A stretch of DNA of 64,000 nucleotides from Hericium rajendrae (Eukaryota > Basidiomycota > Agaricomycetes > Russulales > Hericiaceae). This document shows positions 1 through 64,000 of the stretch, in pieces. The translations under genes were made by a program, and so were the position numbers. The notes under the pieces were generated by a model. The model was not told the origin of the DNA. It did no database searches and saw only the letters and a program-made list of their open reading frames with translations. Every line of letters begins with the position of its first letter. Positions within the stretch are counted from its first letter, which is position 1. The stretch lies in NCBI GenBank assembly GCA_033439255.1, contig CM065886.1, positions 744,001-808,000 on the forward strand. The letters run 5' to 3'.

Positions 1-10
1 AGGACATCAG

Positions 11-32
11 CGTCGATGGGAACACATCGACG
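11..32. repeat. Perfect 8-bp inverted repeat
   Basis: The arms CGTCGATG and CATCGACG are separated by 6 bases. The same arm sequence recurs in a second hairpin at 608-633. Function unknown. Confidence 0.6.
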
Positions 33-607
33 TTGGCTTCGAATAATTATCCTAACGACGCGCTCGCTGCTCGGCGCGGGCCTTTGGACCTTGGAAATCC
101 GGCGCTGCAAAGTGGGCGTTCTGGGCGCTGAGGTGAGTACAGGATTCAGCTCTGTGAATGACGGGTTCACTCACTCTTCCCTTCCATCAGGAAGTTTCAG
201 ACCGCGTGGAGGAGCGCAACGAATGCACGAGGCGCATCCTAGTGCCGCACGCACAACGCGAGCATGGACGGAGGCCCGTCAATGCTGGCTGCACCAGCCT
301 GGCGACAGGGACGCACCCCGTCATTCCATGGTCTCTGCAGCACAGCAGAGCATTCGTGGGGATATGCCCCGCTTCTGCGCAGGCAGTCCGAATCAAGGAC
401 GAGGCCTTGACGCTGCCTCCGCAGAGTGGCTGAAGGGTACGCGAGGCCCTTGACCTCGAAATTTTGGCGACGAAAAGCCTGTATCTCGGAGTGTCTGGTG
501 AGCACCAAAATGACTCGGCTGAAGGTGCTGAAAACGGCGTACCAGCACAGATATAAGACATCTTCTGAGCTTCACGGGCGGACTCGGTGCGATGCCCAGC
601 CCCTGCC

Positions 608-633
608 AGCATCGACGCAGCATCGTCGATGCT
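608..633. repeat. Perfect 10-bp inverted repeat
   Basis: The arms AGCATCGACG and CGTCGATGCT flank a 6-base loop. The inner 8 bases of the arms equal those of the hairpin at 11-32. Confidence 0.6.
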
Positions 634-3600
634 ACGTTTGAACAGTCGTCATAACGACGACGCAAGGCATGGGGCCTCGCATGTGCTTCTGTGTCTCCCG
701 GTGAGTACTGCACGACATAGCTAATGGAAATAAGCAGAGACATACCGGGTTGAGGACATGTGCTCCCCGTCACCTCCACGACAATGCCTTCACCATATCA
801 TAAGACCCGGGTCGCTCGTCTGCCAACAACAGTGACAACGGCATGCTCTGCCACTCACTTTCTCGCCTGCAATTCTCAACAGAAGCACTAGGTTTCACCC
901 GCTACGGGCGAAGGTAAGGACAGGCCATTCAACGGGAAGAAAAAGCAGTACATACCATGAGTGCTGCGCTGGCCTCTCAAATTTGACGATGACGCCGTTG
1001 ACCGTTGGACCGAAAGGTGCAAATGTACGGGAGGGCAAAAAGAAAGGGGGGAGGAAGCTTCGGGGATCAGGGTTATATGGACACGCGCGGAGGAACATCT
1101 CTTCCTCCGTGCCTCGTTCCGGAGCCCTGATCTCGGTCACAATCTTCCGATCCCTTGCGCTGTTACGTTGAGATACTCGGCTTTCGATTTCTGGTCACTT
1201 TGACTTTGTTGCATTGCTAGTTTCCTGGTTTGTACTTGGTCCTCCTTCCGAAAAATCTGTCAGTACATATATCACAGCATTCAAATTTACTCGTAAGAAT
1301 TTTTTGAACCTACTGGGGTACCCCATCTCTGGATTGCAAAGAAAGTCATCGGGACGGTGAGGACCCGAGATGAGAATGTACGAACTTGAAATATCTTGAC
1401 AAAGTTCAATGGTTCCCTGTAACTTAAAAGCGCGTTCTAATTATGAGCATACAACGATCTAGCAGAGCAGCCAGTCGTGCTGGGCTATAGTGCAGAAAAT
1501 ACGATACAAAGGTGGATCACCGTTGTATGTCGCCGACTCTAAGATAGCGAGACGGTGCGGCGAACTCCTGCATCCAGATTGAGCAATCTGTACTCGTGAT
1601 CGTGCAATCAAGCGCCCGAAACCGAGTTCTGATAATCTGCACGGTGCAACTGGCTGGCTAAAGTAATATTGTCTTTCCTACATGCAATCAAAGGGCCCTA
1701 GAGGAGAAAGGTAAGCACATGCATTTTCTGGACAGAAAATGAGAGGTGCTCTCTCGCACCGAGCATGCATCGCGGCGACACTATTGGATTCTGAGCGTCG
1801 TCAAGCACTACGAAAGCAACGGATCAGCAGCTAAGTGTCAATTCAGTCAGCTCGATCCCAGACTGACATGACATACAGGAATCTATTTTTGTTTTGCCAA
1901 GTCCGTCGAGATCCTCCGATCAGTTTCTGCTCCGTCAGTAGTGTGAACCTTCCTCCGGGCAGTCCATGCATGAAAATCCAGTCCAGCCTCAAGTAAAATC
2001 TCAAGCCCAACATTCCAATCTATCTAAGCTCTCAAATGAAATGCAGACTAAGCTGGAGAAGTAGTTCAGATTGCAGAGCTGCCATGAGGACATCAGGCTG
2101 ACAGACACAAGCACCATTCATCAGTCACTCAGAAATTCAGCCGTAAAATGTGTGAAATGAATTCCCATCAAATTACACTTACGGAGTCCACCGTCAGTGA
2201 CGAAGCATCACCAATGAGCCTGGAATGATTTTCCCGAGTGTTTCAAGGGTCTACTTATGGCATATGCATGCCAGGATCGGAGACATGCTCCGGTGTTCCA
2301 TGTCAAGTCCGTACTCTCCGTCTGTCTGCTCACATGTCCCGTAAATGCTTGGAGACAGACACCCACAGTCTGATCTGGACTGCTTTGAGAGACTCCCTAC
2401 CAACTGATGACTGTAGGGATATGTGCGAGGTAACATCTGGGCGACAGACAAGATGACATGCTGCATGATTTTGTACAACCAGCTCGATCTGTACAGGTGA
2501 AGGCCACTGGAAGCAGCAACAGCAAGCACATGAAAACATTGCATGATGGCATGGTGTCGATCATGCCAGAGGCATGGGGTGAGATAGCTATTTCGAGACC
2601 ACTGTGCGTGTACACGAAGGTGTGTCGGCATCGACAACTCCTCGGGAAGTGCCATCGGCAGCCGAACAAATGACGGGCTGTTTGTGACACCCTGACGGAA
2701 CGTCGTCACGAGCCAGAACACATTGCCCGCACCACACGTCATGCCATACAAGTGTTTCGCAAAGGGGGAAACTCCATGCTGTCGGGCTCGCAGCTCAACA
2801 ATGCAAAGTGTTCGAGCTCGAGAACCCGGTGCATGAGGAGAATTAGGAGACGGCAGATGACAGCAGATCTGGGCTCTGTTGGACCCCTCGCGTGCTCTCT
2901 GTCATGCGATGAGGTTGATAGCGACAGGCTTTGGATTCGGACTGGTCCAGGCCAGGTGTTATCTTTGCTGATAATGCCAAGACGACCAATTCTAGATGGT
3001 CGGAACGGCCTCCTTGAAAGATGTCAGAGGCCTACACTCGAAAGATAGAAACTGTCGTGACATACCCCATGATACTGATGCCTTCGCATACCACTGCGTC
3101 GCAGCGATGGCTTGTGCTCGATTTGCGCTATCGTGACATGAGGCCGTGCGTCTCACACGATTGACAGCCGATTGCGGGGACTGTGACCATCCCAAGGTCC
3201 TGGTCGTGGTACAAGCAGTCTCGGGGTGACAGTAGCTCCATGGGGCTGGGGTTTTCTAGTCCCTTGGCATGTTAGGGACCATGCAGAACTCTCAGCGTGT
3301 ATGTTCCATGCTTCGTCCACTCGGCATAGATATCTTGTTGGGAACCGTTATTCGGATTCGGACTCTCAAAGGATGAGATGCGGGAGGAACGCGCACAGAT
3401 GCGTTAATGCACGGACATTATGTCGCGTACCAGGAAACGCCCTGCGACGAACCTGCTGAAGTCGCCCGCTCCCGCGGTCCGACGGGCCTTCAGACAAGCG
3501 GTCGTCACAGGGGCAAGTACATGCATTCATGCTCGCCTGGATGTCTAGAGAGTTTCATGAACATCAAATAAATTTTATCGGAATGCTTCCAGGACTCACC

Positions 3601-6417
3601 GGCCATCCTCTATCGAACCTAAATTTTGACCGCAAACAGTGACGGAAGAGCAATGGACTCAAAGACGGCAACGGCGTTGCCAACGTCGCCGGGGGTTTCA
3701 TTGTGCTCGTCGCACGGACAGTCGAAATCGACCTCGTACCTCACTTTGCAAACTCAGAACTCCAGCCTGCAGGTGACGAGCTGGAACAGCTGTTGATAAA
3801 CGAACACCTGGAACATATGCAGCACGCCGAGATTGTGGCTGCGGGAAACCCAGCCTCTTTGGAAATTAGAGGACCCTGCAGCGCACTGGGGCTGGATGGA
3901 TCGAGCTGTCGGTGCGTGCAGGAAATTCAACGGCACGCAGGCGACGTGCTCCGCGAGGGACCAGAGCAGGGCTGACTTTGCATTGGCTCATGTCGCGTCC
4001 CACGCAGTTCAGAGCCCAGTTCTCCACGTAACGAGTAAATGAGAGCCTTCTGAAAGCAGGTCATCACGCGTGGATCACGGCTACTGCAATTTGGCGGTCA
4101 AATGCTGTCTGGATGCCTCCGTAGAAGTAGCACCCCGAAGTGGGGGTACGAGCGAGCTCTCTGGAGCGAACGTGTTTGGCTCGCAGGGGGCTCGATTAAC
4201 GCGTCGATGCGAGGACGGGGTTTGCGCGGGCGAGGACTGTCGGGGGCCGCTGAGTATGCTAGGTATCATTATTCCGTGTGCACCATCGGGGAAAGCGTTC
4301 ACAGCCAAGCGTGCCCCCCCGCAGCCGAGGTACGTCAAACGCTTCGTTCTTCCGCGTTTCATGCCGTTTCCGTGCAGCACGTAGCAATCGGCTTGGTCCA
4401 CAAGGATCGCCGCGTATTACGCAGATGTCGCTCTCGGGCAGCGCAAATTTTGGGGTACAGACCCGAGCGGGAGGAGCATCGCTAGCGTCACATCTGCAGG
4501 AACGCCTGTGATGTGCCAGTCATGAAAGATGGCCTTTCGACAATATCAAACGAACGGAATGAGCGAACTCTCTGAAATGAGTTTCTTGAATGCTGTGGCC
4601 TTAGGACGTGAGCCGCGGGGGCTGTCGAGGAGGAATGCCGGTTCCATGGAAGATGGATCTTTGCTGACCCATTAGCGTGAAAACGAGGGAGCAAACGGCA
4701 GGGAAGTACGTACATAGTTCCAGGCGCGAAGGATCTGCAGGTGTCGCGAGCCCATTCCCGGGAGCGGTACGATCGGGACGGCCATTTGTGCGTGCGAACA
4801 CTGATTCGTGGCATATGACGGGGAGCAGTTTACGCGCAGGCGAGACGTATGGACGGCGCGTTGTCTGACTGATCCAAGTCCGGCAGGGCGCAAATCTCCG
4901 GGGGAGCCGCGAGCAGGTATATAAGGGGAGTAAAGAGGCCGCAGTATTGCAGACCCAGCGAGGGCCGCGTTCGAGGGAGGGCTGGAGGGATCTGTCAGCG
5001 GTGGTTGTCTGCTGTTCGTCATGCGTGAGTGTCTCGTTGAGCGGGAGTTGTTTCGGCACTGACCGTGGTACTCCAGCGTCGACGGTGCTTGTACGGCGAG
5101 CTTCGGGTAACACGGCGGATACTGCAGAGAAGGGCGGTGGGGAACGTCCGTCGCGTGCATAGGTGTGGGATGTTGATAGCAAGTGAACGAGCGGCGTATC
5201 AGCAGACGGCCGCCCGCGGGATTGTCTTTAAGGCGGACGTCGCTGTCGCCGCTGTCGGGCGCCGTGTGTTCGATTTGGATGGGCATCGTGATGAGCGAGG
5301 GTAGGGGGCGGGGCGGACGTGTTGCAAGTGTTCATGGGGTTCGCGATTGCTGTGAAGGCATGCTCGCGGCATGCTCTGTCCCGCCCCCGCCCCGCCCCGC
5401 CTCACAGGCGCTGTGCTGTTTCGCGAGTCCGGCGAGAGAATGGCTGCTGTGGGACACGACGTGAGACCAACGAAGTCAGCAAATACCGAGGGAGCGACAC
5501 GCCTACCTCAGATGCGGCATTGTCACGATCTCGAGAAGATCGCACTGCGTGCAGAACTGCTGCATCTCATCGCGATGTGCGCCGTTTAGACCACGCGGGT
5601 GTGGTCAGGCACGATGACGATCCCGACGCTGGAGGCTCACTGGATATGTGAGTTCGATGTCCCGGCCGTGTAGAGCCTATAGCGCAGGCAGAGACGGCGC
5701 CGCCTTCGGCCGTCAAGTTCTGCCCATGCGCGCAGATGTGGTCAGGCACGATGTTGTCGCTGCGCGGCGCCATCTGGATCTGTAAAGACGACGTCGTGAG
5801 TGTTGTCTTGATCGCTGTCGTCGAAACAGCGCAGACAGGGATAGCGCCGCCGAACGTGAATGAAGGATGTTCATGAAAAGTGTGATTCGAGATCCTACAC
5901 TGGGCGCATGTCAGCGCACACGGATGTGTTCGTCGTCGCACACAGCGCATCGACATGGATGGTCGTTGTCAGATGCCAACTCGGACGGCGCAGGTGTTTC
6001 GATGTCGGGGACGTCGTTCACGGCGACTTCAAGTTTCAAGTATCGCAGCACGTGAGAACAGCGCGGCGAACTTCTTGCTCCAAGTCGGGAACGCGCGCTC
6101 ACGGCAATCCTCGAAAACAGTCCGTAAACGGGACTTCTCAAAATGACAGGCTTGCAAGTGGGGGTAGTACTGCCATTCATTACAATGATCGTAGCAATAG
6201 CATATTACGCATGTGTAGATCGACAGTATCTATGTATGGAGATGGTAATGACGCCACGTACTTTTAGACTGGACGACCAGGGTCCTCAAGAACTCTATGA
6301 AGTGGGTGATGCAATCCGATAGCGAGACATACGATGAGACGAGGGGATGCGATGTAAAGTGTAAGATAAGGGGATGTAAGATGGGGATGGAGAGGTGGGT
6401 GTGATGCGTGCAGTTAA

Positions 6418-8813
6418 TTAAGGGAAGTCGTCAGAACCACGGTCCTCGCGAGGTGCGCGACGGCCGTATGATGCCTCGCGGGGCGCGCGGCGGGGGAAGT
6501 CGCCGGACGAACGGCGAGGGAAGTCACCAGACGAACGACGGGGGAAATCACCGGACGAGCGAGGGGTGAAACCCTCGCCAGATGAACGACGAGGGAAGTC
6601 GCCGGACGAGCGGGGAGTGAAACCCTCGCCGGACGGACGACGGCCAAACTGCGGGCGGTCCGAGCGCGGCGGGCGATCACTACGGTCGACCCACTCACTC
6701 CTGTCCCTGCGCGGGCGATCGCTCAGTGGCGACGCCGTCCTCCTGAAATCGCGCGTCTTGCCAAACGACCCGCCTCCACCACCACCACCACCATCACCAC
6801 TCCGTCTCGCCCCGCTCATTCCGATTTTCGCGAGGAACGCATCGGAGAAGTGCGGTGCCTGCGGCAGCCCGAGGGCGTCCATCGACCATGTACGCAGACC
6901 CTCGAGCACGTCGTTCTTCTCCGCGCGCATTTCGGCCGCGCGGCTGACGTAGTACCCGAGCAGCGAGCCGAGCGTCTCCCGGATGGCCTCGACGTCGAGC
7001 GAGTCGAGCAGCGTCGCGATGTGCGTGCTCATGGCAGCCATCCGCGCCTGCACGTCCGCGGGGAACTCCACGGGTCCAGCCGGCGCGGCAAAGCGGCCGT
7101 CGCGGTACTGGCGCTGGGGTTGCTGCACAGGCTGCACATTTGTCCAGAACGCGCTGGGGTCCTGCTCGTACTTAGCGACGAGCGCGTCGACGTCCTCGGT
7201 GAGCTGGTGGACTGTGAGCGGCTTGATGGGGATTTCGGATAGTTGCCACCGGACAAAGTTGGCTTCGAAGGGAAGCAAGACGAGGTCACCGCGACCCTTC
7301 GAGCCGGCGCGGCCTGTGCGGCCAACGCGATGAACGTATTGGTCAGGGCTTGAAGGCACGCCGACCTGAATGACACGCGTGACACCAGGGTAGTCGACAC
7401 CGCGCGCGGACACGTCGGACGAGACGAGGATCGAAGCACCGGTCTTGTCAGCGCGGAACGCATCCGACGTCGACGAGCGCGAGCCTTGCGTGCGCTTCGA
7501 GTGGAGCTCGTAGATGCGCGTCTTGCGGCCGCTGGGCAGAATTGTCTTGGCGAGGTCACGCATCAGCGTGTTGAACAGTTGCGTCATCTTCGTCGTCGGG
7601 AGGAAGAGAAGAATCTTAGAGCGGCCGGTGTTCGTGAGCTGGTCATGGGCAATGAGGCGCAGGATGTGCGGGATCTGGTGCTCGGCGGTCGGAAGGACGG
7701 TGTGGTACTGGGGGATACTGGCGTGCACCGGCGTGTCGTTTTCTGGGACGACGTCGATGAACTTGTGGCTGGGGTCCAGGTACGTCTGCGCGATTTGCCG
7801 GATGGGACGAGAGAGCGTTGCAGAGAACAGGAAGGTTTGGCGTTGCGGGGTCCTGGGGAGCTGCTCGACGATGGCATCGAGGTCAGGCCTGAATCCCATC
7901 TCCAATAACGTGTCTGCTTCGTCCAGGATGAGCTAGCAATGTAATGAGCTTCTCGAATGGAAAGGGAGACCAGAGAACCACACACCGTCTGAGACTTCCG
8001 AAGTCCTTCAGAGAGAGAAGGATGGTTCTCAAGAGCGTCGCGAAGACGTCCCGGGGTTGCCACCACGATGTCCACGCGTCCATTCCGCCATTCGTACATC
8101 TGCTGCTTCATGGGCAAGCCGCCCACAAGCGTCCGGACTTCCAAGTCTTGATGATGAGTAACGCGCACCGCTTCGGCCGCAATCTGCATCGCGAGTTCTC
8201 GGGTGGGACTGATGATCAGAGCGCCAACTTCATTGTGTGCCATCTTGCGTTGAACCTTCTTCTCGAGGACGGGGTCCTTTGCGAGACCGGCGTCACGAAC
8301 CGCTTGAGCACCAGCATATTCCAGAGCCTTGAGACGAGCTTCGATTGCGGGAACCAAGAACGCAATCGTCTTCCCAGTACCCGTCTTGGCCTTGACAAGT
8401 AGGTCGCGAGCCTTCTCTGACGACTGTGAATCGGCGGAGGGGTCGGCGAGGGATGGGAGAAGGGAAAGCACGGCAGATTGCACGGACGACATGTGCTTCA
8501 GTTTGAAAGGACTCTCCGTGAGGGCCTTCAACGTCTTGTCCGAGACCTTACCGGCGAGACTCCGAAACTCTGGCTGTTGCGAGTATGTCTCCTCGCTGGC
8601 GGTCTCCTCGCTGGCGATCTTCTCGCTGGTGGTCTCCTCGCTGGCGGTCTCCTCGCTGACGGCCGCCTCGGCCACGTCAGCAGGCTCTGGCGACACCTCA
8701 AGGGTACTTGTAGCACCATGAGCATATCTTCTTATAGATAGTCGTGAAGGAAGGACTAGTCGCAGGAGGTTAGTGAAAATAGAGATGCGACAGAGTCGTG
8801 GCAAACGCACCAT
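6418..8813 (-). CDS. MSS116: Mitochondrial DEAD-box ATP-dependent RNA helicase (MSS116-like)
   Basis: Two exons, complement(6418..7932, 7986..8813), with a 53-nt GT-AG intron placed just before the DEAD motif; about 780 aa. I chose the ATG at 8813 because it begins a basic, serine-rich presequence (MVRLPRLCRIS...) of mitochondrial type. An acidic repeat of SEETA/SEETT units follows. Helicase motifs appear in order: AKTGTGKT (I), PTRELA (Ia), TPGR (Ib), DEAD (II), SAT (III), ARGVDYPGV (V) and HRVGRTGRAG (VI). The C-terminal 130 residues are Arg/Gly/Ser-rich with RSSGDFPRR-type repeats, as in the basic tails of the MSS116 group, which in yeast unwinds group I/II intron RNA and remodels mitochondrial RNA. 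The frame is intact. Assignment to MSS116 rather than another organellar DEAD-box protein is inference from the presequence and RGG-like tail. Confidence 0.9.
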
Positions 8814-10487
8814 GGCGCCTGGCCGAAAGAGTGACGAAAGACCGATATGCCTCGCGGTGAACCACACGGGCTGTCGACGAGCAGGAAACGAGCTTTGCAG
8901 CCCGATAGAGTGTTGTCGCCATTGAGCTTGAAAGGCTCAACGTGGGCTCGTGAAAGCAGCAGAAGAGGATACGCGGCGAGAAAAAGCTGGAGGTCACGTG
9001 ACCTATCGTACTTTTCATATGCCGCCCGGCTGCGGTGAAGGTTTTGTGAAGGTCGCTTCATAGAAAGAACTGACATCTCGACATATTCACTGAATGCTTT
9101 GTTTGCAGAGCAACGATGCGAATTTTCATGGTCTTATTTTCAGTGTATGTTGTGTTTTCGAGCTCAAATACTGAAATCTGGATCTAGAGTCTGCTGGTTT
9201 GCCCGATCTTCCGTTCGTCAAAGTTGGCGAGGCTTCGAAATGGCCTCTGGTACGGAGCTGATGATAGTATGGCATCAATGCGGAAGAGATTCAAGACTCA
9301 CCAGCAGCATGTCAGATCCTCAGGGCGTCGGCAGCATTTTCTGATCTTCGCATTCCTTGGACGGGCATTGTGAAAATGGGTGTTGCATGAATGGGCGTTG
9401 TGTCAATAAGCGTTGTCGGCCCATCAAGTATAAGCAATACGTACACTCGTGGCACTTTACCATAAGTGCAAGGTGCATTCAATGGTAAGTTTATCGTACT
9501 GGCCTGTATTAAAGATTTGGCTCTTACCTATGCGTTCGGGTTTAAGGATCCTTTGCGTACAGAGATCGTGAATGGTCCGCGCTCGCCGGTACTGTGTGCT
9601 TCCAAAAGGTGAGTTATAGGTTAAGGAGTGGATTCAATCAACCGGAGGCATATGGTGATCATGAGGCGCGGTACAGCCCACGCCCTTGGGCGGAGGACCT
9701 GCTTGAGTGCCCTCCAGATCCTGGCTATATGCGCTCAATACTAAACAGATCCTGATGCCATCTGCACGGCCTTGTTGCGCAGATAGTCTCATGAACAGTG
9801 ATATATCAATATGCCCGAAGTCTGTTGGATCCAAACCATGCCCGGTCTAGCATGCGGTGATCAGGAAGAAGTCGCGGCACGTACCATAGCACAGGGCTAT
9901 TTGTGGACGGCGCTGCACATATTGGCCATTGCTAGCATTCAACTGGTCGTTGAGCCATCTTTTGGACTTGCTCTTGGGCCTTTAGGCTGATTTTCGCCTT
10001 CTACAGCGATGGCGGTGGTGGGGAGCACAAGCAAGGGCGGGTCATGATCAGGGACGCGGCGGACGCGCTCTACGTTCGGATGATATCATAGCTACTTGTC
10101 TGGGTCTGAAAATGGGTGATGCGAAGCTTGAAAGTCTGACAGCGAAGCATCAAAAGGGTTAGCAGAAAGGATATACGTTATGCTCAAAGCAGCCAAAGAG
10201 CTGCCAAATCAGAGCCCATGCACGATGCGAAAATGAAGCCTCTTACACGTCTCAAAAGCCTTCAGAAGTAAACTTTTGTTGTCTGTTACGCCCGTCAGGG
10301 TTCTGGAATGATATTACCTTTGCGTGCCACTGTAAAGGAGTACGTACCAATACGGCCACAATGAGCTTGGACCGTGACAGACCTCGCCAGAGAACGGCAG
10401 AGTGAAACGTTTTTGCTGACGCTCTGCGGCCACGGAGAGTTGTTCAACGTTTTGCATTACACGAGCCCGGTATGAGATACGTATGAT
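8814..10487. other. Intergenic, nothing recognised
   Basis: The first part is the upstream region of the helicase gene. No frame in the remainder shows family features, and no repeats or RNA genes were seen. Confidence 0.5.
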
Positions 10488-12097
10488 TTACTCCGCGCCT
10501 TCACCTCCCTCCATATCAACGTCTCCATCCTGCTGTTCTTCAGCCTGCTCGACGCTAATATGACCAGCCGGTCTCCACACATTACCACTCGTTGCTTTCC
10601 ATAAGCGAACACGGCCATCGCTGCCTGCCGACGATAAGATCGTCCTGCATACCCGAGCCGTCAAGAAATATGTCATGCACAAGCGAAATTGTCACCCACC
10701 CTGTAATATTCCACTCTACTCGTCCGACGGAGAGCCTACACGATATACAAATCAGCAGAACATCTCATCCGAGCGCAAGAAGCAGTACTTGTGATGATCA
10801 AAGTCCGCGACGATACTCCCCGTCCACCGCGCCTCCTCATCACCGTCAATCTGATCGTCATCCAGCGCGGGAGGCTTGATGCGCCATATCCGGACGTGGC
10901 CGTCGCGGCTCCCAGTGGCTACAAGATGGTAGGAACGGCCGCACGACGGTGCCCACGCGACGGAGGTCACAGAATATCGGACCACGCCGTCTTGGTCGCC
11001 CGAATGCGAGGAGTTCAGGACATCGGAGGAGGGAGCTGGGTCCAAGGTGAGGACGGTCGTGGGGCGGCGGGACGGTGACAGCTGCACGATCTATGCAAAC
11101 ATGATCCTTTAATTAAAGCTCATCGTTCGCTAATTCCTGGCGCACCTTAATGATACCGTTGACGCCGCATCCGGCCGCGATGACTTCGCCCCAATAGCGA
11201 TCCTTGCACCAAGAAATACACCATCCGCCATCCGCTTCTCGATTTCCAACGCCTGGGCGGTTCAAAGGCTGATTTTGATGTTGTTGTAGAGCGTTTGCTA
11301 CGAGGGACGCATTTGGGCCCTCCAGCGATGTGTGTGTCTGCGTGGGCGTGGCCGCAATGGTATGGGTATGTGATGCGGACGCCGGGGATGCGGAGGGGAG
11401 GGACGCGACGTCGATCTCGTCTTTCAGATTCCAGGTCGCGAGCGACGGTACTTCGAGGCACTCGTAGATGCGGAGGTAATTATCCGACGCGATTGTTGCC
11501 TGCACGAACGCGTTCAGACAGACGGCTTGCGTGCATGGTCAAGTGGCAGACGCACCAGCTTCAATCCGAAATGATGCGGGGCGAACTCGACCCCGCGTAC
11601 GGTGCCTCGCGCGTCCGTGATGACCGCGCGTTCCACCCAGCGCGAGCTGGACGTCGATGCACCTGCGTTGCCGTTCACCTGCGGCTGCTCTGGATCTACA
11701 GGCGTTTCCTCCCATATCTTGACGCTGCGATCGAAGGACCCGGAGGCTATCACAGGACCGAACTCGGGGTGTGCCCAGCTGACTCTGGATACTGCTGCAT
11801 CGTGCGCCTGACGGTAGTTGTGAACAAACAGCAGACATTTGAGGGTTCAGCTGCACCACGCACCTTCCAGTCGCTCGTCGCGCTCCAGGTCCCGTTCGTC
11901 TCATCCAGTTGCCACAATTTTATTCTAAAGATTCAATATGGAGAGGCAGCAAGGTTGTGAGCATCGAGAAGATGTCAAGGACAAAGGTGAACGGACCTAT
12001 GATCGAGACCGCTTGTGGCCAGTCGCACACCGTAGAAATCATACGCGGCATCTGTGACAAGATCATTATGCGCATTCTGGATAAGACCAGTCTGCAT
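10488..12097 (-). CDS. SEH1: SEH1-type WD40 nucleoporin
   Basis: Seven exons join in frame to about 420 aa: 11997-12097, 11864-11924, 11556-11807, 11146-11499, 10789-11090, a 36-nt exon near 10700, and 10488-10644. The ATG at 12097 gives an N-terminus (HNDLVTDAAYDFYGVRLATS) that aligns with the SEH1/SEC13 beta-propeller start. WD-type segments follow (VSWAHPEFGPVIASGSFDRS, FAPHHFGLKL, VEWNITGTILSSAGSDG). The FAPxHxGL and VEWNITGT signatures and the long loop between blades point to SEH1 rather than SEC13. SEH1 belongs to the Nup84/Nup107 Y-complex of the nuclear pore and to the SEA/GATOR2 complex that regulates TORC1. The tail is acidic and Glu-rich. All splice junctions are canonical and no lesion was seen. 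It is divergent from the GH1 gene, with 415 bp between starts. Confidence 0.88.
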
Positions 12098-12434
12098 ATT
12101 AGGCGGAAGGTTTGTGGAAGACAGAAGTTGACGTTGAAACGTCGAGGTTGAGGAGAAGAAGCGCGTTCGCCGACTTGGACGCGTCGCGCGTCTTTCCTCC
12201 TGCCCTCATGTGCTCCCGATCAATAGTATGGTTTCACCAAATGTCCTAATCTTGCTGAACCGTTTTCAGACATAATCTCATTGCAGGCATTTTGAGCTGT
12301 CCTTTGAATAGACACAGGTGGGTAAATCGAAGGTCTGAGGAGACTTCGCCTGTCTTTACTGGCCTTCATGGTGCGGTCAGCTGAACTCCGACGTTTCGCC
12401 GCTGGCGTAACGATGCACAGACCGCTCATCGACA

Positions 12435-12442
12435 TATATAAG
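12435..12442 (+). promoter_or_regulatory. TATA box of the GH1 gene
   Basis: TATATAAG lies 71 bp upstream of the GH1 start codon at 12513, a usual distance for a fungal core promoter. It sits in the 415-bp intergenic region shared with SEH1. Confidence 0.6.
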
Positions 12443-12512
12443 TCGCCTCTATGCTCTCATGGCTATGTAAATCTCTTCGTCTCCCTCCTTGCACTAAACC
12501 TCACGTTGCGCC

Positions 12513-14957
<2,445 letters not shown>

Positions 14958-15085
14958 TAGGATATTTTTCGCAGCGGCAGAACTACCGAATGCCACTTTT
15001 TCAGATTCTGTATTGTACACTATATCTCCAAGGCCTTTTGAACACTACATCCCAAACCGAATCTACCTGGGAGCCCAATTTTCAG

Positions 15086-16822
15086 CTACGCCACAAGCCC
15101 GTTCGTCGCGGGAGACATGGCTTCCGCGACCAGGAGGGTGTCAGTCCATGTGTTGCCGCTCTTTGCCGGCGCCTCGCCGAGCACATAGCTAGGGTCAAAG
15201 TTGCCCGCAGCCCAGCCAACGTAGCCGAGGATTACTGGATCGCAACAGCGTCAGTCATTTTACCCACACAGGAAGATGAAACGTATGCCCACCGTCAGAA
15301 TTAGCCGCTTGGTACGCGATCTGCTGGTTCATATAGGTGACGCAGGAGGCCACGTTCCCGCCGCCCGTCTCGGTGTTGAACGCCTGGCGCCCGTTCTCGC
15401 GAAGATAGGTAGCAAGCGGCGCCCAGGCGTCGTCGATGTTGTTTGTTGTGCAGTCGGGGTGCGTGCCTCTGCATCGGTGTCAACCATAACGTCAAAGCAG
15501 ATATCAGTGGGCGACGCACGAGTTGTCCGAATCCAGGTACTTGTGGACGTCGAAGACGAGGTTGTCGATGCCGCCGTCGGGGTTGACAACCTTGCTCAGC
15601 GCAGCGGCAGAGCCGTTGCTGATGAACTGCGCGGCGGACGTGTAGTCATTTCCGGGGAGCAGAATGAGCTGGGTCGCGCTTCAGTGTTTTCAGTGACAAG
15701 GCTAACAGTGTAAACCAGGCAAGGGACCTACCCCGCGTTCCGGATGGCGGTGACCGCTGCCTGGACCGAATCAGCCCACAGGTTGATATCAGGGATATCA
15801 TGCGGCTCGTTCATCCTGCACAAACCACCGTAAGCGTTCCATATAACATCCATACCACAGATAGTACCACGTACACGCCAAAGATGATCTTCGGCTCGTC
15901 CGCGTACTTCGCCGCAATCGCGGACCAGAGCGCCGCGAACTGCTCGTTCGTGGGCCCGCCCTGGCCGATGATCTCGCCATTCCAGCGCGCATAGTTGTGG
16001 ATGTCGATGATGCAGCTCGCGCCGGTCGCGAGGCACGTCTGCACGAGCGCGTCGTACTCGGCCATGTTGGCGTCGACGATCGGGCCGCCGAGCGTGTCGC
16101 CGACGAGGTACTGCCAGCCTACGGGCAGGCGGAAGACGTTGTAGCCGTCGTCCTCGACGAAGTGCTGCATCTGGCCTGCGCCGTCCATGCCTATGACATG
16201 CAGTGAGTATTCATGCAGACCGTCTCAACAGGGGGGAAAGGAAGGTCGTACCGTAGTACTGCGTCAAAGGCGGCCATGCGGCGCTCGCGTGGCAGTCTCC
16301 GGCGGTCGAGCAGCCGAAGTCGAATCCGGAGATATTGACACCCGCGAACTTGAGCTTGCCAGAGGGCGCCGGGCCGCTGGGTGCAGTCGACGTAGGGGTC
16401 GTCGTCGTCGTGGTCGGGGGATCAGACGTGATGGGAGCACTGGTAGGAGGAGCGGAGGACGCGCTGGTGGTTGCGGTTCCTGGAAGACATTGCGAGTAGT
16501 CTGCAAGGTGAAAGGTAAGTGTGCGCGTTGCTGATGGTGGTGCATGGCGGACTGACAGTCGTTCAGCTCGGTGCAGACTGATCCGGAAGCGCAAGTCGTA
16601 TCGCCGGTCCAACCCTGTCCTCATATGAGTTCCATACACGATAAAACTATATTCAGACCGACAATACCGCCACCTGGGAACGTCGCAGGAGAAGTCAGCA
16701 CGCCACGTCATAGAACACCCTCGCATCGAGCACTTACACTGAGTGTAGACTGCCGCCTGCGCACGGACAGAGAGCGCGCTCAAGCCGACAACGCCAAGGG
16801 CACCGATCTTCTTGAAGGCCAT
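15086..16822 (-). CDS. Secreted endoglucanase: CBM1, Ser/Thr linker, GH5 domain
   Basis: The ATG at 16822 begins a signal peptide (MAFKKIGALGVVGLSALSVR), then a family 1 cellulose-binding module (QCGGQGWTGDTTCASG ... YYSQCLPG), a linker rich in Thr, Ser and Pro, and a GH5 catalytic domain (FAGVNISGFDFGC). The acid/base Glu is in MNEPHD and the nucleophile Glu in NTETGGGN; DIHNYARW and GYVGWAAGNF also fit GH5 subfamily 5 endo-1,4-beta-glucanases. All exons join in frame to the stop at 15086. The CBM1 is split by three introns, and its Cys-Gly-Gly lies on a 6-nt microexon (16668-16673). The enzyme should act outside the cell on cellulose. The neighbouring GH1 gene could finish cellobiose hydrolysis inside. 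Confidence 0.93.
16668..16673 (-). other. 6-nt microexon of the CBM1-GH5 gene
   Basis: The microexon GTGGCG lies between introns 16674-16737 (donor gtaagt) and 16620-16667 (donor gtattg). It completes a Cys codon and supplies Gly-Gly. Only this exact exon restores the CBM1 consensus QCGGQGWTG and keeps the frame. The alternative donor five bases further on breaks it. Confidence 0.75.
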
Positions 16823-16873
16823 TTCTAGAGGGGTAACGACACAAGCAATACACACACTCACCTGTCTCCTTTA

Positions 16874-16880
16874 TTATATA
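16874..16880 (-). promoter_or_regulatory. TATA box of the GH5 gene
   Basis: TATATAA on the minus strand lies about 52 nt upstream of the start codon at 16822. Confidence 0.6.
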
Positions 16881-17550
16881 CAGATTTCTCGAGTCTCAAT
16901 GACGGACTTTGCGTGAGGGTGCCCTGGACAGTGACGTGGAAGATGCACGGGTCTGGGGGGAAGCGAGACATCAGCCCGAAATCCTGCCGACGCCATCGCG
17001 GACAGCGACGTCCTTTGTGCAGCCATCATAAGAATACACAATGAAATGCGACGTAAAGGACAAAACGATCACATGGCGGCGGTGGACGCGGCTAATGCTC
17101 GCGTCAAAGTCGGACGCCGTCCGGGCGGCGGCCAAACGTTGGAGAACGGCCGTTGAGTCTGATGGGTTCGACGAGCGCATCACATGGGAAGACACCGCAC
17201 GAGTAAAATGATCAGATTATGTGTCCGGATCCTTACCTGTAGGATAAGATGGTCGCGGGAAGCAGATGCATACACAGGGAGCTTCTTCGTGAAGAGCTCT
17301 CCATTAGGCGGCGTTAGCGGCCCGGACGAAGGTGAAGGTAGAACGGGAAGCAATGACTGAAGCGGAGACTAAGGCAAAATCAAGGGATCTCCAATCGAAA
17401 CATAGCCATGAAACTGTAAAAGATTGTGGTCAATATGCCTAAACCCAACGATTATGAGATATACAGGTAGAAAGTGCATGCAAGAGCGTCACGGGAAAAG
17501 AACACAATGAGAACAGCAGTGAGACGATGCCCTGCACAACACGTGTCTAA
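16881..17550. other. Intergenic, nothing recognised
   Basis: The upstream region of the GH5 gene and the downstream region of the Rossmann protein gene. A 74-codon minus frame at 16971-17195 shows no family features. Confidence 0.5.
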
Positions 17551-18437
17551 TCATGCCTGCAGCTTCGCCTCACGCAGGGCCGCCTTCATCTCTCGATTGT
17601 CGAAGATGGGGCCCTTCCCGTCCCATCGTCCCTTTGCCGCCTCCGTGGCGAACCGTCCGAGGTCTTCGGTGGCGATTCTCAACGTCGGTAGGAGGCCAAA
17701 GAATATAGGGGCAATATAGCTATTCCCTACACGCCCGATAGCACCGCGCTGGTGGAGCGCGTCTTGGGGGAATTTGGAAGACGGGAAGAAGTAGGCGGGG
17801 CGCATAACGAATGCTTTGAACGCGCCCGACGACTCTTTCGCGTACTTCAAAAGTATATTTTCAGCGCGGCCCTTAAGTCAAAAATCAGCAACAGAATATG
17901 GCTGGAATGGGGAAAGACAAAAGCACTTTCACACGTGCAAACAGCATCCTGCTCTTCTCTGACGAATCCGCACCTTCCCCGCTCACAAAGACGAACCTGA
18001 AAGGCTTCTCTGCACTTCCCACATCCGCCTCCTTGAACGCATCTAGGGCGCTCTCAAGGTATCCCACCGTCAACTCGGTGTACTCCTTTTCCTCCTTCCC
18101 GCTCGTGGAAGTACCAAGCGCCCAGATGCACGCGTCCTGGCTGGCCAGCACAGAGCGCACACGGGCCGGGTACTCCAAGAATGAAGGGGTGGTCAGGGCT
18201 GTCAACTTTGGATGCGTTGGCGAGCCGTCAGGTGATGCTGCCTTTTGTCCATCGGGCAGTTCTATCCAGGATGGCAGAGGGCGGCGAGTAAGGGTGGTGA
18301 CATGCGTTATGCCATTATCTGCGAGAAGAGATCGTAGAACCGCAAGGCCCGCTGTCAATACCAGATTTCAGTATTAGCGCGACGATGTAGAACGAGTACG
18401 CACCAGCGCCCGTTGCGCCTGTCAATAATACACGCAT
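17551..18437 (-). CDS. NAD(P)-binding Rossmann-fold protein (atypical SDR)
   Basis: Three exons: 18437 down to a GT donor near 18404, 18358 to about 17930, and about 17878 to 17551. The protein starts MRVLLTGATGAAGLAVLRSL with the glycine-rich TGATGxxG nucleotide-binding loop of atypical short-chain dehydrogenases. It continues with ALGTS, FVFVSGEGAD and the segment GRAENILLKYAKE, where SDR-like proteins carry the YxxxK-type helix. FVMRPAYFFPS and ATEDLGRFATEAA follow. Total length is about 250 aa with no signal peptide. Fungal homologues are mostly unnamed NAD(P)H-binding epimerase-like proteins, so no substrate is offered. The frame is intact and the splice sites canonical. Confidence 0.82.
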
Positions 18438-18686
18438 CGCCGAGGTCTGAGCTGGTGTGGGTAGGCTGTTAGAAGTGTCGAGTCCGCACGACAAGGCTTT
18501 AGTTTTCTAATTTAAAGATCAGACTCATTGAAGGCCACAAACTAGTGCCCATTGCAGCAATACTGTTAGTGTTCCATGAGATGATGGAGGCAAGTACAAT
18601 GGGCACAAGATTGCAGCGGCGGTACGCGTCGCGTCGGCGCAGGAATCGATTCATCGGCGATGTGCACTGATCGAGATCGCTTTAGC

Positions 18687-18694
18687 TTGCCGCG
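18687..18694. repeat. Left 8-bp target-site duplication of hAT-like element 1
   Basis: TTGCCGCG lies immediately left of the element terminus TAGTG. The identical 8 bases lie at 19836-19843, immediately right of the other terminus. Confidence 0.85.
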
Positions 18695-19835
18695 TAGTGA
18701 TGTGCAGGCCCGGCTCGGCCTGAAAGCCCCGGCTTCGGCCCGGCCTGCTGGGGCTCGGGCTTGCCGCAAGGCAAGGCCGAGCCGGACGTGCAGGCTCAGG
18801 CTCGGCCACGGCTTGGCCCGGCCCAGGCCGCGGCTTCATGCTCAATATTCAATATTCGATTTTTTCAGTAAGTAGTGGATCGAACAATCCTATTTCCTGC
18901 CCGAGTGCGCAGGATATCACTAGCACTGATCGAGCTCCTCGCATTCGAGAATTTAGATACTGCTAGCATATCAGTGTGACGATTATAGTCACTGACTTCG
19001 AGCGGACGAGCGGGTGGTGGGACGAGGGTCACTGCCGAAGGGTTGACATGACAGCCGTGTACTTATCCTCACCTGTGTGCCGTTCAGCTGCTCCCCCCAC
19101 CTGCATGATGCGCTATTGCAACCTAAACACACAGCCTGAAACGCCGCACAGTGATTAGACTATGAATATTGCATAGTGTGGGTTTGCTCACCATCTCGTG
19201 TGGGCAACTTGCGCGACCCAGAAGAAGTCCAGCGAGCCATTAAAGAGCCTGCTCATGGGCCAGCGGCGCACGTTGACGTCGTCCGATGGCAGTTGCCTTG
19301 CAATCAGCAAGAGCGAGCCCCGACGCCGACGCTCACGCAGATGCACACTTTGATGCACAACTTGAACATATGAAGCTACTCCTCATGGAGCAGAAGCTGC
19401 TCGATGCGACAGCAGCCCGAATGCGAGAAACGAGCGAGACTACGAGCGAGTTCCCGTAGATACTGATAGGTCCGATCTGCTGAGCGCGCGCTCGTGATGC
19501 ACAAGGTCAGCGTACCCCCGTGGGCGTGGGCACGTTGCGGACCAACACGCGACGTTATGCGTCATACGGCGAGCTGACTCAGAAAATGTAGGCGCAATAT
19601 TAGATGGGAGTGTGCATGGATGGCGGGAAGCAGCAAGACGTGTACGGGGCGGGATCGAAGTCACATATAATCTGAGATCTAGTAAGCCCCGGCCTGCCGG
19701 CCTGGCTCAGGCTTGCAAAGAGCAGAGCCCGGCCGTCCCTCCGGGGCCCAAGGCGGCTTTGGCCCGGCTCGGCCCGGCCCAATCAGGCCTGGCTCGGCTC
19801 GGCCGGGGGCTTCAAGCCGAGCCTGCACAACACTA
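18695..19835. mobile_element. hAT-like non-autonomous DNA transposon, copy 1 (1141 bp)
   Basis: The ends are TAGTGATGTGCAGGCCCGGC (left) and the inverted TAGTGTTGTGCAGGCTCGGC (right), flanked by a perfect 8-bp duplication TTGCCGCG, as in the hAT superfamily. Inside each end is a very GC-rich subterminal block of repeated CGGCC/GGCTCGG words (18695 to about 18860, and about 19630 to 19835). The left block ends in a short AT-rich string (CAATATTCAATATTC). The middle 770 bp shows no transposase and no recognisable gene. Copy 2 at 62327-63528 has the same blocks in reverse orientation but a different interior. The perfect duplication suggests a fairly recent insertion. Confidence 0.82.
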
Positions 19836-19843
19836 TTGCCGCG
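19836..19843. repeat. Right 8-bp target-site duplication of hAT-like element 1
   Basis: TTGCCGCG, identical to 18687-18694. Confidence 0.85.
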
Positions 19844-19880
19844 GCAACGCGTCAACGCGTCAACCCTCGGCAACAAGACC

Positions 19881-20510
19881 ATGAAACTCGAAACAGAGAA
19901 TAACGACATGCTACCTGCACTACGGGAATGGTACGGAAATTTGTTCACCTGGACCAGGTAATTTCAACACTTAGTAGATTTGAAAATTACAGCAACATGG
20001 TTTTCTCCAGCTTCACAATCACAAGTCGCAGGCACGACGTCAGAGGCCTGGACACTCACAAAAAACCAAGTGTTCTGCGAGAGAGAATGGACGTTAAGGC
20101 TTGAAATGATTCAGCCGGATCAAATGGTTTGACGAGGTCGCCTGGATCGTGCCAGCCAAATTATACACCCCGGCGGTCGCCACGAAAATGGACCACGCTC
20201 TCCGAGAAGGGCGGATTACAATGTCGCAGAAAGATGATTTGCTCGCGGTATACAAAGGACACTGAATGGGACATTAGTCGAATGGAAAGCACCACTAAGT
20301 GTATCGCGGATTAAACAATTGTCGGCCATCGAATGTTTTGGATCGGATGCAGTTGGTGTGGCTCTCATTCTCTCAAAAAATGATTTTTGGTGAGAACGGG
20401 AGACGCCTTGAATATACAATAGCCATAGGGAATCTCCTAGGTCGCTTCAGGGATACTAGCTCCAGAGAACCACATTCCGCGACGCCGACAATTTCCCAAA
20501 ATTGACTTAC
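19881..20510 (+). pseudogene. Unknown decaying gene next to hAT-like element 1
   Basis: Starting at an ATG at 19881, coherent exon-like pieces read MKLETENNDMLPALREWYGN, then after an intron AWTLTKNQVFCEREWTLRLE, then REGRITMSQKDDLLAVYKG, and after a one-base frame break TLNGTLVEWKAPLSVSRIKQ and LSAIECFGSDAVGVALILSK. The pieces look like one conserved protein, but I do not recognise the family. The break lies near 20260. The gene begins 38 bp after the duplication of the neighbouring transposon, so that insertion may have removed its promoter. Confidence that this is a former gene is moderate. The function is unknown. Confidence 0.4.
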
Positions 20511-20861
20511 ACTGACATTGTACTGCTAAATTATGAGCAATCTCGAGATTTCAATCGTAGGCAGCTTGAACAGGCGGAAGCCCATGCAGCGCTCGGTGTT
20601 ACTAGAGTTTGACTGGACCTTAATTCCGACCATGCGGCTTTGCAGTGTCCTTCTCCTCGAAGAACAATTAATTAATGGTTGGTACACACCTTCATTCGTT
20701 CTGTGCATCTTTAAAGACATCGAGAATGTGAGGTCAAAAGTGATGTACACTGACGAGCTCGCCTGCGCGAAAACCGGTAGAAGCCCATTCTGCTTTCGAG
20801 ACTTTCAGCACGGCTACCATTGTTTAAAACATATTCGCAGACTCACTCACTAATTTCCAGC

Positions 20862-22214
20862 ATGGCTGAGAGTATTCCAACCAGATAATGCGCTGTCCTC
20901 GTCCAGGCGGACAGGTCCTGCGTGGTGGAAACTACCCAAGTCCAGACGCCTGGTCCCTGGGAGATCCTCGTCAAGAATACCGTTATCGACAGAACCTGAT
21001 AGACTGTGAGCTCCCCCTGCCGATCCGATATGGTCCCTCTGATCTGTTGACGGACCGAGCGACCATGGGGCGTCACGAAGCCGGGCCAAGGACTAGGCCA
21101 CGACTTTGCCGGCAAGATAATCGCCCTGGGAGAAGGTGTAACTGAGTGGGCTATAGGCGACAGAGTGAGACTCTTTAACGCCTTGCGCGCATGAGTATAT
21201 TCGGCTGAAGCAGCAACTCTCACCAGGTCGCAGGATGGATCGTCTCCCTTAGCGACGTGCAAAAGTCTTCGGCTTTCCGCGAATACACCGTTGCCCCCGC
21301 TAAGCCTCTGCTCCGCATCCCAGAGGGTACCAAGGATGAAGAAGCGGCTACGATCCCGCTGGCCTCGTTTACTGCCCTAATGGGCGTCCATCTTCTCTCC
21401 AACTTCCCGCAAGTCGGGCCTGTCGGAAGATCAGTCCTCGTCTGGGGCAAAAGCTGTGAGTCTGCAGTCTGTGTTTTTGAAAGAAAGGTCAGAGGCTTTA
21501 CGCTGTGATGACGTAGCCTCCGTCGGCCTGTTCGCAATTCAGCTCTTTCGCCTCGACAGGATGCAAAGTCATTACAACCGCATCGCCGCGCAACCACGCC
21601 CTTGTCAAAAGCTATGGTGCGTCCGTCGCCATCATATACTACCGCGCGCCCGACGTCGCCGCGCAGATCATCGCGGCATCCGGACAGGGTGGCGTTGACT
21701 ACGCATTTGATGCAATCTCGGAACGGGACAGCTACGTGCTCGCGGCGAAGGCGCTGCGGCCTGTAGGACCGCGGAAGGTTGCGCTCGTCCTTGCCATCGA
21801 CGAGAGCAAGCGCGATGTGAGCGTGGATTACTACCATAGCGCGCTTGCATCGTTCGTAGGTTTGGGCCTGGATGTTGGAGATCCGTACTATCCTGTGAGT
21901 GGACTGGATGGTTGAGGGGGACGTCGGCTCACCTCGACGTGCGTCGACAGCGCGATCGCCGCAATTTAGACCTTGGGTGCGAGTTCTACGAGCTCGTGAG
22001 TAGCTTGCTGTAGGAGGACCATTTCAAGGGCACGCCATTCGCCGTAAGGCCTGGAGGCTTGAGCGGCATCCAGGATGGATTGGAGTTTATGAAGAGTGGA
22101 AAGGTAAGTCTAAGCCTTACGGAGATTATACGACAAGCTGAAAGTGACATTTGTCAGCGTCTGCAGGTGTCCGGAGCGAAGCTTGTCTACAGGATCGCAG
22201 ATACCCCAGCTTGA
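20862..22214 (+). pseudogene. Zinc-type alcohol dehydrogenase/enoyl reductase (MDR) pseudogene
   Basis: Pieces of a medium-chain reductase of the fungal trans-enoyl-reductase/zinc-binding ADH-like group follow in order. They are CAVLVQADRSCVVETTQVQT near the start, GHDFAGKIIALGEGV (cofactor-domain entry), FREYTVAPAKPLLRIPEGT, ATIPLASFTALMGVH, SVGLFAIQL, GCKVITTASPRNHALVKSYG, GGVDYAFDAISE, and the end KRLQVSGAKLVYRIADTPA with stop at 22214. The start region has a stop or two-base loss around 20888, the segment around the DW(K) motif is missing, and the Rossmann part has a frame break near 21550. It is the host's own gene, decayed rather than split by an insertion. Intact relatives are cytosolic and include polyketide-associated enoyl reductases. 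Confidence 0.75.
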
Positions 22215-22930
22215 TGATGCATGTTCGACAGCTTGCCTGGCCGCCAAATTGTTGAGCGATTTGTTCCAATGATGATTTGTCGTTCTACTGGCCTCAAAAG
22301 ATAGACAGGATTTACGCTAGTATAATTTCGAATTTTAATAGGCAATGTTTAGGCCGACCAGAGCAGACCTTGAGGCGGATGGGGGAAGGTGTTAACGTTT
22401 TGTCTTCGGGCTCTCCTGGTATATGATCGAGAGGTAACCAGAGGTAACCACGGTCCGGGCCGGGCCGGGTTTCTAGACCGCGTTCTGCCAACGTTCTGCT
22501 GAACAAGTGAACATCTCACCTTCAACCACATCGTGTAGCAAGACCTTCGTCCTGCAGCTCCTTTTCGGACTCTACAACGTCATTTTTGAAGAATAAAAGA
22601 TTTCTGCGTAACCTCCATGCAACAAAACATCCAAGTAAGTGACCGCACGCGCTTCATGAATCATGAGCACTGTTGCTTGGCCAGCAGAATTGTGTTGTTC
22701 ATTTCTTCTCATCATGATAGAGTTTCACATCAAAAATTTGCGTACAAGTATATTCAGGTCAGAAGTCTCGATATACGAAGTATCAGAGGCAATGGACAAG
22801 TCCTCGTGGTGGGGGAGCACTGTCACTACTGACTGCTCCGAGGAGTGGGTCACGCGTGTACTTAGTCTTGCGGATGATTTCTGCACCTGCAACTATATTG
22901 ATCACGGTATGGCCAGCCTTTCACTTCTTA
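22215..22930. other. Intergenic, nothing recognised
   Basis: Between the MDR pseudogene and the alpha/beta hydrolase. It has short frames only and a small direct repeat (gaggtaacca twice near 22429-22450). Confidence 0.5.
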
Positions 22931-24002
22931 TTAAACCGGTAATCCTGGACTCTCGTTCAGCATCCAGATTGCACACGCAACCCGGCCACTCACCTTTCCA
23001 TAAACCTTTCTGACAAAGCCCAACAGCACGTTTATCAACTCGTCTCTATCGTCCTCGTGCAGCGCATGGCTCCCACCCTCGATAGTGTGCACCTCCATAT
23101 CCCTAAACCAAGGCTTGAGATAATCCAACGTCACCCACCACTTTTGATGCCCGTCCTTAGTCCCGTACACATACAGCAGCGGCAGCCCCTCCTCGCCCGC
23201 CACCCGCAGCGTCTCGCGGTCCTGCATACGGGCGGAGAACGCCTGCAGCATGTCCGGGTCCACATCATGCCCACAGTACATCAGACGCTTGCCGTACGGC
23301 ACCGCGGCGGGCTCGCGGAAGATGAGGTCTATGAATGTGCGCAGCACCGCGCGCGACTCTCGCGCGTCGTTCGATGCGAGGGCGGGGAGGAGAGCGAGAA
23401 GCTCGGGCCGTCCGACTTCCTGGAGGAGCTCCTGCGCCCAAGGCATCCCCGCGAGGAAGATGCAGCCGGAGAGTGTGAAGGACGGGAGGTATGTGGCGAT
23501 GTCGCAGAGGAAGGCGCCTGATGTGTGGGTCAGGACATTGAATGTGTACTGGGCGCACGCGGCTTACCGCCGAGGCTCCTGTTGTAGATGCGGGGTGTAA
23601 GTGCAGAGAAGTTGTAAAAAGCCGACAACGGACCATGCCACCAGGACCGGCTTGTGCAAGTCGAATGCCTTAACGATCGCTTCGAAGTCTTCTGCGTAAC
23701 GCTTCGATTCCTGCGACTCGGCGGTCGTGGCAGGGCTGCTGCGCCCCTGACCGCGAGGATCGACGCGTACCTGCGCTAGATAGCACAACGTTGTAACTGG
23801 ACGCGGCACGATAAGCACGCACCGCATAGACCGACTTGAGCAGACGCTCGTCGGCGCAGAACTCGTCGAACACTGCGCCGCTCAGGCCGAGACCTGGGAT
23901 GAGCATGATGTGTGGACTCGAGTGGGAGCCGGACGCCTCAGCGTAGATGGTCGTTCCATCCGCAGAGTGTATATACTTGCCTGTCGAGGGCGGGCGCGAC
24001 AT
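22931..24002 (-). CDS. Alpha/beta hydrolase fold protein
   Basis: The ATG at 24002 starts MSRPPSTGKYIHSADGTTIY, followed by the strand/oxyanion region IMLIPGLGLSGAVFDEF, VDPRGQGRS (typical after strand 4), and PVLVAWSLGG, the nucleophile elbow with its Ser. Later come LFLYVYG-type strand residues (LLYVYGTKDGHQKWW, acid region) and the catalytic His in GGSHALHEDDRDEL. Introns are canonical. The elbow residues Ser-Leu-Gly lie on an 11-nt microexon at 23568-23578. The last codons before the stop at 22931 may be intron read-through, because a GT donor (gtgagt) follows FVRKVYGK. There is no signal peptide, so it is probably intracellular. The substrate is unknown; the closest general type is the epoxide-hydrolase/haloalkane-dehalogenase-like fungal group. 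Confidence 0.83.
23568..23578 (-). other. 11-nt microexon of the alpha/beta hydrolase gene
   Basis: GAGCCTCGGCG lies between a 55-nt intron (23579-23633, donor gtccgt) and a 50-nt intron (23518-23567, donor gtaagc). It joins GCA TG to GC GCC to give Ala-Trp-Ser-Leu-Gly-Gly-Ala, a proper nucleophile elbow. Reading through the upstream intron instead gives AWSVV and soon a stop. Confidence 0.75.
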
Positions 24003-24078
24003 GGTCTATGGCGACAGAAAGAAGGCAGGCTCACTCGCCTTGAAGATATTTCATGAGATGCAGCATTTGGCTCCGCTT

Positions 24079-24085
24079 CTTTATA
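24079..24085 (-). promoter_or_regulatory. TATA box of the alpha/beta hydrolase gene
   Basis: TATAAAG on the minus strand, 77 nt upstream of the start codon at 24002. Confidence 0.55.
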
Positions 24086-24856
24086 GATCGCGCGTCGCCG
24101 TACTGCGGGCACTACGGATCCAGTGCTATCCAGTGATAGCGGCGGTTAGTGTGTGACGGTGACTGTCTGACAATATTGAAGATACTGCGGCCTACATCCA
24201 GGCATGACTCGTGCGTATTGGACTGACGACATGAAGTTGTTCTCCAAATGCTATTCAAGCGATCGTCGGACCATAAGCATGAGATGGTGTGACAATTCCT
24301 ATGCCGCCTTAAGTTTCTCTCACCACAAATCCTTGAAGCTGCGCAAGAAAAGAGAAACAAAATGATGACGTCTAGACTACTTATCATCTCCCGTACAAGA
24401 TGTGCTGGAAGGAAAGTGAGGACGAAGGAAGGACGCGAAAGGACAGAACTGAGAACGATGCACAAATGAAATTGTTCGGCCCTGCTTGAAGCTCGGCATG
24501 CTCCGAGCTGAGCATAAAAATCGAGTGATAACTCCGCTAATAGTACTGTAAGGTCACTTTCTCCGACCGTATGACTATGAGTTATGCTGCTTTCGAAGTT
24601 ACAGTATGCACGTCATATAAACCTCCCTAATCATTCCTGCATCAGTTAAAAGCTATATCACAAATCGGTGTGCTGGCAGCGAGCACAGGAAATCTTGTCT
24701 TCCTCCCCCATCTATCCTAGGATCAGCGCTTCGACGATAACCCATGGGAGGGACAGAAGCGCCAACCTGTGCACGCCATGAGGCTGCACCATAGAGGTCA
24801 GGATAAGAATATAACAATGATACCTTGCAGATCCAGCGACCCACGATCCTCCCACC
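24086..24856. other. Intergenic, nothing recognised
   Basis: Divergent spacer between the hydrolase (-) and the STAND-N/ULD-like gene (+). No supported frame. Confidence 0.5.
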
Positions 24857-25894
24857 ATGACCGCCGTAGTCGCTTTCACATTCGGCTCGCTAGGAGACAT
24901 CATATCGCTCCTGCAAATCGCGAATACTGTCCGCAAGGCGCTCTGCGATACCAAGGGCGCGTCGGCCGAGTACTACGACCTCCTCGCCGAGCTCGACTCG
25001 CTCGTGTACACCATTGCGAGCGTGCAACGCACTCTGTCCGTCCACGGCCCAAACTGCCTGTCACAGTCTGTCGATAATGGGCTACGCCACGCCGTGCATG
25101 TCTGTCTGCGTCTCCTGGCGCAGGCAAATGAGCGAGCCGCGGCTTTTCGCAGTTCGACAACAGGCAATTTGTGGCGCAGGGTCGGGTGGATACTCGTCAG
25201 GAAGGACGAAGTCGTCGCGCTGCGTCTGCGGCTCTCAGAGCAGATAAAGGCAATGAACACACTACTCACGCTCGCACAGGGGTCAGCACGCCGTTTAGAA
25301 CCTGATCAATGATCAATTGAGGATTGAATTTATTTGCAATGCAGAGATCGTTTGGACCGCGTCGCACATAAGGTGGATCGCATCGCCCATGGGATGGATC
25401 GCACCGCACAGCAAGTGGACCGTGCCAGGGATCAGCTCGATAGTGTGCAGGTCACCGCGCGCGAGCAGCATGCACTCGTCGTGGAGATCCATCGTTGTGT
25501 CAAGAATTTGCCTCAACGGTTGGGATATTTCTGGGAAGGCGATCCGGGTTCAGATTCATTGCCCATCAGCTTCAGATACACGGATGGGCATATTATACCT
25601 CTGCCATGGGAGTTATGTGCGACAAAAAAGGTACGTATATGCATACAATCGTTGGTGGTCTATCATTCATTGGGTGACTTCGGCGCATAGCTGTTCCTCG
25701 ACTTCCTCACGTTTTACACTCGTGACAGACGTGAAGCGGAAGACGTCCGCTTCGGTGCTTACGCCTTGATCTTGAGCGACGATGAAGTCATGGAAGACGA
25801 AAATGACAAGATCGAAGATGAGAAGCACTGGGGGCACAGACCAATTTACTCCCGGCTGACATTTAGTGCAAATGTGATAGAGAATAGGCAATAA
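24857..25894 (+). CDS. Solo STAND N-terminal-like / ubiquitin-like domain (ULD) protein
   Basis: Three exons (24857-25281, 25345-25630, 25691-25894) with canonical introns of 63 and 60 nt join in frame to 304 aa. The N-terminal 140 residues (GSLGDIISLLQIANTVRKAL, with DTKGASAEYYDLLAELDSL after it) resemble the helical N-terminal domains of fungal NACHT/STAND proteins. A heptad-like helix (KVDRIAHGMDRTAQQVDRAR) follows. The final part (FRYTDGHIIPLPWELCATKK, then LFLDFLTFYTRDRREAEDV) resembles the ULD-type domain found in basidiomycete STAND and related proteins. There is no NTPase or repeat domain, so it is a solo adaptor-like arrangement. The domain calls are from memory of the families and need a profile search. 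The gene frame itself is well supported. Confidence 0.7.
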
Positions 25895-27079
25895 AGGCCA
25901 ACATATTTGCCGAGCACATATGGCACGGAAACTGACCGTTTATGCTGTGATTTGCCCCACGTTTGGGCTGAGCTTACTTAGACGCTTTCGGTCGGAGATA
26001 TGTTCGGCCAATATCACAGAGAAAATGTGTGATCTGGGCACGATCTAATCTAGGATTGCATAGTCATGAAAACAATGATTTTCCCGGCCTTTGCCCTCAG
26101 CGGATAACCGCGTGACATCATCCATATACTCGCAATAAAAGCTGGGCGTTAATCGATTCTCTCCCTTCGGGCATTAGACAGCCGAAATTGCAACATATAT
26201 CAACCATCAGCTCGCACTTACCGCCCGGCTTTAAGTCTGCGAATACCAGTACTGAGTACCGGGATGTTTTCGTCCCTTTCCTTTGCATTAAAGAGACACA
26301 TATATCGGGTAGTAATAGACTGTTTTCACATACTTTCCACTCAGCCCAAATGGCCATGAAATCGACAATACTGATGCCATATTCTCTCAACTAAGATCAA
26401 GCAAGAATGAATCCTTACCTCTACATTAACATCCCAGATAAATTTGGCGCAAATGTCCACAGTCCATTGTCCACAGTCAACCATCAATTGTCCACATCCA
26501 ATGTCCATTATGCGACGGCGACATCGCCATCCACCATGCGACATCGCCATCCACCGTAGACATTGGACCATGCCACATCAACTGCCAATTCCAGCTTAAA
26601 AGGCAAAGCCTACAATATCCGACACTCACCGTGGACGAGAAGTCTCAAGCTGCTTGAGGGCCGGTTTCGCACCCTGCGGATTCAGAACGCTTAGCGCTGC
26701 ATCAAGCATGGGACTGGGTCATTAATGAAGACAGAATTCATGCACACAACGGCACTCCGACATTAGTACCAAAGCTTCAACCAACTTCGGCAGATTAATG
26801 TCAGTGCAGCGCGGCATCCACGACCTTGAAGCAAGCGTCAGCGACACCACAAGCGTGGTACGACAGACCGACCTAAAACATACAATCATAGGGCTGAATC
26901 ATGCAGCAAGGGAGGGCGGGCGGGCAGACATAAACCCAGGAAGAAGGAATTGTGGGCCATCCCGGCTCTTCCTCCAGCTCTCGCGCCATGGAGTCGTCGA
27001 TGTCTTCAATGCCATCAATGTGCTCAAACATGAGCGAAGGCAACACGGCTGCAACAGGCTTCTTAGCTGCGACAATCCT
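25895..27079. other. Intergenic, with a small imperfect repeat
   Basis: No supported gene. Near 26449-26565 the words TGTCCAC and CGACATCGCCATCCACC recur two or three times, a small degenerate minisatellite. Confidence 0.5.
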
Positions 27080-29010
27080 CGCGAACATCCGCGAACCTCG
27101 TCATTGCTGCTTGGAACGCCCTTCGAGATCATGCTGATCTGCGTCACGCCCTCGGTCCAGACAACTGTACGCTGGAGGGACGCATTGTTGCGCGTGAGCT
27201 TCGGGAGGTGTGAGAAGGTGCCGGTCTTCGCGGCCGGGTAAATTTCGCTCTCCTTGATGTGCGCGATCGCCCCGCGCGCCGTACACGGTCCAGTAGCTGC
27301 ATTCTGCCAGCCACTGCCACATGCCCTCACCGACGTCGATCGAGATATGGCGCGGCTGCAGCTGGTCCGCAATGTCGTTCAATCGGAGACATATGACCCG
27401 CACAATCGATTCCTTCGAGAGCTTGTTGAAGATCAGCACGGAGTTGAGGCGGGAAGAACTCGGCTGTCCGCACGAGGACCTCATTGCGGGCTTCGGGAGT
27501 TATGACAACATTCACGTCGGTTGCGATGGTGTGCACGAGGATGTCGCTACCCGAAAACTGCCATGAGAACAAGGGTTAAATATGTAAGGCTGGTCATAAA
27601 CATACCGAGATTGCTAGTCATGCAGATGATGGTGTTCTGCGAGAATACAGACATTAGAAAGACAGCGACCTGGGATTGGGTCAACACTACAAACCTTGAA
27701 GTCCACCTTCAGCCCCCAACTGTCAGTGATGCCGTCCTCATCCAAGATCTGCAGCAAGATCATCGACAGGTCCTTATGTGCCTTCTCCAGCTCGTCCAGC
27801 AGAATGACGGCTACAAGCAATGTGTCAATGTTGATATATACGGAATTGTCTCAATGACGAACCGTAAGGCCTTCGGCGAACCGATTCCGTCAGTTGACCT
27901 ACATGTAAGACGACTTGAGTCTTGGACAGAGAAAGATATGGAACATACTTACTGCCTTCCTCGAATCCAATGTATCCAGGAGTCACTCCAACCAGACGGG
28001 ACATTGTATGCCTATCGTGATACTGACGAAAGACGCGTGGCATCAGCATGTAGTGATAGACACAGACGACCTTCAAAGCCATATCTCCGACACGTTGATG
28101 ATGATCAACCCCCTTTGCTTGTCGTTGAAAAGAAGAACAAGGCGACAAGACGATTGGGTGCCTGCAGAGCCGCGCGGTATCCGGACCGCGACGCTGACGG
28201 CCTGCACGACGTGGTCTTACCCGATCACGCGTTTCTTCAGCACGTTCTGCATCTACACGATAACAGGCCGATGGTCAACAACAGCAGTATCTGAGTGAGT
28301 TGCCATGCACTCACATGAACGACCTTCCCCCGCTCGTCCTTGAGCAGGTTCTGCACGAGGATGACCGTCGACTTAGCCACGACGCGCGCGATGTCGTTCG
28401 ACGTCAGGCGGTCATGCAACATCGGCAGCGGCACCTCACCCTCGACGGGCAATTGTCTCTCGAAACTCCGAGATGGTCGAGAAGCGCAGATGCGATGCGA
28501 GCTCGTACTGCCCTTGGCGCTGGGCGACCTCGAGCACGTGTGTTGCCTGCTCGAGCTTCTCCTTGATGTCCTTGATGCGCTGCAGGCGCGCACGCTCTGT
28601 CGCATGTCCGTCAGCTGCGAGTCCGAAAATTTTAAGGGACAAAGACACTCACCGTCCTGCCATATCGCGGTAAGCGCAGTCGCCTCCTCGTGCTTGTGCT
28701 GTAGGTCCTCGTCCACAAGGTCGATGGATTTGTCTGAGAGGAAGCGATCGGAGATGTGCCGTGCAGAGTAGACAGCAGCTACGAGATACAGTCAGCAATG
28801 TACATGGCATGTGCGTTGTAAATCTACCTGTGGCCAGTGCGCTGTCGCAGATTTCGACAATGTGGTGGACTTCATACCGAGTTTTGAAGCCGTGGAGAAT
28901 GTATATGGTCGTGTCGACCGAAGATTCGTCAATCTCCAGCGGCTGGAAGCGACGTTCGCCTAAATGGTGAAGGCCGCGTCGGTGATGCATCACAGGATGA
29001 CGCAGGGTCG
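27080..29010 (-). pseudogene. HSP78: Truncated HSP78 (mitochondrial ClpB) chaperone pseudogene
   Basis: The order of pieces is that of ClpB/Hsp78: [40 protein letters not shown], part of the middle coiled coil (LQRIKDIKEKLEQATHVLEV), [54 protein letters not shown] (Walker B of the second AAA domain), ITPEARNEVLVRTAEFFPP and LIFNKLSKESIVRVICLRLN. The whole first AAA domain is absent. About 45 codons of the middle domain are deleted after DLVDE, there is a frame break near 28465, a stop replaces Gln in VIG-Q-DHVVQAV near 28205, and the second Walker A is unrecognisable. Most splice sites are still readable. Intact Hsp78 is a matrix disaggregase, so a functional copy should lie elsewhere in the genome. 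Confidence 0.8.
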
Positions 29011-29718
29011 AACACACTTGACGGGCAATCCTTGATACTCTCGAAGTTGCCCGGTTTCTACTCAATCTACGTGGCCGCAGGTCACAGCAATATTGAGGCC
29101 ACTACCGCACAGACATAGCGACATATCGCGATGGTTCTGGCTCTTCGATGACTTCGGCTTCGTATTCCGGGAATCCATCGAGCGGCGCGGCATGCAACGG
29201 GAGATGGATAGCGTTTTGAGCGAGATCCAGGAAAATGAGAGCTGATAGGATCACTGAGAACGCGTGAGATGGACCCTGATCACTTCAGACGCACATACCA
29301 ACCCGAAAACAGGATGCGCGAATTCCTTGCTTGCCCCGAAGGTCTTGCGATGTGGGATGAATACGTTCATGCTTGAGCCCTAAGCTAGAGCAGCAGGTTG
29401 CAGGCACTTGTGACCTCCCGCTGCCTCCAAGTCCTCGTCGCGAGAAAACAACGGATACGTCGCAAACTGCAGTAACAACTCCGACTCTCGTATCCTCGCA
29501 TCCATTCTAACGTTCGCCACATGAACCTGCTGAAGTTCTTTCGCACAGTCGTTCTGAAGACGTTTGAATCTGTTAGTGAACCCTAAATGTCGGGCTTAAA
29601 TCGACTCACTAGGTATTAGAATCGAGGATACGGCAAGCTTTTACGCGACGTCGCAGACGCGACATCAGGTACACGCGCATGGCCTCCACGACATCTTCGA
29701 CAGGATGAGAGGTTGGGC

Positions 29719-29937
29719 ATGCGGTGGGACTGGGGAGAGATATTTGTTGCAGAAAGCGGGGAGCACATTCGAAACTTGGTGCTGCAGAGCAACAAAGGTG
29801 CCCATCAGGAGAAGTTGAGAGAGCTTGCAGCCCGCAATTCGCATGGAAAGCTAGGTATTGTCGAATGGAAGGTCAAAACGCCGCCGAGCGAACAAGAATT
29901 TGTGAAGGAATGGAAGGGGATATTGGATAGATTGTAG
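29719..29937 (+). CDS. Small hypothetical ORF, possibly the last exon of an unknown gene
   Basis: A 72-codon frame (MRWDWGEIFVAESGEHIRNL to FVKEWKGILDRL) has a composition like real protein, with balanced charge and amphipathic helices. It lies upstream of, and opposite to, the HSP78 pseudogene. I do not recognise a family, and any upstream exons are unresolved. Confidence 0.3.
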   Translation: MRWDWGEIFVAESGEHIRNLVLQSNKGAHQEKLRELAARNSHGKLGIVEWKVKTPPSEQEFVKEWKGILDRL

Positions 29938-30086
29938 GGCACTGGTCGGGAAAGCGGTCTTGTTGATGAGATGTAGGCATGCGGACATGTTGGGATTGTA
30001 CGATAACACCTCATTTGTGCTCTATTCTTGAAACGTTCGATACCGCCTGCTGGGGCAGCTGTCTTGAAATTAATTCCACTCGCGGC

Positions 30087-30300
30087 GCTAGGCAACGCGC
30101 GCCTCGTCCTTCAGTGTGCTTTGTAGATACGACGGGCAAGAGGTGCCTTGGCTGCGATATTCCACCCGAACCTCGTCATAGCTGCCTGGGACGGCCTTCG
30201 AGACCACTGCGGCCAGACAAATGTCGCCCTCCTTGATGGTGAGAGCTGCACAGGTGATGCATCACCTGATTGACGCAGCGGTTGACGGTATCGAACACGA
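30087..30300 (-). pseudogene. Hypothetical C-terminal fragment
   Basis: The minus-strand frame reads EGDICLAAVVSKAVPGSYDE, VRVEYRSQGTSCPSYLQSTL, KDEARVA and a stop. It looks like a protein C-terminus, but upstream codons do not join through an intron of normal size. Family unknown. Confidence 0.2.
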
Positions 30301-31905
30301 AACCAACAGCCGGAATGTGTACGACGATTGATAATTGTTCAAGGAATGGAACCGCGCACATTTGATGCAATGCCGCCTGATCCCGAAGTCATCATGAGGT
30401 TCTCACAATCGGTGAAGGGCACCTCCCCGTTGAGGCCACGCGCGGTCGTTCCCAGTGTACGAGATCCTCGACGGCCGATACAAGCGACCTCCCCGGCTCA
30501 CTTCTACTCAGCCGTAGGTAACCCGAAGTTAATCGTATTGTTGGAGGATTACTTTACGAAGGCTGAGTGTTCCTGAAGCTGATCTAAAAGGATTCAGTCC
30601 ATAAGCAAAAACGAGAACTTTCAGCAAGACTAAATCGCTTACTGTACCCGAAAGGCCATCGTTTAGCTTCGTCGATGTATCGGAGTGCTATTGAGTGCGT
30701 CACGGAGCCTAGCTCCAGTGTATGGAGGAGCCGCATACCAGAAATTATACCAAAGACAACCCTGACATCCCCTTCGTAGGCATCCCCCGTGCGACCGGGA
30801 ACACCTAATTGACCATTTTCCCATACGCCGCGCATTAAAGTGACGCTGCCACAGCTCGAGCTGTTCATCTTCAACCCAATTGCTTTACAAGGTCCCGACT
30901 TCCGCCACCGCGACGAAAGCTTTAACCAAGCCCGGCAAGCAAGCATAGATGTAGCGTGTATCTCGGCGTGCTGGTAAGCTATATTGGATGACGAAGTGGT
31001 TAATAAACATGAAGACACAATGTTTGACAGAGACTCACGCTACGTGGTATTGACCTCCACATAAAGAGCTTGAAGAGGCTTCCGTCCCACCGACACCTTA
31101 TACTGTGCTTCAACACCGTCTTCGCCGCTCTCAAGGGTAGTGCTTTGTCGAACCCGCTTTACAAGGTCCCGTCCATGAGTCCGAAGACACAGGATTTAAC
31201 CAAGCCAGGCAGATTGAAGACGTGGTCAGGTAGGTAACCTCCACGTCAAGGAGCTTGAAGGGGCTTCCGTCCAGCCGACCCTTATACTGTGCTTCAACAC
31301 CATCTTCGCCGCTCTCAAGGCTAGTGCTGTGTCGAACCCGCTTTACAAAGTCCCATCCATGAGTCCGAAGACACAGGATTTAACCAAGCCAAGCAGGTTG
31401 AAGACGTGGTTAGGCTGGCTGGCTACGATTGAACCTGCAAATCGCCGCTCCACATCATTTGTAAGGAAAAAACGAGACCAAAGGCTCACCTCATGAGTGG
31501 ATAGCAGCTGTCGCCACCACGGTCGTGCATTATTGATCCGTCATTTGCCATAATGCAACACGAGTTACACCATCCACTGTTTGAAAGTGCTGGTACGGCC
31601 ATCGGACTCAAGATTGAATATGCAGTTTCTGTTATCGACGTGTGGATACTCCTTCATGCTTGAAGATGCTTGAGCGTAGCGGGAAGCTTGAGGTACCACA
31701 ATTCTGACACAAAGACTCCGTCACTCAACAGTCACACAGTCACTCCGACCTGTGACAGCTAACTCATAAGGGACCGTCTCCAACGATATCAATTTCCTCG
31801 ACTCTTGGCTTTATACTTTCATTTCGCAGCAGCTATAGGAATGCATATAAAAATTGTGTAGCGATATGGTCGTCGCAGTCCCATCATAACATGAATGAGT
31901 AGTCC
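30301..31905. other. Gene-poor stretch with a tandem duplication
   Basis: Contains a 144-codon minus frame (30584-31018) without family features and the 184-bp tandem duplication at 31054-31421. The stretch just before 31906 is downstream of the transposase gene. No inverted terminal repeat for that transposon was found here. Confidence 0.5.
31054..31421. repeat. Imperfect tandem duplication, unit 184 bp
   Basis: Unit 1 starts at 31054 (CCTCCACATAAAGAGCTTGA) and unit 2 at 31238 (CCTCCACGTCAAGGAGCTTG). Both continue through GAAGACACAGGATTTAACCA and GAAGACGTGGT. A third, much more diverged partial copy (CTTTACAAGGTCCCG ... TTTAACCAAGCCCGGCA) is at about 30884-30940. Confidence 0.8.
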
Positions 31906-34900
31906 TCAAAGCGCGTGAAGCCCATCTGAATCATAATCCGCTGCCTCAATCTCGACTTCGGGCATGTCCTCGTCGTAAGGTCGAAGCGTCTCGCCGCTCA
32001 CCATCTGTGAAGTAGAAATGGTTAGCGCCTCTCATACCCTTTAAATAAGATTTTTTAGACTCACGACATTCAATGGTAGTACATGGACGCAAGGTTTGTC
32101 GATCTGAGGCAGGATCAGTGGTGTTTTTGCGAAGTGAGACACAATGTCTGTCGGCCGGACAACTGTGATATGTTGGTCATACTGGTCATAGCACAATGAT
32201 CCGCATCCCAATGGAAATTTGCGATAGGGATCTTGTTCGGTGTCTTCCTCGGATAGCTCGTAAAGTCCTCGTACAATGAGATATACTTCGTCGGACAGAG
32301 GACCATCCACTTGTCGTATTATCTGTTCCAGCCTCCCCGCTCTAGTCGATTCCTCGTGATCAAATATAATGTTGCTATCCTTCGGCGATGAAGCATGTGG
32401 CTTGTATGTGACGCCCGAAATAAATATCTTCGGGCATGAAATGACTTTTCGTGACAAGATTTGCTCATCTGCCTTGCGTCTGATCAAGTCGTTGGTGAAT
32501 ATACCTCCATGCACGCTATTCGCAGCGTACAAAAACGCCTTATAGGCATCATCATCTAGTCGCGTTTCCTTGGGATGGGACGGAAGAGGTGCCGGAGTTG
32601 AGTCGGATCCCAAGATAGTGCTGTCGAGGATCCGAGTTCCGCGCCGGTCCTCTCCGACCATATGATCGTAGGCCTCGATGAGCTCGGACACCGTCTCTTT
32701 GACAACAGGGTCTTGCATGAGTGGGCGAAGATTCGCTCCCCGACAAGTATGTCGCATGAAAGTCAATTCAAGCTCGCCTGCGGAATACATCGAATAAGTC
32801 AGGAGACCGACCAGGACCACAACTTTCTTACCAAATTTCGCATTCGTGTTCTCTTGTTGTAAGAGGTAGTTGTATCTCTCGAAGGCAAAGGCGCGCCAGG
32901 CATGGACAGATCCGAAAGAGCTCAGAAACTCGCGTAGATGCAGTGCTAAATGATGGTTAGGGACAATCTTTGCATCCGGGTATAATATCGTCATGTCCTT
33001 GATGTAGCGGAGCATGTACTTGTCGTAAAGGGAGATGTGTTCTTCGGATGTGACACGCATAGTGCCGATCTCCACAGCGACGATGAGATCCACGAAATTT
33101 GAGAGCATCTGGGCCTCTCTCCCGTCCTTATCTCCCCACAACCTGACCAGGGTGATCGGCAGATGAACGAGGCATGTAGTCCTCCACTGATCGGCACTAA
33201 GTTTACCGTGCAGCATCGTGCCAAGACCAGTCGGTGCTGGGCTCACCCAAGCTGGGAGCTGGGTATTTGCCATATCCTTGCGGATCTCAGAAAGGATGTA
33301 CCGTCCTAAAACCGCCTTCTTAGCACTCTTGCGACCTTCTGGTCCGGGAATTTGAACTCCTTTATCGTCTTGTCGAGGTTGCCTGGCGCGGTCTTCTTCC
33401 CTCACCTGTTTATGTTGTTTCTGTGTCACATTGTTCCTGAGCCAGCCGTCGTAAAGTATATGAAGGAAGGCCGTACCAGTCTGAGAAGCCTTTCCTTCAA
33501 TTGCGGCTTATTACCGCCGGCTTTCATTTTGTGCGCCTTGCATACCTCCTTCAAAACCGGTACCGTCAGTTTCGCTAAATCGGCATCGCTCACAGCTGGA
33601 GAGCTGTTAAACCAAGAAACCGCAAGCTTGACCTGCTCGGCTTTCTTCCGATTTTCCTGTTGCATGCGAGGATCCTGCTTGGGATCTCCGTCGCCGTCCG
33701 AATCATCGACAGGAAGTTTATTGGAGGCACGCTATACGACTATAAGCACAAGGCAGATTTGAGACAGCGGAGCAATTGCGCACCCATGACATGAGTCTTG
33801 AGACGAGAGGTTGCTTGTTCCCCGACGTTGCCAAACCAAATTCTCTGCATAGGCTCGAAAGAACAGGCTTAGTATAATATAGCAAAGCTTTCTCGTCAAG
33901 CAGCTGGGCCGATTGTAGTAACGCTTTTGCGCTTTCGACATTCTTCTTTTCACTTAGGGTTGGAACCGGCTTCGAATGTGTCTCTACTTCTGTAGGCTGC
34001 GTTGGGTTCTCATCGGTACGAAAGTCGCTGTCGTCTCGTGATTTTGAGGAAGGTTCGCCTGCAGTGGATCCTTCTAACGGTACGGAGCGAGCTTCTTGAC
34101 GTAGTTTCTTCTGTCTTCTCTTTTTAGCCTAGCCTGACAGTCAGAATATATATATATATAAGATATAAAACGTATCGCATACGTATTTCTTTAAGATACT
34201 GAGTAACCCGTTTACCGTGGTTCCTCGACGAAGGTGACGATCCGAGCATAGATGGAAAAGCACAGCTTTCGGGAACTTCGATTTTGATATGTCTCCATTG
34301 TTGAGTACGTCCTCTGCCTGTTTCATCACGTTCGAGGGCGGTCTAGGAGGCTCGGGTGCCGTAGGCACTGCCAATGAGATATCATCGTCGTCTCCCTTGA
34401 TGTCCATTCCCCAGAGCTTCCTGCAGTGGTACTTGAAGACACCTAGATAAAGATTGTGCATAGAGTCGATCACGGTGAAAAGAAGAGGGTTCCAATAAGG
34501 CAAGCGAAGCAATTCCGACCAGCGTACTCCATATTTTTTATAGATCTCGGACTGTTCGTCTGGTGTTTGTGCATCTCTCCAAGCACGGGCGAGCTTTAGA
34601 TGTTCGGCGAAGTCTCTTCTTGGCCACGAGTTTCGATCGAGGTTCTCGATTTCACCTAATGGGAGGAGGCAGTACGTGCAGAAAAAATTCGACTGGTGAC
34701 CAGACAGTCCGGTGACTTGCTTTGCTGCAAGCAAATCGCAAACGAGGGGAATCAAGACAGAGCGCACAAGTCTGCCTTTATCATGTTTGGCTGTGTGCGA
34801 GAGATAAACCCCAGGGTCCCAAAGACAAAGGAGATCATCAACGAGCAAAGATAGGAAGTGATTGATTTGCTCCCCAGATGGCTTCGAAGGACCCGGGATG

Positions 34901-36598
34901 ACACCGACGAGGTACATATTCTCCGGGAGGTAGCGCAAGTGAGGAGGTAGGTTGAGGCATATCATGTAGATACCCGTCACGCTCGTCATTTGTTTTGCTG
35001 CCTTTGTACCGAACGGGTTGAATCCGTCAAGTCCTAGAGCGAATGCCAGACGTGATTCGGATCCTTCTTTTTTCGAAAAAAAAGTGGCCTTGTCCGGACC
35101 CAGAAATTGGGCAAACGTTGGTGAGTCCCAGATGTCCCGCATGTTTAACAATGGGTCGCTTGGGTCCCTTTTCAGGGGGGCATCTAAAAAATCCTCTACA
35201 CCTGGTCTAGAGAAAAGCCGGGCCACCCACTCCGTCATATCTTGATGCAGGTACGTCCGCACAGGATAGCTTATATCTTTACCACGAATTTTACGCGTCC
35301 GATGTAGCTCCGCATCACAGATGGGGCTTCCAGGTGTGTTTTGGTAAGTGCAGGTGGTCGGGCATGAGTCGTGGGCATAGAGTGCAAAGCATTGTGGGCA
35401 GCAAACATACGCATGTGTCCGCGGCTCTAGATCGAATGATCGGATGACAGTACGAACATCTTTCGGGAACTGCGATGGAAGGGGTGTCTCTTGAATGGTG
35501 TTGAAGTTCGCAGATGCCCTCAGAATACGCATCAGACCCTGCATTCCCGCTAGAAGCAAAGTGCTTGCTCTGCGCGAGAGACCACAAAAAAGATGAAGAA
35601 CCAAAACTGTTAGAAAGACGGATAGAGTCGCTGGGTGCCAAGTATGGTGCTGCTGGAAGAAATACGGTTCTGAATATGACAATAAACAACGTGAGCATGC
35701 GGATGAGACCGACAGACGCGTCACTTCTCACCACAATCAACGTATATTCCATATCCTTCCTCGGCGTGGCGTGTCTTTCCCTCTTCGGTCCTCGCCCGAC
35801 GCTGATATATCCACTCGAGCTCTTTAACACGATCAAAGTGCTCCAACGCCACCAAAATGCCTTCGACCAGACGTCCCTGTATATCCTTGATCGACTCGTC
35901 GTCGTGATGCGGAACAGACTCTACCGCCCGTAGGTACATAACCAGCTGGTTTTGCTGGTCTAGAATGATATCATTTGCTGGCGTCCCCGGCATCAATGCA
36001 TGAAGGTCACGGTTGATTTGAGGCAGCTCGTTGAATTCCGGGCGGACATAAGCTCCACAGATACGGGGGTCCTGGCAGAACGTCAAGCGTCCCTTAGGTG
36101 TCAAGAGAGTGGCGACTCGCTTGGTGATCGCTTTGTCCAGATGTTCGAGATCATCTCGGGCTGCCTTCTGTATCTTCGCACCTAGAAGCGCGAGGCGTTC
36201 AGCAAAAAGTCACTTGCTATCACGAGAAAACTCACCATCGTTCATGGGACGTGTATCTATAATACATGGAGTTGTGGACATCAGCTACACTAGAATATAG
36301 GTTTGGTACTATCCGCCGTACCTGTATCTGCCCCTGGTTTTTTTGCACTCCCACGTAGATGTGAGGGCTGGGCCGGCCCAGCAACAGGGGGTGCTCTCTG
36401 TCCCTGTGGTGCATCATTTGGAACGGGATGGACTCTCGTGTTGCTGCTTTTCCGGTGGGACTGGAATAACGCTCTCTCTAGGTAGATGCCTCCCAGAATG
36501 GAACCCTCGGCATCTGCTTCTCTCGAGCAATTGTTGCAACGGCAAAGATGAAGTTCAGGAGAGTCGTCATCTACGATTGCCGAGTAATCTCGAGGCAT
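31906..36598 (-). CDS. CACTA/EnSpm-type transposase (TNP2-like, Transposase_21), with a SAP-like exon
   Basis: A long gene in several exons, from an ATG at 36598 with a Cys-rich N-terminus (LHLCRCNNCSREADAEGSIL) to a short last exon ending VEIEAADYDSDGLHAL at 31906. The central exon (34185-35724) has the Transposase_21 signature: LGLDGFNPFG (first catalytic Asp region), NLPPHLRYLPENMYLVGVIP, GPSKPSGEQINHF, LLAAKQVTGLSGHQSNFFCT and VIDSMHNLYLGVFKYH. The C-terminal exon (32041 to about 33440) has KLSADQWRTTCLVHLPITLV and NHHLALHLREFL. Between them an exon (33426-33665) encodes a SAP-like DNA-binding helix pair (LAKLTVPVLKEVCKAHKMKA). The frame changes around 33450-33480 through an intron or a break I cannot place. 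No CACTA termini were found, so the element's limits are unknown. It may be immobile. Confidence 0.75.
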
Positions 36599-36698
36599 TT
36601 CAGCGTGATGGGGACAATATAGCTTAGATGTAACTCAGATGTCGACAGTGACGGTGGTGACGGCGGGTTTCAGGAAGTAGCAGACAGATCTACAGCAC

Positions 36699-36707
36699 CT
36701 TTTTATA
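36699..36707 (-). promoter_or_regulatory. TATA box of the transposase gene
   Basis: TATAAAAAG on the minus strand, about 100 nt upstream of the ATG at 36598. Confidence 0.5.
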
Positions 36708-37016
36708 CGTGACCCAAGTATAACCGGTTCCGATTATCGCATTTATCCGAGCTACGTTCTGATGGATACCCACAAGTTCTGATGATGATTCGGAACAGAT
36801 AACGCCTACTGACGCCCACAGAAGCATAGACAAGGTACCATCGATCAAAGCGCCTGCTGGATTGGGATCCTAATTATTGGCCGTAACGATCGAGTATCTC
36901 CTCTGGATACGTAGCATTCAGTACAACATACAGCATACAATGTTGGGTGATCTACACCGTGTGGATACAGCCTCAGAAGAGCAAATTTCCACCCGCAACC
37001 TTCGAACACAGACTGT
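36708..37016. other. Intergenic, nothing recognised
   Basis: Spacer between the WD40 gene end and the transposase gene start. No supported frame. Confidence 0.5.
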
Positions 37017-38834
37017 TCAGAGATCACGCTCCTCTTGCCTCGGAAGGGTGACCTGTTCCAGGATATACGCCGCCGACTTCATGATATATTGGCGTAACGC
37101 GCGTAACATGGCTTCCTTCCTCTCATTGAGAGAGGCAAAAAGTTCCGTTGAACCCGCAGTGATATGCCGCATGAGCAACTTGAACTCTGAATATGCCTGC
37201 CAAATGGCATTAGCCAAGGATAATATCAGGATATATATCCTCGTTACCTGACCGCGCATAGGTTGCCGTGAGCAGACTGAAATCACATAAACGAGTATTA
37301 GTCCCAGGGCCAGTCCAAGCCAATGTTCAAGCTACATGAAAGCGACGTAAGACTTGTGCCCACTGTCTGAATTGGCAAGCGTACCTTGGCCGTAACAATG
37401 AAACTACGTGAAAGGAGAATCATTAGTTGAACGGAAACTCAAGAGTTTTATTTGAAACAAACCACATACTCCGAAATAGCGCGGTAGATATGCTGGCCCC
37501 TGCGAGCCCTCCAGATCGTAATGACAGTATTTCCTTCGTCCTCGATGCATGCAGTCGCGATAAACCGATCGACATATCCTTCCCATGCCTGGACGAAGTT
37601 ACGATTTAAGCATGGTCGTCGACGCGATGGCATGGGGAGACAACTCACTGAGACGACCTGGACGCGACCTGAGGAGAAAGAGTTAGATCTGCATGGGTAT
37701 GGACGATGGAGACTACTGACGATCATGGAACAAACTTTCGTCGCTCTCGCCAGAAGCTGTATTCCATAGCTGGACATCACCGACATTGGAGCCGCAGGTA
37801 ACCAGTTTCCCGCCATGGAGAAATGATGGCGTAAGTGGAAAATTATTTCCAGGATTGTAACCCTTCTGCTTATAGGAGCGAATGACTTTGGATACACCAA
37901 ACTCGTAGAGATCCATCCCGTATCGAAGGTTTGAAAGGAGGATATAGCGGCCATTAGGGGATAGTACAGAGTAGGCACTGGCTCAGAACTGGTTTAATAC
38001 AACTCCGAGCAGATTAATTAAAACTTACATCAATCGGTTCTGAGGGGCTGGCGTAATTTTCCATACCTGCTGACGCGACTTCACATCCCAACAGCTATAC
38101 GGAGTGACGCTGATTATGTGGATGTAGAAAGATCTCGGAGAATTACATACATGACTCCATGTGCCAGATAAGATACGATGAGATTGCGTCCTTTGTTCGA
38201 AAAATGGAGCGAACGTGCTCTGATTCGTGTTTCCTGGACTTGGGAACTCTCGGGAAGTCTGGGCGGGGCAGGAAAAACAACTACGCTGGTGAAAGCATCC
38301 ACTAGTAGGAGAAAATGACATAAGTGTTCAGAAACTAGCATGATCGCGGGTTATCTCACAATTATCCAGCATTCTGGAAAGGTGGACCTCTTCAGCGATG
38401 CCTACCGTGAGATGCTGATTTGTGAGATCGAAAGCGAGAGCGTAGACAGTTCCCTTCAATCCCAGGAGAATTGAATGACCGCTGGAAGCGGAAGCCTATG
38501 TATAGCATGTAAGGTTTAACTTCGTAAGGGCATACTCTGGGACAAATACCCGAAAGTCATCAACAATGTAAGCACCTGCCCGCGTACCAAAGAAAAAGCT
38601 CATATTGGACATTGGATTCCAAAGAACAGACGTGACGCTGCTTTGGACGTCCGTGGAATACACCGATTTCCCGTTATTGACATCCCAGATATACACTTTT
38701 CCGCCATCGCTTCCGCTGAGGAGGAAGTCTCCAGAGGCTGAAAACGCCATGGAGGACACCGAATCGATTGTTGTCTCAGCAGTGTCGTCGAGCACAAGTT
38801 TCTTGGAATACGTGTCTTGAAGGGCGGCGGTCAT
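37017..38834 (-). CDS. WD40-repeat protein with C-terminal membrane segment
   Basis: The ATG at 38834 starts MTAALQDTYSKKLVLDDTAE. Propeller-type segments follow: MAFSASGDFLLSGSDGGKVY/IWDV, VLWNPMSNMSFFFGT, ARSLHFSNKGRNLIVSYLAH, YSCWDVKSRQQVWKI, AYSVLSPNGRYILLSNL and FLHGGKLVTCGSNVGDVQLW. Exons are joined by canonical introns. The last exons read ACIEDEGNTVITIWRARR, then a hydrophobic stretch (HWLGLALGLILVYVISVC) that looks membrane-spanning, and a charged amphipathic tail ending at 37017. WD40 proteins with one C-terminal membrane anchor recur in Agaricomycetes and most lack an assigned function. Partner and role are unknown. No lesions were noticed, although the short exons near 37400-37700 were not all placed. 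Confidence 0.72.
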
Positions 38835-40846
38835 CTTGACTGTGGAGGAAAGGGTGAAAGGACAATGCTATCGAAATAGCACGAGGGCCTCTTCAGGTCG
38901 CTTAAAGCAATTAGGAAAGGCGCGCGGATCATACACGTGCCGGAACAACTCACATGCACGCCTTGAGGCATCATGCCCAGTGAGAATGCCGGCGGATGAT
39001 ACTAAATCAGACGGATTGATAGCGGTTCGAAGCGAGTCCAGCTAATGAGACGGAATGGTTTTCGGATGGTGGCGAATGAGTCGAGCGAAAAGTCAATGTT
39101 TCGAATTTTTGTTGCGAAAAGTTGGATCGTGTTGAAGCAAACTCTGCCTTGTCGTGATATGTGTGCTGTTCGACCGAACAGAACATGCACTGGTGCAGCC
39201 CACAGTGCTATGGGGCCCCTGCAGTGCGCGCCCGCGCGTCGCATCTGGGCCAAATATACACAAATAGACACGTTGAGAAAGATTGCACATGACTGACGCG
39301 AGCGCGTCGGTGGCTGTCCGTTGATTGCCCACTTCGTCGCTTTATAAAGACCCTGCTCTCTCTCTCTGTCTCCCATTCCCTCGAGCTCGCCAAAAGCGCG
39401 CTCTTCGCTGAGCGGGCTCTGGGGGAACCTCCGCCGTACTCGCCGGGGTTGCGACCCTCCCTAGTGGGTACGGTTCACTTCACAGCCGCAAGATTCGTCC
39501 TCTGCCCTAACACAGCATCCTTGCATTTATTATGCTAGGTAAGTACTTTCTCTCTCTTTATGTGCCTGCTATCTGCCCTCTGTACGGCCGATGAATGCAG
39601 CCAAGGGCCAGAGTGTCAGGTTGTTGTCCGAGCACGGACCACCTTCACGAAGCCGTGCTTGCGTTCGAAACCCGTCAGTGGGCCGGGCAGGACGGAACTA
39701 ACACGTTGTCTTGCACTCTATAGCTTGTGCGCACCGGCAGGGGCCAGTTTGACGGGTCTCGCCAAGGCCCCGACGGCATGAGTCTCTGCAGTGCCGTTTT
39801 CACGTCCGGCAGCTGCGTGTATGGGCAGCCTCGGCACACAGTCTTCCCGCTCGGCTGCCTCCTTTCTCGCACTCGACCACCACCTCTACCACTGCTTCAT
39901 GCAGCGTGACATCTCGATGTCTGCCACCTAGCATGTGCGAGCACGGTGCAACCCCAGCGCACCAACTCCATCGATGTTCGCATGTGTGGCGTCGAATCTG
40001 ACTGCCAGCAGAGCAGGCTCGTTGTCGGTGAGTGGTCTGGCATACTGAATGCAAATTCGCTACAAGGCCTGCAGGACAAACATCCTGCGAAGCGCAACTT
40101 TCTGCGGCTCGCAGGCCTACGCGAGCCCACTTTGGTCACAGAGTCCGTTGACGGGCGCAGGGAAAACAGGTCTGGACTTGATTTTTCTGCATTCCATAGT
40201 TACCATGTACTTATATGCATAAATGATATCCGGATTCTATGGGAAACTGGTAACTCTAGAATTCGTTTTGTTTATGGTAGAGACGCGGTGCTCAGTGTCT
40301 TCACCAAAAAAGGAAAGCTCGATATTGCCTGTGGAATCGAGGGACGGTTTGCTAGGTGCAATGCAATTAGTCTCTTGATTCCGTACTCTCTAGATAGGTT
40401 GTCTTTGCGCTCTGTATTGTACAGATGGAAGTCATATCAGATACATGATGCATCATGTATCACACGCGCTGCATGGAAGGTCTCCCGTCAGGGACATTCA
40501 CGAAACTCGGTGCAGTGCTCTCCGTCTCACCTGCATCAGCTACTGGATGAACACCTCAGATAGCTCCTATGTATTGCTCCTATGTAAATGGATACTTACG
40601 TAGATGGATATTTAATATTTCAAGATGGAGTATTCGTGTACGACGAGGGAAGACACAGGAAACGAGCCTCGAGCAAGCCGTGATGCATGAAGCTTGGGAA
40701 ACACGTAAGACCCGATATAACCATACGAACCTGAAAAGCATCTGCCTCGGCATGATGAACGGGCATTGAGATTAGAACGAATAAAAAGGCCCAGCGGCAT
40801 AACCGGATGACCGGTGAAGCCCTCAGTGATTCAGGCGGACGTTCGT
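38835..40846. other. Gene-poor stretch
   Basis: No recognised gene. Around 39340-39540 a TATA-like string (TTTATAAAGA) is followed by a pyrimidine-rich tract and a GT-type donor, resembling a promoter and leader, but no coding frame of known type follows. The frames at 39946-40563 and 40569-40800 show no family features. Confidence 0.45.
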
Positions 40847-42114
40847 CTACAACCGCGCTGGGTTCTCAATGAATGCACCCCCAACATAACAAGATAAAAT
40901 AACGCACTGTGCTTTGCGATCCTGCCCATTCATCGTGGAAAATGAATGTTTATTGACCCAGCTTGGTTCTTTATCTTTCCGCAATCGCAACCTGCGATCA
41001 TCGTCGGTGGGGTGAGCAAACCCCACATCAGCGACTTGCCATCCGAGCCGATCGTCTTCGTTGTAGCACCAGCACCAGAGCTGAGCATGATCAGCAACAG
41101 TGTTCATGTGGACGAAGACGTCTCCTAAGTGGATATCCTCTAGATCTTGAGGAGGCTGCAAGATTTCTGCAGAACCACTACTTCGGTACCAGCTGGTTGA
41201 TCCATCGCCTGTACCCTCCGGCCATACACGCGTGTGTCTTTCTGGCGAGTTCCCCTTAAAGTCCTTCCGCATACCTTTTGACGGGTCAGATGAAGAAGCA
41301 GATCCTCGCGAAGAAGACATGGCAGGCGACTTTGAGGACGGCGTCAATAGTCTTGACCGCCCTGTATCGTCCAAAATGATGGAGGAAAGACGGGTTTCGT
41401 AGAAAATATCAGTGCAGTTGGGAGGAAATAACAAGGCGTGAGACTCACCAGACAGCTTCGTTTTGCCAGCACGGTGAGGGTGGTGCAGATGAAGATTCTG
41501 TATTGGTTGAAAATCGACTATGTCCGTGTCTGTCTTGGGATAAAATTTTCAGAGGTAGCTTGTGGAAAGTAGCAATGTACAGCCATGCATGAAGTCATAC
41601 CTGGAGGTCCCAAAATTAAGGGCCGCTTGGAGATGGGAAGGCCAGCACTGTCTTCCCATCCTGACAGCGGCGAAGTATGCAGAGATGAAGAGTCAGGACT
41701 ACTCTCGTGTGTCAATACATGTGAAAGCCTTGTGATGTATCGTGGGTACCTTTCTGTCGTCGGCTTAAGCCAGCAGTTCTGTTGACCATTGGCGCAGTGA
41801 ATGGGAAACTTCCTACGTCTCATGGGACGAGACTTGACGCATATTGTAAAAGTAAGATGGACACAAAGGCCGGAATGTATTACCTGTAAGTCACGCTCAA
41901 GTGTTGTTCGGTGGTCATTGCCTACATAAAACGTGGATTCTCGTCTCAACATCAATGGCTTGAACAAGGGCCAGCCTGCATAAGCCATATCATTGGATGC
42001 AGATAAATAATTGTGACTCACTGAATTGGCCAAATTTGAAGCTCGATCTCTGAGTTCTGTCTGGACGAGCTGAGGAAAATAAGACAACGGAGCGACAACG
42101 GAGCGACGAGCCAT
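40847..42114 (-). CDS. Unknown protein with a W-rich domain shared with the gene at 61391
   Basis: The ATG at 42114 starts MARRSVVAPLSYFPQLVQTE. Exons are joined by canonical introns (for example after ANS near 42020 and after LGPPG near 41597). The middle is Ser/Pro-rich and probably disordered. The C-terminal exon (41434-40847) holds a compact domain at 40949-41191: SWYRSSGSAEILQPP, GDVFVH, QLWCWC, GWQV, AHP, RRLRL and PSWVNKH. It aligns residue by residue with WYASRGSTSLPSPPQ, GDLFIH, QTWMWC, RHP, HRLWI and PTWILRK of the gene at 61391-62164. I know no named family with this pattern. The function is unknown. Confidence 0.6.
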
Positions 42115-42435
42115 GAGTGACAGTCAGGCTCGGGATGGCCGAAGCTGAGGTCCAGGTCCAGGGTACCCCGGACCCTGGACTTTCTAAATGAGGAAGCCGT
42201 TTCGTATCGCTGCGATACTTGATTAACGTACTTTATAGATATACTTCGTCTTGTGCAGTTTCCGCTCGAAACTACACGCTCGCAAGTGGTGCCTACAGAA
42301 GATACTAGTTGCAAAGAATTTATGAAATAGACAATTTATCGTTTTCCTCCTGATCCTGAGCGTCCCTCCCTTTCCCATTGCTCTGACAATGATCTGATGC
42401 GAGATGCTAACTGGTCTCGAAGACAGTTATAGTCA
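42115..42435. other. Intergenic, nothing recognised
   Basis: The 321-bp spacer between the SUMO protease stop and the start of the W-rich gene on the same strand. It has no supported frame or repeat. Confidence 0.5.
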
Positions 42436-45400
42436 TCACCGAGCCAAAAATCGCATCGTCCTTGCTAGAGGGATTATGACAGAACCTTCAATGATGTACT
42501 TTTCTTGATACAACGAATGCGTGCCCACCTCCATTGCGACTATAGCGAGGTCCGGTTTCTCCATGAACAGACGTGCAAATTGGGCAAGATAGAGACCGCA
42601 GTCATAGAAATTTGGCTGAAGCGGAACCTACGCAGTCCAATGAATTACATCAGAAAAATGTGTAAGTGATACATAGCTCTATAAAGTCTATATAGATTTC
42701 ATAGTTCCATAGCACTGCCCTTTTCTCTATAGCCAGCATAGCTAAAGGGGAGTGCTATGTAGTACTATAGAGCTGAAGAGTGATGCTATGAAGTGCTATG
42801 ATAGCTATGATAGCTAACTATGCAGCTATGATAGTATGACTAGCTATGAAAGCTATAAGGCTTATATGTCTTATATATCCTATATTCAATATATATCTCA
42901 CATATCCTACCATTTAATATGTGTCTTACATATTTTATATTCAATATGTGTCTTATATATCTTATATTTAATATATAGACCTAATATATATTAAAGCAAT
43001 AAAATCTATTGAAACTATAAATGTTTTCTATCATTATATCAGAATTAGTAATATATGATCACACAAATATAAACTATTTCAATGCATCAAGATTATATTG
43101 ATATTATAAACACTATCAATAACTAAAAAGCAAAAATATAAGAAAGAAAAGATATATATATATAAGTAAGATAAGATAAGATAACTCTCTAAGAGAAGAT
43201 AAGATAACTAAGATAAGATAAGAAAGGATAAATAAGAAAGGATAAGAAAACATTAGTGTTAGAAGATAAAGATAACACAGAAAAACTTACTAAAGTAACA
43301 AAAAGCGAAATCTAAAAGACTAAGTTGAAGACAGGATTATTAGTATGAGCAATACGAGACTAACAATCAAAGGTTACCTCGAAGATAGCAACAACGAGCA
43401 ACAAAAAAAAGAAGAAACAAAGACAAACGAGCGAGAAATAATGACGAGTGAGCAAGAAATAATGGCGAGCGAGCAAGAAACGACGACGAGAGAGCAAAGG
43501 ACGTCAACGAGGGTGTCGACGTGGCATGAGACAGTGGGGGTTAAAGAGCAAGAGGCAACGCGCGTTGCGCGCGCCTTATATACGAATCCCGGGCGGAGCC
43601 GGGATCCGTGGCTGCCGGGCGCTTGCCGAGTGGCGCGTCGAGACTGGGCGCCAGACTTCACTAAACGGACTTGGCTCCCTGTGAGCTTCATGAAGAGTAG
43701 ATACTTACCGTGCTCATTCGTTCGAATCGTATTTACAATTTATAGTACTCGTCGTTTTCTCTTAATTTATGTGATTTTTCTTGATTTGTAGTGGTTCGAG
43801 GAATGCTGCTTCGCTCGTTCGGTGGCTGAAACACCGAAGTCGCATCGTCGACTCTTAGCTCACTCAGCCTAGCTACTCCGTCCCGTTCGATCTCCTCCCC
43901 CCATCTTCGCGTTTCGTCTTCTCCCGTCAACTTGAAGGATGGGGATGTCTTGTGGGGATTCAGGGACACGAGGTAAGTAAAAAATGTCTCTATTTCTCGT
44001 GTAAAGTACTAATCTCGAGAGTACCACTCCTCGACGAGTGGTACTCTCGCTTTTTCCGTTTGTTCTCGATCCCGCCCCACATCCCTCCATCACTCCGCCG
44101 CCCTTCTCCCGTGCACCATCCGCGCCCACTTCCCCGTGTTCATTCGCGTGCCGACCATCGCCTCCGACGCCCTCGTCTGCCCGTGCCAGTGCGCACGGTC
44201 GTCACGGCTGGGCCAGCGCACGCACGAACGCACGCTCGCGCACGGCTCCACCTGCCTCCGCCTGCCCGCGAACACGGTCCGCACGACAGCGCCAACACAC
44301 GGCCATGCACGACAGCGCCAGCACAAGGCCGCGCATGCCTGCGCCAGCGCACGAACCCGTGCGCACGGGCCCCGTCAACACCGTCCAAGCCCCCCACACG
44401 CGTCCTCGCATGGCAGCGCCAGCGCGCGGACACGACGCGCACGTTGCGCAGAGTTCACCCCGCCCTGCATGCACCCAACGGACTGCGCACGGCCGCAGCT
44501 CGCGCACGAGCCAAGCAGCCCGCGTGCGACCCGCTCCCCTCGTGCCCGTCTCGGCCGTCTCGCACCCCTCGCCCCCGTCTCGGCATCTCGGCATCCCCTC
44601 GCTCACGTCGGCGTCCCCTCGCTCACGTCGCCGCCCCCTCGGCACGTCGCTGCCCGTCTCGCATCCCTCGCGCCCATCTCGCACCCCTCGCGCCCATCTC
44701 GCACCCCTCGCCGCCGTCTCGCGCATCTCGCCGCCGTCTCGCGCATCTCGCCGCCGTCTCCCGCACATCGCCGCCGTCTCGCGCACGTCGCGGCCTTCTC
44801 GCGCACGTCGCCGCCGTTTTGCCCACGTCATTGCTCTCTCGCCACCTCGACGGCCCCAGCGCTCTGCGCACACCCTCCCGCGCGTTGTCCGTGGCTCAGG
44901 CGTCAAGAAGATGGCCCGTGCGCATGCGTACGACTCGCAAGCTTCGTACCTGGTCCCGAAGCTCTGCGCACGGTCTGTGTGTGTGGCACACAAACGTGGC
45001 TCGGCCACCATCTCATGTACGGCCATGTGCCTCGCACATGGGCCACTTTGTATGTAATACATTGTAGTAGTTCAATCTCATGTAATAACATTATTGTTGT
45101 AATACATTATAATGCTGGAAATTATAGACTCTATAGCAACTACAGATATTATAGCAGCCTGAATGTCCATAGCAACCTTATGAGGCTCTATATTGAACAT
45201 AGTATCTATAGCATACATAGAGGGACACTAAAAATACATAAGTCACATAGCAGACATAGTGGTGTCCTATTACTATGTAATGCTATATACCCATCACCCA
45301 TGACTATGGTAGCTACCATAGCCACTATAGTCCTGTATAGCTGTGTGGCCCAACTACATAGCAGCCATAGCACTATAAAAGCAAGCATAGCATTGGCTGG

Positions 45401-47357
45401 TAGCTATGTAGATTTCACATTTTTGAGATGTAGATACCTCAGAAGGAAGACACGATCACTCACAGCAGCCTTGAAGGTAATGGGCCGTGTAGTCTCCTTT
45501 GATTTGATGCCCTTTTTGTCGACGGCTTCCATCTGCAGATAATTGCATAGCGCTTCAGCTGCCTCGTGATGGGTGAACGACAAAGAATCGAGGATGAATA
45601 TCTGTGTTCTGGACCACAATAAAAGGACATTGCACTATACTCCGATCACAGTCACAAGGAACTCACCGATCTGCATGAGATGGCCTCTTATCAATTTCAT
45701 GGGAGGGCGAGCCAGCATAAAATGACTTGTTTGAAAAAGCGCTGTCAATGTTTGACTGTCGTGCGCCGTCCGCTTCAACAACACTATCCGGAGGTGACAT
45801 GGATGACGGACCTACTAAGTCATGTACACCGGGTTCTAAGTCAGTTATTAGGAGCGGACGAGCTGAGATCGGTAGAACCATTGACGGATGACAGATAATT
45901 GCCAAGTACCAGTGGAATCTAATACGATTGTAAAGCAACTTAGCCTGAGATGTGAGATGTCTTTAAAGTGACTTACGACTCGTGAATGGGAATAAGAACG
46001 TACTTCGTCTCGAACAGATCGCAGCGCCGTGTCCATCTGCACACCGAATCGTAACCCTGGCCAATCCTTTATATGTACATGCATCATCAGTAAAGCTCAC
46101 AAAGCGAGATCGGGACTGCAGTTATTACTTACAGTTTTGTAAAGAAAAAGGTACTCATTACACGGACGTCTGTAGCCAGTGCGGGCCTCATATCATAAGT
46201 GTCGTTGAAGAATAGTCTAACGCTGTAACAGTCTAGCTTCGCTTCGTTGCTATAAGCGTCGCACATACCTCAAAGCAAAATCCACCAAGACATCATTCAG
46301 GTATTGCTCAGGAGATATTCGCTTCAAGTCCGAAGCGGTGATATTTAGGCCGCCATGTTGCCGCCATGGGTAGACCAACACCCTGACCCGGTTGGAAGAG
46401 AAATTCAGTCTAATTTCAGATTTAGCTTAGAGTCTTATGTCGCTTACACATCGGACAGTGTTTGTTCTGGCGAAGACGATGATATAGATATGACAGAGGC
46501 CACGTCTGTATCACGGCTATGTCAAATTCAAGACAAAGTTAGTTAAGAATGATTTTGAGAGGATAGATACATGCGTGGAGTCCGAAGTCGGTCGTAATCG
46601 CTCTGTGACATCGTGTCTATTGCGAAGTGAGGTGTCACTTTCTTCCATAAAAGTTGCGGTGGTTCTGATCATCGCTTCAGAAGTAGCCGAGTGTCTGAAG
46701 CAAGCAAGGAACAAAGGTGTTGTCAGTTTCTTTGACTGACATGGATATGGAAAGACTTACTGAGGCTGGGTTGAGGTCCCGAGGTTGGCGACATCTTGAA
46801 ATTGTTGGACAAGCCGCATGTAGATTTCTGATTTCCAGCTATTGTGGTCCCTTTCGAACCTCAGTAACAGCGCACCATCCGGTTGCATTGATCCTACCCG
46901 GGCTCGTCTCAAATAGCCTAGGCTGGAGCATATGAGGACTTACCAGCTTTCAATTCGTCCAATAATACGCCATCACCATCCCAAGTCGAAGTAACGAAGA
47001 TGCGTATCAGCGGCTGTGATCTTGGATTGTTCTAACCCCGTTGTCGCGTGAATTGACAGAAGCACTCTCGAGCGATGTAAAGATGAGCGATACCTGCACG
47101 TCCACAGCCTGGACCGCCCATATACTACTCTGCGTAAGGCTGAAACGAATGAGACACTCTCTGCTGTCTACATCCGCAGCTAGAAGTTCTACAACATTTG
47201 ATTTGATGTCCCAGATAAGCCAATATGGAGGTGACGATGTATGTCGAGAAGATAAGCACAATCCAATCGCCCAAGCGGATACTGGGAGATGAAAATGGGA
47301 AGAGGAGCCTGACGACCATCGAGCTAGTAGGTTTCGTAGGAAATCCGCGGGTGACAT
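42436..47357 (-). CDS. Ulp-family (C48) SUMO-specific protease
   Basis: The catalytic part is complete: LVYPWRQHGGLNITASDLKR, QYLNDVLVDFALRL, MSTFFFTKL, GYDSVCRWTRRCDLFETKYV, LIPIHES, FHWYLAIICHP (catalytic His), QIFILDSLSFTHHEA (Asp) and VPLQPNFYDCGLYLAQFARL (Gln and Cys), with stop at 42436. The pattern fits the Ulp2/SENP6-7 branch, which trims SUMO chains in the nucleus. An acidic insert between His and Asp also suits Ulp2. Upstream exons (ELLAADVDSRECLIRFSLTQ, PDGALLLRFERDHNSWKSEI) look like the N-terminal PH-like region. The start at 47357 and one junction near 46540 are uncertain. The last intron, 42628-45463, is 2836 nt because it holds an inserted element. The flanking splice sites are canonical and phase 0, so the protein may still be made. 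Confidence 0.8.
42860..43335. repeat. AT-rich low-complexity tract
   Basis: Repeats of TATAT/TATTC words (42860-42980) are followed by AGATA/AGATAAG microsatellite-like runs (about 43130-43280). It forms part of the left flank of the insertion. Confidence 0.7.
44016..44049. repeat. Perfect 14-bp inverted repeat with 6-base loop
   Basis: The arms CGAGAGTACCACTC and GAGTGGTACTCTCG flank loop CTCGAC, followed by CTTTTTCC. It lies at the border of the GC-rich core of the insertion. Confidence 0.8.
44530..44850. repeat. GC-rich degenerate minisatellite
   Basis: Words such as CTCGCACCCCTCG and CGCCGCCGTCTCGCGCA recur with a period of about 24 bp. The plus strand is strongly C-biased. The bias keeps three plus frames and one minus frame open over several hundred bases. 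Confidence 0.7.
45060..45405. repeat. CATAG-word low-complexity tract
   Basis: CATAG and CTATAG words recur every 10-20 bases. They mirror, in inverted sense, those at 42670-42860 and form the right flank of the insertion. Confidence 0.6.
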
Positions 47358-47724
47358 GATGATGTTGAAAGGGAGTAAGCCACGCTGAGACTAGCAGTAG
47401 TAGCGCTGGGCCGATCGTTCAAGCTTTGAAGGCACGTCGGCGCACCCCAGATCTCATCCGTATCACGGTCACTACCATCCAAAAGGCGGTATACTATGCA
47501 GCACACGAGCTATTGATCGCATGCAAACGGTATACAAATCATAAAGAGTACTGTAAAGATGCGCATGGTACATATGAGAGGACTGTAGTAATGTCAAGGA
47601 ATGTACTACTAGTATCTGCGCGACCGTTAACTGACAATGTCTGTATGTGTGAAGAGATAAACGGATAAGGGAAGCAGGCTAAATGCTACAGGCCTGCCAT
47701 GCATAAAGTACGAAAACGAGGTGA

Positions 47725-49481
47725 TTACATAGGGAAAAGGCCCCGTGGCCAAGGATGAGTAGCACACCAGTTGCCTCCGAACGTCGAAGAGCCGAAATCG
47801 TGAAATAAACATCTCGTTTTCCGGTCATCAATGACTGCAGCAATTGATATGAGACTTACGAGCCATAACAACATGACCGCGCTTGTCAACATGACTGACT
47901 TCCACCGGGGCCGTAGGGACCTCACGTAAACGCTGGAGGTGGGCAGACGATAACCTTCGAAGAATACCTTCCAGAAGGGAATTGAGGAAACGACTCGAAG
48001 TCCCTCGTACATCTGTTGAGCCATTGACCAAGAGGAACGGATAGTTTGCATGCCAATGTGGGGCAAAACAGTAGATCCCTTGATCCGGACACCCTCCATC
48101 GAGGAGTATAGAGAAGTGACGGCAGGTGAAATGAGGCACGTAAATCGCCACATGTATGGTTGAGTCAATGCAGTGGTCGAAAAAGATCTAGTTAAAAGAC
48201 GACGCAGGTTCTGCTTCGCTTTGGGGAACCATTCAGTATAAGATTTGGACGATTCGTTTGAGTGGGGAGTGCGAGCCATCCGTAACTGTAAACGTGGATG
48301 TATGGGCATCCGATAGGGATCGCCAGTGCGCCATCGCTTTATAGCGACTAGAAGCATGATATGATGCAGCGAATGGGGGTGAAAACGTTGGAATAGCTCT
48401 TCGAAGAATCCCCAATCATCCGCCGTTGACACAATCCACCTTGTGTAGCAGTAGAAAACCACGAGTAACCCATTCAATGTTTGAGATAGGACATCCCAAA
48501 GCGAGGGTGAGCAGTAGGACGATATAATTGGATAATGCTGTCCAATGAATTGTTCTCGGACGGTGATCAACAAGGTGATGCAAAGGGAGAATGAAGGATG
48601 GGAGTATCGGAATGAATCTTCCCATGTCTGCCAGTCGTCTGCGAGTGACAGAACGCGAGATGAGACAATCACGGAAATATTGGAGCTGAATGCGGATGCC
48701 ATGGCTCTGGAAAGGTAATCCCAAGATGATGGTCGAACAGCTGAAGTTTGAGAGGAATAAGATGCGTCCTGGGAAATGTCTGGGCGGTCATATTCACGAG
48801 TTGCTGCTGGATAATCCGTCAAAGCCTGCAATAATCCACGATGAGTCCGACAGACAGACTACAAAGAAGCCTCCTTACAATACTTTTAGGTCTCATCACG
48901 GCGTAAGCTTTATTGAGCCCATGCGCACGACTCAGGTCCTGTTGGAGCCGGTCTCTCTCGACGAGCAGCTGCATAACATCGTCTTCGCGATCCTGCAAAA
49001 GGCCCCGCAGAGCATCTTGACTAGCGTTCATCAGCCTAACAGTCCTCCACGTTGAAGAGTAATAGGCACGGTAATCCCGTAAGCGATTTGGTGGAGATAT
49101 CGTCTGGACATGAGAGACAGTGGTACCAGATCGGGTCAAGGATACATGCGTGGCTGACGATGAGGCAGGGTTCTCCTTACGGCAGATGGTATTGTCGTGT
49201 CCGCCACGACTCGCTGAACCACGAAATTGGCTTTGAGGGGCCTTGCGACGGTCAGAAACTTCCGAGCGTTGGATCGGGCTTGGCAAGTCTGCAATGAGAC
49301 CTCCGGAAATCTCAGTTCTGGTTCTGCATTCTGACGCCTTCTTCGGGGAAGGATCAAGGTCACGACCCTCGGGATCCAGAACATCCACAGCGCTTGCAGC
49401 CAAAGCAAAGTCTGATGCTTTCGGGTGCACCTGCGTGAGAGCCGCTGCCTTGTCCTGACCAAGAGAACGTCCAGCAGACAT
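47725..49481 (-). CDS. Unknown coiled-coil protein with C-terminal membrane segment
   Basis: Two exons, complement(47725..48825, 48879..49481), with a 53-nt intron (gtaagg ... gcag), both phase 0, giving 567 aa. The ATG at 49481 (MSAGRSLGQDKAAAL) is the first in frame. The N-terminal half is polar with a predicted coiled coil (LRGLLQDREDDVMQLLVERD, RLQQDL). The second exon carries two similar segments, ADDWQTWEDSFRYSHPSFSL and ADDWGFFEELFQRFHPHSLH, suggesting an internal duplication. Near the C-terminus is a hydrophobic stretch (VMLTSAVMLLWLVSLISIAA) likely to span a membrane. I do not recognise the family. It lies head to tail upstream of the SUMO protease on the same strand. The frame is intact. 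Confidence 0.65.
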
Positions 49482-51075
49482 CTTTGACGACAACGAGAAA
49501 TTGTCGAGACATATGTCAGGGGTGTGCTGTTGGCGATTTTGATGAACGTTCTATGCGCATCATGCTTATAAGCATAGACATACCTCCGGCATTCTATCTA
49601 ATGGCAACAAGCGTGACTGATTGTGATGAAGATGCGAAGGTTGGGAGTCTCGAACAGCTAGAAGGCGCGAACGGGATGGGATGGATAAAGGCAAAGGACA
49701 TCGAGGGATGGTTAATTGATACCTACGTCGTGTCTTTGTCCTCTCTTACGGCTGGTGCCGAAGCCTCGAGTCTTTGGTCGGGAGCGGAGGACTGAGAGGG
49801 CTTGGGGATAAAGGACTCGTCATTCATAGTCTACTGTTCAGGAATGTTCTCTGTTGTAGTGTATGTCTCTGAGAGGATGTGAATAGACATACCAACTGAT
49901 GTCACTCACCTTGTACTACCAATGCCTTCTCTCGAGTTCCAAGCAGTCTCGGACTTCCAACACATCCGAAGGACATTCCGAATCGAGCAACAACCTATGA
50001 TGGGACAGGACATACCAAAGAATTATTGCCATGCATGTTTCAGCCCTTTTCAGCCCTCTTCAGCTCTGCATCTGCGTCCATCATTGTGTCTCTAGAAATG
50101 CTGACCCTGAGTGCATGAGGCGCCTGAGGCCTGCTCGGCGCGTAATACTGAGCACTTAAGCGCCGAGATTCCTCTAATTCCTCTAAGTTCCTCAGGTTAC
50201 GAGCAGGCTGAGGCACGGAAGGTAGTAGCGCAGCGAGATAAGACTTTATTGGCAGGAGACAATTTCGATAAATCTAGAGAATAATAGACGAGCAGCGGGC
50301 TGTACTGTAGTAGAAATCCGCATCGAGATATTATCTGACGCATGATTAGCTTGAGTTCGAAAGGGAATCTGTCGCATCGGCATGGACTAAGCTCTCACAT
50401 TCTACGGGCGTAGGGAATAGCGTCGAAAGCATGTAACTATAAAGCCAAACTGGACTTCTCTGACGATGTGACTTGGTGGTATGCAAGTTAGTACTAGTGC
50501 AAGGTAAGGGAAGGTGCGGCAAGCGGAGGTTGCTGGAGCGGAGTCGACTCGTCGGACAGAGCTTGAATTCGAACGCGATTATCTTGCCCGTCGGCATGTA
50601 CTAAGGTCTTATATTTTACCAGCGAGAGGAATAGTATCAAAAGTATGTAGCTGCGAAGTCAGAATGTACTTTTCAGTCATTTGGAAGTGGTGGTATTCGA
50701 TTTGGTGAGAGGGGGTTGGACGCACTGTTTCCGGACGTTGTCGTGGCGGAGTCGAACGTCGTGAACGTAAAAAATCCTCCGCAAAAAGTGAAACACATCA
50801 GTAGGCCCTTAGACCCTCTACCTAAAGCCTAAAGGACCAGGACTGTTGGTTGTTCTGGGCGACTTGAGTCTTGTGGTACCCAAATCAAGCAATTTCCAAT
50901 TTCATTTACGGGCAAGATCTAGATCTGTCCGTTTGATCTGCCGGCGCCTGGCGGATTTCAAGCGTCTTCCAACAACCTTCCAAGTTGTAACTTTCCCACC
51001 ATCTGGTCAAAACGGAAGTAAGCTGACCGGGGCTCATGATCGTTATGCCTTACTCAGTGCTATCCAGGATGTATC
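49482..51075. other. Intergenic with a tandem duplication
   Basis: No recognised gene. A 104-codon plus frame at 49484-49795 has no family features. It contains the 212-bp-period duplication at 50349-50702. Confidence 0.5.
50349..50702. repeat. Imperfect tandem duplication, period 212 bp
   Basis: Copy A (50349 to about 50488; GCTTGAGTTCGAA ... GGGAATAGCGTCGAAAGCAT ... TGGTGGTAT) and copy B (50561-50702; GCTTGAATTCGAA ... AGGAATAGTATCAAAAGTAT ... TGGTGGTAT) align over about 140 bp at roughly 65-70% identity. Confidence 0.7.
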
Positions 51076-52387
51076 ATGATAACATTCACGTCGTTTCCGC
51101 CTCCGCGGTCTGATCTCCGGCAGAATGACGAGGTTGCGAAACACCACCCGGGCATAGAGGACGGCGTATACATGGACGTTGATGCGGACGACGACTCCGA
51201 GACAGGGTCATCGAAGCTAACATGTCCAGGCGAAATCATCACGTCGTCTCATGCTTACATGCGGTATGTGTTTTTATCACGCCGCGGTGCCAAGTATGAT
51301 TGAACTTGTCGTTTTAGTGGACACGGAACATACGTGGAAAACGAGGAAGTCATAGCATCTGTTGCTGGACTGGTCGAGCGTATCAACAAGCTTATCACGG
51401 TGCGAGCACTTAGGACAAGGTATGGGTTAATGCTGATCGGTAGATGATCCCTGTTTTTGATGACCTTTTAGATATAATCCGGAGGTCGGGGATCTTGTGG
51501 TTGGTAGAATAACGGAGGTACTGTCTCATTTATCACCCATGGCATCTGCCTTATGCCATAGGGCTCCGGTCTAATATGTGTGTGTCTAGGTACAAGCACG
51601 AAGATGAAAAGTTGACGCCAACGCTCGTCAAGACGCCGTCCTCATGCTATCATCCATGAACCTTCCTGGTGGGGTGCAGATATGTGAAGAATCAGTCTGC
51701 CGGGACTTCCGCCGTGTCTCTGACTGATATGTCCCCAGCGGCACAAACTGGAAAGCGACGAATTACAAATGCGGAACTTCTTCGAGGAGGGTGATATATT
51801 GGTAGCAGAAGTGCAAGCGTTTTTCGCAGACGGGGCCATGTCCCTTCACACACGGTCACTGAAGTACGGAAAGGTATGATGCGCCCGAGTTCTGTCATAT
51901 ATGTCCGCGGGTGTCTGAAAGCAATCCGCATAGTTACGGAATGGGCAGTTGGTCACCGTCCCGCCCATCCTCGTCCGTCGACTCAAGTCCCATTTTTACA
52001 CGCTTCCGTGCGGTGTCGATTTGATCCTTGGGCTCAATGGATATATTTGGGTAAGCAAGCATGTCAAGGAGAGCGAGCAGGAAGGAGAAGAGGGTTTCGA
52101 TGCGGAGGCTGTGTACTCTAACAAGAATGATGTGAGTCCTGCTCTGACAATTTGACTCGAACTGAATTTATTGAAACGAAACTGTTCAGGAAATCGATGA
52201 AGCCACTCGGACTGCAATATCCCGAGTGACAAACATACTCCTCGTCTTGGCTGCACATTCAACACCGCTGACAGATGCAATCCTGTTGGAGGTGTATGAA
52301 TGGGCCTTAGAGGTAAACGTTGATGTCAAGAGCTTGTTGCAAGAGGACATAGGCGATGCACTCGTAGCAGCTGTGACGACACGCTGA
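51076..52387 (+). CDS. RRP4: Exosome subunit RRP4 (EXOSC2), with a stop codon and a mutated splice donor
   Basis: The S1/KH cap subunit of the RNA exosome, which guides RNA into the core in nucleus and cytoplasm. In order: [20 protein letters not shown] (N-terminal domain), [37 protein letters not shown] and [20 protein letters not shown] (S1 domain), [59 protein letters not shown] (KH domain), and a C-terminal helix region ending VAAVTTR. The frame is conserved throughout, but the invariant Trp of RRWKV is TGA (51605-51607). The next intron starts with ATATGT, where the frame demands GTATGT after GTGCAG near 51680. Both changes are G to A in a GG context. Every other intron is canonical. This is either a very recent loss in one allele, an assembly error, or a codon recovered at the RNA level. 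Confidence 0.88.
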
Positions 52388-52439
52388 CCCCCCTGTCATT
52401 TAGAATACAGATAAAATGCCATAGGATGTATGTGCAAGT

Positions 52440-52917
52440 CTATTCCTCCTCGTAACTCGTCCCTTCGAAGCCATCTGCATCATCGTCCATCTCGTCATCG
52501 TCATTTTTGTCGTTCTCATTTTCATCATTCTCTTCGTCAGCATCGGCATCTTCTTCCTCCATTGTCGCATCCTCTTGTCCTTGTTGAGCGGGTTGGTGGT
52601 GATTTGCGGCCGGTCCTGGTCGACGGGCAGCAGGGTATCTAGCGCTAGGTCTTTCCATCTCTGTGTTCCATTGACGCCACCCCCTGCATATCCCATGTCT
52701 TCGAACAGTGCTCGAGATGTCGGGTCGTAAGGCATTCGGGGACGTGCGGCCGGGTGCTTGATGTTTGTGGGATTGCCATAGGGATATGAGGGGTGAACGT
52801 GCGAGGGAAGAACTGTGTTCGGAGGGTCAGATAGACGGCACGGCAGTGTGAATTAGACGTCGACGAATTGTCTGAATCATCTGGATTTGGTGGGATCATG
52901 CGCGAAGGAAGGTCCAT
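52440..52917 (-). CDS. Unknown protein with a very acidic C-terminal tail, frame uncertain
   Basis: From an ATG at 52917 the frame reads MDLPSRMIPPNPDDSDNSST. A second frame then carries the plausible core (HPAARPRMPYDPTSRALFED, MGYAGGGVNGTQRWKDLALD), and a third the acidic tail (ATMEEEDADADEENDENEND ending TSYEEE at 52440). Switching frames needs an intron or breaks that I cannot place near 52800 and 52580. The arrangement, a short N-terminus with a long acidic tail, resembles APC15-type anaphase-promoting-complex proteins, but this is a weak resemblance. It is convergent with RRP4, stops about 50 bp apart. Confidence 0.4.
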
Positions 52918-53628
52918 TTCTTCAAGAAAAAGGAGCAAGGTGAGAAATAGTTATGAAATAATGATATTTTCATACCATCATCGGAGAGGTCACCCTTCAA
53001 TATCCCCGTGTTCCGATAGTGTCCAAGACTTTCAAATCATTGGACGTCATATGAAGGTAGCAGAAAGTGAGATCCTATACCCGCAGTCGTGAATGTCTAC
53101 TCTCTGCATTTGTCGTCAAAACATACGGTCATATTGGCAAGTTACAGGTTGGGAACTATGAGATGTTGCGTAGCTAGCAGAGACTGGCGTTAAGTCAGGC
53201 AAGATTGAATCCAACACGTATTTGTTGACTTGCCGCAAAGTCGAGGCAAAGGCACAGAGAGAGGAGAGAGAAGCGTGGGAAAGACGCGTCGACGCGATGT
53301 TGTGAAGCTCACTTTGCACGACGCGCCGCCGGCGAACATCATCTGCTCACACCACAATCGGATCACACAATTAGGGTAGACAGAAACGTTTCAAACTACG
53401 AATTAGAGTACAATGCACAAGACGGTAAGACATAGATGGAATTCTGGACGAACGCCAGCAAAATCAAAGAGAAAGAACATTAAATCGGACAGATCAAGAA
53501 AGGGATGTAGAAGGTCGTGAAATGGCGTGATAAAAAAGAAGGAAATGTTTGACGAGCGAATTGAGGAATGCGTGCTATAAGCCAAGGCTCTTCAGAAAGA
53601 ATATGAAAACGAGAGATGATCACTGACG
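52918..53628. other. Intergenic, nothing recognised
   Basis: Upstream region of the acidic-tail gene and downstream region of the single-pass membrane protein. Short frames only. Confidence 0.5.
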
Positions 53629-54563
53629 TTACAGAAAGTCAACGCAGTCCATTGCCCTTAACGTCCCGAAGAACTCTGAAAGAAATGCTCTGCGACGTAA
53701 GGCAGCCCAGAAAGCGTCTTCAGGCAGGTTGAGATTGCCATGGGCCAGAAGAGCCCTCTCCTGCTCCAGGCGAGTCTTCATGTCTTGGACCATGGGCTGG
53801 ATGTCAGCGAGACAGTTACCTGCATCCTTGACGAAACATGCTGCATTGTGAAGGACGAGGTAGGTGGATCGGGGAAGGCGTGACTGATGAGTATCAATCT
53901 CCTGAAGTTTCAGACGCAGTGAACCGTCGAAAAGACTAAGCGCGCCATCCACGGATGGAATTGCACGCTCAAGGATAAAGGAAGTGTGTCGGAGAGATGG
54001 GGATATAGCATCCGTGAAGGAATGCATTGAAGATTGAATAACTGCGTCCGTGCTTGCATTGGTGAAAGACAGCTCCTGGCTCATGCAAGACGCCGATCCA
54101 CACTTCAAGACGCCCATCGACAGATGTGCAGAAGGAAACTGATCTTGCAGAGTTTCGTTGAGACTAAGATCGATCGTAAATGATCGCCATACATAGTTCT
54201 TGTGAATGCTTACTGAGCGACAGTGTCATTGATGTAGTGCCGGATAAAAAAGAGGCGGAATCGAAGCTCGAACGAGGCATAAGCTAACTGGTCCATGTCC
54301 TCAGCCAGCGTCCCTCCGGCAGCAACGGGGACGGTGCGAATATCCCCCATGAGGCGCCCTAAGCGAGCTGAGGATGCGCGTTCGCAGGGCGAATCCAGGA
54401 CTTTCTCCAAACAATCACGAGTGCAGCCGCCGAGACTCTGACGATTACCAGCTCAGCTGAGATCCACACTGAGAGGATAACTACATACCTCGCGCAAGGA
54501 CGAGAAAACCCAAGCAATTGGAATGACGCCAAAAACGATGAAGAGCGTAAAAGATGGAGTCAT
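53629..54563 (-). CDS. Unknown single-pass membrane or secreted protein
   Basis: Three exons, complement(53629..54163, 54214..54437, 54489..54563), joined by canonical introns of 50-51 nt, giving 277 aa in an unbroken frame. The start MTPSFTLFIVFGVIPIAWVF is a strong signal peptide or membrane anchor. The rest is helical and Cys-containing (LGGCTRDCLEKVLDSPCERA, CGSASCMSQEL, DAGNCLADIQPMVQDMKTRL). Several Cys residues and the leader suggest the chain lies in the secretory lumen or outside the cell. I do not recognise the family. The splice phases and length make it a confident gene call with unknown function. Confidence 0.7.
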
Positions 54564-54921
54564 GTCGAGATCTGCGTCCCGAGGGAATAGAGGGCAGGAG
54601 GGGAGGAATAACGGACTGAGTGAACCTCGGGTGCATCTCCTTTTGATAGATAATAGACAAAGGGAAGGACAACGTGTTTGAGTGCAGGTCAAGATGCAAG
54701 ATTATCTTGGAACAATGCAAGCAAGATCGTTTCGGTTCCGTGGGGCCACTTCGCTTCCGTCCGGGTGTGTGTGACCATAACGATCCGATGTCACAGGTCA
54801 CACACAATCGGGAAGCTGACACGTTGCTGCCGCTCATGTCGTCTTACAACTACTCGAGTGCAGCGCTCAGCCCTTGTCTCTGCTACACTGTCCCCAACTC
54901 GGAGCTGCTCGATGGCGTTGA

Positions 54922-54988
54922 GCAGATGCCTGGCTCGGTTAAACCTTACGGCCGCAAGGCCGTAGGTGGGACCTTTTAAAGCATCTGC
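54922..54988. repeat. Hairpin unit 1 (copy of a 130-bp tandem pair)
   Basis: The outer arms GCAGATGC and GCATCTGC pair perfectly. An inner stem TTACGGCC / GGCCGTAG closes a GCAA loop. The unit belongs to a direct repeat with 54946 matching 55076 (period 130 bp). Confidence 0.7.
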
Positions 54989-55052
54989 TTAACGCACTGC
55001 CCAGCTATCTACCGGAATTCTTCGCTAGCTAGAGCTGCTTGGTGGCGTTGAA

Positions 55053-55117
55053 CAGATGCTGGGCTTGGTTAAATTCTACAGTCACAAGGCTGTAGGCGGT
55101 ACCGTGTAAAGCATCTG
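55053..55117. repeat. Hairpin unit 2 (copy of a 130-bp tandem pair)
   Basis: The outer arms CAGATGC and GCATCTG pair perfectly. The inner stem CTACAGTC / GGCTGTAG closes an ACAA loop. Compared with unit 1, one G-C pair is A-T and two other pairs change to or from G-T, so the stem is kept. Confidence 0.7.
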
Positions 55118-55135
55118 CTTCACTCACTGTCTACA

Positions 55136-55171
55136 GGCGGACAGGCGGGCAGGCAGGCAGGCAGGCAGGCA
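55136..55171. repeat. GGCA microsatellite
   Basis: About seven GGCA/GGCG units in a row, directly after hairpin unit 2. Confidence 0.85.
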
Positions 55172-55264
55172 TATACCTCATCCTCTCTTCACCGCGCTCA
55201 TTGGTCTTTAAGCTAGCAATCCTAATGTTATGTCATTATGGCATCATCCCCTCACTTGTCACCG

Positions 55265-56679
55265 CTATGCGCCTCAGGGACATCAGGGACACTGCAAGTG
55301 ATCGTCCAAAAACATCTTCAAGAGGCTTGGCTGATCTTCGACGCCTCTCAGCGTGGCCGATCTTCGACGCCTCTCATCTGTGGGACATGCCGAGGCCAAT
55401 TCTCCGGGTGTCAGCTGCCGGAAGTGAATCTGCGGTCAGTACTCTCATCGACTGCTCTTTGTTACTGGCTCGAGCACGGCATATATCTGGTCGCTCTGGG
55501 ATTCCCGTTCTCTCCACCTCCTACCCTCGCGTTGTCCCCACACTGACTTTGCCGATATGCACACCCGTAATCAGACACGTCAACTGTCTATCCAGGTGAA
55601 CTTCATATTTCCTGCGGGAAGGTCGTTTCCACTTAATTGATGCATATGTAGGCTGCCCTCAGTGCCACCCCAAAGCCGTTCCGCAGACTCCTGACTGTTG
55701 GAGCAGTGAACGAGCTTGTTTCGCTCTGCAATCACAACGAGGCAGTTGCTCTTGCCATAACAGCAGTCATCATAGACATTCCGACCCAGGATGCCGTGTC
55801 ATCTCTGCCCGTCATTCGCGAGCTCCTTTGTCATGCAAAATTCATCGCGACACTTTCACTTCCCATGTCCATCCGCGCCCAACGTATCCTCCCATCTGTC
55901 ACTCAATTTGAGCATTTGACGACTTTCCATACGACACTGCCTCATAATGTTCTGGGTCGCTTTCTTTGTGCACATCCCCATGTCATCGAGCTGGACCTGG
56001 GGCCATGTGGTAGGAGCCGCTGCTCGCTGGACGGTGTCACCCTTCCATCTCTCGAGGACCTAGCTTGTCCTTCGGGATGTGCACGAGGTCTCATCCATGG
56101 GAGTCCTGTCCGGAGACTGACGGCCACATACCAGGGCCCACGTGATGTTGCTATGCCCGCGTCAGTGGTGTTCGATGATGGCCCACTTAACACTTCCCTG
56201 GACATCTCTGTCATGCACATCAGCTTCGAGCCCTCCGACAGGGATTGTTTAAAGCGTCTGGCCACGGGCGCTCCTTTCCTAGTTGAGCTTTACTTGGAGG
56301 AGAGCAAGTTCTCCCGGCAGGTAAGTACACTCTTCTCTGCAGTATGCCTTGCTCATGAAATATCTTATCATAGAAGCATTTCCTTGGTGGCCAGGTCTGG
56401 CACCAAGTTGAATCCTGGACGGATCAGCTGCATTTCCTGCCAAAACTGCGAACTTTGTATATCAAAATCAAGGGCTCGCTTTCTTATCGCGATGAAGATG
56501 CGAAGGTGGTGAGTTGGCTGCTGCCTCATCCATTGGATGCCTATGGTTCCTGCCGCCTTGCGTATGTGAGGATTTGGACGGAGTATGAAGCTGCAGGTGG
56601 AGGCTCCATCAGAGAATGGGCTTTCGCTGGAGGTAACTGGAAGAAACGGTATCTTTCTATTGAGGATGGGGCATTTTGA
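55265..56679 (+). CDS. LRR-like (F-box-type) protein, N-terminus uncertain
   Basis: The well-supported part is two exons, 55652-56320 and 56374-56679, with a canonical 53-nt intron. They encode leucine-rich segments (LLCHAKFIATLSLPMSI, VIELDLGPC, LPSLEDLACPSG, FLVELYLEESKF, LPKLRTLYIKIKG) and end FAGGNWKKRYLSIEDGAF. The style and spacing match the many Agaricomycete F-box/LRR-like proteins. No F-box was recognised in the preceding frame (from about 55265, MRLRDIRDTAS...), which joins only if an intron covers about 55596-55651. It is either an unusual family member or one that has lost its N-terminus. If functional it would be a substrate adaptor of SCF ubiquitin ligases, which is inference only. 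Confidence 0.55.
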
Positions 56680-57371
56680 ACGCTGTGAGTCGTCTTTCAC
56701 ATGATACCTTCTGCAGTTTCTGTTTCGAATATCTACGTACTTGATCTTTCGTTCTCTGAATATATGTGTAATGCGCCTACCAATTCTATCTCAGTTGTAT
56801 CATTCTGCTATCAAGTGACTCGAGACTTCGAGAGTATCTCAGGAGGCAAATAACGGTGTCAAGAAGATACTCAACCCATGTTCTCAAAGTCGGTGGCTCG
56901 CCCTTCACCGCACATGCTATTTGGCAGGCGCAGATCCGGCGTTTATGCCGCCGCCGCTGTCCAGGCGGTGATCTCGAGGCTGTGAGTGTAGTCCATGAGG
57001 CTTGCATTAAAAACTGTAGGAACCGTTGACAGATTGTTTCTTAGGTTTGCCGTTTTCTATCAAACTCGTCGGGCTCCTTCTAAGCTTCTAAGTACTGTTG
57101 TCGCGGACTGTTGTCGCAGACTGTTGTCGCGGACTGTTGTCACAGACAATGTCGGCATTGCCCCACGCAGTCGACAACTTCTTCCGTAAGTTCGCCGTTT
57201 CCTGATTGAGTTCGGTTTAATATCTGTTATCCGGTCTTTCAGTTGTCGCGGACATGTCAGCATCGCGTCCCAGCTACGACGGCGTCCCGTTGGCCTATAT
57301 GAAGTCGGGCCATTAGCTGTGAGTTCTTCACTTTCGCCTAACCCTCCTGCTATTCTACTTATTAGGAAGCA
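56680..57371. other. Spacer upstream of the H3-variant gene, with a minisatellite and uORF
   Basis: It holds a 4 x 13-bp repeat (57094-57145) and a 20-codon open frame (57254-57316, MSASRPSYDGVPLAYMKSGH). An intron-like stretch (gtgagt ... ttattag) ends six bases before the H3 start codon. The last two probably form the H3 5' leader. Confidence 0.5.
57094..57145. repeat. 4 x 13-bp tandem repeat
   Basis: The unit is ACTGTTGTCGCGG, with alternating GG and AG at the last two bases. The fourth unit has CACAG. Confidence 0.8.
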
Positions 57372-57977
57372 ATGGCGCGCACCAAGCAGAATGCCCGCAA
57401 ATCTACTGGTGGTCAGTGATTGTTTGCAGTGCGGCCCAGCCGTTCTTTCAGTCTGATGCACTTTTGTCATTAGGCAAGGCACCCCGTAAAAATATCGCTG
57501 CGATAACAGCCAGCAACTTTCATGATCCCAGAAGGGTACGCCCCTTATTGTGTTGCATTTGTTTTTGATTGACTGATGTACCGGAATTCAAGGCCGATTA
57601 CAAGGGGCCTGCTCCCATACCTGTGAAAAGGTCTCATCGTTTCCGCCCGGGCACAGTGGCCCTTCGTGAAATCCGTCGCTACCAAAAGTCGACGGAGCTG
57701 CTCATCCGCAAGCTCCCTTTCCAGCGCCTCGTTCGTGAGATTGCATACGACATCAAGGTGTGTTTCCTTCCGTTATCTATCTCTCCTCACTCACCTTCGT
57801 TGACAGCCCGACGTGCGCTTCCAGTCGTCGGCTGTCATGGCCCTTCAGGAGGCTGCTGAGGCCTACCTCATCTCTCTCTTCGAGGACACCAACCTTGCTG
57901 CCATCCACGCGAAGCGCGTCACCATCCAGCAGAAGGATCTTGCACTCGCGAGGAGGCTTCGTGGCGCGCATTTGTAG
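57372..57977 (+). CDS. Divergent histone H3 variant
   Basis: Four exons (57372-57411, 57474-57535, 57605 or 57593-57757, 57807-57977) encode about 141-145 aa; canonical H3 has 135. The tail starts [20 protein letters not shown], keeping K4, K9, S10, K14 and K18 but with Asn for T6. The K23-K27-S28 part is replaced by [14 protein letters not shown] and an extra Pro-rich piece before [11 protein letters not shown]. The histone fold is near canonical ([60 protein letters not shown]) with substitutions EIAYDIK and TIQQKD and the end RGAHL in place of RGERS-type. Loop 1 is not extended, so it is not a usual CENP-A. It should package chromatin but cannot carry K27 methylation or the K27/S28 switch. 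A 5' leader with an intron and a short upstream ORF is likely. Confidence 0.85.
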
Positions 57978-60900
57978 ACTTACGCCACAAATTTCATCAT
58001 CGTTTATCCGCAGTGTAATAGTTCGGGTGTAGCATCGAGGTGATTCTTCTTCATACGCTGTCCTGTACGACCTTTCAATTCATTTAATGTTCTTTCGGCT
58101 TCCTCGGCCTCCGACTATGATCTCCCTCTCAGTCATGAGAGAGATGTGAAATTCCATTGTAGACCAGATACATAAGTAGATAATTAGTACAGTAGTTAGG
58201 CAGTCTTTTCTGAATCCAGGAGTTACAACAGTTCTATCGTCTGACTTAAAGATTCTATAGGCTCGTGCGGCTTGTGGTGCGCCCCATGCTCCTCAAGTGT
58301 CCCGTCCCACTTACGTGTCCCGTCTCGCTGCCATGTTCGACTCGACTTCCTGCACCACCGGTGCCTAGTGGAATGAGTTAGATGGGAGTCAGGCGCGTCC
58401 CGTCCTGCTGAAGTGTCCCATGTCCCGCTCAAGCGTTCCGATCACGCGTGGAGAGTCGCGATATTGTAAGGAGCTCAAATCTGTCCTAAATTACACCAGT
58501 ATCTGCAGGTAGAGTCTTTCGATAGTCCTGTACTCGATCATAGGCTCAGACTTCCTTAGTCAATTCTCGCACTGGCATTATTCGAGGATTTCTGACGGGC
58601 GCCAATAACCTGCGCATCATGTCATCATCGAATCGCTCGAGCCAGGTCGCCGCCGCTTTTGTGCTCGTACTTTCGCCTCGACTCTCCTTCATCTTCCCCT
58701 CTCTCGCTCGCTTTGTCTTTCGAATCTGTGAGTGATTCCGTATATCTTCGAAAGCCACTGGCTGTACGATTTAGGTCTCGCCGTCATTCCCTTCCCTCGC
58801 TCCACGTCGCCTTCTACCAGGTATCGTCTGCAGGGAACGAGCTTCACACGTCGTGCGCTCAGACCCTGCATACTCCACCTTCAATCCCTCATTATCCCTT
58901 CTATCGCTCCTTCAGGTGTTCATGGCCATCCTCCGGCGGGGAAAGCAGGATAGATTGAGCATTTAGTTCGAATGCTTTGAGAAGGTGCGCAAACGCGTGT
59001 CTCTAGCACCACCTAGCACCTCATGATGGTCGCGCGAAGGCGGTGGGCGCGGCGGGTTTGCGGTGGTACCATGAAAAGGCGCTGTGAAGAGATTCATCCC
59101 GCCGTTGATGGCGGCACCCATAACGATACACGGAGTAAGTCGTATCTGCTTCTCGGCGCGCACCATCTCATAATGTATACAGGACCACGGCAAAAAATCC
59201 AGGGAGATGTCCAGCAAAAAGATTATCAGGTGAGTGCCTGCATCTCATTGCCTCCGCACAACTGACAACATATTACGGAATCGGGGCCATGTTGGAAAAG
59301 AAATACAACTGGGGTCCAGAGACGTTCGCGACGGCATAGAGATGTTATGATATTGGTGCTTGATATATAATGTCCGTCATTTAGTTGCTTTGTCTGCTCT
59401 TGCACCCTTGCTTTGTTCATTCTTGCATGCTCGTTTCGTTCGTTATCACTCATTGTCTTTGGCACACCGTAATACGTAGTCTGAAATTTCTGTAATGCGT
59501 GTTTACTATAGGGCCATCATTTCATCCACTCCCGTCTGCTCCCTCTCGTCCGTCGTCACCTTCAACGCCTCATCTCGGTCTCGGCCTGACTCTGGGGCCT
59601 CATCCTCTGTGTTGTCAACAGCCACCTCCACCTCGCACTCCTCACCCACGACAGCGCGGATTTATTATCGACGTGTGGATTATCGACGTGTGGACGTACG
59701 AGGACGAGTGTTCTGTGCTATCCGAGTACTAGCGGAGTCCAAGATGGCCCACAACCAGCTCGCCTGATGATATGCGCCGTTCCTGCAAAATGTGCGTCAT
59801 CCACCGATCGAAACCATCTTCAGAAGAAAGCTCAGTGTTGCATGAAGTACGTACGACTACTCAGCGAACGTGTCGGTTCGCGCGCCCACCCGTATCAGCG
59901 AAAGCCTATTTGCAGATGGCCCGCGTGCGGCCATAGCGATCGAATATTGAACCTTCCGCACGCTAGGCGGGATACGACATGCAAAGCACCGACTGATCGC
60001 CTGCTGTAACCTGTTTGACATTGTCATGCCGCATTTAAGACGGACGCATAGCGACACTAGATCATGTCTGCCAAGCAGTACCATATCGCCATCGCCCATC
60101 GATAGAGAAGGTGAAGACACAGATGCGGGAAGTCGAATCCACTGCGGAGGGCGTGCGCGCCTCGACGCGCTCATACTTGGCATCCAGAAGCCTGACCACA
60201 GCTAAGATAGCAAGACGCCCGCAATTCCGTCACCGGTAGCGATATGAAGCTGACGAACGCTATCAGCACTCACTTCAGAAGGATATCGCCGACAGGTAAT
60301 TTATGGATGTTCGCGTTGTGAACGTGCATCTACTGCTTGTGGTCGCTAGCCTATGCACATTCGAAGAACTCGTCGAGAGCCGTAAGAGGCTGGGGCTGGT
60401 GGGTTCTGGGCTGGGTCAGACGCGTGAATGGTTGTGATAGATACACACCGGGATAGTGTCATGCATGTCTTAGAGTAGTACTGAAACATGAAGCTCTTCA
60501 AGAGCAAATCTATGCGAGGTTGAGCAGCCCGCGGCGGACCAACGCGCGTCGGTGGATGGAATTTCGGACGCCAGGTTGCCGGCGCTCAATGCTTGTGTGA
60601 TACCCACGTCCTTTAGGATTACCCGTCACGGATTCCTGTCTCCGATCGGGTCCGATCGGGCACGGACGGACAGTTCTGACCATTCAGATTTGGACAATCC
60701 AAACAAAGACACTTCTAGTTCCCGAACGCCCTCCCAGGTAGCGGGTGCTCTGCACGGCCCTTGTGATTCTTAGCAAGAACACTCCAGCCGACGCGAGGCA
60801 GCGCTTCCATGGCCCAGGGACGTCTTCAGACATCTTTGGACTTCCGAAGGCCCGCAGGTATGTTCAGTCATGAAGGGCTTCAAGGCTTCCAAAGGAGCGC

Positions 60901-61390
60901 ATGTCGACCATCTGATCAGCTCTTCTCTTTGTGATGTCGATCAGGTTCAATCAATCAGGCCTTCCGTCGTCGGTCGGAAGCTGTGCCATGATCTATTACA
61001 AAGAGTTCAAAGCAGTTCAAAGCGGCTTTGCCTCTCAGCTCTTCTCCTTTGTGATCGCCTCCAAACAATGTGCTGCTGAAGCTATGGAGTCGGCCCCTTC
61101 AACCTGACCTACCCTGATCCTGACGTGCAATATGAAATGCCGGAAATCTCTGCAATATAAGTACTAGGTGAAGTCTGCTTTTCTTCAACGTGTCCCGTTC
61201 TATCATCTCCTGTCATCTCTTCTATCATGAAGGCAGTCCAATTCAAGACTATTCGCTATTCCGCGCATCCTTATCGCTTGATTAGGACAGGGCAGCAAGA
61301 CGTGTGTCTAAATTATTCTGTGTTACAGCTGCTGTGCTGATACATTCATCGCAGAGCGTCCTTATTCATCGCCAGTCTTTTCCCCGCATC
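57978..61390. other. Long stretch without a recognisable gene
   Basis: Frames such as 58659-58958, 59023-59265 and 59495-59767 are composition-driven and match no family I know. GTGTCCCGT words recur at 58297-58425. A short direct repeat (CAGCTCTTCTC ... TTTGTGAT) occurs at about 60918 and 61038. No RNA gene was found. Confidence 0.5.
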
Positions 61391-62164
61391 ATGCGACCTT
61401 CCGCTTCTGCATCTTCTGGTGCCGCTGTCATGCCCACGCCTTCAGTGCCCACTGCCCGTCCGCTTCCTGCAGTGGCCTTCGACTTGCAGCCCGCATCTAT
61501 TGTCGATGTCCAGTCCGATGTACCTTCTGCACCACCAGCACCTGCGCTTCTCCCAGCCAGTCCCACTCAATCATTCAGACTCGACCGGGCTGACAGCGTT
61601 GATGTGGCTTTAGCCCATACTCTACCAGCCTCTGAAGCAGACAGCCGCCGCCATCGGTCCCCCTCCTTTTCCTCAGCGCACGCTGCCAGTGACCCTTCCA
61701 CTCCTCCTGCTTCACAGTCCTCTATGTCACTCCCTTCGACATCAAGCGACAGCTCTTTCGACCTTACTGCGCCTGACCTCGGCGGATCTGTGTCTGAGCT
61801 GAGGCTTCGGGAGCGAAAGATTCGTGGCGTCGGGGAGGTCATGCGTTGGTATGCATCTAGGGGTTCGACTTCATTGCCATCTCCGCCACAGCAGTATACC
61901 GCCCTTGAATCTGGTGATCTTTTCATCCACCATCACGGCACCGGTCGCACGCAGACTTGGATGTGGTGCGCATCCGGGGCCTGGGAGAGCATGACGGGCA
62001 GTGCTCGCCATCCTCGGCTCCCACAGCACCGTCTTTGGATAAAGCCTAATGGCACACCTACTTGGATACTTCGTAAGATGGTCAGTGGATATCAGGGAAA
62101 GGGGAAACAAGGTACGCTGCCCCGCTTTGGAGCTGCATCTTCGACTAACTGTAGTACAGCCTGA
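61391..62164 (+). CDS. Unknown protein with a W-rich domain shared with the gene at 40847
   Basis: A single-exon frame of 257 aa from the ATG at 61391, the first that gives a plausible start. Residues 1-135 are rich in Ser, Pro and Ala and look disordered. Residues about 152-230 hold the domain also found at 40949-41191: RWYASRGSTSLPSPPQ, GDLFIH, QTWMWC, RHP, HRLWI and PTWILRKM. The conserved aromatic, Gly-Asp and Cys positions and the equal spacing show homology, not chance. No named domain comes to mind. The C-terminal 25 residues are basic and poorly ordered. Two copies in one 64-kb window suggest a multigene family in this genome. Confidence 0.65.
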   Translation: MRPSASASSGAAVMPTPSVPTARPLPAVAFDLQPASIVDVQSDVPSAPPAPALLPASPTQSFRLDRADSVDVALAHTLPASEADSRRHRSPSFSSAHAASDPSTPPASQSSMSLPSTSSDSSFDLTAPDLGGSVSELRLRERKIRGVGEVMRWYASRGSTSLPSPPQQYTALESGDLFIHHHGTGRTQTWMWCASGAWESMTGSARHPRLPQHRLWIKPNGTPTWILRKMVSGYQGKGKQGTLPRFGAASSTNCSTA

Positions 62165-62326
62165 ACCCAGTCTGCATCAGGACGTGGAACGTGACGAGCC
62201 CTCATGATTTCTCCTAGCCTGTCAGGTTGTAATGATTTGATCTTATCCTAGTCATGTATCCCTAGTAGAATTTGTATCGTGATATGCGCACATCATTTAT
62301 TCTCATGTCAGATGCTTGACGTCGGT

Positions 62327-63528
62327 CAGTGTTGTGCAGGCCCGGCTTGAAGCCCCCGGCCGAGCCGAGCCAGGCCGTTTGAGCCGGTTTGAGCCGGGCC
62401 GAAGCCGCCTTGGGCCGGGGAGGGACGGCCGGGCTTACAAGATCTGAGATACCCACCCCTCGATCCCGCCCCGTCTGCGCCTTGCTTGAAGCTTGAGCTT
62501 GGGGTACGGTTACTGCCGCTTCCTGTTGGGTATGTATCTGCCTCACGCATGTATTCTTTGCGCCGGATTGTGATCTAGATAATCGCCCGCAATGAGCAAA
62601 ACGTACAGCAAGTTGTTCAAACTCGCGCGCCGGACCACAACACAAACCCACTCGCGGTATGCTCGTTGTAGCATAACAGGTGCGTGCGACAGTTTGCAGC
62701 ACAAGCACGCCCATTCGGCCAGTACAGATTCCAGACTGTCGCGGCCGTGCTGGCCATGTTGAGCAGGCTCCCGCGAGCAGCGGAAGGAACTCTCCCGTAA
62801 GCATGCCCACGGCCCAGTTGCTGAGCACATAGATGTGCACCCACGCGGCGCGGTCGTACCCCGCGAGCGTGGCGCCCATCTCTGCGTCGACAGCGTCTGT
62901 GGATCGAGCGCGATCATGTCCGCATTGTTCACGAGCGCGTCGTGCGGACACGGCGGCACGCAGGGCCGCGATGCTGACTTTCGTGGAGATGTTGGCCGCG
63001 GCGCCGGGTGGGCGCGTGAGCATGGGCGCGCGAGCATGGGCGGGCGGGCATGGGCGGGCGGGCATGGCGGGCAGGTGCGTACTAGGTCGCGCTATGTGGC
63101 GAGAGGGCGTTGAGCTTGGCGCAGGCGTCTGAGAGCATGTTCTCCTGCCGGCCGGGACTGGAAAAGCACGCGTTCAGGATGGGATGTTTTGTGCATGACG
63201 GCGACGTACCGTACCGCATTCACCGGCTTTGACCCAGGCTTCTGCCATTCAGAAGCCGAGGCCTGTCCTGCTGCCGATGATGACTGCGACGTCGTCTTTC
63301 GCATCGAAAAGTTCCTCCGCCCACGAAGTGAACAGTGCGGGCAGGAATGGGATACAGATTACTAGTCACAATTAATTATTGAATATTGAGTACAAAGCCG
63401 CGGCCTGAGCCAAGCCGAGCCGTGGCCGAGCCTGAAGTGCAGGCGTCCTTAACTTTCCACGAGCCTGAGCCCCAGCAGGCCGAGCTGAAGCCAGGGCTTT
63501 CAGGTCAAGCCGGGCCTGCACATCACTA
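62327..63528. mobile_element. hAT-like non-autonomous DNA transposon, copy 2 (1202 bp), carrying a host gene remnant
   Basis: The ends are CAGTGTTGTGCAGGCCCGGC (left) and the inverted TAGTGATGTGCAGGCCCGGC (right), in reverse orientation to copy 1. Both GC-rich subterminal blocks match copy 1, including CGGGGCGGGATCGA near 62470 (minus strand) and CTCAATATTCAATA near 63390. The flanks show only about four shared bases (ACGT), so the target duplication is eroded and this copy may be older. The interior (about 62500-63375) differs from copy 1 and holds a decayed short-chain dehydrogenase. Confidence 0.72.
62500..63310 (-). pseudogene. Short-chain dehydrogenase/reductase remnant inside hAT-like element 2
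   Basis: Minus-strand pieces in SDR order: EELFDAKDDVAVIIGSRTGL (cofactor loop), MAEAWVKAGE, MLSDACAKLNALSP, ISTKVSIAALRAAVSA, ALVNNADMIALDPQTL (NNAG motif), EMGATLAGYDRAAWVHIYVL, GMLTGEFLPLLA, MASTAATVWNLYWPNG (active-site Ser region) and NEHTASGFV. The pieces lie in different frames, with at least four breaks and one stop directly after the cofactor loop. The Tyr-x3-Lys region is damaged. The remnant spans most of an SDR, including a probable former intron, so genomic DNA rather than mRNA seems to have been captured. Confidence 0.65.
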
Positions 63529-64000
63529 CGTGACATGTCAGAGCAGTCAGTGGTGTAAGAGGAGACGAACAGATACAAGACAAGTCATCGAGATTCAGAG
63601 TCGCCCGTCAGCCGACAAATATGTATTATGCTTATTTAGCTGCAAGTCAAACATCTTGAGGGGGTCTTGAGAGCTCTTGAAAAGAGAGACTGTCATGCCC
63701 AAATTGAAACCAGGATCGTACGTATTACAGTACTATCACTCAGTGGTCATCGCGCCGCGTTCCTTGAATGTAGTGCTCAGCGCTCAGCGCTCAGATCTCG
63801 GATACTCAACTCACGGTCCAAACAACCACCCTCTTCCATCATTGATACTGCATGCCAGCTTCTGACAGTCTAGTTTTCCAGACGTTCTCATGCAAAAATG
63901 GGAGACGACGAAAGGAATTCAAGAGTCCTAATTTCAAGTATTGCTGTAGAGCGTGTCGACCGATAGTTTCAGAGGCAGAAGAACATGAGCCTTGTCGTTT
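63529..64000. other. Window end, nothing recognised
   Basis: Two short overlapping plus frames (63667-63873) have no family features. Confidence 0.5.

Follow-up and report, generated by a model that had tools for sequence, protein, structure and literature searches.

The window analysed here is a stretch of 64,000 nucleotides from Hericium rajendrae (assembly GCA_033439255.1, contig CM065886.1, positions 744,001 to 808,000 of the forward strand). At positions 57372–57977, on the plus strand, it contains a histone H3 gene of four exons, which comprises 145 codons after splicing (Table 1). A preliminary description, made from the DNA letters, had placed the gene at exactly these coordinates, and the four-exon, 145-aa frame holds. 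Retention of intron 2 in this copy leads to an in-frame stop. By sequence the protein is a core histone H3, matching the Pfam profile PF00125 at 6.2e-41, and among PDB sequences an H3.2 chain ranks first, with 1.4e-57 over residues 1–143, in keeping with the nearly canonical fold described earlier. Five neighbouring open reading frames of the window were scanned with Pfam; one matched (a tnp2 transposase) and four had no match.

Table 1. Features of the window gene and its surroundings, and copies of the gene elsewhere in the genome
Feature	Position	Strand	Remarks
Tnp2-type transposase	window 34144-35727	-	Transposase_21, 1.4e-15
DNA in common with C14 copies	56887..58002		85% over 1,134 columns
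13-bp tandem repeat ACTGTTGTCGCGG	57094..57147		upstream; shorter in C1 copy
Common 5' region	57150..57371	+	promoter and/or 5' leader, all five copies
Putative leader intron	~57319-57365	+	inferred from GTGAGT...TAG ends
Exon 1	57372..57411	+	K4, K9, S10 kept; T6N private to window copy
Intron 1	57412..57473	+	62 nt; weak donor GTCAGT; acceptor TTAG
Exon 2	57474..57535	+	rewritten tail part, K23 and K27 lost; 62 nt in 5/5 copies
Intron 2	57536..57592	+	57 nt; donor GTACGC; acceptor CAAG
Exon 3	57593..57757	+	inserted/changed tail end, then first fold part up to EIAYDIK
Intron 3	57758..57806	+	49 nt; donor GTGTGT in window copy
Exon 4	57807..57977	+	starts PDVRFQSS, runs to stop
C9 copy			the window gene
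C1 copy	C1:1707120		93% DNA identity to window gene
C14 copy	C14:1421824		89% DNA identity to window gene
C14 copy	C14:457261		89% DNA identity to window gene
C12 copy	C12:2176150		83% DNA identity to window gene; no start

CENP-A proteins are characterized by a longer loop 1 and a divergent N-terminal tail. The window protein has a loop 1 of canonical length and keeps ARTKQ.ARKSTGGKAPRK, so that it does not qualify as CENP-A/cenH3, as had been noted before. A separate gene of this type, with a long N-tail and an 8-residue insertion in loop 1, is found at C6:459962 (L015). Residues 86–89 read SAVM in the window and C1 copies and SAIM in C14; an excerpt of PMC3380720 gives them as AAIG in human H3.3, SAVM in H3.2 and SAIG in yeast H3. 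The protein is thus not an H3.3-type replacement histone by this motif, which is still compatible with replication-independent use.

The rewritten tail segment

The window protein keeps K4, K9, S10, K14 and K18, as first described; K23 and the ARK27S28 context are altered. The interval from K18 to HRF measures 29 residues, compared to 20 in canonical animal H3, and the whole protein exceeds the canonical H3 encoded at C4:2961450 (L018, here C4b) by 6 residues and the 136-aa animal H3.2 by 9. When residues are matched by exon position, N-I-A-A-I-T-A-S-N in the window protein answers Q-L-A-A-K-S-A-A-R in C4b, which turns K23 into I, and is followed by 15 residues of new sequence. The earlier claim that a longer stretch has replaced the K27/S28 part is borne out, and its wording that this stretch is unrelated applies only in part, since the first nine residues have counterparts in C4b. 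The K27 equivalent is N or F by exon position and R when MAFFT places DPRRA on ARKTA; under either alignment, lysine at 27 is absent from the predicted protein.

Outside the segment, the changes T6N, EIAYDIK, TIQQKD and RGAHL are present as reported. The substitutions Q76Y, F78I, T80P and P121Q (human numbering) presumably lie near loop 1 and the dyad, and judging from their positions they may change K79 or DNA contacts.

Canonical, K27-bearing H3 is encoded in the same genome by C4b, whose tail reads QLAAKSAARKTATGAATGG. This tail carries one extra residue before ARK27 relative to animal H3, so residue numbers are shifted against the animal protein. From HRF onward C4b and the variant family are 90–91% identical, and their tails are alike up to K18 except for T6N. 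The canonical C4 proteins have EIAQDFK, TIQPKD, RGERS and K23/K27, while the window variant differs at each. Both C4 genes, C4b and C4a (L017, C4:2875935), have three introns that correspond to those of the variant, so the variant family most likely derives, on gene structure, from a C4-type canonical H3.

Two further H3 genes also have altered tails. One (L011, C1:3486049, minus strand) reads KQISTGVARKSAIQ, without K23 and with ARKS kept, and its fold is 76–82% identical to the other non-centromeric H3s compared. The other (L016, C7:728530, minus strand) has an open six-exon model and begins MARTQ, then QTARKSTGGKSHTRRSIRPVATKTPRKNLPA...; with its K4 to Q change, its distinct intron pattern and its retained ATK and PRK, it is unlike the window variant.

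One might suppose that a wrong splice model produces the odd tail and hides a canonical exon. This idea has some substance: intron 2 ends in AAG instead of CAG, and another AAG lies in frame 12 nt farther downstream. However, none of 50 in-frame combinations (at most two introns, all GT-AG, 40–150 nt) gives ARK beyond the K9 site, and the same exon is present in the other copies. The explanation, which the preliminary description had named as one that would overturn its reading, is excluded for GT-AG introns of 40–150 nt and is very improbable overall. A search of the open-licence PMC literature found no prior description of this exact tail. The exon 3 pattern gave 8 pattern matches in viral contigs, none of which was confirmed.

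Copies of the gene and their shared upstream region

The preliminary description dealt with a single locus. A DNA search of the organism's own genome (46.77 Mb, 19 contigs) shows that the gene, introns included, is present in at least five copies on four contigs; counts from this search are lower bounds. Weaker matches in the same search correspond to canonical and other H3 genes, and one on C3 to the 3' flank. Frames of 145 aa are open at four loci (C9, C1 and both on C14) and specify three distinct proteins, because the C14 pair (L009, L010; C14a and C14b) encodes one shared protein with 1 synonymous and 0 nonsynonymous differences. Both C14 copies are carried by a 5.8 kb segment which occurs twice on that contig, almost 1 Mb apart, at 99.5% identity. 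The intron 1 of the window copy corresponds to one in each of the other four, and its weak donor GTCAGT is found in the C1 copy as well. The intron 3 donor is of the GC type in C1 (GCGAGT) and C14 (GCATGT), that is, in two of three intact lineages. The C12 copy has lost its ATG through a 10-bp gap and carries a 6-bp in-frame deletion; compared codon on codon, it has no internal stops.

Among the four aligned proteins, the window copy alone shows T6N, Y to F and P to S, at residues 7, 29 and 48 if Met is counted. The second sits after ASN and the third before HRF, where the other three proteins agree.

Of the three canonical-type H3 genes, two have apparent frameshifts. The one in C4a is a 2-bp GT insertion, and those in L014 (C1:1466994) are two single-base losses, read by eye. 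Since C4a and C4b have no amino-acid difference elsewhere, the former is likely an assembly error. The assembly may therefore contain indel errors, from which single indels such as the start gap of C12 may come.

The block common to the copies spans ~0.85–1.1 kb with introns, and the outer flanks differ in most pairs. The C1 and C12 loci (L030-L031, L036-L037) have ~1.5 kb downstream in common at 79%, which in C1 holds a long ORF of 486 codons. Upstream, they also share ~1.4 and 1.0 kb, inverted in orientation, at 85–89%. This sharing of flanks points to a partly segmental spread of the copies; a mobile-element origin was considered and is, on these features, not favored.

These features fit a second explanation, namely birth-and-death turnover of H3 paralogues that are partly redundant. 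These would still supply ordinary H3, while their tail has drifted because marks on the tail of a minor H3 are of no consequence, and copies are being lost. Such turnover would be consistent with the one copy in five that lacks a start, with the GC donors in two lineages, with the three private changes in the tail of the window copy and with the location of copies in duplicated DNA, such as the C14 duplication. In contrast, the rewritten segment has the same length in all five copies.

Upstream of the start codon, a query of 57040–57371 matches only these five copies in the genome, over 57150–57371. This 5' region is less diverged than introns 1–3 in C9–C14a (16/218 differences versus 35/167, P 8.8e-5) and in C1–C14a (23/217 versus 39/168, P 7.1e-4); in C9–C1 the comparison is not significant (18/217 versus 19/168, P 0.21). 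Lower divergence also appears in two pairs that involve the start-less copy, C9–C12 (P 0.016) and C14a–C12 (P 0.033), and is not significant in C1–C12 (P 0.16). A 36-residue peptide, which a possible splice of 57150–57318 would yield, was considered as a coding exon and rejected: it has no Pfam match, and its GTAAGT donor exists in the window copy only, being missing in C1, C14 and C12. The conservation is for these reasons treated as regulatory and non-coding.

Selection on the coding sequence

Over the whole coding sequence, dN/dS (Nei-Gojobori) is 0.11–0.18 in the intact pairs: 0.18 for C9–C1 (12 synonymous and 7 nonsynonymous differences), 0.12 for C9–C14a (27 and 12) and 0.11 for C1–C14a (27 and 11). 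Neutral expectations for amino-acid differences were obtained from 20,000 simulation runs with the transition:transversion ratio of the introns (66:32 counts over three pairs). There are 6 differences in C9–C1 compared to 13.2 expected (P 0.0001), 11 compared to 26.4 in C9–C14a and 10 compared to 25.6 in C1–C14a (P printed as 0.0000 for both, at 20,000 runs). Relaxed selection combined with no expression had been named beforehand as evidence that would count against the variant, and the intact copies are not relaxed to neutrality.

A test of the replaced segment itself had also been proposed. In codons 20–46, the synonymous and nonsynonymous differences are 4/1 in C9–C1, 6/3 in C9–C14a and 4/2 in C1–C14a, and the amino-acid differences number 1 compared to 3.5 expected (P 0.022), 3 compared to 6.1 (P 0.020) and 2 compared to 4.2 (P 0.061), respectively. 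Because the pairwise tests have sequences in common and are non-independent, the evidence they give is strong for the gene as a whole and, for the segment, a single moderate signal. This paucity of amino-acid changes is unlike the drift of an unused tail and so weighs against simple turnover. It suggests, as far as codon comparisons go, that the odd tail has been kept by selection, as opposed to marking a defective copy or a faulty annotation.

Of the codons compared between canonical C4a and C4b, 26 show a synonymous difference and 0 an amino-acid change, so the variant is under less constraint than canonical H3, as turnover would also predict. Taken with the other points in its favor, turnover is a possible account, though one that is rather less than probable.

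The C12 copy shows no significant departure from neutrality against C9 (25 versus 28.8, P 0.12) or C1 (22 versus 26.1, P 0.09). The C14a–C12 pair is constrained, both overall (P 0.0008) and in the replaced segment (P 0.008), which means that C12 is either recently dead or still alive.

A third explanation holds that all copies are silent or mis-spliced pseudogenes, whose constraint stems from past function or from gene conversion, a process that could reduce divergence among copies. Unusual splice donors and the missing ATG of C12 are compatible with it. It is nevertheless improbable, given fully open 145-aa models at four of five loci, synonymous divergence that far exceeds amino-acid divergence, and a 5' region conserved in both intact C14a pairs, if not significantly so in C9–C1.

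Proposed role and comparison with known variants

At C9:342040 lies an EZH2-like gene with CXC and SET: the CXC domain scores 39.5 bits (cut-off 23.3), the SET stretch after it reaches E 0.00037 and 21.3 bits, just below the Pfam cut-off of 22.4, and EZH2 chains rank first (3.1e-13) for a hand-joined CXC+SET query. A search of the genome with the VEFS-Box (SUZ12) profile gave 0 matches, which does not by itself prove absence; excerpts of reviews state that some fungi, e.g., Cryptococcus, may lack SUZ12 or have replaced it. The presence of the EZH2-like gene means that the proposed immunity of the variant to K27 methylation can be meaningful here. That proposal stands as far as the missing K27 and the EZH2-like gene are concerned, and the immunity itself is predicted from sequence.

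The family is a real and probably functional set of H3 variants, probably lineage-specific and well above the level of artefact. The somewhat favored reading is that it comprises a maintained H3 variant giving nucleosomes that PRC2 could not methylate at K27, as with plant H3.15. Its origin would be a duplicated C4-type canonical H3 gene, in which the K23-K27-S28 stretch of the tail was rewritten and grew longer; the resulting variant, along with its own 5' region, would then have spread to at least five places. The protein would assemble with H4 into ordinary nucleosomes, which would carry marks at K4, K9, K14 and K18 and lack K27 methylation, K23 acetylation and S28 phosphorylation. Without K27 methylation on these nucleosomes, K27-based repression would be diluted or blocked wherever or whenever the variant enters chromatin, which would most likely happen in a specific stage or tissue. 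In this way a variant readable at K4/K9 could mark special chromatin, as had been envisaged at the outset.

The tails of H3 rank among the most conserved sequences of eukaryotes. It is conceivable, if doubtful, that the conserved inserted segment represents a new module of a dedicated multi-copy fungal variant, giving PRC2-proof, K4/K9-readable nucleosomes in a stage-specific manner and maybe with a partner of its own. If so, the variant and the two other tail-altered H3 types would point to a diversified H3 code in this fungus. Under the favored reading of a maintained K27-less variant, an H3 without K23 and K27 but with K4, K9, K14 and K18 would offer a ready test of K27 marks in these fungi.

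Several comparisons with known systems can be drawn. In Stylonychia, as here, there are many H3 variants per organism, termed H3v1–H3v10 in an excerpt of PMC3380720; this ciliate is an independent lineage, likened to the fungal H3 set by description and not by sequence. Closer in kind is Arabidopsis H3.15, in which, according to an excerpt of PMC10426802, a K27 to H change blocks PRC2 methylation (H3K27me3) and relieves repression, and whose assembly strips K27me3 from chromatin. Like H3.15, the window protein has, by its sequence, no lysine at 27 in an otherwise usable H3. Arabidopsis sperm H3.10 likewise evades K27 methylation, and both plant proteins, as the window variant, are non-centromeric. 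However, H3.15 is described for one residue, while the change in the window variant covers a rewritten segment of ~27 residues and includes an insertion. H3.15 and H3.10 are of independent plant origin and have reported expression and function, whereas the fungal variant is known from its DNA. A maintained K27-less H3 in a fungus would thus be an independent parallel to plant H3.15.
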